Shown piece by piece: positions 1 through 64,000 of a stretch of 64,000 nucleotides of DNA. A model generated the notes under the pieces. That model did not search any database. It was not told where the DNA came from and saw only the letters and a list, made by a program, of their open reading frames with translations. The DNA comes from Oidiodendron maius Zn. Taxonomy: Eukaryota; Ascomycota; Leotiomycetes; Myxotrichaceae. The DNA lies in assembly GCA_000827325.1 (NCBI GenBank), contig KN832890.1:1-64000 (forward strand), in the 5' to 3' direction. Numbering within the stretch: position 1 is the first letter of the stretch; every line of letters begins with the position of its first letter. The position numbers and the translations under genes were made by a program.

Positions 1-499
1 CCACCGTAACCCTTTGGTCTTAACGAGTCGTCCTTGGACCTATATAGGGGTTAACAACTTCCATTACACAAGGAGGAACACTTAAGGATCTTCCAAGCCC
101 TCGAGTCGCGCCAGGGAGTAAACTGCGACCCTGACGCGACTACTCAGAGCCGGACGGTATCGAGGGTGTCCTGTCCCTACTATAGTACATAGTAGGGTCG
201 GATGGTTATTGTAAGCCATCTCCCTCTTATACAATCAATTGACTAGCAGGTAGTGCGATAGTTCGAGTCGTGGTCGATTCGACGTGTATATTATGTTGTA
301 GTCACGGTCGCGTACAATTCTTGACCAGAATCACAACAAAACCACGTTTCGCGCCCTCAGCGACCATGCAGCAGGTACACGGTGCTGTAGCCCCTCGGAC
401 TCGATAGACTGAAGAGTTAAATATCATATCCTCGATTTTTGCGATGTCCAGCACCCTTTTCAGGGCGATTCCGATGGCTGTTCACCGGAGAGGTTTTTT
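1..499. other. Unassigned DNA of ordinary base composition
   Basis: No open reading frame or recognisable family is visible on either strand. Base composition is balanced, CpA and TpG are present, and it changes abruptly near 490 to the TpA-rich block. It is therefore host DNA, or an unmutated remnant, flanking the retroelement block. It contains one imperfect palindrome at 105-140. Confidence 0.6.
105..140. repeat. Imperfect inverted repeat
   Basis: The arms GTCGCGCCAGGG (105-116) and CCCTGACGCGAC (129-140) pair over 12 positions with one mismatch around a 12-nt loop. No T-run follows and no gene adjoins it, so no function is assigned. Confidence 0.6.
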
Positions 500-771
500 A
501 ATTAAAGTATTATATTAATAAAGATAATTAAACTAAAGAGAGAAAAGTTCTCTATATAAATAATCAATTATATAAATATTACTTAGTCTAGATTAAGCCT
601 AATACTAAGAGAATATAGTGAATTACTAGTAGCTAATCTAGTCTATTAGTTCTAATCTATTATTAATCCTTCTTAACTACTATATTTAGATTCTAGTTAT
701 AACTAGTCTAGTAGAACTATACTACTCTAGTCTAGTAGAACTATACTACTTTAGTCTAGCTAGACTATTAT
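500..771 (-). mobile_element. Truncated antisense LTR of the Gypsy family found at 6.7-13.1 kb
   Basis: Read on the minus strand, this stretch aligns over most of its length with the LTRs at 6,724-7,018 and 12,810-13,104, including the segments around the AGAGAACTTTTCTCT core and the CTAGTCTAGTAGAAC block. The end next to position 500 lacks roughly the last 40-50 bp of the full LTR. A short internal duplication is present near 720-750. It is a broken, RIP-mutated relic of a second copy of the same family. Confidence 0.75.
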
Positions 772-880
772 ACTATATATATTAAGACTAATAGAATACT
801 AATTAGTTATAAATACTTTAATATTAGAATAAAGACCTTTTTATAGTATTATTAGATATTAATTAGTTTAATTATAATAT

Positions 881-1178
881 ATTAATTAAAGCTTCAAGTA
901 TATATATTATAATATCTTAGAAGTAGTAGTAATATATATAATAGTATATAATTATATAGTTATAATAGCTTATATATATTGCTATATAAGTAGGCTTATA
1001 ATAAGCATTATACTCTATAGTCTAAACCCTTTAGTTGTTTCTATATTACTTAAGTTATCTACTACTTTCTATATATCTATTATACTAAAAGCCTATAGTT
1101 AATATAACTGAGTTTTACCTTAATTTATAATTATAATCTATATAATACCTTTTTATATTAACCCTTTATATCTAATTA
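881..1178 (+). repeat. 5' LTR of the Copia element (right portion certain)
   Basis: Aligns without gaps to 5591-5888, 298 bp each. The left limit is uncertain because the additional 46 bp of the 3' copy match poorly here. Confidence 0.8.
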
Positions 1179-1863
1179 ATAGATTATAAGCCTAGTTATA
1201 TTAGAAGAGTTAGAATTATCTAGTTTCAACTTAAGTTACTTAATTATAGCTAATCAAGACTCTAGCTTAATATTCCTTTCTAAGTCTATATAGCTAGAGA
1301 GAGAGAATAACTATAAAGACTAGAAGGATAATATAACTCTATTTCTAGGCTTAAAAGGACTAGCTAAGTTTATTATAAAGGGGTTGATTATACCTAAATC
1401 AGATAAAGTTGATTACTAGAAGATAATATATATAATATCAATTAAAGGGTTAGTTTACTCTAAACTAGCTATAGAGTTTAAGAGGGTTATAGATCTAGCT
1501 GAAATAATATATCTACTTAACTAGAGGTTTATCTTAACTAGATAGAACTTTAAGTATAAGTATTTAACTAAATATAATACCTTAAGAGTCAAATACTATA
1601 ACTTGATTAGTATATTTATTAACTAATATAAAGCTCTTAAGTTAAAGCTTAATATAATTAGACTACCTCTACTAGAGAAAGTTTATATAATCAACTTTAT
1701 TATACTTCTAGATACTAAATACTCTATATAGGTAGACTAGTAAAGGTCTAATATATACAAAATATTACTAATATTACTAGACTTAATAGCTAATATCCTA
1801 GACAAATCCCAGAAAGCTAAAAAACTAATAACTATATTATATAGTAGGAAGCTAGTTATAAAT

Positions 1864-1908
1864 AAGGGATATAAGGGATATAAGGGATATAAGGGATATA
1901 AGGGATAT
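1864..1908 (+). repeat. 9-bp minisatellite, five units
   Basis: Five perfect tandem copies of AAGGGATAT inside the fossil Copia gag-like region, followed by one diverged unit. The perfect identity suggests recent slippage after RIP. Confidence 0.9.
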
Positions 1909-4900
1909 AAAGGTAATGAAAATAAAGAAGTAGTTAAATATAGCTACTATAAAAAGGATAGCTATTATAATAATAGCTACTAGATAAAGTATTCTAAACT
2001 AAGACTCTCTAAAGATAAGAACTAGAAGAAGAAGGATAACAATAAAGATAATACTCTAGTACTCTTAGTAATAGCTCTTTTAACTAAGTTAGAGCTAGAC
2101 TAACACTTCTAGTGTTTTGATAATAGTATAGTATTATATATTATATATATATATATTAACTTTAAGTTATATACTTTAAACAATAAGTCTTTACTAACTA
2201 TATTAATAGCTAATAAACCTACTAAGCTACTAGATAGTAGTATAGTTAGAATAGAGATTAAGAGTATTAATAGTAAGCTTCTAAAGCTAAAGCTAAAGGA
2301 TATATTATACTTACCCTTTATACTAATTAATCTCTTCTTTAGATAACTATTTAAAAAAAGCACTAAAGGAGACTACTTTAAGAAAGGAGTCCTTTATACT
2401 AGTAGTAATAAACTAGTAGCTTTAATTAAGACTACTAAATTAGAGTACTTCCTAAAGATAGTAAAGGAGCCTATATTTATATATATATTATTAAGCTTAA
2501 TAAGCTTAAAGCTAAAGCCTTTAGACCTATAGTATAGATATCTACTATATACTTTAATTAATAGAATAAAAGAGATAGTATAGATAACAAAGGGAATATT
2601 AATTAAAGCTAGCCAATTAAAGCTAGAGCTAGAGCTAGGTCTATACTATATATACTAGATAGCTAATTCAATTTAGAATATATTATATATACCTTAATTA
2701 AAGTAATAGAATATATTTAAGTTAGTATATATTAATATTAAGAAAATATTACTAGTTAGCTTTAATAGCTATATATAGACTAGTCTATTTATAGATAATA
2801 TAATATATACTAGATAAGTCTAGTTCTATAAGAATAAAAGTAATATATATTATTCAATTATATATTTCAATTAACTAGTTAAGATATAGTAGAATATTAC
2901 TATAAAGGTATATTAGATTAATAGAAGCAAGGAGTATAGTAGATATAAGCTAGTCTAGTATCTAAAGAAGTATAGTATACTATCTAAGATTACTACTCTT
3001 TATATACTAGAATAGAATAGTATTATAGAGTATATAAACTATACAATATTTAGTAAGGTAAGGAGTACTATTAAGGACTCTAATCTACTACTAGAATTAT
3101 AGTCTAAAATACTACTAGAAGTAGTATATATTATAAATTATATAGTTACCTTATTACTTGATAAGATAACTCTAGCAGAAGTATTTAAACACTAGATTAA
3201 ACTAGGACTATAAGATACTAACTACTTACTAGATATCAGCTATTTATATATCCTAGACTATAAGGTATATATAAATATCTCTAAGGAAAGATAGATCAAG
3301 AGTATAAAGCTAGCCCTTTATATAGAGAAAGGCTATCTAGTAGAGTTTAAAGGGAGTAAGATATACTATATCTACCTTCTAGATAGGGCTTAAAAGATTA
3401 TACAATTATTATACTATATATTCGATAAGTCAGAGCCTCTAGAAGACCTAGAAACCCCTAAAAATACAGATAATTTAACCTAGCTACTAGAGGAAATCAG
3501 ATATATCCCTAAAGCTACTAGCTAAGGGGAAGATAGTAGCCTTAATTAGGAATATAACCCCCTCTTGACTATAGTAGTTAATATAAAGGTAGATCAGGAG
3601 GATAGTAATAGTAACTCTAATACTAATCTAGTACCTATATCTAGAAAAAGAGGTTAACTAAAAGGATCAAAGAATAAGCTAAGAGCTTTAGTACTATTAA
3701 CTATTTAATTAGGTTTAGAGACACCTAGTCAGATAGGACTATCTAATCAAATCAATCAAGAGGAGCCTAGTTAGGGGAGTAAGGAGGTACCTTAGGGTAG
3801 CTAGGACTATCCTCCTCTAGATCTCTTAAACTGATAGATCACTCGATTATATATCTAGAGTAATCTAGCCCTATTTGTAACTGCCTTACTAGCTATATAG
3901 GTTAGCGGATATATAGCAGCTGTTATAGACTATAAGGAACCGAAAACACTCTAGGAGGCTAAGAACTTACCTGACTAGCTAGAGTGGCTAGAAGCTATAT
4001 ATATAGAGCTAAGGTCCTTAATTAAAAATAATACCTAGAGAGCTATATTAGTCAGTAACGGCCGCCTTAAAGCCTAGGGCAAGAAGCCTCTAGGTGCTAA
4101 GTAGGTATTTAAGATCAACTATAGTGCTAATAACTAGATTATCCAGTATAAGGCATGCTGGGTAGTTAAAGGATATAAACAACAATATAGCCTAGATTAT
4201 AATCAAACCTTTACTAGCATTGTATATACAGCCACCTGGAGGATTGTCCTAGAGCTAGCAGCAGCAAACAACTGGGCAGTCGATCAGATAGACATTAAAT
4301 CAGCCTTCCTATATAGCGATATTGATAAAGAGGTTTATATTGACCTGCCTAATAGCTGGGAGCTGTTCCCTGATATATTCGAACTAGAGGAGATAGCTCT
4401 ATTACTCCAAAAGGCTCTATATAGTCTAAAACAGTCACCTTAGCTCTAGCAACTTACCCTGAAAGCAGCACTTAAAAGGCTAGGATACCTGCCCTTAGTT
4501 ACAGATTAATATATATATCGATATACTGATATAGGCTTAATAATCGTTATATATATAGACGATTTCCTGCTGATCGGACTATAAGGGGAGGAGCTTAAGA
4601 AGCTGAAGCTACAGCTATCAGAGGCCTTTGATATAAAGGACCTAGGCAAGTACCAATACTTCTTAGGGGTCAGGATTATATAGGACAGACAGAGGCACTA
4701 GGTTACCCTCTATCAGGATATATATATATACAAGACTCTAGATTAGTATAGTATACTAGAATATAGGGCTATATCAACACCCCTTGATCCAGGAGCCAGC
4801 GAATCGCTAGTCCCCTACCAGGGAACAGCCTCCAAGGATCAAATCAAGCTCTATCAGTCTCTGATCGGGCAAATTAACTATCTAGCCACTTAAACGAGGT

Positions 4901-5544
4901 ATGATATTGCATTTATAGCCTCTATATTATCATAATTCTTGGTTAATCCAGTACTAGCTTATATTAAGTCAGCCAAGAGGGCCCTATAATACCTTAAGGG
5001 GACTATAATATATAGGATTATCCTTGGAGGGCTGAAATACAGCCTATATGACCTGGATATTCGACTATATACAGACTCAGACTATACTAGGGACCATGAT
5101 ATATACAGGTTAACCAGTAGATATATGACCTTTATGGTAGGAGGGCTAGTATTATAGTAATCAAAGCGATAGTCAGTAGTTGCTTAGTCTAGTATAGAGG
5201 CTGAGTATATAGCTATATCAGAATCAGCTAAGGAGGGAGCCTGGATTCGATACCTTCTAGAGGGATTAGAATATAAGGGTTAGGACTTAGACCCTATTAC
5301 CCTATATAGGGACAACCAGGGTGCACTCTCATTGGCTGAGAACCCTACCTTTTATTGCGGAAGCAAGTATATAGCTATCCGATACCACCTAATATACTAG
5401 GAAGTCGAAGAGAGTAGGCTATAACTAGTCTATATACCTATAGACTATATGCCAGCTGATAGCCTAACTAAGGTCCTGAAATCACTAGTATATACAAGGT
5501 TTATAAGACTCCTGATGCTAGTAAAGGAGGTTAAATAAGGAGGG

Positions 5545-5888
5545 TATTCGAGGTGTTTTTACTTAAATATATATATTTAGCTAGAGGAGTATTAACTAGA
5601 GCTTCAAGTATATATATCATGATGTCTTAGAAACAGTAGCAATATATATAATAGTATATGACTATATAGTCGTAATAGCTTATATATATTGCTATATAAG
5701 CAGGCTTATAATAAGCATTATACTCTATAGTCTAAACCCCTTAGTTGTTTCTATATCACTTAAGTTATCTACTGCTTTCTGTATATCTATTATACTGAAA
5801 GCCTATAGTCAATATAACTGAGTTTCACCTTGATTCACAATTATAACCTGTATAACATTTTCCTATATTAACCCTTTATACCTGATCA
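5545..5888 (+). repeat. 3' LTR of the Copia element
   Basis: Follows a purine-rich tract (AAGGAGGG) and ends in TGATCA, the expected CA end. It retains more C and G than the 5' copy. No target duplication could be identified. Confidence 0.75.
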
Positions 5889-6723
5889 ATATAATATATA
5901 GATAAATAATTTAGAAATAATTAATATAGAAGAAATATTAGAGTAGCTTATAATAAATAAGTTTTTATAGTAATATTTATAATAATCTATTATTAGTATA
6001 TACTAATATAAAATATAAGACTAGATAATAGACTATTACTTAAAGTATAGAAATCTCTTAAATACTAATTCTCTAGTCTTACTATTATAGCTTAAGACTT
6101 ACTAGCTATTCTAATAGCTAATATTAGGATTAAATATATATTTAATTATATATATAATATATACTATTATTAATATAGCTAATTAAAACCTAATATTATT
6201 TAAGTATTAATACTTCTTTATTACTATTAGTAATTAATTTTATATATAGATAAGCTTTAAAGTACTTTTAGTCTAACTATTAATATTAATACTATAATAA
6301 ATAAAGAAATAGAAGCTAAAATAAAAGAATATAAAAGGGAATATTAACTTAAAGTAACTGAAATTAATAAATAGAATCAAGACTAATTTATAAGTAATAT
6401 TAAAGAGAATATCTTACTCTAGACTTATAAGATTGAATTATAGAAGGAATTCTAGATTAGAGCTAGATAATAAAGCTCTAATTAAGAGACTATAGATATA
6501 TATAATTTTAATTTACTCTCTAGTCTATAAGAGAGTAATAAAAGAAAGTAAAGAGAAGAGTTTAATAGAATAAATTAGGATATTTCTAGCTTTAAAGAGT
6601 CTAAAATACCTTTAATTTATTAATTACTAGATAAGAAGAGTTCTATAGATAGTACTTATTTAATATTAATACCTATATTTAATTCTAAATAGAGTATAAA
6701 TCTACTATTCTTATAAATATATT
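5889..6723. other. RIP-degraded AT-rich spacer between two retroelements
   Basis: Extremely TpA-rich, with almost no CpA or TpG and no usable reading frame. It lies between the Copia 3' LTR and the Gypsy 5' LTR and is probably older mutated repeat. No family could be recognised. Confidence 0.6.
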
Positions 6724-7018
6724 TGTAATAGTCTAGCTAGACTAGAGTAGTATAGTTCTACTAGACTGGTTATAGCCAGAATCCGGATATAGTAGTTAAG
6801 GAGGATTAGTAACAGATTAGGACTAGTAGACTAGATTAGCTACTAGCAATTTACTATATCCCTTTAGTACTAGACTTAATCTAGGCTAAGTAGTATTTAT
6901 ATAGTTAATTATTTATATAGAGAACTTTTCTCTCCTTAATTTAATTATCTTTATTAATATAGTATTTTAACTAGCTACTGCCTCCCTTTATAAAGCTTAT
7001 AGTAGCTAGACTATTATA
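6724..7018 (+). repeat. 5' LTR of the Gypsy element
   Basis: 295 bp, beginning TGTAATAG and ending CTATTATA, the expected TG...CA ends after C-to-T change. It aligns end to end with 12,810-13,104 at the same length. Confidence 0.88.
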
Positions 7019-10000
7019 TTATAATTAAACTTACTTTTCTTCTTCTTTACTCTTATAGTTAATCAAGGTTAAATACTACTGCTGCTTACTAAAAGCTACT
7101 AGATTTAGTCAATCTATAGCTATTCTATACCTTTAATATTATTAGCTCTAACTATATAATTATAAAACAAGCTATTAAAGTAAAGGTAACTAGAGAAGCC
7201 TTAGAAGCTAGAATTTAATCAGAACTAGTGTTTATTAAGTCTATTTATACTTATTACCTTTACTAAACTATTAAACCTCTTCTACTCTTTAACCTTTAAA
7301 TATATATCTATATAACTAGTAAATATATTCTAGTAAGAATACTACCTCTAATAGTCTATAGTAATAGAAATCAAGATATACCTATAATATAACTATATAA
7401 TTGATTTGATACTCTAAGCCTAACCTCTAAATTCAAGACTACTAATATAGTCTCTTTAGCTAAAAATAAGAGTAAAGCAAGGGATACCTCTTATAGACCT
7501 TCTAAACCCTAAAGATCTATTTAGTATCTAGCCCCTTTTAAAAGCAACCCCTTTAATCAGGAACCCTTTAGGAGTCTAGACTAGTATACTAACTTCTTAG
7601 CTCTCTAGTATATCTAAGTTAAGAGTTAAATAGAGGCTAAAACTATCTAGAAGTAGATTGAAAAGCTAGAGGCTATAGTTATTTAGCTGCTCCAAAATCT
7701 AACTCCTCTCTAAGCTTCTCTAGAACTAATAACTAGATCTAAATCCTAGTATATAGTTTAATATAAGCTAAAGTATAAAGACTCTCCTTGATTCTCTAGA
7801 AAGAAGGATAGAACTATTAAGTATTAAGTCTAAAAGAAATAAGTTATAGATAAAATTCAAATTAATAGCTTTTAATTCAATAGTAATTAGGAGATCTAGT
7901 CCTTTATCTTTAACTATATAGAGAGAGAGGCTTAGTAGTATTTATACTCTTGATATACTAGTAATATAGAGAATAATAACCTTTACTTTAAATATTCTAA
8001 GATACTAATAGCTCTTAATAATATCTATTATAATTAATACTATAAGGAAGACTTCTATACTAAATATAAAGAACTAAAAATAAAGGATAAGGAGTTTTTC
8101 TAGAATTTCAAGATATAATTCCTCTAGCTAGCTAATAGAGACTAGATTCTAGAGATAGACTATTTTAATAACTTATATAAGAAGGTTATAGCTTCTCTTT
8201 AGTTATATATTCTAGCTACTAAGTATAACCTAAACAGTAACTTCTAGAAGCTCTATAACTATTTAGACTATATTAATACTAATCTATAATACTTTAATAG
8301 CTAGATTATAAAGGACTAAGAGACTAAAGCTACTATATAGCTATCTTCTATCTATCTAGCTATTAGATATCCTTAACTCCTAAAGCTATTTAGTTAAATA
8401 GATAGTATACTACTACTAGCTTTAAACTAGCTGTCTTAGCTTAAACTAACTAACCTCTAGCTAGTTATATTACTATTCTAGCTATATTAGTAGACTAAAT
8501 ACTTTAATTATAGAGGGATCAGCTATCTATATATAGACTATAAGCTACTAGACTAAGTAGCTAATATTAAGGATATTAAGAATAATAAAGCTAGAAATCT
8601 AGGAGTCTATAAGAATACTATTTATAGGGATAAAGTTACTAATATAGACTTAGAAAAAGAGGAGACCTAGATAAAGACTCTAGTCTAGACTCTCTAAAGA
8701 TTAATTTATAGAGAATTAACTTAAGAAGTCTTATAAAAGAATAGTATCTTATTATAGCTTATATACTATTAACTAATAGAACTAGTATTACCTTATATAC
8801 TTTTATTAACTTTAGAGTAAATAGATTTATATTTATTAATATACTCTTTATAATCAATCTAGCTAGATCCTTTAATATTAAAACTATTTAACTATCTAGC
8901 TCTATCTAGATTAAAGGATATAATAGCTAGCTAGAGAGACTAGTTATCTATTATATATAGCTATATCTAACTATTAATTAGTATTACTAGTATAATATAT
9001 CCCTTTTAATATTAAATCTAGAAAGCTATAATATAATAATTAGATAGAAGTAGCTAGTCTATTTTAATATCTTACTAGATTACTAGTAATACTATTTAGT
9101 CTAGCTAGTTAAGTTACTATCTAGCTATTTAGTAGTTAAGGAAATCTAGTAAAACTACTAGAATCTAATCCTAGCCTTAAAGGCTTTTAGCTATTAAAAG
9201 AATATAGATTATAAAGACTAGACCTTTATTACTATAGATTAAGGAAGTAACTTAAGCTATAAGAGTATAGAGATTACCTTGATTTCCTTTAGTAGCTAGA
9301 TTAAATTAATCCCTTAATTAAAGCTAAAGTAGAAGCTTTAATCTAAGGTCTTATTTAAGCTAGAGCTTTAGGACTACCTATAGAAGATAAATAATAACCT
9401 TTTAGACTAATAGTAAACCCTTAATCTCTCTTATTAAAAGAAACCCTACTAGCCTACTAAAGCTAAAAGACTCTATTAGATAGATATCAATATTATCTTA
9501 GTAAACAGTTTTTGTTTATATCTATATTAAGAGAATAGTAAGCTCTTTTTAACTAGTCTATATAAGATTAACTGATTAATCCAAGATTAGAAGGACTAAA
9601 GCCTTATAGATAATAATAGCTAGACTACTAATCTCTATTAAATTAACTAGTTAAAGCCTACTATACTATAAGAACTATTATTACTAGTAGCTTATAAGGA
9701 GTTCTAGGATATTTTTTCTAAAGAAGTATTAGATATATTACCTTTTAACTAGCTCTATAATTATAGGATTAACTTAATAGAGTCTAATAATCTAGGTTTT
9801 AGACTACTATACTATATAACTATAGAGGAGCTAGAGGAGATTAAGTACTACCTTATTAAGAACCTTTATAAGGGTTTTATAGAGTCTAGTTAGACTCTCT
9901 TTACTATACTAATCCTCTTTATCTATAAGGCTAATAGATATCTATACCTCTATATTAATTTCTAGAATTTAAACTAGATACTCTATAAGGATTAATATCC

Positions 10001-12809
10001 CCTTCTATTGATTAATAAGTTATTAAGCTAGATTAGCTATATTAGACTCTATATTAAGCTAGATATCTATTAGGCTTTTAATTGGATTTAGATAGACTTT
10101 AAGTCTAAAGAGTTAACTACTTTCTAGACTTATTATAGCTTATATAAATATAAGGTCCTCCCTTTTAGCCTTATTAATAGACTAGTAATATATTAGTAAT
10201 ATATAAATAATATCCTGTTTAATTATCTAAATAATTTCTATACTACTTATCTAGATAATATCCTTATTTACTCTAAGAATAAGTTAGACTATAAAGAGTA
10301 TATTAAGAAGGTCTTATAATAGCTAAGGGATATAGGTCTATAGGCTAATCTAAAGAAGTATAAATTCAGGATTAAATATATTAAATATCTAGACTTTATT
10401 ATTACTATAGAGAGTATTAAAGTCAATCTAGAAAAGGTCTCTATAGTAGTTAACTAGACTATTCCTACTACTATAAAGGGAATCTAGTTGTTTCTAGGCT
10501 TCTATAACTTTTATAGATACTTTATCTAGGACTATAGAAGGATTACTAAGCCTTTAATCTAACTTATAAAGACTGATATTCTATTTATATTTAATAAGTA
10601 GTACTAGAAGGCTTTTAAGGAGCTAAAGCTATAACTTATAGCTATACTAGTATTATACTATTATAGCTCTAAATATAAGTTAATAATCAAAACAGATATA
10701 TTAGATAGAGTAATTACTAGTATCCTTTTATAGCTCTACTTTAATAAGGAATAGTATCTAGTTATTTACTTCTTAAAGACTATAGTATCTATTAAATATA
10801 ACTATAAGATATATAATAAGGAAATACTAGCTATAGTTAGATTACTAGCTAAATAATGTCTAGAGCTTTAAGGGACTATAAAACAGATTAAAATCTATAC
10901 TAACTATAAGGCTCTAGAGTACTTTATATTAATAAAGTAGCTAACTAGCTATTAAGCTTACTAGACTAAAGCACTAGCTAAATACTATTTTGTTATATTT
11001 TATAGGTCTAGTAAATAGAACCAGAAAGCAGATATATTTATCTAGAAAGATATTAAAGTTATTACTTAAGATAGAATCAAGATCTAATATCAAATCTATA
11101 TCTTTCTATCCTAGAACTAGATAGATTCTAGAGTTCTTTAGGACTTAGGTATTAAGATATTAGCAATTAATCTACTATCTATTAAAGAAGAAGACCCTTT
11201 TAATAAGTCTAATAACCTAGTTAACTAGATACTTTAGGCTAATAAGGATATAGAGTCTCTAGAAGCCCTTTATATATAGACTAAGTTAGCTACTCTAGGC
11301 AAATATACTATTAAGGATAGACTATTACTATATATAGGTTAATTAGTTGTCTTTACTACTCTAGATAACCTTTATATAGAGCTAATCTAAGAAGCTTATA
11401 ATTAGATATTAATTATCTATCTAGATAGAGACAAGACTTACTAGCTCTTATAGCTATACTACTACTAGCTAGATATATAGTTAGATATTAAGTAGTATAT
11501 ATATAACTACTATATCTATTATAGATTTTATATATCTAGAGATAAGACTCCTGGCTTACTATACCCTTTACTAATACTAGATAAGCTCTAGAGAGATATA
11601 TTAGTAGACTTTAAGAGTTTCCTACTAGATAAGAAGGGGTTTAATACTATACTGGTTATAGTTGACTAGCTTACTAAGCAGGCAATATCTATCCCTTGCT
11701 TTAAGACTATAAACACTAAGGACTTAGTCTAGCTATTTATCTAATATATCTACTAATACTATAGAGCCCTTGACTTAATAGTTTTAGACTAAAGTCTCTA
11801 GTTTATATTAGAGTTTTAGGCTACCTTTTACTATATATTAGAGATTAAGTATAAGCTATTAACTACTAATTATCTATAGATAGATAGCTAAACTAAGATT
11901 ATTAACTAATATAAAGATTTATATCTATACTCTTTTATAAGCTACTACTAGAATAACTAGTTAGATTATTTACTAATAATCAACTATACTTAATTAACCT
12001 TACTCTATAGTAGTCTTAGTAGCTTATCTTTATATAAAGTCTAGAACAGTTATCTACCTTAAACCTCCTTTAACTAGACTTTACTATAGCTAGTACTAGC
12101 TAATACTATACTATAGCTTAGCTAGGAATATACTAAGGATATTGCTACTTATATAGAAGAGGCCTTTAATAAAGATAAAGAAGTTATTAAAAAGGCTTAG
12201 TATAAGAAAGAGTATAATATTAATCTATACTAATAGATCCCTAACTTTAATATAGAGGATAAGGTCTAGATTACCTGAAAAGGCTAGTATATACTATAAT
12301 CTAGTAAGAAGCTAGATAACTAGAATAAGAGCCTTTTCAAGATCTTAAGGAAGGTAGGCTACTCTTATTAACTAAAGCTACTAGACTCTATTAAGGTATA
12401 TAATATATTCTATATAGACTAGCTATATAAGGTAGTAGATAACCCTTTACTAGAGTAATATAACCTAGAGCTAAAGTCTATATATATTACAGATAAAGCT
12501 AAGTATAAAGTAGATAAAATACTAGCTACTAAGCTCTTATAGAGCAAGCTACTATACTAGACTAGCTAGATTAGCTATAATAAAGACTTTAACTTCTATC
12601 TAGCCTTAGATTTCAAATACTCTCTATATAAACTATATAATTTCTATACTAAATATCTATAGTAGCTAGGACTACTATATAGACTAGTTGATTAGATTAA
12701 GGCTTAGGAGTAGGGATATAATAGCTATAAGGATCTAATAGATAATAGACCTAATATATCTACTTGACTACTATAGTTAAAGGTACCTATTACTTAAAGA
12801 GGGGGGTAG

Positions 12810-13104
12810 TATAATAGCCTAGCTAGGCTAGGGTAGTATAGTTCTACTAGACTAGTTATAGCCAGGATCTAGATATAGTAGTTAAGGAGGATTAGTAATA
12901 GATTAGGACTAGCAGACTGGATCAGCTACTAGCGATTTGCTATATCCCCTTAATACTAGGCTTAATCTAGACTAAGCAGTATTTATATAGTTGATTGTTT
13001 ATATAGAGAACTTTTCTCTCTTTAGTTTAATTGTCTTTATTAATATAGTACTTTAACTAGCTACTGCCTTCCTTTATAAAGCTTATAGTAGCTAGGCTGT
13101 TATA
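12810..13104 (+). repeat. 3' LTR of the Gypsy element
   Basis: 295 bp, directly after the polypurine tract. It keeps more C and G than the 5' LTR, so RIP has hit the two copies unequally. Confidence 0.88.
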
Positions 13105-13552
13105 ATATTTGCTTTAGTATTATTACTAATATAATTAACTCTAGTTATACTAATCCTAATTAAGAGTAGATATCTAGTAGATATCTACTTTAAAAGGATC
13201 TAATCTAACTTAATCTAATAAATATCTATATAAAGAAGGACTTATCTAATAGGTTAGGTATCTAAGAAACTTACTAGATACCTGACTTAAAGTATATAGT
13301 CTAAAAATACTTATATAACTATAGTTTAATCTAGTAAGTCTAGATATTTAATTATAAGCTTTATTTCTCTAATCTATAAATCTAGAGATACTTTTAATAC
13401 TATTAGTTTAGTTATAAAGGATAATACTATAAGAATAAAGTCTATTATAGCTACTATATAGAGCTAGTATATCTCTAGAGAGATACTAGCTATCTATAAA
13501 TCTATAGAATTAAGAAGTCTATTAATTATAATAGAGTCTTAACTCTAACCTC
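13105..13552. other. RIP-degraded spacer running up to a gene stop codon
   Basis: AT-rich, CpA/TpG-depleted sequence with no family recognised. It starts with the ATATT target duplication and runs to within about ten bases of the stop codon of the minus-strand oxidoreductase, so that gene's 3' UTR must lie in mutated DNA. Confidence 0.6.
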
Positions 13553-15072
13553 TTAAAGCTTAGCCTTAACAGGCTGGTCCCATAGACCCTGCAGCTGGTC
13601 AACTAGCGGATTCCTCTTATCAGTAATTCTCTCCTTTGTAGTCTTGAAAACAGCCGGCAAACCCGTCTCCTCGAAGGAAACACCATCACGAACCATATCC
13701 GCAACACCCTTACTCGATAGCAGAATATTGGGCATTCCGTGTCCGTTGAATGCGGCAATAATGTATTGGCCAGGCGCATCTGGCACCTCGCCTAGATGCG
13801 GCATGAAGTCTGAACTATAGCCCATAACTAAACCAAACTGTTAGCACCATCACTTGAAATAAGAAATGACTGAAAGGGTGCAGGTTAGAAAAGGGACTAC
13901 GAACTACCAGTCCAAACATGTTTGGTTTCCGCCTGGCTGTCCTCCCATCCTCGGAAGTGCTTCTGCATGTACCCGTCGAAATACCCCTTCGTAGCCTCCA
14001 CCAACTCGTCGTCCCGCACGTTCTCGAACCACGACTCCTTATCCTGCCAGAAGTTCTGCCTGGCGCCACCGACAATGATACTCCCATCCGCCCTCGCAAT
14101 CAGATAATCATATGCCTGCGGTCCAAATTTCAGGCTGTATGTGTTATTCAGGTGCGGCGAGTTCACGCCCTTGGGCGAAACGATGCGACTGCACACGCCG
14201 CGCACTGGGACGATTTTGTCTTGGTACTGAGGCAGGATTTGGGACGTGTAGCCGTTCGAGGCGTATACGATTTTAGAGGCGGAGACGATGCCTCGTGGGG
14301 TTGAGACTTGCCACCGACTGGCGCTGTCGCGAGTTTGGGAGACTTTAGTAACGGGGGTATTGGTTTGCAGATTTGTGCCGCGGGTGATGAGATAATTAAG
14401 GAGGTGGTGGACCATTTTGGCGGGCCAAAGATGGGCTGCAGTGAACGAAAAGCAGCACTGGGCGCCTTTGACTCCAGAAATCTATTATAAGTTAGAGAAC
14501 CTGTGCCAACAGAAAGAAATTAGAGCCAAGGATACCCTCTCAGCATCTTTCTTTGGTGTGAACGCAACATCTTTCATATCAACAACTCCAGCCTTCACCA
14601 ACTCCCTATATGCAGCCTCAGTGTCCTGCGCATTCTGAGCATCCAAATAGACATCAATAGTCCTCGTGAGATGAAAATCGCAATCGATTTTCTCCTTCTC
14701 CACCAGCTCCTTCACAGCCAGGACCTGCGATGACTCGAACGCTGCAAGCTTGGCCGCCATCTCCGGCCCGTACAACTTGGTGTACTTGGGCACATTGAAG
14801 TACGTATCTGGCTTCACGTGACCCCCATTCCGTCCAGTTGCTCCCGAGGCAGCCTTCCGGGCCTCAAGAATGACGATTGAGGGCGGGTTCGGATTGTCCT
14901 TGACTATGTGATATGCCGTTGCTGCGCCCGCGTACCCAGAGCCTATAACTAGGACGTCGCACGTCGAGGGCAGGTCTGGCGTCGTTCTGTGGTTGTCAAG
15001 CTTCTGGGGCTCTGCAAGCCAGAAGGAGGACACCGGATTTGAGACGGGAAAACGAGACGTTGGTGCAGCCAT
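13553..15072 (-). CDS. FAD-dependent oxidoreductase, DAO superfamily
   Basis: Three exons, 15072-14536, 14481-13908 and 13827-13553, join in frame to 461 aa. The introns are 54 and 80 bp. The dinucleotide-binding Rossmann motif VLVIGSGYAGAATAYHI lies at residues about 40-56 and is followed by ATGRNGGH, the typical FAD contact of DAO-type oxidases. The C-terminal half has the family pattern LIARADGSIIVGGARQ and FNGHGMPNILLSSKGVA. Such enzymes oxidise an amine or amino acid with release of H2O2; gamma-glutamylputrescine oxidase and sarcosine oxidase belong here, but the substrate is unknown. No signal peptide is seen. The shared palindrome lies 387 bp upstream of the ATG. The RIP block begins immediately after the stop. 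Confidence 0.85.
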
Positions 15073-15937
15073 GATGGTGACAGATGATTACCTTGAAGAG
15101 TACAGAGTCGTAAAACCGAATGTGTTCATGGTCTGGTAGGTGTATACGGTAATGAAAAGTACGGCAAGGTATGAGATGAAATGAGATGAGATGGATTGGG
15201 GTCAGCTTCTCTCCTGAGCGGTAGTGTCCGCAGAGGTTAGAAGTCGGCCATGCAGTTGTGCTCACACGTCTGCCGAGACGTAGCCACTTAGCATCGACTA
15301 TTATCACCAAGGAAACACGGAGAGGGATGATCCGTTTTCCGAATTTCCGGCCGTCTTGGATGTGGTACGCTTGTTAGTAGAGCGTTATACAATTAGCCGT
15401 GTTGATACATTCCTTGCCACTATCTACAGTAGAGTAGATTGTAGAATGGGGGCAAGCCACCGGCCCGGTGCAAGTTTGCATCTGCCGGCCTTCCCTTAAC
15501 TTCGCGACATCGGATCATCCTCAGCTCCTCCTTGTGCTTTCCATCCACGTGACTATGTGGTTGTGGTACCTTTGTCAGAGATACGGTGCACAGGGAAAGA
15601 TAGTCTGGTATTCAGCATAAAAGGTTGGTACATACAGTTAGGTTGTAAGCTGCCACAACACTCAAAAGTGGAGTTTTATACAGCGCAATACCATTACATA
15701 AGCATATCCTTGACAACATCGCAAACGGATAACACTGATAGCTACTACTTATGATAACGGGATATACGCAATAGCATTACAGACTTGTTAATATTTTCCT
15801 CGGCCATTTCATTCTCGTATTAACAGTATAAACGAGAAGCAATTCACGAAGCACCAATTTCGATCTAAGACTTGACTCATCCATTTTATTTCAAATCATT
15901 TTGTACTTTACATCTAGCATTTCAAATTTGCAAGAAT
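15073..15937. other. Intergenic region, promoter of the oxidoreductase
   Basis: No credible gene. It holds the minus-strand promoter of the oxidoreductase with the palindrome at 15,459-15,469, and the 3' region of the HAD gene. The short reading frame at 15,557-15,754 has no recognisable content. Confidence 0.6.
15459..15469 (-). promoter_or_regulatory. Shared palindromic operator candidate, site 1
   Basis: ACCGGCCCGGT on plus, ACCGGGCCGGT on minus, extended here to a 13-bp palindrome with flanking C/G. It contains CCG-N3-CGG, the type of triplet pair bound by Zn2Cys6 dimers. It lies 387 bp upstream of the oxidoreductase start. Confidence 0.65.
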
Positions 15938-16730
15938 TTATTTCCTGGGCGAATCAATAATACTCTGTGCCATTTCCTGAAACGTATCAGCCATAACATC
16001 CATCTTTCCGAATAAATCCACACACGGCTCCTTCTCCCATATCGAGCAATAAGCACCCTTAAATCTGCATCGCAGTTATTTCTCAGCTGACCCAAATCTC
16101 ACCCTCGAAATCAAATTAGAATGCATATACATACCCCGACCTCTTCGCCGCGGAAACATCCCACATATGCGCCGCCGCAAACCACGCCTCCTCGCCCTTA
16201 AAAGCCTCCAGCAGCGGCTGATACGATTCCGGCGCCGGCTTCCCCACGCCCAACGTATCGCACGTCATAAAGTTCTCCTCCGGCATATCAATGCCATTCT
16301 TACGAAAGTACCCCTGGACCCTGCCCGCATCGCCCGCCGTAAACGCCCAGCACGTGAACCCCGCTGCCCTCAGCATCTCGATGCACTCTTTCGCGCCCGG
16401 CCTGGCCTTGAGCTCCAGGAACTGCGCGAGAATGTACTCGAGGTCAGCGTCAGAGGCGAATATACGCGGCGTCTCGACGCCCGCCATCCACAGCATGCGG
16501 TAGAAGAGCGACGAGAAGACATCGTAGAAGCGCATGTACTTGCCCGAGATCGAGAGGTACGTGTACTCGCGCTCCGCGGCTTCGAACCACGTGTATCCCA
16601 GCAGTCGGGGCTTGATGCCTTCGGCGCGCAGTTGGGGGCCAAGACGGGTTTCGAGGGCCTCGAAGATGGCGTCGTAGGACATGACGGTGCCGACGACGTC
16701 GAAGACGACGTGCTTGCGAGGTGGCCACAT
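15938..16730 (-). CDS. HAD-superfamily protein, haloacid dehalogenase type II-like
   Basis: Two exons, 16730-16135 and 16064-15938, with a 70-bp GTATGT intron, give 240 aa. The frame is open further upstream but the first ATG is at 16,730. Motif I is VVFDVVGTVMSYD near residues 8-20, with the nucleophilic Asp in FDVVGT. Motif II is FTAGD, and the Lys and later acidic motifs are seen in GVGKPAPESY and HMWDVSAAKRSGF. The length fits 2-haloacid dehalogenases, but in fungi such proteins often have unknown substrates. It is transcribed in the same direction as the oxidoreductase and carries a palindrome 186 bp upstream of its ATG. Confidence 0.82.
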
Positions 16731-18581
16731 AGTAGGCAATATGGTATGGAAAGTGTCAAGAAGCGAGGAAAGTAATTTATTTAGAGGAGCATAGATAACA
16801 TTTGATTTCCTTGCTGGTTGAATTTTATTTATATAATTATATTGATTGGTATAGCAAGATAAGATGGTCGATAGTCATTTGGTGTGGTTTTCGCGTTTCT
16901 ACAAATGATAGTGACACCGGCCCGGTACTCGACTTGCGTAATCCCCACCTCAATGCAGCTATTATCTCTCTGATAACTTGAAAGGGAGAGAAATACACCT
17001 CTATTGTCTCACTAATGAATATTAGGGTATTTATAGTATATTAATGCAATATAGGTGCTTTTATTTAGTAGTATTCTCTTAAATTCGTACCATACACTTA
17101 CTTTTAACCCTTAGCTATTTCGATTTCTAAGACTTTTATAACCTAATAACTCTCTTATTATACTTGTCACTTTGAATAAAGCGCACTTTTATTAAAGAAT
17201 AATGGGGTTAATAAATCTAAATCATAGCGTCGAATAAGATATTATTACTAAAGAACCCTAGGTCATTAATTATTGAGTACGAGACCAGTAAGAAGATGTA
17301 ATAGTGTGAAAGCACTAGTATTTGGATCTGCCTTAGCAAATCAATGCTAGTTTTAGAAATGTTGCAAACTAATACTCGCTCCAAAGATTTACGGGGAGAG
17401 ACTGATTCTAACTACACCCGCGATCACTATCAAGCGCAATTTTCCCACCCAGCCTTTACCGAAACTATTGTGGGACGAGATTAACGCAACAGGTAGCTAG
17501 CTTGTCCAATAAAGTAGCGTCATTGCAAACTTTATTTCAAGGTCCATCCCGTTGCTGCAATCCAATCTGTAGTTGCGCATAGTACTCATGTGGTGCCTTC
17601 ATGTATATCAAGCGTCGTACAGCAAACTTGGGGGTAAACTTGGACGTACTATTTCTACGCAAAGATACCGAGTTTGTCCATGGTTGGCCTTGGTGATGGA
17701 AACAAATAGAATAAAACTATGCTGTCCACCGGTACTTCACAGAGGGCTGATTTTGCTATTTCAACACCCTCGAATCCAATTAGCTGAATGTAAGTTCTCT
17801 TGCATGCCCCTCGCGAATTCAGAACGACCTTACCGTGACCAACAGATGTTGAGTAGTAATGCCTTTAATCTGAGGGTGCATTAATATCTTATGCAACTTT
17901 CATATGCCGCTGCATTTACTTTTTGCCTCACGGCGACGCTGATAAGGCCGATAAGCTGCGGAGGGGTTTGCACTCAGAGCATAACTTAGTGCCATTCCCA
18001 TTCCGAAAAAAACTGAAATTTACCTGACAATTTCTACCAAACTATGGAAGAAGGGCCGTTCAAAGGTCTCGGTGATTCGTTCTCTCCCAAACGGACAACC
18101 TCCAGCAATTCGCCTCAGACAGCGCGATAGCTTCTTCAGTTCACTGGAGAATGGACTCTCACCTCCTCACTCGAGAATTTCCAATCTGCAGAGCAACGAG
18201 GTATCCACCTCATTGTGGCTCGACTTAGGAAGTGTCTTCTCAACAGTAAACAAATATATCTCTATTTCTAAAGTATTTTCCTTTAACTCGTACTAAATGA
18301 TGGGCAAATTACCAGCCATATGCCTTATTTATGAATATTACAGTAGTAAAATTCCACGTCCGTTTTGACGTTTGATATTTGACTATTATGCTACAACCAC
18401 CACAATGTTAGAACTTACTTCTAGTTCCGAAATACTAAATTGCATTACAGGCATCCACTGATCTCATCAGTTTTTTTGCACTTGATGCTTTACGCCAAAG
18501 TGCTAAGCCGCCAATGCTAATCGCGATAAGATCACGTGTCAAGTGGCGGGGAACGACGAAGTATCCGACTCAACGTTAGAG
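16731..18581. other. 1.85-kb intergenic region between HAD gene and regulator
   Basis: Contains the HAD promoter with palindrome site 2, then moderately AT-rich DNA without a supported gene, then the promoter of the Zn2Cys6 gene. Short frames at 17,573 and 18,072 have no recognisable features. No copy of the full palindrome lies directly upstream of the regulator; the site nearest to it points at the HAD gene. Confidence 0.6.
16916..16926 (-). promoter_or_regulatory. Shared palindromic operator candidate, site 2
   Basis: ACCGGCCCGGT on plus. On the minus strand the site continues as ACCGGGCCGGTGTCAC, sixteen bases identical to site 4. It lies 186 bp upstream of the HAD start. Confidence 0.7.
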
Positions 18582-21161
18582 ATGTCGACGCCGCAGAATC
18601 AGGGCCTCTGGAATCATCTCAATGAAGATATGGATGACGAGCAACCAATAAGGCGACGGAAGCAACGCAGAGTTGCAGAATCAGACCGGCAACGAGCCGT
18701 GCGGGCGTCAGTCCTCCAACTGCACTCCTCAACTCTTCCGGAGACTGACTTGGATAGATGTGATGGGTGCCGTCGACAAAAAGAAAAGTGCGAAGGGGGT
18801 GTTCCCTGTCACAGGTGTAAGCGCCTTTATCGCCAGTGCGAGTTCCATGGCAGTATTAGCAGTGTGGCTCGTGATTCAATCAGGTTTGCTCGAGGCTCAA
18901 GTTCGTTAAACGAAGGGGTGACTGATGCCCCATAGAACCCCCGCCGCCGACGACGTCATGGTTGCAGATATTCTGGAGCGGTCAAAGCTTATGGAGAAAC
19001 TCCTTCAGCATTATGTTCGAGGGATATCTCTTGACGCAGAGAGCCTCAGAAGCATGGCTGCGGGTCTTCCCAATGGCGACTCGGCTAACCCGTCTGATAT
19101 GGAAGATATCTCTTATACTGAGATAAAGGCCAATGAAGATTCATTAAATGACACGGAAGATCTAACATTGGACGAGAATTTCACTGTCAAGCCTTTAGCT
19201 CATAATACTACTCGTTGGTCCACTTTTGTCGTGTGCTGCTCACGTGCTAAAGCAAACACACAGATTATTCTGGAGAGTTCTCATACTGGAACTTTTCGAT
19301 GCGCATTAAACAATGGATAGATGATTGGGCCCCGCAAATGAATACAGAGGTATGGATTGTCACATCTATGCCATTATGTTGCTGATTTATTAGGACCCCC
19401 GAGAAGCGTCCAAAGTTAAGGAATTTTATCGGGCCGAACACCTCCAGTCCTCATGTCACGAACTAGTGACATCGTTGTCTTGCCTACCCCCTCGACATGT
19501 TGCCGACTTTCTCGTTTCGATTTTCTTTAAATATGCCGAGACCAACTACTTTTATGTTGATAGGAGTTGGCTTGAAGCGGCTTTGAATATGGCTTACGGC
19601 AATCCATCCTTTCTCACAGGTAAAGATACAGGAACCATTTGTTCTATACTGATGATCTTCGCAATTGGTACTCAATACGCGTATCTAGATTCTGGAGATC
19701 CGAATGGAGTAGCTCAGGCAAAGGCAAAGGCAAAGGCTCTAGAACGATCTGGATTTTCAGAGGATGACGTGGGAAGAATGTTCTTTCAGCAAGCCTCAAA
19801 GCTCATACCAGATGTCATTACAGTTGCGTCGCTCGAAAGTGTGCAAGCATGCCTGCTTATTGGACTGTACACACTGCCACTTGATACATCTGGGCTCTCA
19901 TACATATACCTTAACCTTGCTATGAAACTTGGAATACAGAATGGAATGCATCGAAAGTATGTCGGTGATGGATTTAACGCAAAAACAATCGAAACGAGAA
20001 ATAGAGTCTGGTGGACTGCATTCACTGTCGAACGTCGAGTGTGTATTTTTCACGGGCGGCCAATTTCGATACTATCTTCTGACGTGGATGCCAATGAGCC
20101 TGTCGATTATCCAGAGATGAAATCATCTACAGGGCCATCTTTGATCACAAATATATTGGCTTCAATCAAACTTGCCAGATTCCTCGAGGATTTGGCCAAC
20201 GAAGTGTACGTATAAGTCTTACAAGATATTTGACGTACTGACTAATCGACACAGATCTGTGCTCAAACGATGTCAAAAGCATGAACAGTCGGAAAGTTTA
20301 AGCAGACTCACCAGGACCAAGAACAATTTACTGAACTTTTGGTCATCTTTGCCGAAAGAAATCTTCTGCAAGGATCTGAATCCGCACGGTCAACTATTTC
20401 GTCCAAACATGCATCTCATGTTGGAGTATTGCTTGATCAGAATGTATGTCGGCCGTCCATTCTTGTTCAGTCAGCATTCTAGTACAAGCCCAAGTTCCGT
20501 TGTCGACGAACAAGGCCGTCCATCTACTCGCGTTTCTACCAGAGCTGTCCTCATGGATGACTGCGTTCAAGCAGCCATAGAAGTCGTAGAGATCCTTCGA
20601 GGTCTTCGGGACGGTGGTGGCCTGGCCAGAGCATCCTACACAGAGTTTAGCTCTTGTCGAGCTGCCCTTCTTGTCATTATTGCACAGTCGCTTCACAAAA
20701 AGACCGAAAGCTTAAAGGAGGCCCTTCAAGAGGGCATGAGCATGATAAGGATGATGTCAGCAGGTGGTGACTCTGCCCGCTCTGAAGTTTCGTTGATTGA
20801 TGCATTTGAACGAGCCATCTCGCGAATGGATTCCTTTGGCGAAACCTCGCAGAGTAACACGCTTGGATCTGGAGTGTCGGGGTATGATCGATTCAAGAAT
20901 TGGGAACAGCTTTGGAAAAGTGATCCCATTATCCCAAATCGGGGGCCGGACAAGACTCCAATTATACCTACAGTAGATTCGTCCTTCAACCATACGGAAA
21001 TTACTGTCATCAATCCCAATCCTGCGGCATCTTTTTTTGGTCTTGACAACTTCCCATATTCGTGCCCGCAGGTTTTGGAAGAGTTTTCGGCAATTCCGAC
21101 ATTTGAGTACGACTTTGATAGTATACAAGGTACTCAATGGGGAAACATGGATCGAATGTAA
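18582..21161 (+). CDS. Zn2Cys6 fungal transcription factor
   Basis: Six exons: 18582-18706, 18758-18883, 18936-19213, 19264-19349, 19394-20205 and 20255-21161, giving 777 aa. The frame is open from 18,543 but with GTG; the first ATG is 18,582. The zinc cluster CDGCRRQKEKCEGGVPCHRC, completed by a sixth Cys, starts near residue 43 with C-X2-C-X6-C-X5-C-X2-C-X6-C spacing and is preceded by a basic arm. The first intron (51 bp, GTCAGT donor, CTGAC branch site) is a multiple of three without stops; splicing yields the classical RACDGC context, retention adds 17 residues just before the first Cys. A fungal-specific TF domain follows (ADFLVSIFFKYAETNYF, NRVWWTAFTVER). It is probably the nuclear regulator of the flanking enzymes. 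Confidence 0.85.
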
Positions 21162-21829
21162 AGTTGCATCTGAAAATGCTTCGAGTTTAACGTCTCCATT
21201 ATGTCTTAACATTCTATTCTTTCACAGCCGAAATCCATGAACCTCTGAATGGCAAGCTATTATATGCAATCCAATACGCCACTCAACTGAACCCTCTGCT
21301 TTCACCTCCTATTGCTGGAAAGCGATCTCTAGAGCATTGACCACGATTAGAATTATAACGACAGTTAGATAGTTGGTCACTACCATGAAGGTGAGAGTTG
21401 TCTCAGTGAAACCTCGCTGCTGTCTGTTCGGTCTCTGCAGCTATTTCAACCAGCGTTACCGATTTGGGAGACACCATCCCGAGTGGCTTTGGGAAGGGGT
21501 GCCAGTACTGATCAAGACCAAGGTTTCCCAGAACCTGTCGTCGAGGCACAGCACATTAGTTCAAGCCGGCCCATACATGAATCCCGACAATACAGCCTCC
21601 AACCACCAACGATTGTTTGGATTTATAATGTTTAAGGCGTGGGGGGACTATCCAGTATCTGAAATCAGAACATAGCTAGTAAGCGGCGGTAACACCCATA
21701 TTAGCTGGGCTTGATTTCACACATCTTAACGCTGTCTGGTCATTGCCACCGCATAGCGATATGTAGCTGGTTGTCCCAGGCATGAATCGGTACGGATTAA
21801 TGATCAATACTCCGAGGAAGTAGGCCTAG
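21162..21829. other. Intergenic region downstream of the regulator
   Basis: No supported gene. The 100-codon frame at 21,373-21,675 shows no domain or motif and is not called. Confidence 0.5.
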
Positions 21830-21962
21830 AGAGACGATAAGCTTGGCCGAAAATAGCTGCATGGCTTCGTCGTGTTTGCCCTTACCCTCGAGCAAGCTAG
21901 CGAGGTTGCTTATGCTCCTGAGTGTATCCGGGTGTTCCTTGCCTAGGACCTTCTGCCTTAGA
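21830..21962 (-). pseudogene. Fragment of a kinesin-light-chain-type TPR repeat protein
   Basis: On the minus strand an open stretch reads VLGKEHPDTLRSISNLASLL followed by KGKHDEAMQLF, the hallmark of the 42-residue TPR_10/TPR_12 repeats found in fungal NLR and HET proteins. Only about one repeat is left. It lies just downstream of the broken HET gene on the same strand, so it could be the tail of the same former locus or a separate scrap. Confidence 0.7.
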
Positions 21963-21969
21963 GCTAGCG

Positions 21970-22880
21970 TCTATTGATTTATTTTCTTTATCAAATTTAA
22001 GATCGTAGAGCAGATCCAAGTCTCTGTATGGGAGGTCCGCGAACGGAGTGAGCTGGATGCCTCCCTCGTATGCCATCCACGACCATGATAGCACTTTAAT
22101 TGGCACTCTGGCGGCTTCGTAGTTAAGCGGACCCTCCTTGTGCTGGTCAGATCGCTGCCAAAGAAGATTTCTGTGAAGGCAGAAACCAAAGCTGCCGTAT
22201 CTTTCTTCGCACGAGAGAGCTTTTGCCGTGCGAGCCGCTAGACCAGATAACGCAAAACGCAACAGCTCTGTTGGTTGGGTTCGAGAGGCCACGCTTTGAG
22301 TAATCCTCTATGAGGGACTGAAGGAAGTTTATAGTGACAGTCGCATCCAGAGCCGTGGAGTAGCCTTGGAAATTCTGGATCGAGTTTGATGCACTTCTTC
22401 GTGCCGTTTGAGCTAGGTCCAAGATATCTCAGTTAGAACACAACACTTTGGAACGTATTTTTGCAGCTCTCATGTCGTCCATCGAGTTAGATCCTCGCAG
22501 CATACCCCTCTGCCACGTTCCCAATATGTTTTGGCCAGCGCTAAAATGGACGGTTCGGCAGGACAGGAACCTTTCTTGCATGACCCACGCTCGGGTGTTG
22601 AGCTGAGCCGTCTCCACGTGGTTATCGAAATCCTCCACGTTGGTGCACTCATAGATTTGCCGATCTGAGCCGTCTTGAGTGTAGATATACTCACTGTTCA
22701 CGATACCCTCAAGGGATCCCGATTTTATATTGACAGCCGATGATGCAGCGGGGGGTGAGTTAAGCCGAAGCATAGACGTCTTCCATGCGCTTGGCTTCTT
22801 CTGCCTAGTCACCTCCCTCCCCCTGGACGATACACAGCGAGTCAATCTAAATATACTGCAAGCCAAAATGTCGAGTCACC
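21970..22880 (-). pseudogene. Broken HET-domain gene
   Basis: Minus-strand segments in different frames match HET-domain proteins in the expected order. Upstream are the IDSLCIVQG and KRMEDVYASA motifs, then LNTRAWVMQERFLS and SAGQ, then a C-terminal region with SWSWMAYEGGIQ. The reading is interrupted by several stops and at least two frame changes, so it cannot encode the full protein. Some stops lie where the family has Trp, consistent with G-to-A RIP-type mutation. HET proteins act in heterokaryon incompatibility. The relic sits between the regulator and the dehydrogenase of an otherwise metabolic cluster. Confidence 0.8.
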
Positions 22881-23084
22881 TGAACAGCGTCTTGAAAAGT
22901 CCTTGGTAAATCGCTGATATTAAATCCCTTTCTCGTCTGTTGATATTCTGCTGGGTGGTGCAAAATTGCTATTTTTCTTCATCCGTAAGCTTGCCGCAAC
23001 AATGGCAGATAGCAGCATAATTCTTTGCTTCCAGTTGTTGATCAGGAACGAGTTTTAGCTTATTTGAATCAGAATCACCTACGT

Positions 23085-23585
23085 AGAGAAGTCTGGGGTG
23101 TGGCATGCATCAGGCCGTCGCGCAGCAGAGACGAGAAGTCGGATGAGGGGAAGTTGCCGATGGCGGGGCGGTTGACAAGGGAGGAGATCATGGCGGATGA
23201 TAATAGCCTTCAGAGAGGGTGCGTTGTAGCTGGCAGGGATGGAGGCTATTAGGTGTAGACGTCAAGGTATTCGTTTCCGTCGACATCAACGATGCTGGGG
23301 GTGTTAGATGGGTTTGGGTCGTGGTGGTTTGGAGGGATTGTTATTAAGGATAGAGAATGAGGTGGGTGGAGGGGTAATTGATGCTTGAAGATGTAACTGA
23401 TGAATGAGATCGGACTTACAAATTGCCATTACTCTTTGTGTAGTCGACGACAAATTGCACGGCACAGCCATCGAAGATGGCATCGAGCTGCTTGGTGCAG
23501 GCTTTGGACTTGGGTCCTGGCACCTCGATGGTCGGCTTGTTGACGAGAGTTCCTGGCAAACTTCGAATGTACTGGGCTCAGGTGT
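23085..23585 (-). pseudogene. N-terminal fragment of 4-aminobutyrate aminotransferase
   Basis: Two exon-like pieces on the minus strand are recognisable. The first carries RSLPGTLVNKPTIEVPGP, then CAVQFVVDYTKSNGN. After a putative intron with a GTAAGT donor the second carries IVDVDGNEYLDVY, then SLVNRPAIGNFPSS. This is the beginning of the class III aminotransferase fold of fungal GABA transaminase. About 120 residues remain; the PLP lysine domain is absent, the second piece contains stops and a frame change, and the sequence then gives way to the HET relic. The family converts GABA plus 2-oxoglutarate to succinic semialdehyde, the substrate of the intact neighbouring ALDH. Confidence 0.78.
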
Positions 23586-23704
23586 CTAGCTGCTCAGTAT
23601 TTAGGGGTATTAATAGAAGGTATCGTAATATTCGAAAGTGTTGAATCCAGTGCAGAAGAATATGAGAACTCCGAATTCAAGGTACAAATCTCTGTTGTGG
23701 ACCA

Positions 23705-23855
23705 TAGTGACACCGTTTTTCCTCTGGCAGTTGGCCTTTTACTTTCTTCGCCAATAAGACATGCCACCAGAATACAAGCGAAAACCACACCGATCATGCC
23801 GAGGGAGAGGCCATAGTAGACGGGATCGACCAGCGGGAACACTTCAAAGAAGCTA
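23705..23855 (-). pseudogene. Fragment of an MFS transporter (polyamine/drug type)
   Basis: The minus strand reads FFEVFPLVDPVYYGLSLG followed by a hydrophobic segment MIGVVFACILVACLIG. This resembles the middle of the fungal DHA1 polyamine/multidrug transporters (FEAFPLVYxxxYGxNLGExGLxF). About 45 residues survive, without start or flanking helices. Assignment rests on the pattern only. Confidence 0.5.
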
Positions 23856-24268
23856 GAAGCGGGCAGTTTAAGTCATAGCAGCACTAAGGCTGATGGTTCT
23901 GGTTCTTGGATCCGCCGCGCTTAATTTATTATTTATAACAGATCTTTGTATACTTTCCTATAACCTGTCTGCAAGGCTGTTTACTGTACCGGGCCGGTTC
24001 GTGATCCCTCAGCGGATTTGCCAACGCCACCATGCGGCAACGGCAGGTTGACTGCCGGGATTAACATCCACCGTCCTAGAGAACAATGCCAGGATCATGA
24101 TCGAGACAAGACTGGCGATTTGATAAGATGTCGTGAACTGTCACTTTCTATGGTGACATATAGGCATACATCTGCTGGCCATTTTGGAATTGAGATTGAC
24201 AACCTATGCTTGCTGCTAATAAGAGATAGTTGGCTGTTTCATGTGATCTGCCCCTCATCAACGCCGCC
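23856..24268. other. Intergenic promoter region of the aldehyde dehydrogenase
   Basis: No gene. It contains palindrome site 3 at 23,988-23,998, and then the 5' region of the ALDH gene. Confidence 0.55.
23988..23998 (+). promoter_or_regulatory. Shared palindromic operator candidate, site 3
   Basis: ACCGGGCCGGT on the plus strand, 271 bp upstream of the proposed ALDH ATG and about 400 bp from the divergent GABA-aminotransferase relic. It shares a TACCGGGCCGGT context with site 2 but lacks the GTCAC extension. Confidence 0.65.
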
Positions 24269-25996
24269 ATGCAGCCTCATCGCCTTACTATGGTACGTGC
24301 CCCTTGATATTCTGGAGCTGAGTCACGAGACTCTTGATAGTCTCAATGCTTTTGTTGATTTCTGACTGGCAGATTGCAGCTCGCTGATCCGTCGCTCTTG
24401 CGTTCGGCATGCTATGTTAACGGAGAATGGGTTGGTGCCGCCTCGGGCAAGACATTTGCAATTGCAGGTTCGTACTCAGTCCTCTTTTCAAATACCTGGG
24501 CGGTGCTTCTGAGTATTCAACTGGGCATTTTAGCTGGGAATTTTAACTAAAAACAGTAAGCTAACTCTACCAGACCCCGCTACCCTTGAACAAATCGCAG
24601 TGAATCCAGAATTCAATACTAAAGACACCCAAAATGCTATCACCGCCGCCTCCACTGCTCTCCGTACCTATCGCAAGACGACCCCCCGCGAGCGAGCCCG
24701 CTGGCTCCGAATATGGCATGGCCTCATGATGGCCAACATCGACGATCTTGCCACTATCATAACTGCAGAGAATGGTAAGCCAACGGCAGATGCAAGGACC
24801 GAAGTTGCATACGCGGCAGGATTCCTCGAGTGGTTCGCAGAGGAAGCCCCACGCATATATGGCGACACCATCGTGCCCAGCAATCCAAACCACAGACTCA
24901 TGACGCTGAAAGAGCCCGTCGGCGTCTGCGCTCTCATTGCGCCATGGAACTTCCCAGCTGCTATGATAACTCGAAAAGCAGGCCCCGCGCTCGCAGCGGG
25001 CTGTACCGTCGTGGTAAAGGCACCCGCCGAGGCGCCCCTCACAGCTCTCGCGCTCGCAGAACTAGCCCATAGGGCCGGAATCCCCAAGGGCGTAGTAAAT
25101 GTCATCACTGCCCTCGACAACACCGTCGAAGTCGGCAAACTCCTCACCACCAGCCCCAGCATCAGGAAAGTCTCCTTCACGGGCTCCACCGCCGTCGGAC
25201 GCCTCCTCATGGCGCAGTCCTCGTCGACGCTGAAGAAGCTCTCATTCGAGCTCGGCGGAAACGCACCATTCATCGTCTTCGATGACGCAGACCTGGACGT
25301 CGCGCTCGCGGGCCTGCTCGCCTGCAAGTTCCGCATCTCAGGCCAGACGTGCGTGTGCGCGAACCGCATCTTCGTGCAGCGCGTCATCTACGATGCTTTC
25401 GTCGACAAGGTCGTCGGTGCGGTGCGGCAGTTCAGGATTGGGAACGGCTTTGAGGAGGACGTGACACATGGGCCGCTGATCCATGAGCGCGCGGTGAGGA
25501 AGGTGGATGAGCATGTGAGAGATGCGGTGAGCAAAGGTGCGAAATGCGTTTTTGGGGGGAAGATACTGGATGGTTTGGGTGCGAACTTTTATGAGACGAC
25601 AGTGTTGACGGGGATGGATATGAGTATGAAACTTTGTGAGGAGGAGACATTTGGCCCTGTGGCCCCTTTTTTTGCGTTCGATACTGAGGAGGAGGTTATT
25701 GAGATGGCGAATGCGTCTGAGGTGGGCTTGGCGGGGTATTTCTTCTCCAAGGACTCAAGTCGATGCTGGAGAGTTGCAGAAGCGTTGGACGTTGGTATGG
25801 TTGGCGTTAATACTGGTGAGCAAGACGAACCGTCGTCGTCGTACTTTTAGATTATTGCTAATATCGAATAGGGGCTCTGAGTGATCCTGCGGCGCCGTTT
25901 GGAGGCGTGAAGCAGTCAGGCTTTGGGAGAGAGGGAAGTAAATACGGTATTGACGAGTTTTTGATTACAAAGATGGTGATGACAGGAATTGCATAA
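24269..25996 (+). CDS. NAD(P)-dependent aldehyde dehydrogenase, succinate-semialdehyde dehydrogenase type
   Basis: Four exons, 24269-24292, 24380-24467, 24574-25815 and 25872-25996, give 492 aa. The reading frame of exon 3 extends from a GTG at 24,600, but the conserved N-terminus ([20 protein letters not shown]) lies in exon 2, so the tiny first exon MQPHRLTM supplies the start; that start is the least certain part. The catalytic Glu is in FELGGNAPF near residue 262 and the catalytic Cys in GQTCVCANR near residue 297. The ends [19 protein letters not shown] and IDEF are typical of SSADH (GabD). The reaction is semialdehyde to acid in the GABA shunt. A GABA-aminotransferase remnant lies immediately upstream in divergent orientation. 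Confidence 0.88.
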
Positions 25997-26512
25997 ATGA
26001 TTTGATGATTTTACATCAAAAATAGATTAGGAGCTTTGGAGTTTGTTTAAACAAAATTTAAAGACTGATAGGCTAGGCCTGCTCAGAAAGACGCTTCTGA
26101 AGGTAAATTTAGAGGAAGCCTGAATGTATTGCGTACGAACGCTCATCATCGTGGTAAGTACGTGAATGTATTTTGGGGTATAGTTGATGATTGTATTTAT
26201 GGATAACGATATGTTCACTTCTTACAATTTTGAAGAACCGAAAACATACAGGAAAATCCGGAATGATAAACATCCAGCAGACCTAGCATTGACTTTAACT
26301 TTTGATGCCTGTAATTCTAGAAGTCCAGTGTAATAAAAGCTTGTTTGAGCTGCACCCGGATGTATAATAACTCAGAGCTTTGCTTTTGAGCTATTTCCAA
26401 GTCTATTATTTTGATCTCCAACGCCAACGCCATTTAGATGATGCAGCCGCCATTACTTCAGCTCCAAATCCATCTAGCCCACTTGATTCTAAAGTCCAGC
26501 CCACGTCTCAAA
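25997..26512. other. Convergent intergenic region
   Basis: Lies between the 3' ends of the ALDH and the tartrate dehydrogenase-like gene. No gene or repeat is seen. Confidence 0.6.
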
Positions 26513-27704
26513 TCAAGAGCCCAAAGCCTTACAGAGAGCCTCAGTAACCTGCATCGTATTCAACTTGCCCCCCATATCCACTGTCAACAACCCAATCTCG
26601 CAAACACTCTCGATCGCCTTCATAATCCCCGCCGCCGCCCTCTCCTCTCCTACCCAGGACATCATCTCTGCCGCTGCACATACCGCTCCAATCGGGTTCG
26701 CAACCCCCTTCCCCATAATATCAAACGCACTTCCATGCACCGGCTCGAACATCGACGGCCACCCCCTCGTCGGATCCAGATTTGAGGACGCCGCAATCCC
26801 AATGCTGCCCGCCAGCGCAGCCGCCAGATCGCTCAAGATACCAATGTGCAGATTCGTGCCCACGACCGTGTCGATACTGTGCGGTTTCTGCACCATGCGG
26901 ATCGTCATGGCATCGACGAGTTCCTTGTCCCAGTGCACGTCCGGGAACTCCGCCGCAACCTCGGTCGCGACCTCGTCCCAGAGCACGCGGCCGTGCCGCA
27001 GTGCATTACTCTTCGACACCACCGTCAGCTGCTTCCGCGGGCGCTTCTGGGCGGCTGCGAAGGCGAAACGCATGATGCGTTCGACGCCGTGGCGCGAGTA
27101 GATGCTGGTTTCGGTTGCGATCTCCCAGGTCTGGCCGACATGTGAGCGCCCGCCATGGCCGGCGTACTCGCCTTCGCTGTTTTCACGCACGAGGAGCCAG
27201 TCTAGGGCGCTGGGGTGGACCGAGGCGAGGCGAGGGGTGGTGAGGCAGCGGATGGGGCGGGTGTTGGCGTAGAGCTGCAGTGGAGAACGCATTTTTAGGA
27301 GGAGGCCCCAGAGGGAGAGGTGGTCGGGGACGTCTGAGGGAGGTTAGAGTGGTGGAGGAAAGGGGGGAAGGCGAGATGGGAGATGGGACATCAGAAATGG
27401 GAAATGGGGAACGTAAAAGAGAGGTGGTTCATGGATTTAGTGATACATGGGGAGGAGATTGACGTACCTGGTGCGCCAACGGCATCGAAGGGGATGGCAT
27501 CGAATGGCTTCAGCGTTGTAAGGAAATCAGAGGGGAGGTATGAGCCTGTCTCCTTGTAGAAGACCGTTCCCCAAGGAAAATTGGTGATATTCAACTCGAA
27601 GTTGTTCTTCGCGACCGTCTTCAGCACCTCAATGGCTGCGGCGACGACTTCAATGCCAATACCATCGCCGGGGATGAAGCAATTCGATAGGTCTTAGTAG
27701 ACAT
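26513..27704 (-). CDS. Tartrate/isopropylmalate dehydrogenase-family protein with frameshift near the start
   Basis: Exon 1 27704-27468 and exon 2 27333-26513, intron 134 bp with GTACGT donor. The pattern IPGDGIG, then FPWGTVFYKETGSYLP, VPDHLSLWGLLLKMR, RENSEGEYAGHGGRSH and FEPVHGSAFDIMGKGVANP is that of NAD-dependent beta-decarboxylating tartrate dehydrogenases, about 350 residues long. The expected start MSTKTYRIA at 27,704 is in one frame, whereas IPGDGIG onward is in another. The family sequence ASIPGDG would need one more base in the Ser codon near 27,676. The rest of the frame is intact. This is either a young null allele or an assembly error. Palindrome site 4 is 316 bp upstream. Confidence 0.78.
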
Positions 27705-28663
27705 GGTTATAACAGAATAGATATGATAAAGGAGCTGCTACAAAGCGACAAGATATGAAAAGGAGCTATAGAGGTCGATTGAAAGAACGATAACGTGACG
27801 AAATGAAAGGGAACCCGTAACTCTCACTCTTGGTCTCTGCGCAAGCAGCGCATTCCTTCTAATATAGCTCATGAGGCGCGCAAACAGGTACCGCCATCCG
27901 ACCTAACCAGCAGAGCCAGCAACTAGATGACGGCATTCTGGTGAGGCCATCGTGAATCTCGACAATAGCCGACCAGTCGTCGGGGATTCTGGGGATAGAG
28001 GTGGAGTCAGTTGATGTGCACCGGGCCGGTGTCACGTTGATAGCTTCGAATATTGAACTGCTCCTGAACTTCCTGCTAAACCACTCCTAACTCGGCCCCA
28101 ACTTGCCCCTCACTGAAACCCCTCTTGTCCGGGGATATTTCGGTTTTACGTCAAATGCCCAGAGCATTATCCCGGCAGGGCGACCGTTGAAGTTCGTGTG
28201 CGCGAGTCGTGGACCAACGCCTTCTGGAGGGAGGGTCTGCACGAATTTATGCATCGATGTCTGCCCAATGTCGAACTGCGTCGAAGGTTGACAGGACGAC
28301 ACCCGGAGAGCACCGGTCCGCTATCTCCGGGTCGTATCCAAAAACCTACGTAGGACGTTACTGTCGGGAGCCAGGGGATAGAAGCGGACCCCAGAATTCT
28401 GGGACGATACAGTAAGTTACTCCAGATAAGCTGCCCGTGTGAAGCTACTGAGCTTGGACGGGGTAAATAGATAAGGCTCAGGTGAAGTGTAGCTCCTTGC
28501 CTTCGAGCTGGTAATCGAGGGTTTTTATATACGGTTGAGGCATCTTCAGCTTCATCCCCTTCTCTCTCATCAGTCACCGCCAACTGCCAACTCCTTCTCC
28601 ACCTCCAGTTCTACTCGAGAGCCACACGTACACCTTGAGGCTTTTCGCTTGCGTCGCTCAATA
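27705..28663. other. Divergent promoter region between dehydrogenase and transporter
   Basis: 959 bp without a supported gene, containing palindrome site 4. It serves a minus-strand gene on the left and a plus-strand gene on the right. The 138-codon minus frame at 28,167-28,583 has no recognisable content. Confidence 0.65.
28020..28030 (+). promoter_or_regulatory. Shared palindromic operator candidate, site 4
   Basis: ACCGGGCCGGT on plus, a 13-bp palindrome with its flanks, continuing GTCAC as site 2 does. It lies 634 bp upstream of the transporter ATG and 316 bp upstream of the dehydrogenase ATG. Confidence 0.7.
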
Positions 28664-30388
28664 ATGGCAGACATCGAGCAGGGCCATGTGATGGCGGTGA
28701 ACGCCGCGGACATCAAAAGCGTTGTCCAAATAAGTCCAGTGGATTCCTTTGCTGGCAAGGTCGAGCTGACGGAGGAAGAGAGAGAGCTCGCCCTCGCTCT
28801 CCAGAATTACGTCCCTGGCAGCGAAGCCGAGAAGAAACTTGTCCGCAAAGTTGATCTCATCATGATTCCTACCGTCTGGTGCATGTATATTCTTGCTGTT
28901 CTCGATCGCTCCAATATTGTAAGCCTCACTCGATATCGATTCTCAAAAATATAATTTGTTGACTAGAATTCAAGGGAAACGCCAGAATTGCAGGAATGGC
29001 TACTGAGCTTGAGCTCAATGATAACCGTAAGTCCCTTTCCCGTGATTTATTTCCTGGCGTATTCGAAATGCTTATACGAAATCAGGATACGCGCTTGCCT
29101 TGTCCATCTTCTTTATTGGCTACCTCATTTGCGAGACGCCTTCTAACCTGCTCCTTACTCGTGCTCGCCCTTCATGGTACTTGTCTAGTATTATGGTCGT
29201 CTGGGGCGCCCTGTGTGCGTGCATGGCAGCTTTGAAGACCTACCATGGCTTATTGGCTCTGCGTTTCTTCCTCGGCTGCATTGAAGCTGGTTTCTTCCCT
29301 GGTGTCCTGTTCATCATGTCCTGCTGGTACAAGAAGGAAGAAATAGGTAAGCTCACATTTCCAGATCCGAAGTATCACCCGCTGACCCTTTTTAAGGCAA
29401 ACGTTTCTCCATCTTCTACACTGCTTCCGTCTTCGCCGGCTCTCTGGGTGGCATCATGGCCGGCGCCATCATCGGTCACCTAAACGGCACCCACGGCATT
29501 GCTGGCTGGCGTTGGTTGTTCATCATCGAGGGCATCATCACCATCGGCTTTGCGATCTTGGCCAAATTCATCCTCCTCGATTTCCCCGGCAACTCAACCC
29601 GCCTAAGCCTAGAGGAGCGCCAGCTCGCCGTCGTCCGCATTCTGCACGACAAGCAAACCACCAGCGCGCGCCACGGCATCAGGCTCACGTTCTGGCAGGC
29701 GCTGAAGGCCTCCCTCGCCGACTCCCGCACCTACATTATGACGCTGCTCGCGATTCTCAATCTCGGCTCCACCACCATCGTGTACTTCATCCCGACCATC
29801 GTTAAGGCCGTGGGCTACACCAGCACCACCGCGCAGTGGATGACAGTCCCCATCTACATGACCGCCGCGGCAATGCTGATCATCCTCTCCTACACCGCCG
29901 ACCGCACCCACGACCGCCGCTGGCACATCACCGGCTGCTTTGTACTCTCCTTCGTCTGCAGCATCGTGTGCATAGCTTCCTCCTCCCCCCAAGCCCGCTA
30001 TGTCATGCTTTGCTTTTTCATCGGCGGCCTGTATGTCGCGCTGCCGCTCATATTGACCTGGATCACGGAGATTATCTCGCTCCCGGCAGAGAAGCGCGCC
30101 GCGTCCATGGCGATTGCGAATAGTGTTGGTAACCTGGCTTCGGTGTATGGCAGCCGTCTCTGGCCTTCTTCAACGGGCCCGAGATATGTGATGGGCTTTA
30201 CGGTTGTGTCAGTTTTCCTGGGACTAGGTGCTGTGCTTGCCGCTACTATTCCCGTCATTGTGAGATATTTGCCCGCGGAGGGTCAGACCAAAGCGGAGCA
30301 GGAGATTTTGAGAAGAGAGGAGGTGATTGTTAATACTCAGCCGGAGTTCAAAAATGTTACGGCTATGGTTCAGGTACATGGAGAATAG
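28664..30388 (+). CDS. MFS transporter, Dal5/anion:cation symporter family
   Basis: Four exons, 28664-28918, 28975-29026, 29086-29346 and 29397-30388, join in frame to 519 aa. An acidic N-terminal arm is followed by VDLIMIPTVWCMYILAVLDR in TM1, then the loop NARIAGMATELELND, FFIGYLICETPSNLLL, LRFFLGCIEAGFFPGVLFIM and WRWLFIIEGIITI. These are the signatures of the fungal allantoate/nicotinate/tartrate-type (ACS, Dal5, Tna1) family in the plasma membrane. It probably imports an organic anion that feeds the neighbouring enzymes. It diverges from the tartrate dehydrogenase-like gene and ends convergent with the large NLR gene. Confidence 0.88.
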
Positions 30389-30751
30389 TTGTTCTATATT
30401 TTGGCTGCGGTAGAGCGGTAGGATGGGATAATCGGAACGATTAAATGACCTTCATTCAAGACACAGCCCAAGATGGGTACCATGAAGAAGATCATGAATG
30501 TTTGCAGTGCCTGTGATCACGTTCATGGCCTGCAGATTGTTGAGGCTAGTGTTACTAACGGTTAAGGTAATGAAATATTTAAACTAGAAAACTAAGAAAG
30601 GACTAATACTGCTCTTCCTTAAAAAGGGGGCCAGCCTCTATATTTATATAAATAGCTCGCTAATGTAGTCCTTGATTCGAGCCATGTGCGAACCAGGTGT
30701 CCTGCCTGCCTGTGACCCCCCGTTTAGTCACCTGGCATTGAATGTTGGAAA
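30389..30751. other. Convergent intergenic region
   Basis: 363 bp between the 3' ends of the MFS and NLR genes. Nothing recognised. Confidence 0.6.
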
Positions 30752-33700
30752 TCAAGCTCCCTTTCTTCTTTGATACAGCTCCAAAATGCCTCCGTTGTCC
30801 ATAGCAGCTGCAATATCTAGAGCTGTCCTGCCCTCATTATCCTCCTGCAAAGGATCACAGCCCAAGTCAACAAATCTGCTAAAAAGTAGTGCATTATAAT
30901 CCACCTCCCCTCTTGAATTTCTTGGTAATAACCCAATGTTAGTTTTCCTCTCTGCTAGAACATGCAAAATCGTGGCACCATCATTCTTTACAGCGCGGAC
31001 ATCCGCCCCGTTTGTAATAAAGAACGGGATGGTAGCCAAATGGCTCATCTCGTTCCAACGTGGGTCGGGCCGGTATCCTGATGCAACGTGTGCGAGCAGG
31101 GCCGTCTCACCGAGCCAATTGCGCGCGTTGATATCGCCGCCTAGAGAGAGGAATTTTTGTATGAGAGGTAGGCTTTGCTTCGTCTCGCCTACATAAGTGC
31201 AGCGATAGAGGTGATGGAGGGCTGTATCGCCGTTAGGGTCCGGCTCCAGGAGGTCAGCGTTGCCATCTTCGATGAGCCGTAAACAAGTTGATATATTACG
31301 GCTCTTGAGGGCACGATGTAAAGGCGAGAAGCCTGCGCTATCTTTTTGGTGGATTAATGCTCTCACACCAGAAATAGAAAAAAAGCGTGCTGCATGTTTG
31401 TCCCATCGCCCCAAGAGATAGAAAATGAGGTGTTTGCCCTCATTATCAACTGCTAAGTAGTCAATCGATGAGCCGTAACGCTCAGAGTCAGCAAGAAGCA
31501 AAAATGCTGGAGTATATTCCGAATTAAGGCGTTCCAGCTCTTTCTGAGGTACATATCCAATAGCTTCGGAACCTACGACAGAAGCGCAAGCTGCCATGAA
31601 AACAGTTCGGCCCTTTTGATCCCGGACATTAAAATCTAGATTGGGTCGTTCCGTAAAGATGCGCAGTAAAGACGATCTTGCGTGTTGGAAGAGAAAGTGG
31701 AGGAGAGGCTCGTCGTCATTAATAAGAACGTCAACTTTTGCCCCATGGTCAAGGAACAATCTCATCATTTCCGTCGACGTGGACGCACTCCATGGTTGAT
31801 GCACTGGCGGAAATGCGGCGACTGCCAGTGGATACCGCTTTTGCAGATTCGGGTGTCCACCGCGGAGGTTCGAATTCGCTGAAGTATCCGGAACATTGCA
31901 GTCCGCTCCATTCTTAAGGTAGATTTTAAGCGTTTCGACATCTCCGGACTCAACTGCTGACATGAGAGCCCCTTTGGCCCCAGCATTAACATCTGCCCCG
32001 TGCTTGAGCAGGATCTTGATAATGTCACTATCATGTCTGGCCATGTTTAAAGGAGTCAATCCTGCTAGATTCGGTTTGTTTGGATCAGCGCCCAACCGCA
32101 AGAGTATCTCACAACATTGAGGTTTGAAGAAGCCTCTTGCTACGGCGGTACAGTGTTGCTCACAGGTGCTTGCGAGCTCCAGTGGAGTTTGGCCCTTTTC
32201 ATTGACCACATCAACCATGCTACCTGGTATTGGGAGAGTTAGTATAACAACAGCTTTGCGATGAGCCACTTCAGGCCGAAAACCAAAGGGGCGCGCAAGG
32301 CTGCGACCTACCACTGCTAACTAAAAACTTTATAGCATCTACCTGCCACCAGTAATTCCCACTAGCAAGCACATGTAGTGCGGTCGGCCCCGGACTGATC
32401 CTGCCACTTGGTGTCTCTTTTACCTGCTGATGGGCATTTACGTCAACTTGCCCTTCTACTACCAGTAGTCTCACCATATCCATGTTCCACACACGTCGAT
32501 CGCAAGCAACTTGCAGAACCGGACGGACCTTGTAATATCCCGTAGGCACTTCCTCAGCAATAGTTTTAGTGAACGTAGGATCATCTAGGAGCTTTGCTGA
32601 TAAGATGATTTTACGCATAAGTTCTGTCAAGCCAAATCTTGCAATCTTGATAATTGCGTTCCCATCATCAGAAGATCGATCTGGCCGGGTAAAATCCATA
32701 CCTAGTGCAATTACAGCGTCCATTGTGGTTTCGTCCATGTGTTCGATAAATCTGCTAGGGCAATCCATAGATCTATATCTCTGGCGCCTTTCAACATTTG
32801 CACTCGCAATGCCGCCAGCTCTCTGAGACGACCGTTCTGCTGCTTCACGTCGAACGGTGGCCACTAAGTCTCTATTTTGCTGCAATAAATCTGTCTGCAT
32901 AGGCCCCTCAATATCTGCCCCGGCTTTTACTAGCATTTTGGCAATAACGCCAATGCGCACAGTTTCATGTTGCACACTCTCTTTAGTACAATGTTGTTGA
33001 CTCTGATCTTTGGCAACTGGCACTGGTCTGAAAGGGTCTCCAATATTAAGGTCTGTGGAAGCTTTCTGTCCACTGTTGCTCATTGACTGCCATATTGCGT
33101 TTTCCTTGATATATTCTGTACAGGCTATCCATGGCTTAATCGAGTCTTTATCTTTGCAATTTACATCTGCACCAGCCCGAACCAAGAGGCTGACCGACTC
33201 TGGCCAGCTTGAGCGGCATGCATCATGAAGCGCTGTCCTTCCATCTATGTCAGCAGCATTGATATCGATGTTCTGATCAAGCTCTATCCCGAAGTGCAAT
33301 AACATTGCAATGATGTTACTTTGTCGTCCGCGGGCTGCACAGTGAAGAGGTGTTCGAAGATTAAAAGATTTTGCATTTAGTATAGCACCGAGTCGAATCA
33401 AATTGAATGTATCAGATTCAGAAGCTGCAGATGCATAGTGTAATGGCGTGTAACCACCTCTGTCTTGTGTGTTTACATCATACTGAGGATCTAGGCGGAC
33501 AAGCATTGAGATAAGCGTCTGTCGCGTATGAGAAGATCTAGAGCCGTAGCCCTCAGAATAGACTGAAGGCATTATATGTGCTGCTGTTTGTTGCCTGGAG
33601 TTCGTTGCCTTGGTCGGAACACCCATTTCAACTAACCATGTAACTAGATTAATATCCTCTGCGGACCCTTCGAAACGCTCCGCGACCTCATGCAAAAGTG

Positions 33701-36700
33701 TATTGCCATCATTATCGGTCCAATTTAGATCTGCTCCTTTGGTTACAAGCGTCTTGACCAAATCTAATGGATCTTTTGTTTGACATGCCAAATGAAGAGC
33801 TGTCTTTCCTTTCAGGATTGTTCGCGCAGAAACCGAAGCCTCCTTGTCCTTGGGCTGCTGCAAAAGCACATCGGCTAGCGGCCGATTTTTGGCTACAGCA
33901 TAAAGCAATGCTGTCATGCCATCGGGGTCACGAATTTCCAGATCAGCATCAGCCACGATAATTGATTGAACCAGTGAAAGCGGAGAACTTCCTTCAGGAA
34001 ACCCGTTTGGGCAATGAAAAATATGCAAACAAGTTTGGCCCAGGGAATTCTGGAGATTCACATCTGCTCCAAGATGTATCAGTATATTTAAGATGGATTC
34101 TTTCTTGATGTGATGATCTTTGCAGGCGATGTGAAGTGCCGTGTTGCCATGGAAGTCCCGGGCATTGATATCTGCTCCATGATCGACAAGCAACTGTATG
34201 ATATCACATGGACAATGAATGTTTTTCACAGCGCTGGTCAAAATATGTCAGCTGTAAGTTAATTTTTCCCCAAGAGTAGTTATAGAGAGCATCTAGAAAT
34301 CTACTGCAGTTTAGAAGCGTGCAAGGTTCTTACGTGGCTCAGTTCTTCACATTGCTTTGCAACTCAACTAATCATGAGGAGTAGAACAAGACAAACCCCA
34401 GTAAGAGAAATGAGCTTTCAACTTACCAGTGGAGGGGGGTTGCCCCGTCAGAAGAGCGTGCCTGTCTGGTAAGAGCTTTGTGGGTAAGTAGCTGGCTAGC
34501 GTGTTTTGTGTTACACATTGTCTTGCACGCCCGATGAAGTAAAGTTTCTCCTTTAGAATCCTTAGCGCATAGATTAGCACCTGCAGAGAGTAACATGTCC
34601 AGCATGTTATGTTTGTCTGATATTATGAATTGGTTGTCTATAGTTAGCAAGAGCGGAGTATTTCCCTGGCTGTCGACCGCTTCCAGGTCAGCTCCAGCTG
34701 ACAAAAGCATTTTCATAATATTTCTGGCTGCGGATTCAGTTGTTGAATTCAGGCTTATGGTGGCTAAGCTGTGAAGCGGAGTCCTTCCATCGGGTTTTAC
34801 GTGATAGGCGTGGTAGGCAAGCCCGGGGACATTAGCCCAATGACGAGAGACTTTCTGTACGCTGGCGCCCTTTTCCAGCAACACGCGGACACACTTAGGC
34901 TCTAAAGATGCTGCTGCGAGCATTAGAACAGACTCGCCTTCATAGGATGCATCTGGAGAGACTTTCGAGTTTTCCAAAAGAGCAGTCATGAGTTGAAAAT
35001 GCCCAGCACGCGCAGACCAGCAGAGTGCTTGCTCTAGGTCTTCTAACTTGGCGAAGGGAATCATTTCAAGAACTGTCTCGACGTGCCCAGTTTGGCTGGC
35101 ATACATGAGCGGATGGTGTCCACGACTTGATGGAGCGTTTCCACAAAATCTACCCACCTCTCTGGGCTTTCTTGTCGTCGGCGAAACACCTGTAAAGAGG
35201 ATTAGCATATTTTCCCGTTTATTCTAGTTACTGTGGAGATAAGTTAACGGCAATAGAATGTAACGTTTGACATACCAGCAGCGAGAAGCAATTTTACAAC
35301 CTCTACATGATTTCTTGAAGCTGCAACATGAAGTGGCTTTAACCCATCAAACCCATCAACGTCTGGTTTCGCGCCAGCTTTCAGTAACAAGTCTACCACT
35401 GCGCTATGGCCACCCTTTGACGCCCAAAAGAGTGGAGTGTTCTCACTGCTATCCAACGCATTGATGTCCATACCTCTTTGGATTAAATATTTTGTCCAAA
35501 GCACCAGCCCATAGCCTGCAGCAACATGCAGAGGAGTAGAGTTCGTGAAGGAAACTGCAGAGTCATTGGCTGCGGACATGAGTGCAAGCCACGCCCTGAA
35601 GTGCGAACTCTGGGGTTCACAAAATTCCTGCAGGATATTGAAGAAGTGCTGGTCCTCAATCCCATAATTCTTTGCATGGTATGGCCACTCCCTTGCGGCA
35701 TATTCCACAAGTGGATATCGAAGAAAGACGGCCCGAAAGTCAAAATTGATATCCCTCCCTCTAAGGTATCTGGAGGCATAAACTTCAGTTTTCTTCGGGT
35801 CATCGTTCGGGTATGCACCAAAAGCATCAGATCGAAGACTAGATAGGCAGGTAAGAGCAATCTCACGATGCGCCGTTGTAGATTCAATGATGGGAAACTG
35901 AGGGGTTGCGGGCGTTGAGCGATCTATTCGGCGGCGGTCGAGAAGAAACTCTGTGAAAGAATGATGGAGAATTTGTACTACCTCATCTTCCATAATCTCT
36001 AGTAACGGCCCGCACGCAGCCCTAACTATTTCTTTGCTGTCCCTGTCGGTCGCTGCGCGGTGATTCGTCTCCAGGACCTTCGCTATTTCAATTAGGCGCA
36101 TAGGTCGTGCTGAATGAGTAACTAGCTGTAAGATCAGAATCTGAATGTCTTGCTCAACTTTGGTAAGTGCCGCATATTCGAAGAGCATCCTGTTATACAT
36201 CTCATCTAGACCAACGGGCAAGTTGACAACCATTTCGCGGATTGAATGCTCCTCATTCTCATTCCCTTTGATCGATTGCTCAATCTGATCGAGCATGAGA
36301 CGGGCATATAGGAAAAGGCCCTCTGATCGCTCGCAAATTGTGTCCTTCAGGAATTCCTGAATTTTGGGATCAACACCATCCCGACCATAGTCCGCTACGC
36401 GCTGGCGGACGAAAAGTGATATGTCTCGTTTTACAAGTTTCACTTCCAGGCTGACATGGATGACCTGAGGATTCTTCAGCAATCGTTGGAGGTATTGCTT
36501 TGGTCGGCTGGTTATCAAGATCTTAATCCGGTCAGGCCTGAAAGACCCAAGAGCATTCACTCGAAGTAGAAAGTCTTCATCAATGGTCATCTCATCCAGC
36601 GCATCAATCACACAGTAAGCTTTGTCAATCCAGCGCAGACCAGCCAAGAGATACTCCCATAATTGGGTCGTGGATACGCTTTCCAACTCATTCGCCTGGA

Positions 36701-37160
36701 CACACTCCCACAAAGATACTTGCAAGATTTCACTGAACTCTAAAAGCTGGCTTAGCCAGTCTCGGAGTAGAGATCTAGGGGAGCGATTGGCTTCGATAAC
36801 TTGTCTGAAAAAGAAACAAAGGACAGGTACTGATTCATTTCGGGCAAGGGAATCGACCATCGACGCTGCGAGCACGCTCTTCCCAGCACCAGGAACAGCT
36901 TTGATCCAGATAGATCCGTGGTCTTTGGATGATTGCCACTGACAGAACTGAGATGTCTCTCTGATCCATTCCCCAGTCTCCGGAGCTTTGGATGAGAGAT
37001 GACGACGAAATTCGCTCGACATAGCAGTATAATCTGTCGGATCGAGCCATTTTTTTATTCTAGAGATGTCTGGCTGCTTTTCGGCTACTATTTGTTTTGC
37101 CACGTCAAGAGAATCGATGAGCTCGAAGTCGTCAGAGAGATCTGAAGCCATACTTATCAT
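30752..37160 (-). CDS. NACHT-ankyrin NLR protein
   Basis: Four exons, 37160-35276, 35189-34427, 34233-32312 and 32223-30752, with introns of 86, 193 and 88 bp, give 2,013 aa. A second ATG at 37,151 is possible. The N-terminal arm is only about 80 residues, with no classical HeLo or hydrolase domain. The P-loop NTPase follows: Walker A AVPGAGKS at about 88-95 and Walker B YCVIDALDE at about 182-190, then the winged-helix-like region and a long ankyrin array from about residue 545 to the end. The ankyrin units are quite diverged from each other (GNTALHIACKDH, GRTPLHSLATIS, GKTALHLACQTK), unlike the second NLR. Fungal NLRs act in non-self recognition and regulated cell death; the ligand is unknown. 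It shares a 751-bp promoter region with the divergent HET gene. Confidence 0.88.
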
Positions 37161-37911
37161 CGAGCGCGCCTTGAAAACTGTATCGCTTGCAGCGTAAACA
37201 AAGGTCGGTACAAAGAAAACTAAGATTGAGTACCTCGTAAGATGGCTATGCAGGCACCTAAACCAACAGGCGTTAGGCGACAGGAATTAGGTAACGACTG
37301 GAAAGAAGGCTCAGCAACTCGTTTAAAGTGGGTGGTTCGCATCCACCTACCCTCAGACCTCTTCGATGTGAGCTCTGAAATCTTGACTGAGGAAGAGGAT
37401 GATGGCTGCGATGATTGTTTTGGATGGAGGGGAGGCCGTGAAATTGGGAGTAATGACCTGTTAATATTATCTTTGGGCGATTATATCCGCACGAAGACAT
37501 ATGTCTAAAATTCTACAGAGATATAAGGTCTAAAATTCATAGCTCGGGCGGTCCTCTCTCGGTCTAGGGCATATTCTTTCCGTACTGCGTTCAATCGGGA
37601 TAACGAGAAAAGAGGCCATTACGCAAAGACTGCTTTCACAGAGCGCGCTGCTAACCCGCGGGTGCTGTTCCCCAAGCCGGGGATTCTGTCTCGTGGACCT
37701 GCCATTCTCCTATGCCCTCGGTTTCAGTGATCGGTGCCTGAGGTTACAGAGAGCATGCTGTTAAGCGCCAGCACCCTGGAACTATCCGCCCTGAAACATC
37801 ATCTTCAGAATCGCAGGTTTCAAAAGACAGATATAGTTTTCTATCTTTCTCCACCCGTCCGCAGCGCGCTCTTGATGGATACCTAGAACATTCCGCACAA
37901 CAGTCTCATTC
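37161..37911. other. Bidirectional promoter region of an NLR/HET gene pair
   Basis: 751 bp between two divergent ATGs, with no gene of its own. No repeat or palindrome of the cluster type is present. Confidence 0.55.
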
Positions 37912-40197
37912 ATGGGACTATACAAATACCGCCCGCTGTCGAGTAATTTTGAGATCCGGGTGATCAATCTCTGCACGGAGCAAGATGATCTACGATTTGG
38001 GCAAGGGCCTGTCCACTGCAAGATTGAGCATGTTGTGCTAGAAAGCTGCCAACTTACTGAAGAAGCACGCTCAGGAAAACCCGTGAAGGGGTTTGATGGC
38101 AGCTGGCTGTCTCCTACTGTTCGCGATGTGAAGATTAATACGGATGAAGCGGCCTTGAACGACCTCTGGCCAAGGACGCTGTCGGAAATTGTGTGCGCGA
38201 AGTTCGCTGTGAGGGATACCAAGCCTCCCGCCAGATCTGGAACGGAGTCCTTGGAAATTCGGGACGGGGACCTCCCATGGCGGTATGTATGGGGTGACTA
38301 TGTAGCTCTGTCGTATGCCTGGGGAGATCCTACCGCCACCCATGAAATATACGTTGATGGCATCAGGATGAGAGTGACTGCGAACTTGGAAGCTGCATTA
38401 CGCGAACTGCGCAGTCACTCTCGCATTCAGCAAGGCTTCCGGCTCTGGATCGACGCTCTTTGCATTAATCAAGAGGATTTAAAGGAGCGCGCTCACCAGG
38501 TGACGAGAATGAAAGATATATATGCCTCGGCATGGAATATTGCGATATGGCTCGGTCCTGAGGCAGATGACAGCGATCTTGCCATGACTGCAATGCAATA
38601 TTTGAGTCTTCGATCGAAGGACCTCGATCCGCTACGAAATGTATATCATCGAGTCGACAAAGCCATTGTGGACTTCAAGCCAATTTTCTATTGGCGATAC
38701 TCCACTGTGAAGAGGTTGATGCGGAGGGCCGTATTTCGTGCCCTCTATCACCTCCTTGAAAGGCCATACTGGCGCAGGCTATGGATCCTCCAAGAAGTCG
38801 CCTTGGGCTGTCAAAACATGCCAGTTATATGTGGGACTAAGTGTATTCCACTAGACGATATATATCAGGCCCTCGAAGTCATCAGAATTGATGGTGCAGA
38901 GTTAGGCAACTTCATTATTCGAGACGTAAGAGGCCGTAACGCCATGATCAAATCTTGGTACCGTACGCGGGGGGATAATTACGGAATATCCGAGAAGCTC
39001 TGGGAGAGACCAACTGAGATAATAGAAGGCCAGATTCCAGTCCAACGCTCGAAGTCGGTTCTTTATGGAGGTATATTTGGTGCTCTTCTCCTCGGTCGCG
39101 AAGCATTTGCAAGCGACCAAAGGGATCGCGTTTACGGAATCCTAGGGCTTCCGTCTTTATCAGATATCATCAAGATCACCCCAGATTACACCCTCACGCC
39201 CTCGCAGACCTTCATCACATTCTCTCGTGCCTTATACGCTGGCGGTGATCTCAACGGTCTCCGTCTCGTCGCCAGCCCCGTTCCAGCCATTGGTACAAGG
39301 TATTTGAAACTTGCCATGTTTAGCAGGCCTCGATCTCCAAAATTTGTTCATAACCCTCGGGTTATTAGCGTTGGATGCGTACATGTGCTGCCCTCCTGGG
39401 TGGTATGTTGGTCCTGTGCCCAGAATCCGGCGTTCCCATTACCTCGTCCTGGCAATCTCTACCCGTCTACCAAGCCTGCGTCTAAGCCAGTATTTGACTC
39501 GAACGGTGTGCTCATGACGGTGCGGGGTGTTCTGTTTGACACTGTTAGCAGCCTGAGCGCTTTCCATGCTACTGAATCCGAGTCCTCTTACCCGTTTAAT
39601 GGTCGTTCCCGAGACAGCATTTATGGGGGCCATAGTGCAACAAACGAAGCCATCTGGCGCACCCTGGTTGTCAACATGACCCAGTCGGGCGAAGAGGCTC
39701 CAGACACGTACAACAGCATCCTAAGCCCAAAGCTTTGGGACCTGGGAATAGGAGGCGTCACTCGCAAACTTTTTGGTCTCAGCGATTTTTATTGGCGAAA
39801 CAAACGTCTCCGCCTGTTTGACCGTACCCTTGATGTGGTAATTTCCGGCCGGAGGTCATTAAAACAGAAGTTTTTGGGGGTTTCTGAGAACGACACTTTG
39901 CGTTTTCCTGGAAATGATCAGTCGGGGCGCGAGGCGGTGATGTGGGCCATGCGACTTCTCGCCTGGCGTAGGCTGGTGACGACTGATGGTGGCTACATAG
40001 GACTTGTACCCGCAGCGACGAAAGCCGGTGATCATATCGTGGTGGTGCAGGGCTGCGACGTTCCCTTGGTATTGCGGCAGGATGACGAATGCTTTCGTGC
40101 GCTTGGGGAGTGTTATGTTCATGGAATCATGTCTGGGGAAGTGCTGAAAATGGTAGAGCATAGGAGTGTCGCGATGGTTGACATTACACTTTGTTGA
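37912..40197 (+). CDS. Heterokaryon incompatibility (HET) domain protein
   Basis: A single-exon frame of 761 aa with an ATG at 37,912. The HET domain spans about residues 130-300, with the motifs YVALSYAWGDP, RLWIDALCINQED, RMKDIYASAWNIAIWLGP and RRLWILQEVALG, followed by the usual RDRVYGILGLPS further on. About 460 residues of family-typical but poorly conserved C-terminal sequence follow. HET domains trigger cell death in non-self reactions and are TIR-related. It is intact, in contrast to the broken HET gene at 22-22.9 kb, and is head-to-head with the NACHT-ankyrin gene, which suggests a sensor/executor pair. Confidence 0.92.
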   Translation: MGLYKYRPLSSNFEIRVINLCTEQDDLRFGQGPVHCKIEHVVLESCQLTEEARSGKPVKGFDGSWLSPTVRDVKINTDEAALNDLWPRTLSEIVCAKFAVRDTKPPARSGTESLEIRDGDLPWRYVWGDYVALSYAWGDPTATHEIYVDGIRMRVTANLEAALRELRSHSRIQQGFRLWIDALCINQEDLKERAHQVTRMKDIYASAWNIAIWLGPEADDSDLAMTAMQYLSLRSKDLDPLRNVYHRVDKAIVDFKPIFYWRYSTVKRLMRRAVFRALYHLLERPYWRRLWILQEVALGCQNMPVICGTKCIPLDDIYQALEVIRIDGAELGNFIIRDVRGRNAMIKSWYRTRGDNYGISEKLWERPTEIIEGQIPVQRSKSVLYGGIFGALLLGREAFASDQRDRVYGILGLPSLSDIIKITPDYTLTPSQTFITFSRALYAGGDLNGLRLVASPVPAIGTRYLKLAMFSRPRSPKFVHNPRVISVGCVHVLPSWVVCWSCAQNPAFPLPRPGNLYPSTKPASKPVFDSNGVLMTVRGVLFDTVSSLSAFHATESESSYPFNGRSRDSIYGGHSATNEAIWRTLVVNMTQSGEEAPDTYNSILSPKLWDLGIGGVTRKLFGLSDFYWRNKRLRLFDRTLDVVISGRRSLKQKFLGVSENDTLRFPGNDQSGREAVMWAMRLLAWRRLVTTDGGYIGLVPAATKAGDHIVVVQGCDVPLVLRQDDECFRALGECYVHGIMSGEVLKMVEHRSVAMVDITLC

Positions 40198-41499
40198 TGA
40201 TTGTTCTCCAAAAGATGCTACAGTAGTCGCGTACTCGAACACGCCACGCTTAACGTGTTACTAGAAGATTTCCTATGAATAGAATATATCACAGATGGAA
40301 TTAAACTTATCGGCGAACTGCTTTAGAGGTTTGAGGAGTAGTTCGATGTGTTGCTCATGTGCCTTTCTATTACCCTCTTTCGATGTCCTTCCTGCTTTGA
40401 TCCGGATTTTCCTATCTCCTTCCTCGTGATCTCGATATAAGATAGGCCGCACCCGCCTACTAAAGCCGTAACATCGCATTAAACAGCCTTGTGCCCTGAA
40501 TATTCCATTAAAACGAGTTGCCCGAGTGCGAATACCAAGCAGTCGATCTCGACCGGCCTGCTGTTCGGCTCGTTCGACCTAAATTAAAATCTACTAGGGA
40601 TAGAAGAGCGGCTGATTAAAGCGAGATTTGAGCACATTAACAATTATAAATTAAAAGAGTTCTAGATGGCGTATAAGAAGCTTGTGGCATGTGATACAAA
40701 TGAGAATTCATAGGATTAGAGCCTGATCTAAATGTGTTGGAATCGTGATGACAGGAACAACTGACCTATTCAGGGCTAGTTGGACGGAGGAACGGACCGA
40801 AGATTAATCCTAATTAGGAAGCGAATCACACAAATAGTGGTTGTGTATTCTAGTCTAATAATTAATAAATTCAACACTATGCAATGAAGCTGTCAACTCG
40901 ATATTGCTGAATCAAGGTAATCCCCTTGTTATTTGACAAAATGAGATAACGGCTGCAACGAAATTTGTATTGTAGGAAGATCTAGATGCACCACTGTACA
41001 ATGTTTGAAGGCAGCACTTATTAAGGAGATGGAACCATTCATCCGATATCCAGTAGAGCAATCCAGACCTCAATTTGTGGCATCCTATATATTTACAATG
41101 AAATGGATGGAGAGCCTCAAGTGGTACAGATGAGTGAGTGTCCGGGAAAGGATTCAGATAACCTATTTAACAAACTTGAATTTGAAGTACGGCGGTGACC
41201 TTATAACAATTATGATTTATAATCGGTCACTAACATCCGGTGTATCAGATATCCTATACCTCACCGAAGATTCTATACATTCTTTCCGTTAATATGGTTA
41301 AGCTTCTTTTTTAATTTTTTAATTTTTAAAAAACGCTAACGTAATTTAAATTTCAAATCTTCAATCTTTTGCGCCACGAATGGTAGCCACAAAATCTACC
41401 CATATTTCAATTATCGGTCGGATGTGCCTGCCAGGCATTCCCGATATGCAAAATATGAAAAAAATAGTCGGCGTATTAGCAGGAAGAAATGATCGACTA
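40198..41499. other. Intergenic region without supported gene
   Basis: Contains AT-rich patches, including a T/A-run near 41,300. Short frames such as 40,273-40,479 on minus are unrecognised. Faint retroelement-like words on plus near 41,020-41,120 are too weak to call. Confidence 0.5.
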
Positions 41500-41967
41500 T
41501 AGTTGTGACTCGAGCAGGCTCACAATACCCTCATGCCCGTTCTTGGCTGCTAATGACAGGCATGCTCGGTCTCAGTTATCTCTCGCATTAATACCCGCTC
41601 GACCTGTCTTCAGCAATAGCCTCGCGTCCGTCTACCGCGGCCAGAAATAGCGGTGACCATCCAAACTTAATCTTTCGAATTAATATTGACTTTTACGGAA
41701 TCGAGAAGCACCCTTGTTACACCATAGCCCTCTCAGCGGCACCCCACATAAGCAACGTCATGGTCTTTGGAGTTAATATTGGCTCCCTCAAGAAGTAGCT
41801 TGGCAACGGTCCCACCACGAATGTAACTAGAGGCGGCCCGTGACGGGGGCGTGCGACCACTGTTACTTTGAGAGTTAACATCAGCTCACCCAAGAAGTAG
41901 CTTGGCAATGGTCTCATCATGAACGAAATAACTAGAGGCGGCCCGTGACAGCGGCGTGCGACCGCCT
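41500..41967 (-). pseudogene. Decayed ankyrin repeats beyond the NLR stop codon
   Basis: Directly after the stop of the NLR, the minus strand continues with recognisable ankyrin units in another frame: GGRTPLSRAASSYF, IAKLLLG, ADVNSQ, SGRTPPSRAASSYI, VAKLLLEGANINSKDHD. The units break down gradually toward 41,500. The array was once longer by about four repeats, and the present stop is a later C-terminal truncation. Confidence 0.75.
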
Positions 41968-43254
41968 TTATCTAGCTCCTTTATCAAGAAGCAGCTTCAT
42001 GATACCCTCGCGCCCTCCCCAAGTAGCCAATAATAGTGACGTTCGACCGTACCTGTCTTTGGACTCAACCTCTGCTCCTTTCTCGAGAAGCAGCTTCACG
42101 ATACCCTCACGCCCTTTCTTGACAGCCCATAATAGTAGTGTTTGGCCCTCCCTGTCTTTGGATTCAGTCTCTGCTCCTTTATCAAGAAGTAGCTTGAAGA
42201 CATTCTCATGCCCTCCCTCAGCAGCCCATAATGATGGCGTTCGACCGTCTCTATCTCTTGAATCAACCCCTGCTTCTTTACTAAGAAGTAGCTTCACGAT
42301 TTCACTGTGTCCTCTCTTAGAAGCCCATAATAATGGCGTTCGACCATCTCCATCTCTTGAATCAACCCCTGCTTCTTTACTAAGAAGTAGCTTCACGATT
42401 TCACTGTGTCCTCTCTCAGCAGCCCATAATAATGGCGTTCGGCCGCCTCCATCTCTTGAATCAACCTTCGCCCCTTTATCAAGAAGCAGCTTCACGATAC
42501 CTTCATGCCCTTTCTCAGCAGCCCATACTAGCGGCGTTCGATCGTATTCGTCTTTAGACTCAACCTCTGCTCCTTTCTCGAGAAGCAGCTTCACAATACC
42601 CTCATGCCCTTCCTCAGCAGCCGATACTAGTGGTGTTCGGCTGTATCTATCTTTGGACTCAACCTCTGCTCCTTTCTCGAGAAGCAGCTTCACAATACCC
42701 TCATGCCCTTTCTCAGCAGCCGATACTAGTGGTGTTTGGCTGTTTCTATCTCTTGACTCAACCTCTGCTCCTTTCTCGAGAAGCAGCTTCACGATACCCT
42801 CAAGCCCTTTCTCAGCAGCCCATACTAGTGGTGTTTGGCTGTTTCTATCTCTTGACTCAGTCTCTGCTCCTTTCTCGAGAAGCCGCTTGACAATAGTCTC
42901 ATGCCTATTTGTAGCGGCATATAATAGTGGTGTTTGGCCGTCTCTATCTCTTGACTCAGTCTCTGCTCCTTTCTCGAGAAGCAGCTTTACGATACCCTCG
43001 CGCCCTTTCTTAGCAGCCCATAATAGTGGTGTTTGGCCGTCTCTACCCTTTGACTCAGTCTCTGCTCCTTTATCAAGAAGTAGCTTGACGACATTCTCGT
43101 GTCCTCTCTCAACAGCCCGTAATAGTGGCGATCGGTTGTCTCTATCTCTTGACTCAATATCTGCTCCCCTGTTAAGAAGCAGCTTTACAATAATCTCTTG
43201 CCCCTCCCCAGCAGCTTGCGACAACGGGGTGCGGCCGTCGTTATCCTGAGAGTT
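41968..43254 (-). repeat. Thirteen tandem 99-bp ankyrin-coding units
   Basis: Each unit encodes 33 residues close to DRDGRTPLLWAAEKGHEGIV followed by KLLLEKGAEVES. Adjacent units differ at few bases (for example the units around 42,250-42,450). They fall in blocks with KGAETESR, KGAEVESK or KEAGVDSR ends, showing block duplication. Such high internal identity is typical of hypervariable NLR sensors. Confidence 0.9.
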
Positions 43255-46200
43255 GATGTCAGCAGCATATCCTTTCGAAAACAGCTGTTGAATAATGGAG
43301 ACATGTCCATTCCTAACAGCCCATTGCAATGGCATGTCTAAGGATTTGCGCAGAGGAATCGAGACGGCACCCTTTTCAAGCAGCAGAGCGACAACACTGG
43401 CATGATTATAAGCCATGGCTGCTGCAAGAGCATGACCATATTCTCCTCCCGGAATATTAACATTAGCTCCCGCATCAATCAGAAGTCGAACAACACTTGC
43501 ATGGCCGCTAGCCGAAGCCGCCTGTAGAGCACTCCCGTACCGCTCTCCCATGGTATCGAGATTGGGTTTCTCATCTATCAAGACTTGTACAAGGTTCAAC
43601 AGACCTTTCTCTGAGAAATAATATAACAACTTTAATTCTGGAGTATATCGGCGGACCTGGTGTCTCTGGAAAATGCTGTCAGAGGCTATCCACTTTTGCA
43701 TAGCGGAAAAGGAGCTAAGAGCCTCGAATTCTCTTAAAAATCTCCCCTGCAATATACCACGGCCTTGCGCTATATCAGCGTGGCCAAATATGTTCTTGGC
43801 CGCATATTCAAGAAAGGGGAATTTTGCAGACGACGCATTTCGTAGCTTTTGAGCCTCTTGAGATTTTGCGATTGGCAACACGCTACTGAAAAGGTCTTCG
43901 TATATATCTGCCACAAGGTATTGATAGCAGCATTCTTTAAGCCGCTCATGGCTGAGCCCAACTATATCGACTGAAAGGTTAAATAGGAGCAGCTTGGCTA
44001 AGCCATCTCTCAAGAGCAAGAAATCGCGTACAGACTCATGGATGAACTGAACTGTTCGATCTTTTGCTTTCGATACTTCTGCAAGGCCCTTCGAGCAACT
44101 AAGAATAAACCTGTCAATAGTCTGGTGGCTAATTTCAGCCTGATCCCATATCCCAAGAGCTGTAGGCTCCGTTCCGGATAAAATCGCAAAATAGAGCTCC
44201 TCACGCTTGAGGGGTCTCTGCGAGAACAAGACCCATTGCAGGCAAAGTATTGATTCATTCCTTGTTTTGGTGTGCCGTGTCAAGATATTGGCAAATAGAT
44301 CGTCCAGCTCATCGGGAATTTGCCTGAGTAGCTTTGGGAGGGCGTGTACCTGACCATCATCGTATGCTTCATTCAATATTTTCACCACGAACACCACCCA
44401 AAGAAATACCCCAGACGCCCTCTTGAGTATTTCGGCTTTGATATTGTCCACTTTTTTGCTTGAAGGAACATTAAATACGCTCTCCACATATGTGGCGATA
44501 TCTCTATCATAGCCTTCTTGTCCTTCCAGAATTAATTGAACTCCCTTTCGTATACGGATATGCGGATAATGGCGACTTGATAGGCATATATTTAGAGATG
44601 TTCGACGCAAAAAGGCAGTCTCTCCCAGGTCTCCAAGAAAATCGATCAATTTACGCGCCTCATCTTCTTTGCACTCGTCAAGAGCATCAATAAAGCAGAG
44701 TAATCGATATTGTTGAAGATCCTCGACTGCTGCGATTAAAAACTCCTGGAGCTCTTCAATATCCCATTCGTACACCTCGCTCTGCTTTCTCTTAGAAGAA
44801 AATGTGCAAGCGAAATTATCCTGGAGAGATGGAATTGCAGTCAAAAGCTGGAACAGGAGTGAGCGGTACATCCCTAAAGTGCTCTTTTCGAGGACACTGC
44901 CCCGCGCATTAAAGAAGAATGAAGTTACAATGGCCGGTGACCTTTCCTCATTTGCAGCGTTAAAAGCGTGCTTCATCATCGTTGACTTTCCTGCACCAGG
45001 CTTGCCTTTGATCCATAGAAATCCATGATGTTCTGCAGTCAAATCTCTATCAAGCCAATTTCTGTATTCTAACTGTTCAAAAAGCCACTTACAAGTTTTG
45101 CTATGGGCTTTCTCAATATTCAAGAAACGTGCATCAATCTGTTTAAATGATAGAGAATCAAGGAACGCACGCTTTTGTTCTTCGCTAACGGCTCCGTTTG
45201 GTTTCAATCGCCCTCGACCATGAGGAATGGATGAGACGGCTGAAGATTTCATACGTTTCAGCACAGTGAGAACTCTATCATAGTTCTCATCATTCTTGGA
45301 GAACTTGACCAACTCCGAATGGTTTCTTTTTAGTGCCAGACAATGTTGTGCTTCATTCTCCCAGGGCCGGCCGTGCCTTGCTGACGAGCTATCAACCAAA
45401 ATACTGAGCGGGCCCCTCATCTTCCATTCCGTTCTATGCTACAAAATTGTTAGCCATGATGCTAAGAATCGCGATATCGAGCTTACATAGACTGCAGTTG
45501 GCGACATCTCGGTTTCGTAGAAGCAGACTATTTCTGAATCCGGATAGTCAAATGCTTTTGGGAAATCCCTGCACTGGTTCCGCAAGACCTGAGACTCTTT
45601 CCCAAGCGAATGCAATAAAGCTTGATTAGGTTGGCCTTTGACCATTGGAACAAGAGAAGAAATGTCCATGCCCTGGTTTGGAACGCCAAAAAAGAGCGCT
45701 CCATATATAGACTCGAGTAACGTTTGGCTATTTTTGTCACGCTTCATTTGTATTGTCGCCTCTTTCACAACGAGGCCACCGAGGCTATGAGCAATGAATA
45801 CCAAGGGTTTTGACTGAGGTTGGATATCAGGAGAATCTTGAGTAGCAAGTGCTTGAAGGTCTATTCGCAGAGTGCTTGCTAATGCCTCGAGATCTTGAAA
45901 TGTATGACTACCGTATAGCTGGGTGTCATAGCCGTAGAGTATGATTCTAGCACCAGGAAGGTCTGAACAAAGGGAGTCGCGCAGCCACATGTGTGTTCCT
46001 GCTCGCTCTTTGAATGAACCAAAAGCATGACCGCCTAGGCCCGAAATTGCGACGCAGCTACATCTATTAGTTACGTTAAGACTCATTTGCTGTAAGAAGA
46101 AACTAACTCAATCTTGTGCTCTGAGCTATTTTTGAAGGATCGCAATATTGTTATGCCATTGAAGTGGTCATCGATCGTGATTATGGGTGCCGCAGGAATA

Positions 46201-46781
46201 ATATCGTCATCATCCTCACTGTTTCTGTCCACAAAATCGTTCTTGTCAGTACTGGGAATTTCAAATGACCACTCGTGCTGGTCAGATAAAAAACAAGGAG
46301 GACGGCTTTTAAATTCGAGAGTAGCCATTTTTGTCTTGCCGTCAGGACTACGAGCCATGGACCTCACTCGCACAGTACCTTGTGCTTCATCAAGTCTCAA
46401 GACTGATCGAAGTACATCTTCTGCCTGTCTTTTCGTACATTGATGTGGTATACCCCGTGCACGATATGCCTTCCCGTGTGCAGATGAAGATTGGGCATTG
46501 GCAGTGTGCGAGTTCCCCGCACTTGAGACAGGCGAGGCTGTGATTTCCCTCACTCTAGCTGCTGCTGTTCTTGCTTCGTCTGCAAAGCTGTGATTACCAG
46601 CTATTTTGGAGTGGTGGGCGACTGAGAAGGTGCTATTGGATTCTAATGCAGGTCCATTTGCCTAGCCATGCTCTTGAATCAGTTTACAGGATCCCGAAAA
46701 TGACGGGAAACCGACCAAGTCAGCAGCACTTCACCTCCTCTTCCTTGAACCAACGACGCGCGAGGGCTGATCGCGAGACAT
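41968..46781 (-). CDS. NLR with SesB-like alpha/beta-hydrolase, NACHT and high-identity ankyrin repeats
   Basis: Exons 46781-46735, 46587-46108, 46063-45487 and 45438-41968 join in frame to 1,524 aa. The first exon is tentative, because no ATG exists in the open frame of exon 2. Order: a 100-residue domain (YRARGIPHQCTKRQAEDVLR); an alpha/beta-hydrolase with ISGLGGHAFGSFKE and IAHSLGGLVVKEA (Ser nucleophile in HSLGG) at about 180-340; NACHT with Walker A GKPGAGKS near 513-520 and Walker B LLCFIDALDE; 17 ankyrin repeats from about 990. Repeats 5-17 are near-identical 33-residue units. This matches SesB-type fungal NLRs, where the hydrolase is the presumed effector. It ends KGAR at a stop followed by decayed repeats. 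Confidence 0.85.
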
Positions 46782-48049
46782 GTGTACAACTATGAGAATG
46801 GCAGAGAGTGTATAGAGGCAGGTTTAGATCTGCGTGTCGAATTGCTTTTGTAACCTCGAGGCTGGATCGAGCGTGAGTCTGGTGAGGCTGCGGTGAGGAC
46901 GTGGCAGCCTGAGGCTCCAGCAATAATTGTGATAAGCGCGCCAGATCAGTGAGACTGAATACCTGGTTAAACACCCTGCCGATGAGAGAAATTAATTTTA
47001 TGATAGACCCTATCCCTGTGAAGCGAAAATCCCATAGTAGAGCTGACGAGCTCGACAAAATTGCCAAAATCTGAAACGAAAGCAGGCATTCATCTCTTAA
47101 ATTGTCTTTCTACCTAATTATTTGACTCACATCTCTTAATCAAAGTCCCTTCCATAAGTGATATGACTGCAGTTGCAGCATCTGCGAGACTGTCTGATTG
47201 ATATACGCCAGCAATATACGCGTCTTGGCGCTTTTGGAGCCGCATTAGCCCTGAATTAATAATGTAAAGGAGCCTCTGAGTTTGACTAACAGCCTGAGGT
47301 TGATTGAAGGCTACACGGTCTGAACTCGAAGGGCCTCAAAGGCAGTAGTCTCTCGACGAGTAGAACGGAGCATGAGAGGTAATCTTACATGCAATCAGGA
47401 AGAGAAAAGTAGTGTCTGGTGTGTGGCGCAGCGTGCTGAGTCATTTGTCTGGAAGCAGAAAGGTGGCCTGGACTTAGCTGGGCCTTTAAACCAACCATCT
47501 AAAACCGCAGCATAGAATAGTACTCTTCCATCCGCGACGATCTAATCTCCTGCTATGCCACTTTTCAATTCTTGACCTCGTGATCTCTTCCGAGCACTTG
47601 GGTTGTTGATTTAGGGCTTTGGCCGCCCTCGACCCGGGCAATTTGTTAGCCAGTGAACCAATTCCCACGCAGCCACAATTCAAGGCTCTGAGTCGCAGGC
47701 CAGCCACTTGAAACCGTGTATATTGGGTTCAGTCTAGTAGTCTACTTTGCTCCTCGATCGAGTCGATACCAAACCCGTCGGACCATCTCTGCGGTCGAAG
47801 CGACAGCTCTTCCCCCACTTCCCCTTTGTCAGTTTCGTCAGAGTCACAATTCCCTCTTGAATCGACACAAAACGATCAACTTGACGCTGGAGCCGCTCGT
47901 TTTACCTCAGGTGACTGCAACAACAAACTATACCGCGAGAACGGAGGGGGTGGGAGATATCAGTTGAGCAGCCCTGCCACGAACCAATAAGGGCTGCCAA
48001 GTCAGAGCCTGCCAGATATACGACGAGCCCATGGCATAATAGACAAAAG
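46782..48049. other. Intergenic region upstream of the SesB-like NLR
   Basis: No gene is called with confidence. On minus, a short frame from the ATG at 47,245 runs about 37 codons to a GTGAGT donor and could splice at TTTCAG near 47,075 into another short open stretch. This may be an upstream exon of the NLR or a small separate gene; no family is recognised. Confidence 0.4.
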
Positions 48050-49291
48050 ATGCAAGAAAGTCATCGGAAGGCGCAAGGTTCTACAAGCTGTTATCGAGGT
48101 CGACCGAGGAAAATAAATAAGCATCCGGGTAGTCTCGATCCGAATGCAATGATTGAAAAAAGAATAATAGAAAGAAAGCGGAAGAGACAGCAAGCTGAAC
48201 TGGAGAAGCAGCTCCTAGAAGTTGGTAGTGAGGAGGCACCGGTCGATACATCGGCATCCGGGATCAGTGGCGCACAGTATTCGCCAGATCTGGACTTGGA
48301 AGATCAACTCGCAAGCGATGTGGGAGACGACTGCTTAAGTAATGAATACGGCGCAAAGGAGCCTTTGCATGGAAGTGGGGATGTGCATCGTTTCTCAGAT
48401 CCAAATGATGGACTTGATCACGACGTTGATGACACTTTAACAAATGATGTTGAGCATGACACAGTTGAGAATGCACCCGCACCAGAACCCGGTGGCCAGC
48501 GTGAGGGCCCAATGGGCGACCAGGACCACCGGAGTGGCCAAACAGCAACGACTCGTCCTTTCATGACACCACAAGAAACGACCTGGTGGGATATGAGCTT
48601 CGAAGAACTATATCAGCATGCAAGGAGCAAGAATTTTGGGAAAGCAGGAAAGGAGGGGAGAAAGTCTGGTCGAATCCGCATCATTAAGTGGCTTTGCAAG
48701 AAAGAAGGTATCATACCTTTCGTTGCGCCTTCTATCACGCCTGTAATCGAAGCCACGTCAAATACCGCGCGGCCCATTTTGCGTCCCACTGGGGCAATAT
48801 CTCATCCTGAAGCCATTTTACGCACATCCGACCCTGCTCTGCAACGCGTGATCGACGAAACAGAGAAGAAGTATAAACAATGGCCAGCCGCTGATTTGCT
48901 GGCGCTTGCAATGCAGCGGTCTTACCAGCTACTCAAGGACAGCAAGGGCAAGCTACCCTCCAAGTCAATCTCAGCCATGGCAAACTGGCTGGCAGCGTGG
49001 GACGTTCTCAAAAGTTCTAGGGAGAAGAAGTGGTGGCTAGGTGATGGTATTGATCTTGTCAATAAGGCGAAGGCGATGGGATATCAGGGTCCTTCGAGGA
49101 AGTATGACGTTATTGTGTGGCTACGCTCTACTCCGGAAGAGTCCGAGGTTGGCGTTGCTAAGGTCGCGGAGCCTACACCTAACAAAATTTCTATGAAGCG
49201 TAAGGCAGAAGAGGCTGCTCAACCCGTTTCGAAGCGCCCCGCAAAAGGGTCAAAGAGACCTCATGGGTGGGATGTACTGAAGTTTTCGTGA
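48050..49291 (+). CDS. Uncharacterised AT-hook protein with three helical W...WL repeats
   Basis: A single exon, 413 aa, ATG at 48,050. Near the N-terminus YRGRPRKINK is an AT-hook, the minor-groove binding motif. A charged helix follows (EKRIIERKRKRQQAELEKQL), then an acidic low-complexity stretch to about residue 165. Three segments of about 40 residues start with a Trp and end with a WL helix: FEELYQHARSKNF...RIRIIKWL, PAADLLALAMQRS...ISAMANWL, GIDLVNKAKAMGY...YDVIVWL. They look like SAP-type helix-extended-loop-helix units. The C-terminus is basic (KRKAEEAAQPVSKRPAKGSK), a likely nuclear signal. It is probably a chromatin protein; no known family is claimed. Confidence 0.75.
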   Translation: MQESHRKAQGSTSCYRGRPRKINKHPGSLDPNAMIEKRIIERKRKRQQAELEKQLLEVGSEEAPVDTSASGISGAQYSPDLDLEDQLASDVGDDCLSNEYGAKEPLHGSGDVHRFSDPNDGLDHDVDDTLTNDVEHDTVENAPAPEPGGQREGPMGDQDHRSGQTATTRPFMTPQETTWWDMSFEELYQHARSKNFGKAGKEGRKSGRIRIIKWLCKKEGIIPFVAPSITPVIEATSNTARPILRPTGAISHPEAILRTSDPALQRVIDETEKKYKQWPAADLLALAMQRSYQLLKDSKGKLPSKSISAMANWLAAWDVLKSSREKKWWLGDGIDLVNKAKAMGYQGPSRKYDVIVWLRSTPEESEVGVAKVAEPTPNKISMKRKAEEAAQPVSKRPAKGSKRPHGWDVLKFS

Positions 49292-50212
49292 CTACTAGCC
49301 ATAGTTACGCTATGCAATCATCATATCTACAGACGTGGCTTATAGGGGTCAGAACGTGAAGTGACAGCAGTCCGCTGTCGTTGTTTGACGGCTCTCGGTT
49401 GCTCTTAGAAGAACTGTGGAAGTTCCTAGCCATACATTTCCCGCCCAGATATATACCTCGTGGAATAGGAACTGTTCCGAGGCAGAAACTGGTCTCCAGT
49501 ATGCACTTGTGTTTCCAAAGATCGAAGCGACTGGCAGCTTAACTTCTTGGAATGTTAACGCTTAGTTTTGTCAGCCATCTATCGTAGTGTTGCGACTGTT
49601 ACGTATATTAGGTGGCGATGAACACTAGTATATGCAGCTGCGTATCTCATAGATTTTACTTGCCCTAATCCACCTGCGACGAACATGATATGTTCAGGGA
49701 CGACTTTACATTTGCTTCCCTACAGTTCTTGACGAATAGTAATGTCTGCCTTGGCGCTAGCAAAATCCACTCACCTTGGGCTACAAAGTTGTTGCAATGA
49801 CGCCCGGCTATTTAGCTAAGAAATCTTCCCAAGTTAATCCTTGGCTGTCTTTCCACCAGGGCGTGGTTTAAGGATTGGCTCTGATAGCCGGGCAAGTTAT
49901 ACGGGCTAGGTTCAAGGTTTTTAGGTGAGTTGCCCTGTTGGAAGTAAATGCCTCATCAATTTGAAAGTCCCTACAAGCCTTGCAGTTTCAGCGCCACACG
50001 GCTGTTTCGAGAAAAATATGTTAGCACAGCCACTCTAGTAGCAAATATCAAATATCTTTCGAGACAGCGGACAGCGTAATCAACGAGACAAGGCTGTAAC
50101 ATTGAAGGTAGACGTCTGTATTAGAAAAGGCCGCTCTTCTCTCACCTAGCCATCCCTCCACATTCATACATGATGTAGGAAATAAACTAAACAGCTCTAT
50201 ATTTTATAGATC
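49292..50212. other. Intergenic region
   Basis: 921 bp without a supported gene or repeat; contains the promoter of the following membrane-protein gene. Confidence 0.55.
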
Positions 50213-52398
50213 ATGGCGCAAGCTAGACCCGCGACCACCTTTCAAACCCCCGATCCCTTCCAAACTGGACATAAACATCCATCTACGGAGGGTCATCCTC
50301 CAGAAGTCGGGAGTGGTAACATTGCTGAGGTGAAGCTAGTCTGTCTTGATGAGCATGTTGCAGATAGAGGTGAGGGCCACAATTTAGAGCACGGGTCAAA
50401 CACCAGCAGGACCTCTTCTTCACACCATCAGGGGAAGCATGGTATTGAAGAACCTCCAGATCTCGAGATGAAAGTGACGAAACGAGAAATTCATCTGATA
50501 ACCCCGCTTACTATGCTGGCTTCCCTATTTGTTGGTTTGTTTATGGCGATCGCCCATCATCTTTACTACAATTCTCTCATCGGGAAAGTGGTTGGCGGAT
50601 CATTTGACCAGCAGAAGACCCGCTTGTAAGCCTCTCGCTGAAGATCTTGACCGCCTACTTGGATGATCTCTGTGGGCTAAGATAAGATAGCTTGGGCAAC
50701 TTCTTTCCGGTTGTGGTTCAGTTCTGTTTCATCACATCCATCGATATAGCTTATACGCAATGGCTATTTATGTCTCTGATGTTGAAAGCGGTCACCGTCG
50801 AATGCGTTGACGCCGCGTATGGTGCCCAAGGCTCATTGCTGTTTATGCTTAACTCAGAGATGCTTCGGAAGCTTCCTATCATATCAATCCTAGCACTTAT
50901 ATCATGGTGGGCAATCAGATCCTCTAGCCGTGGTTGAAATTACTAATGTCCCTACAGGGCTTTTCCAATCCCAACATCCCTTACAACGCCTGGAACACTC
51001 TTTGTCAGCCCTAGCAATGTCACCTCTTTTGCATGGGCTGATGTGCCTGTCCTGGATATTGCAAGCACGAATATGTCTCAGTCAAACAACTTCCAGGTCT
51101 CCCGACCTGCCGCTGGTCCCGACAGCCCGAACAACTCAAGCCTCCTCTTTCTCGGGCCGCGGACCATTGTCTCTCGACTCTCGGTGGCGGCGGCGGCATT
51201 CGGCCAGATTTTGGTCCTCCGCGCACCATTCGTTAATTCAGCATATCAAGTCCAGTTTGACGGCCCGATGGTTCAATGCGGGGATGCTAACGCGACGGTG
51301 ACGCAGTTGATTGAGAATGCGATTGCTGCGCAGATGCAACAAACCGATGATACATACCAGACATATAATGCTTATATTGCTTACGTTCCCGATCTGAGCA
51401 CACCGGAGAGGTTTGGAAATTTATCCGACCGGACCAATGATCCCACGAGCGGTTCAAATCAGCTGTGGCTGGCATTTCAGACAAACAGCACGGGATGGGT
51501 CTTCCCCAAGTGTAATAAACGCATCTACCAAGTATGCCAGCTAGTAAAAGCTTCTTATAATTTGAACATCACATTCCAGGATGGCAAGCAAAGCATAGTG
51601 GGATATCCTCCGGCCATCTACAACCCTACCGAATCTGTTGACTACCCAGTCGTGGATCTGAGCCAGCAATCTGACCCAGTGCAGCTCGCGTACTCGGCCT
51701 ATATGTGGGAACTATCCAACCAGCTCATTGGATCCATAGGGCTTTATAACGCCTCATCCAACCCAGAGGCCCAGGCGGAGTATCTCGACATCCAAACTAA
51801 TATTCAGAACACCGCTCTCTTAGGCAGCGTCGACCTGAATTGCTCCTTTGCCCTCGACGCTATTTTCAAACCTGATTCATGGCTGGATCCACCTTCACTA
51901 CAGCGAGTGCAGGATATCCAATTTGCAGGCGGCAGAACTCTGGCTGATCTGATTCCCGAACTGGCTTTCAACTTAACTGTGAGTTTAATGAACGACGATA
52001 TACTTGCGTAAGTCTCTTTGTTTGTTATTCTCTTACAAACCAGCTTATATAGGACTTGCAGTCCCGGGGTAGCCACCAATGTCACCGTGATTTATGCAGT
52101 GGACCTCTACCAGTACCATAGCGTTAACCTGTTCCTGGCTTACGGTGCGGTGCTGCTTGTAGCGATTGGCGCGAATGTGCTTGGCATGATTGCGATCCTG
52201 CATAACGGGGTCACCATCGACCGGAAATGGTCGTCAATTGTTTCTGCCACGACTGGTTTCACGCTCCTCGAGGACGAACATAAGAAAAGGAGAGCTAGCC
52301 AACCGTGTCCCCAAGATGCAAAGAGTAAGGAGGTCATTGTTGTGAGATTAGCAGGTGGCGGCTTTACGTTTGCGCCCTTGACGAGGCAGCACGCTTGA
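50213..52398 (+). CDS. Fungal four-TM membrane protein with large lumenal/extracellular domain
   Basis: Four exons, 50213-50625, 50691-50906, 50958-52007 and 52053-52398, join in frame to 674 aa. An N-terminal soluble arm of about 100 residues leads to TM1 (LTMLASLFVGLFMAIAHHLY), then YNSLIGKVVG, TM2 (FFPVVVQFCFITSIDIAY with TQW), TM3 (LPIISILALISWAFPI), a domain of about 370 residues with several N-X-S/T sites, and TM4 near the C-terminus (LAYGAVLLVAIGANVLGMIA). This is the common ascomycete family often labelled formylmethionine deformylase-like; that label is not supported by any catalytic motif here. The function is unknown, probably at the cell surface. Confidence 0.82.
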
Positions 52399-53253
52399 GA
52401 GAGAGCCCTGGAACTAATTCAGAATAGGCCAATAAGAGCAGTACCCCAAGCCGTACCTCATGGGAATGAGAGCCTAGTACCTGTATACTTATCAGGATGC
52501 CCTAGAGAGTAGAGTCTTAATGAATCGGAGGTTTGCGACCACTATACTGGCATGTGTCACGACATTACATGTAATAAGTTGAAAGGATAGTGTCCCTTCA
52601 CACAATTATGGTTTCGTTGATCGAGGTTTAATGATAGTAATAGGTATATATTTCAAAACATTATCATCTTACACGCAGCACTTATAAAGAACTTGATAGA
52701 GGTGGAAGGATTGGACTTGGGCGATCTGATTATCAATTGTGTGTGGACTAAAATGGAAGATTGGAGTCTAGGTAGCGGAGAAGTGTAGTTTTTACCGGAC
52801 AAATACCGACTATTTGCGAAAAGAGGTATACGATACGGAACGAACCAGATCTCTGTACTTCAATGTAGGCTATTTGGAATATTATGAAAAGGCATGCGAC
52901 TCTTCGTCGTCTTCGACTGAATTGAAAAGGCTGATTTGTCCCAGAAGCCCGATGTTCGGCGCCCGGAATTAGATGACCGGAAACTTTACCGGGTTCAGTG
53001 ACTCTTTTGGAGTAAAACCATCTGGTTCAAATCCCACCTCTGCGGCTTCGCAGAATCAATATGCCGCTGTTATACGCTTGATGGTCACACCTTGTCAGTT
53101 CAAAAAGACTTTTCTACACTGAGAGTTTGTAATTCGAGAGAAACGCAACATCGATTCCCAACTAAAGCGAATTGAATAATATCCTTTTGCGCTCGCTTTC
53201 AGACTGTCAGGACAACTGGACGTCCCAGTTCTCATCGACATCAAGACTTCATA
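52399..53253. other. Intergenic region
   Basis: 855 bp without a supported gene. A tRNA-like B-box word at about 53,025 was examined and rejected. It contains the promoter of the D-amino-acid-oxidase-like gene. Confidence 0.5.
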
Positions 53254-54281
53254 ATGGGAAAATCAATCGGCATCATTGGCGCGGGTATTACCGGCCTTGC
53301 AGCGGCCTTCATACTCTCTCCAAAGCACGAGATAACAATTGTCGCACGAGATATGCCCGGTGACTTCGGAACTGGCTGGGCATCTCCATGGTTCGCTATC
53401 CCTTTAGACTGCTGACTCAGGGCTAATAATTATACAGGGCCGGCGCAGTTTTCCACCCACAATCGGCAGCTACTTTATCCCAGCAAGGCATGCAGAAAGC
53501 CTGCTTCGAATTCTACTGGGCTCTGGCTCATAGAGATCCATCGAGCGGAGTAAAAGTCTACCCTATGACGGAATATTTCGATGATCGATTAGACGACTCG
53601 ACGATATGGTATAAGGGCTGGATGCCGGAATATCGAGTTATCCCTTCTAGTCACTTGCCAACGGGAGTAAAGTTTGGAGTTAACTATACCTCGTTGGCTA
53701 TGAATCCGTTGATTCTGCTACCCTGGTTAAAAGAGACACTAGTTGAAAGGGGAGTGAAATTTATTAGGTCTGAGGTCAAGTCTATTGCAGAAGCAAAAGC
53801 TATAACGAAGGCGAGCATAATTGTTCATGCTTCAGGGGTTTCTGCGAAAGAGTTAGCAGAAGATAGGGATGTGAAGCCCGTAAGAGGGCAGACGATGTTT
53901 GTGAAGACTGATTTCTCTAGATTGGTAATGAGAGAGGGGTCGGAGTACACGTATGTAATTCCTAGGGCAGCTTCTGGCGGAGTCATAATGGGAGGGGTCA
54001 AATCTGACAGACTAGATGCTGAGGTGGATGTTGATTTGAAGGTCGACATATTGACGCGAGTAAATCGCATTACGAACGGGGCATTCATGAATGTTGATTT
54101 AAACCTAGTGGAGGATATTGTGGGATTTCGACCGGGAAGAGATGGAGGGCCGAGAGTGGAAAGAGAAGGAGCCGTTGTTCACGCTTACGGGATGGGAGGG
54201 GCTGGATATATATATTCTTTTGGCGCTGCACAAAAGGTAAGAGAGCTGATTGACGGCCCAGAATGGAAAGCTATGCTTTGA
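53254..54281 (+). CDS. D-amino acid oxidase-like FAD enzyme
   Basis: Two exons, 53254-53390 and 53438-54281, with a 47-bp intron give 326 aa. The N-terminal FAD motif is SIGIIGAGITGLAAAFIL. WASPWAGAVFHP spans the intron and is the conserved substrate/FAD segment of D-amino acid and D-aspartate oxidases. VKPVRGQTMFV and the C-terminal VEDIVGFRPGRDGGPRVE and HAYGMGGAGY match the DAAO signature, including the region before the active-site Arg. The enzyme would oxidatively deaminate a D-amino acid. No C-terminal SKL-type peroxisomal signal is seen (it ends KAML). Length is slightly short of the usual 340-360. Confidence 0.85.
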
Positions 54282-54703
54282 GAGACTACGGACTAGAGAG
54301 TTTGTACTGTACTGCCTGACTCCTGATGTTAATCCATCATCCAATATCTACGATGTCGTATATACTCTTTATTGCCTTCTCAGCAGTACTATTAGCCTAA
54401 GATTTAGCCTACGTAGTTATGAACTACGCACGCTACAATGGTAGCGGAAATTTAATCCCTCATAGTCTCAATGGCTACTACCTGGTTCCGTGACTCAGTC
54501 TTTGTCAAATAGATCAAAGAGCACATCTCGGGGTTTAATTAACGGCGACTATTCATTCATTAAATCTGTGCGAAAATCCATCCACAAAGTGGGGCATCTA
54601 TACTGCGGATTCTGCCGATGCGCGGTATACGGGAAGACGACTGCTTGTGGAAAGAAGCCATATTCAACTAATAATTGACCAAACCAAATCCAACCCTCAG
54701 AGC
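54282..54703. other. Convergent intergenic region
   Basis: 422 bp between two convergent genes; nothing recognised. Confidence 0.55.
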
Positions 54704-55276
54704 CTACATCTCTTTGTGATACTGGCCATACTTCTCCAGTAGCTCCTCGTTGGTCCACTCCCTCTGCGGCTCAGTTCCGATGTAATTTCCATTCTTATCT
54801 TTCGCGAAGTGTTTCTTATATTCCCCTCTTGGCATCCACACTGTCCTCGTCGTTGAATCCTTGTCCTTTTTAAGACCCAGAAAAGACTTCTTCCTGTCAC
54901 TAACTCAATCAGTAACACATCCAGCCATATATCGCTCTCCTCCCGAACTAAAACAAACTTACTGGGTCGCCTCTGGTTTATAAGAAGGTAAAATATTGGT
55001 AACAATAGCTGGAATCAAAGAATCATCCGTATAGCGCACTGGTAACAGCGGTGGCGCATTGGCCACAAAGCCGCCAGTATGCGATGGCATATTGGCATAT
55101 CCACTAGGTTTCTTATGGTCTGCACTCCTGCCTGTGACCGTGAAATCCTCGGCTTCTTCATCGTCGGCGCGCACGTATTTCACTTTACCATCTTCGCGAT
55201 ATGGAATCCACCTAACTTCCGGAACCAGCGTCTCCTCATCTCCGCGTAAATCGTTGGATTTGCCGAAAAGACCCAT
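54704..55276 (-). CDS. Small conserved fungal protein of unknown function
   Basis: Two exons, 55276-54963 and 54893-54704, with a 69-bp GTAAGT intron give 167 aa. The protein is hydrophilic and without TM or signal peptide. It starts MGLFGKSND and has an acidic stretch DDEEAEDF in the first exon. The second exon ends with PRGEYKKHFAKDKNGNYIGT and EREW-like EPQREWTNEELLEKYGQY. This tail is the kind of short charged module seen in many ascomycete hypothetical proteins. No catalytic motif is visible. Confidence 0.75.
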
Positions 55277-56378
55277 TTCAAGATAGCGTTGATCGGATGA
55301 TAGCCACAGGGTTTTGAAGTTTAGTCAAGGACGCTCGGTATGGATTAAATAACGACGAGACTGGAGATCAGACATATAATAGAGATGAAGCCGAGAGAAT
55401 TGATGCCTATAAGGGGCAGTGCAGTCTCTGGCTGGCATAGCCACCCCGACTTGGCGTCGCTTAGGGTTGTCGTGTCATGGGACACACACCCTTCTAGAAC
55501 GTCGCATTTTGAACCGCCCCAACGTTTAGCAAATGATAACCGGTAGAATATCCCGCTGTTTGACATCATTCTGCAAGCCACCTCGGACAGACTTCGATTA
55601 CGGGAACTGCGCACCCGTCTCTTGCTCTTCATATGTACCTTCCACTTTGAATGTATCACGAGCGAGTCATAAATGCCTCATGGACGAGATAATACAAACG
55701 GAGGCATAAACCAATGGCTTTGCTATGATCGGTCCCCCCCATTATATTGTTCTCTTGCTTGCGCCCCATCTTGCGCCTTCCTGAAGCTGTCCGCAAGATG
55801 GACTGGGATTCAGGTAATATTAAGGTGTGATGTATATCGCGGAAATGCTGTGAGGTCACCTAATATGTGTGGATCTCGGGCGTTAGGAATAGCTGTCACG
55901 GAAGAGAAACAAAGCAATGGACTCTGCAAATCAGCGCTTGATACGAAATAAATAATCACTACGGTGTCTACCACATATCCAGCTTGTTGGTCGTAGAGCT
56001 CGTGGCCCCCTGCTCACCTAGTACATGCAAGATATTCTCGACCGTCAAGCCTACGCAGCCGCCGACTTCGGGGCACACACGCTGCTTGGGCGAATCAGCA
56101 AGCTGAAGTGGACTGATCATGTGTTAACTGTATATATATTCCCAGAAATTATTGGGCTTCTTCTCTAGTAGCCGTTATATTGACACTCGGTATTATTCCG
56201 AGGGAAGAATAATGCCACAATCATAGCTTGACAAGCACTAACTCAGCGAGGTGGATACAACGTGTATGGTTCCAGAGACTTTGAATTGTTGGACTTTCTT
56301 ATAACGGCGTAGGGGTAATGTTTTGGTTACTGCCGATAACTGGGCCATACTCTGCAAGTTGATGCTATAATGGCGACT
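55277..56378. other. Intergenic region
   Basis: About 1.1 kb with no supported gene. Short frames near 55,345-55,951 on both strands have no recognisable features. Confidence 0.5.
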
Positions 56379-58170
56379 CTAATCCCTTCGTCGGCTTCTG
56401 AATTTGACCACCATATCTGATTGCTTCCAAAACCATGCGCCATGTAATTTCCACTCCGGAGATTCTGATGCCCATTCGATGTCAAAATTGCGCAGAATCT
56501 GAGGAACAAACTTGCCCATCTCCATAATAGAGATGTTTTTGCCGATACAAGTTCGTGCACCATACCCGAACTATTGATCCTCGAAGGTCAGCTGTTGAAC
56601 ACTCACAACATTGATCAAGGACAAGAGGACATCTTTATGGGGACTTTCTGGTACTTACAGATAGGAAGCCGCGGTCCATCTTCTTTAGCTCCTCTTTCGT
56701 AGCCTCCAGCCATCTCTCTGGTCGGAATTCATCTGCATCCTCACCAAATATGCTCTTATCTTGATGGATCGTGGGAGCTGACATGCTGATATTTGTACCG
56801 GCCGGCAAGTGAGTGCCACAGATGACGGCGCCTTCTTGGGGCACATATCTCTCAAGTGGGAACCCAACTCCAGGGTGCACGCGCATGGCCTCTTTAATCA
56901 CAGCTTGACTAGGCTTATTTAGAAGTAGTTGGAAACTGATCTGACTTAGACTTACAGATACGGCAGTTTTAAGCACTGTTCATATGTAACGAAAGAGGAA
57001 AGCTCACCACTTCCGTCGGCGGCGTCTATCTCGGTAACTAGCTTCTTATATACTCGTGGATTCTTTATAAGATAATAGAAACATGCGCGCAGCGAGATCG
57101 CAGTCGTGTCACTGCCAGCGAGTCTGTGGATACTGATAAGCAACAGAATTCCCTGAAGTTCATATCACTTACAAGTTGTTGGATAGATGGTTAACCATAT
57201 CTCGTTGAGAAATCTTTCCTTCCTTAGTCTGCTTCTGCCTCAACTGAGCAAGGAAATCCATTCGTCCAGTGTCCTCTGTTTTCTCATCATATCTTATAAT
57301 CTCATCTTCGGTAATCTGTGAACTTTAGCTGCTGCTCTGGGTCAAAATGTCAGACTTACCTTCATAAATTTCGTCATCGTATCTCGAACCGGCAAGATTC
57401 GAAGCCATATGGCCTTTATCACATCATTCCCTATCAGCCATCCATGTAAAAAGGGAAATTGACCAATTATCTTCACATAATGAAGACCAATATCGATACC
57501 TTCGATCATGTCATCGACGTCGCACTGCTGCTCCATGAAGCCAAATTTTCTCTGGAATGTGATATTGCCGATAACGTCAAACGCGTACCATTGAAGCCAT
57601 GTTGCTAAGTCTACGGGCTGGCCTTGCAAATCCTGCATCGATTTGATAAAAATTGCAGTGCACTCATCAGCATGTGGCTCATAGTTCCTCATATTTGTCA
57701 TGGAGAACAGTTGAGCGACGGGGCTTTTGAGAGCTTTGTGGTAGACGGGGTCTTGGGCGGTAAACAAGCTATCCATTACCGCGCCTTCGTATCTCGGCGC
57801 CATGGTTGTATAAAAACGTGTCTGTGATCTTAGACAAGGCATCCATTTCAGTCACTGGACTTACCTTCATGAATTTGCTCCCAATACCATAAATTACCGG
57901 CAACATTGCAACATCCGATACTGAGACGTGGGATGGACCCACTCTGACGATAGGGCCATACTTTTTGTGAAGTTCGCGATAGTTCTCAGGCCCATTGCCC
58001 TTATGCACTAGTGAAAGACGATAAAGCCCAGAGAATTGAGCCCAAAACGGCCCTGGAAGTGACCTCAGCCCGCTGCGAAATACGGTCCTGAAGTAACTTA
58101 GGACCGCCAAAAAGATTGTTGCAATCCATAGGTATAATAGATACGGGCTCATTGTGGTATATATTTTCAT
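56379..58170 (-). CDS. Cytochrome P450 monooxygenase
   Basis: Six exons, 58170-57865, 57821-57360, 57315-57173, 57123-56956, 56908-56659 and 56570-56379, give 506 aa. In-frame ATGs at 58,224, 58,170 and 58,152 are all possible starts. An N-terminal membrane anchor (YLLYLWIATIFLAVLSYF) is followed by LPGPFWAQFSGLYRL, the I-helix oxygen-binding motif AGSDTTAIS, the K-helix ExxR (EAMR), FRPERW, and the heme loop FGYGARTCIGKNIS with the Cys ligand near residue 451. This is a complete ER-bound P450 of the type common in pisatin-demethylase-like and secondary-metabolism clades. The substrate is unknown. It is transcribed in the same direction as the PLP enzyme and reductase that follow upstream. 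Confidence 0.92.
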
Positions 58171-59044
58171 CCTAACTTTCTGTGTGAAGAAAGGAATGCG
58201 TAGTTTACAAGCAGGTTGAATCATTCACGAGACGTCGTCAGTGAAATAATCGGCTACTGAAGCCCAACTCTCCACAAATCCTTCAGGCAAAGCAGGTATA
58301 TAATTATCCCATAAAGTCTTAAGGATCCTATAAAAGCCGAGGCTTCAATAGTATTTTCGGCATAACGTTATCCCATAAAGCGGGGATTGTTTATCATCCT
58401 CACTTCACGAGTGGTGAGATGAGTGTATAGTTCTTCCGCAACGCGGAAGAACTTTGTATCCCCACCGCATTGGTCTCGAGAGACTAATTTGTACCAGAAC
58501 AACTTCGCCATACTGTCTTATTATTACACTTGGAAAGTGTGACTTACTCGTATGTACATCACATAGTCCTCATGTGATTGATTTTAGTCACGTTGGGGAT
58601 GAGTTGGTTGGTACCATGCTGAGAAACCTAGCAAAATTTTGTATGTGGTTAATCTGTTATAAGTCATGTTAACTATACTACGCTAAGATAGTAAAAGCAA
58701 TGCTTCATAATGATCGCCGTGATAATGGCTTGTGTCGTGGGGCAGTCACACTGAAATTCGACTTGGCACGCGGTTAGAGCCTCTGCTGTCAAAATAACCA
58801 TATATGCTTTTCCTGTCAACTTTCAAGCTACCTATCTCTTTCCGCATTCCAATACTCTCGCTCCAAAAACTGTTCCTAAATTGTACACATGCCCCACAGT
58901 TGGATGGATCGATGCTTCTCACTGCGCTCTTTGCCGTAACCACAGCGTACCGACCTGCGCCCTCGCATACAGAGAAGTAAGCATCTGAGTTGGGGGAGGT
59001 AGGAATAATCTCAATCAAGATTTACTTGATAGCCATAGGGCTCA
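58171..59044. other. Intergenic region, P450 promoter
   Basis: 874 bp without a supported gene; a 90-codon minus frame near 58,746-59,018 is unrecognised. Confidence 0.5.
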
Positions 59045-60818
59045 CTATGTGCGTGCTAAGACTCGCGAAATTCTGCAATTTGGCAATTAGCACGACTTCT
59101 CAGCTCACACGAACAAGCAAAAAGGCGGGAACCTGACCTCTTGATGCCTTCCTTGAGGGTATTCTCCTCTACGCTGAACAAAATACGGAATTTGCCCGGA
59201 TTTGGGGCATGATACTCTTCTCCCGTAGGCATGATGACTCCTGACTGTTCGAGACGCTTAGACAGCAGTCTCTCTGCGGCCCACCCATCTCCACCGACTT
59301 CACTTAGGGGAAGGTGGGTGCTCAAATCGAGCCATATAAAAAAGCCTGCATTCCTAAGTGGTGATCAGATAGATTAAGATAATCAAGATATAAGTCTTGG
59401 GTGCAGTTTGCCATGTAAGGTAACATACCCTTCTTGGTGATAGTTGATGCTTGCCCGAGCAAGAAGATCTTCAGCCAGCAAACGATTCTGAAGAAGAAGA
59501 CGGTGTGATTTCTCAATAAATTGCAAGACAAAAATTTGGTCCTCCAGAAGTTTTGCCGCTAGGTGCATGGAAAATTGAGATGGCGAGGAAAAGCGACTGA
59601 TGGAAGGTATGAGCAGCCATTTGGCAAAAAATTCGGTAAAGATCGCTCACCAAACAGCACGCGTGGCCTTTGTAAAGTCTTGATTTTGTGATATAATGCA
59701 GCCTAACCGCATACCGCTTGCAGTGAAGTCCTGGTGACCGCATCAAAACCTTGAATTTTATGCTGACGAGTGAGACGTTACTTACCTTCGACATGCCATA
59801 GAGCACATGGACCTGGTTAGGATCAATAATGCCGGCGGGATCAATAGCTCGTATTGAAGTAAATTTTTCAGGCTCGCGATCATATCTGCTGTAGACTGAA
59901 AGGGCATATATTTCATCGCTAATGAGGTGGATTCCTTTTGAAGCGCAGAGATGCAGCAGCCCTACAAGAGTTTCCCGAGGATAACATTGGCCTAGCTGAG
60001 AGTTAGTTGTTCGAGACGTAACCACAAGTTATTGAGACCTCCAATATTGCGACAAGTGTCGACCTGCTTACCTAGAGGATTGTGTGGATTGCAAATCAGC
60101 AACGCCTTAATATTAATTCCGCGTGCCTTCGCAGCCTCAAACCCGGCGTCAAAGGCTGTAACACAAGCAGGTAAGAATTGATTCGCATCCCCAATTGGCA
60201 CATACTCGAGGGTAATGCTTTAATAAAGTACTAGTTAATAATAGTCTTAAGCCAATCATGCACACTCTTACATACCCGGTTCTCATTGTAAGATCTCTAT
60301 AGAAAGATCCATACACAGGCCCACCAAGCATGATGGCATCATGTCGAGCTGCATCGCAGGTAATTAGTGCACAGGCTTCGTTCAGATCAGTTACACCAGC
60401 AGCAAAGGTGATTTGGTCTGCGTCAATGTTCTGCACTGGCTTGAAATGCGCATTCAAGTGCCTCGCCATGGCATTTCGCAATCTGAATGTGCCAGTGAAG
60501 CCTTCGCCATACGTGCAACATAGTTTATCAAAGTCATTCTTGATACTGAGATTAGCATGATCGACTCGCCGAAGGAATGAGATCCTACGTGTGTGCTAAT
60601 GAAACGAGAAAGGTCATCAATCATAAGATGCTGCCTACTTGTTAGCGATCATGTATACTAAGTCGGTAGCGTAAGCTCTGGCCTTGTGTTCATTGACTTA
60701 CATTTTCAGCATTTTCAAAGCTCACAGTGCCTTCCGGATTCTTCGCGGCGCAGTAGATATCTTGTTCACCATGGGCAAAGTCAGTCTTCGCCCAGCGTGC
60801 TCCTCTTGCAGATAACAT
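59045..60818 (-). CDS. PLP-dependent aminotransferase class I/II, ACC synthase-like
   Basis: Nine exons, 60818-60702, 60630-60589, 60538-60276, 60217-60072, 59991-59786, 59730-59651, 59596-59429, 59353-59138 and 59072-59045, join in frame to 421 aa. Visible are LTFAAG-type ITFAAGVTDLNEAC, LLICNPHNPLG, HLISDEIYALSVY and the PLP-lysine motif YGMSKDFTASGMRLG with Lys near residue 258. Later FFIWLDLSTHLP and GKFRILFSVE (the Arg for the carboxylate) complete the fold. The family includes 1-aminocyclopropane-1-carboxylate synthase-like enzymes, which in fungal clusters (for example GliI) often act as C-S lyases or aminotransferases. One splice site (AAG acceptor before exon 3) is less typical. Confidence 0.87.
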
Positions 60819-61148
60819 CGTCGTCTCATATATTTCTCGTAACGAGTAGCTTATAATGGTTGGGTGAGTTAGTGTGTAAAATGAGCCGAAAGCAGTGATT
60901 GGTTGAGTGTTGGAGTACCTTACCTACTCTACGTAAAGACAAGTCGGTCAAGGGGCGGAGGTATAGCTATATGATGCTGCTCAGGCAAAGCAATTTCGTG
61001 ATTGCTCAGAGGTTTGATGTATGCGGAAGTGTCTTTTATTGCATAAATCTTAGATGGGCAGCTACAGCTATATATTCTGCCAATTCTGCGCCCTTGCGAG
61101 CCCTTAAGAGTGGGGTAGTGACATGACTGCAGGCGCCAAGCTATTCCG
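60819..61148. other. Intergenic region
   Basis: 330 bp between two same-direction genes; promoter of the PLP enzyme, no other content seen. Confidence 0.55.
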
Positions 61149-62384
61149 TCAGGACGCCTTGCCCCATTTACTCCCACTGTACATTTCCACCGCCACTGTA
61201 CCGATTAAGTAGTCACGCCCTTTGAAAAACCAGACTATGAAACTGGATAGCCACCACCCTTTGAATGCCCCAACTCCCCTGCTCCGCCCGATAGGAACAA
61301 GTTGATTTTCCGCCAAGTTCGGTGTATATACCCGGTCTGTGCTTTCTGCAACGCTCTGGCTTGCAGATCCAACCGCAATTAAATCCTTTTTCATGTTGCA
61401 GAGAGCCACAGGGACGGCATCGTACATGTCCATAACGCCACCACGGGTATAGGATGCCACGTCGCCAAGGGCATACACTCGTGGTCCTGCATCATCCACA
61501 CGAAGACTGGCTTTGTTTGTCTTCACATGGCCTGTCTCGTTGAGTAGTGAACCCTCAAGCCATTCCGTATTCGGTTTCACCCCTACAGCCTCTATATATA
61601 TATCTGAACGAATTATTTCGCCATTGTCGAGAGCAACTGTGGTGGTACCATCGCCGTTATCCTTGCTTGAAACCGCACGCTTATTATGGATGACTTCAAC
61701 TCCAACTTTTCCAAGATAGCTCTCTGCTTGATCAGCAATAGAGCTTCGCAGACCCGGAAGAATCTTGTTGGACCCGGATAGAAGGGTGATTTGAACTTTG
61801 GGGTTTTTAAGCCTAGGAGAGAAGGAACATGCCTTCCCGTTCAATGACTCTCCAATCTCGCCGGCCGTCTCAACTCCAGTCGGACCACCACCGGCGATCA
61901 GAATCGTCTTTGCCTGTTGGAGGCGCTGGCGTATATCCTTCAACGCAGCTTCTACCTCTTGTCGTCCAGAGTCAATGGAGAATAGGGCTGAAGTTGTTCG
62001 ACTACCAGTGGCGATGACCAGGGCATGGTATGGTATCTGTTGATTGCTCACTGTAGAGTCACCGACCTGAATGGTAACAGCACGAGCAGCTGTGTCAAGT
62101 GCTGTCGCCTTTCCCTGGATAATCGTATATAGCTGTGAATCGTATTGTTTAAATGCATCGGCTATAGGGAAAAAGAATTTCGAGGTTGGCATGAGATCAG
62201 GACAGGAAATCGCGCGGGGTGCTGCAATTCGAAACATAAAATCCTTCGATGGGTTCACAATACATAGATGGTAATCGAGTCGGTCTGGTAAAGAAGGCGA
62301 CACATGCTTGAGAAAGTAATGCGCGGCCGAGAGGCCAGCAAAGGAGCCTCCCAAGACGATGATATTTTTCTTCTTCTCTGCCAT
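61149..62384 (-). CDS. AIF/NDH-2-like pyridine nucleotide-disulfide oxidoreductase
   Basis: A single exon, 411 aa, with ATG at 62,384. FAD-binding NIIVLGGSFAGLSAAHYFL at residues 7-25, the second Rossmann motif TILIAGGGPTGVETAGEIGE near 165 for NAD(P)H, IEAVGVKPNTEWL, and the late FAD contact VYALGDVASY near 310. Toward the C-terminus there is a hydrophobic stretch WWLSSFIVWFF. The pattern is that of AMID/AIF2 and type II NADH dehydrogenase-like flavoproteins. It probably oxidises NAD(P)H in the cytosol or at a mitochondrial membrane; a redox partner role for the neighbouring P450 is only a guess. Confidence 0.88.
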   Translation of the reverse strand: MAEKKKNIIVLGGSFAGLSAAHYFLKHVSPSLPDRLDYHLCIVNPSKDFMFRIAAPRAISCPDLMPTSKFFFPIADAFKQYDSQLYTIIQGKATALDTAARAVTIQVGDSTVSNQQIPYHALVIATGSRTTSALFSIDSGRQEVEAALKDIRQRLQQAKTILIAGGGPTGVETAGEIGESLNGKACSFSPRLKNPKVQITLLSGSNKILPGLRSSIADQAESYLGKVGVEVIHNKRAVSSKDNGDGTTTVALDNGEIIRSDIYIEAVGVKPNTEWLEGSLLNETGHVKTNKASLRVDDAGPRVYALGDVASYTRGGVMDMYDAVPVALCNMKKDLIAVGSASQSVAESTDRVYTPNLAENQLVPIGRSRGVGAFKGWWLSSFIVWFFKGRDYLIGTVAVEMYSGSKWGKAS

Positions 62385-63339
62385 CTTGCGGTCGTATGTA
62401 GATAAGAGCGTTTTCTACAGGTAGACCAAGATGAACTTATGTGGATTATAGGAATCTATAACCAGTGTACCTCTAGCTGCGGAAATGAAACAGGGGTTAC
62501 AAAGGAGACAATCTTTAGTCGGGGCAATAGTTCCCCCTCAACCGACCGGAGCAAACAATCTCAAAGACCCTCGGTTACGGGAGACATCCGCAATACATTA
62601 CAAACGAAGGGAATTGCCGAAGGAAAGAGGGGAGTTGCCCCGCGCTACGGTGCCTATATCCTCACTATCTTATCTATGATGCTCATTACTTAGACTATGA
62701 TACTCATTACTTAGATTACGATACTCAGTACTTAGATTTGCCATTTGCATTTATAATCCAGGAAATGGGGGGCGTCAAATTACAAGTCCGGGTTTTCATA
62801 TACTACTAGTTCCCCCGCGGGATAATTTCGGAAATCACATGCTCGGTGCTACCTAAAACGTAACGAACAATACAAATAAAATGCATGATTCAAGACGTTT
62901 GTGAGCCAATTCAATCTCGGAGATTTAGTGTAAGGGCACTTGGGGTCCGAGTCGCATGAGAGCCATTGATCCCATACTCACAATTGGTTGGGTGCCACTT
63001 GCATCACAGTCCAGTAACTAAATTCTCCTCGCCTCCTATCTATAGGCTGTAAGCGTGGTGACGATATGCTATTTTCTGTCTTCACTGCTGTTGTTCTCTT
63101 TAATTTTATACTGTTCTAATTAGACCATACAATTAGGGTAGCTTTCAGTCTTAGGGACAACCGGGCACAAGTTATAGTTGACCGGTCTGTTGCAGAGGTC
63201 CGGCAGCAATATAACATAAGGGTTTAACTCAATAAGGGGTGTATTAAGTGCACTAAATCGACTGAATAGCTGGGGGTTACAGAGATACGTACTCCCTAAT
63301 ATATATACTTAAACTTCTAGGCAGCGCTGATCGGCAGCC
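62385..63339. other. Intergenic region
   Basis: No supported gene. It contains a short direct repeat of ATACTCATTACTTAGA-type words near 62,680-62,740 in three diverging copies. Confidence 0.5.
62678..62739 (+). repeat. Short tandem repeat, three imperfect copies
   Basis: The words GATGCTCATTACTTAGACTA, GATACTCATTACTTAGATTA and GATACTCAGTACTTAGATTT follow each other with a period of about 20 bp. Differences are mostly transitions. Confidence 0.8.
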
Positions 63340-63560
63340 GAAGATGCTAGGAAGCCAACTCATCATAGAGGCTTAGTTAATGCAGCAGGTGGAGGCTGTT
63401 ATAGGGGATATTGACTGCTCCACCCAGGGTAGTCGGTTCCGGACGGAGCTTCTACACAGTGGTCTGTATGCCCAAGCTCGTCTTCGGCCGTATGGCCGCT
63501 GCTAGTCCAGCCGGACCACTGCCGATGATGATTACCTTATGCAATTTATTAGCTAACTCT
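63340..63560 (-). pseudogene. N-terminal fragment of an FAD-dependent monooxygenase
   Basis: The minus strand reads KLHKVIIIGSGPAGLAAAIR, the Rossmann FAD motif of salicylate-hydroxylase-type monooxygenases, and shortly after in another frame LRPEPTTLGGAVNIP and SLHLLH followed by LYDELAS. The order and spacing match the first 70-80 residues of that family. Frame changes and stops interrupt it, and no downstream domain is found before 63,300, so it is a truncated relic on the same strand as the reductase. Confidence 0.72.
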
Positions 63561-64000
63561 TGCTCTGTATTAGGAGAGGGGAGGTATTCTAAGAGTAGTC
63601 ACCTTTTGTACAGGTTTCACTTGGCCTGTCAAAAGGGGGGAAACGGGCTTCAGAGATGGCCCCCACGCTGTGTGACATGGACAAATCCACATAGCAAATG
63701 AATGGGCCAAATAGAATCCATGAATCAATATAGCAGTGTCATACCATTGCAGCTTGGCGGGATCTCATGCCCGAGGTATAGCGGTACGGTACTGTAGCCG
63801 TCAGTTGATGGTGTCAGAGTTTGCTTATATAATTGATACCCAATCCGGTGGATTGAAGCCCAACCCTAGAAGCATATAAACCCCTAAGCCAGAGGGTTAT
63901 ATCCTTAATTAATTGAAGCACTTACACACCCTTTACAGCCCTATTTACGTGCCCTTTTACGGTTCATTGTTCTGCCAGTATAACCTGTAGAGGATATTAC
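63561..64000. other. Intergenic sequence to the window end
   Basis: No supported gene or repeat. A gene ending or starting beyond the window cannot be excluded. Confidence 0.5.

Follow-up and report, generated by a model that had tools for sequence, protein, structure and literature searches.

GABA regulons in yeast (Uga3/Dal81) and Aspergillus (AmdR) have a Zn2Cys6 factor in control of GABA transaminase and succinate-semialdehyde dehydrogenase (SSADH) genes; the element used by Uga3 is an everted CCG-N4-CGG, and Put3 of yeast binds CGG-N10-CCG. In the prn cluster of Aspergillus nidulans, the Zn2Cys6 regulator PrnA is associated with CCGG-N-CCGG inverted repeats located in intergenic, partly bidirectional promoters (PMC5983819), and PMC12941744 lists this repeat as well. 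The DGD1/DGD2 pair of Saccharomyces likewise has the gene of a class III aminotransferase next to that of the Zn2Cys6 protein that induces it; the pair differs in that the enzyme is a dialkylglycine decarboxylase, and no shared promoter site is mentioned in the portion of the source available (PMC10169451).

The locus described here lies in a 64-kb stretch of DNA (the window) from a genome whose Zn2Cys6 and HET genes suggest a filamentous ascomycete. It adds one more case to a known type of system; the kind of site it carries is rarely reported in the literature covered. As in prn, a Zn2Cys6 regulator sits within a catabolic cluster and CCGG-N-CCGG elements occupy intergenic promoters (nine sites here, counted over this cluster and a paralogous one on contig C3 of the same genome), and as in the GABA regulons, GABA transaminase and SSADH-like genes stand alongside the Zn2Cys6 factor. 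The second PrnA class of element, CCGG-N6/7-CCGG, is likewise found in two transporter promoters, those of an MFS gene in the window (28303) and of a permease on C3 (C3:2762765, one of two such direct repeats in 68 kb of that contig). The differences are equally specific, since the triplets are separated by N3 rather than the N4 of Uga3, all nine sites have a G/C centre and seven of them keep both outer A/T compared with the PrnA element, and, unlike in prn, neither proline dehydrogenase gene (Pro_dh matches on C12 and C1) lies within these clusters. Put3 provides the best solved-structure match to the zinc cluster of the window regulator, TF1, and this match is weak (E = 0.08). On the distribution of the sites, we consider it quite probable that the clusters' own Zn2Cys6 regulators, TF1 in the window and TF2 on C3, bind at ACCGG-S-CCGGT.

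An exact search of both strands found four copies of ACCGGGCCGGT in the window, every one intergenic. The relaxed form CCGGNCCGG (CCGG-N-CCGG) occurs at these four places and no others, and a one-mismatch search with ACCGGGCCGGT added only the same places on the opposite strand; dinucleotide-shuffled versions of the window held a mean of 0.01 copies and a maximum of 1 (100 shuffles). A sequence-only reading had located the copies at 15,459, 16,916, 23,988 and 28,020 with no others, all intergenic and 186-634 bp before a start codon, with 16 bases common to sites 2 and 4; the four places and the shared bases were confirmed, and the gaps were recomputed as 185, 270, 386 and 633 bp, with start codons read from the sequence without annotation. 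Site 1 (15459-15469, minus strand) lies 386 bp before the ATG of the DAO gene, and site 2 (16916-16926, minus strand) 185 bp before that of the HAD gene. Site 3 (23988-23998, plus strand) lies 270 bp before the inferred ALDH ATG, a choice that implies a short first exon, and has a GABA transaminase 5' remnant on its other flank. Site 4 (28020-28030, plus strand) occupies a divergent promoter, 633 bp from the MFS gene and 315 bp from a tartrate-dehydrogenase-like gene that the earlier reading had overlooked as a target; a CCGG-N6-CCGG direct repeat (28303-28316, plus strand), the sole CCGG-N6/7-CCGG of the window, lies between this site and the MFS start.

Two further proposals of that reading held in part. 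The G-centred strand was said to point toward the downstream gene, which applies to the four window sites and fails at C3:2791610 upstream of DAO2; the strand of the centre base is also uninformative at divergent promoters and was rejected as a direction signal. The CCG-N3-CGG triplets, described as suited to a Zn2Cys6 dimer, are present in the sites but show no clear enrichment alone (8 in the window against 4.75 expected, with at least 8 in 13 of 100 shuffles), and the everted CCG-N3-CGG by itself was likewise discarded as a signal. Several other triplet spacings in the cluster regions, direct CGG-N0/N2-CGG and everted N9 among them, exceeded expectation as much or more in a spacing scan. 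The special feature is the whole CCGG-N-CCGG with outer A/T, not CCG-N3-CGG.

The genes of the window cluster begin on the minus strand with the DAO gene, an FAD-dependent oxidoreductase (PF01266) of several exons (13556-15072, end approximate), followed by a HAD hydrolase that resembles type II haloacid dehalogenase while scoring under the cut-off of that model (16119-16730, minus strand). The Zn2Cys6 regulator that the sequence-only reading had placed among these genes is TF1 (18582-21161, plus strand), which matches Zn_clus (PF00172) and Fungal_trans (PF04082) and lies 1655 bp from its nearest site. A GABA transaminase gene survives as a 5' remnant (23093-23533, minus strand) next to site 3, and the remaining GABA transaminase protein has no match anywhere in the window; RIP was rejected as the origin of the fragments, since the indices are not RIP-like by the usual cut-offs. 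Beyond site 3 lie the ALDH gene (24269-25996, plus strand, ends read from the sequence), closest to SSADH, a gene of the isocitrate/isopropylmalate dehydrogenase family closest to tartrate dehydrogenase (26513-27704, minus strand), and the MFS transporter (28664-30388, plus strand). The enzyme assignments in the two clusters fall below the model cut-offs, at 626 bits against 646 for the ALDH (TIGR01780), 282 bits with one exon scored against a whole-protein 567 for GABA transaminase (TIGR00699), and 366 bits on a partial gene against 470 for the tartrate-dehydrogenase-like gene.

The search was extended to the genome of this one fungus (45.9 Mb in 58 contigs, labelled C1, C2, C3 and so on), where ACCGGGCCGGT occurs four times in the window, three times within 30.5 kb on C3 (2765618, 2783853 and 2796078) and five times scattered. 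The scattered copies lie inside open frames with Pfam matches to PGAP1, FAD_binding_3, Glyco_hydro_30C and ATP_bind_1 in four cases; the fifth, C6:417869, has no gene found around it and is the sole exact 11-mer outside the clusters and open frames. This whole-genome scan had been proposed along with the sequence-only reading, which held that many unrelated copies would speak against a regulon; the scan found 12 exact copies in all, of which 7 fall in two clusters with paralogous regulators and, outside these, all but one fall in open frames, which supports the candidate regulon. Of the 21 places at which the pattern ACCGGNCCGGT is present, 12 are centred on G/C; the other 9 are centred on A/T, and both clusters lack this A/T-centred form. 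The shorter ACCGGSCCGG has 80 distinct places, 71 of them outside the two clusters, and at least three within 40 kb are found in two regions only, with 5 in that of C3 and 4 in the window cluster. When 80 sites were placed uniformly in 20,000 runs, the maximum reached at least 5 once and at least 4 in 76 runs; uniform placement disregards base composition, and its odds serve as guides. A reversed control pattern gave 16 genome matches against 12 for the motif, and backward CCGGNCCGG gave 617 against 342 forward; the reversed pattern being commoner, the word is clustered and not over-represented genome-wide.

The C3 region (2.7609-2.8000 Mb) contains an amino acid permease, DAO1, a HAD gene, TF2, an FAD monooxygenase, an MFS gene (MFS1), a second Zn2Cys6 gene, a HET gene, MFS2 (MFS-like, below the Pfam cut-off), an ankyrin gene, DAO2 (found by tblastn, below the Pfam cut-off), a GABA transaminase, a DUF3425 gene and an ALDH. 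By its protein similarities this stretch is a cluster paralogous to that of the window, with DAO, HAD, regulator, GABA transaminase (a remnant only in the window) and ALDH genes common to both. The window HAD has exactly one other genome match at E 0.001, which lies in the C3 cluster (52% identity), and the ALDH proteins are 46% identical. The first exon of the window DAO is closest to C3 DAO1 (43%), whose own first exon has no solved-structure relative among those searched; for the second exon a copy on C22 equals C3 DAO1 (both 44%), and for the third a copy at C3:2.93 Mb scores slightly above it. A comparison with syntenic clusters had also been proposed, and the C3 cluster, although from the same genome, served as a stand-in in which the sites are present; finding this paralogous cluster strengthens the regulon call.

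Within 68 kb of C3, CCGGNCCGG occurs six times, five of them intergenic, at 669 bp from the inferred ATG of the permease, 240 bp from MFS2, 114 bp from DAO2, 301 bp from GABA transaminase and, as one site common to two genes, 397 bp from DAO1 and 314 bp from HAD. Two of these five deviate from ACCGGSCCGGT by one outer base. The two clusters jointly therefore hold nine intergenic sites that precede 11 genes, 5 of the window and 6 of C3, by 114-669 bp; two elements stand outside this set, namely C3:2763937, a CCGGNCCGG within the DAO1 open frame, and C3:2765368, a copy with one core mismatch (ACCGGCACGGT) in the DAO1 promoter alongside an exact site. In the same 68 kb, CCGGNCCGG is not near the C3 ALDH, the FAD monooxygenase/MFS1 pair or TF2, and the shared CGG-type-triplet site thus marks the promoters of many, not all, cluster genes.

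Given that the clusters are paralogous, some sharing by descent is to be expected, and the sites might be functionless relics of a duplicated DNA segment, or simply chance occurrences. We regard either origin as very improbable. Identity between the shared proteins has fallen to about 43-57% and the intergenic DNA does not align above chance, yet the site is still exact: a blastn comparison of the clusters (word 11, complete list) returned coding similarity, and its best intergenic piece had E of about 0.2. Among the pieces at chance level are exact 14-15-base words covering the site, one of 15459-15473 with C3:2796078-2796092 and one of 28017-28030 with that C3 site again; they match promoters of different genes to each other. 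Sites also precede genes that the clusters do not share, these being the MFS and tartrate-dehydrogenase-like genes of the window and the permease, MFS2 and DAO2 genes of C3, and the DAO and HAD genes are divergent with a common site on C3, whereas in the window they run in tandem and each has its own. Moreover, uniform placement would put 4 of the 12 ACCGGGCCGGT copies into 12.6 kb with a probability of about 4e-8. A motif-blind count of words common to the 18-kb and 40-kb cluster regions, which excluded words with fewer than three letter kinds, was headed at k = 9 and 10 by parts of the motif and at k = 11 by the complete 11-mer; at k = 8 the motif stood below other words.

Another Zn2Cys6 factor, for example the PrnA of this fungus or a Uga3/AmdR-type GABA regulator, might serve both clusters in trans, with TF1 and TF2 binding elsewhere. 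CCGG-N-CCGG is the published PrnA inverted repeat (PMC5983819). The CCGG-N6/7-CCGG repeats noted above and the GABA transaminase and SSADH-like genes inside the clusters point the same way, but the control loci make such a factor unlikely. The proline dehydrogenase genes lack CCGGNCCGG in the stretches examined, 5 kb on C12 and within 60 kb on C1, on which ground a PrnA/proline regulon was rejected. With regard to a GABA regulon, only the GABA transaminase gene of the C3 cluster has a site, the window remnant adjoins site 3, and CCGGNCCGG is absent at the GABA transaminase loci on C2 (10 kb) and C26 (20 kb). It is absent as well from 10 kb each at the DAO loci on C22 and at C3:2.93 Mb, two of eight further DAO loci. 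Among the loci examined, the site goes with the two that carry TF1 and TF2 and not with the enzyme families in general. A different regulator of the C3 region could be the binder, the candidates there being the second Zn2Cys6 gene and the DUF3425 gene, with the HET and ankyrin genes also present. That TF1 and TF2 bind the site as repressors is a reading to which we give very little credence: the present sequence evidence is the same for activation and repression, but pathway-specific Zn2Cys6 proteins in fungal catabolic clusters are mostly activators, as is PrnA.

The relationships among the regulators speak partly for and partly against the preferred assignment of the site to TF1 and TF2. Across the middle domain TF1 is 57% identical to TF2, its closest paralogue, and TF3 on C1 comes next (49%); TF2 matches Fungal_trans by Pfam, its zinc cluster being seen in the translation and by tblastn, and the zinc clusters of all three have the run KEKCEGGVPC in common. 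The TF3 locus (C1:62.7-67.6 kb; 62687-67636) is a third related locus, with a different HAD and a partial GABA transaminase match, and CCGGNCCGG is absent from 40 kb around it, which fits the assignment poorly given the common zinc-cluster run. Other points against it are the cluster genes with no site near them, the site-free DAO copies that match the later exons as well as C3 DAO1 does or slightly better, and the k = 8 ranking. From the observed site distribution we infer, as the best explanation, binding, a sign of control and an inducer. A Zn2Cys6 dimer would sit on CCGG-S-CCGG with one zinc cluster per CCGG half, would bind in the presence of an inducing metabolite, and would then activate the genes for uptake (permease, MFS) and breakdown. 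The enzyme set (FAD oxidase, GABA transaminase, SSADH-like ALDH and, with a site in the window, the tartrate-dehydrogenase-like enzyme) suggests breakdown of a GABA-type amine, the substrate being a guess; more speculatively, the FAD oxidase might release an omega-amino acid or an amine, whose carbon GABA transaminase and the succinate-semialdehyde-type dehydrogenase might feed into the TCA cycle.

A more tentative extension, which we hold to be possible though somewhat less likely than its opposite, is that the two diverged paralogous activators read an identical 11-bp site, so that the two clusters form one cross-wired regulon. The same degree of caution applies to the corollary that the cis-site stayed fixed while the regulators (57%, middle domain), the enzymes, the gene order and the added targets drifted. 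Such a two-cluster regulon would be the surprising part, and the CCGG-N-CCGG recognition mode, encountered only for PrnA in the literature searched, would extend to another pathway. The clusters offer a natural pair in which the site is kept and the rest has diverged, together with a set of regulator, site and targets, open to direct test, for a fungal catabolic pathway of which no description was found in the literature searched, and they are a possible source of a small-molecule-responsive promoter for fungal biosensors. Titles and abstract openings among the matches listed contained no fungal regulatory use of the 11-mer or its core. The benzoxazolinone FDB1/FDB2 clusters were considered as relatives and set aside: the available text of PMC4726666 has none of the terms aminobutyr, palindrom, haloacid or succinate and its two uses of "motif" refer to a protein, and that of PMC10512309 lacks motif, aminobutyr, succinate and transaminase, with FAD occurring 7 times and dehalogenase (a chlorzoxazone-induced gene) 3 times.

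Lastly, some neighbouring genes may recur at both loci. Open frames at 21897-22866 (minus strand) of the window resemble a HET-gene remnant by eye, one of them having been tested with no Pfam hit, and a HET gene is present in the C3 cluster (L011:2021-2848). Beside the window cluster, two long open frames at 30752-34241 (minus strand) are ankyrin-repeat-like by eye, and the C3 cluster likewise has an ankyrin gene (L011:6070-9435).
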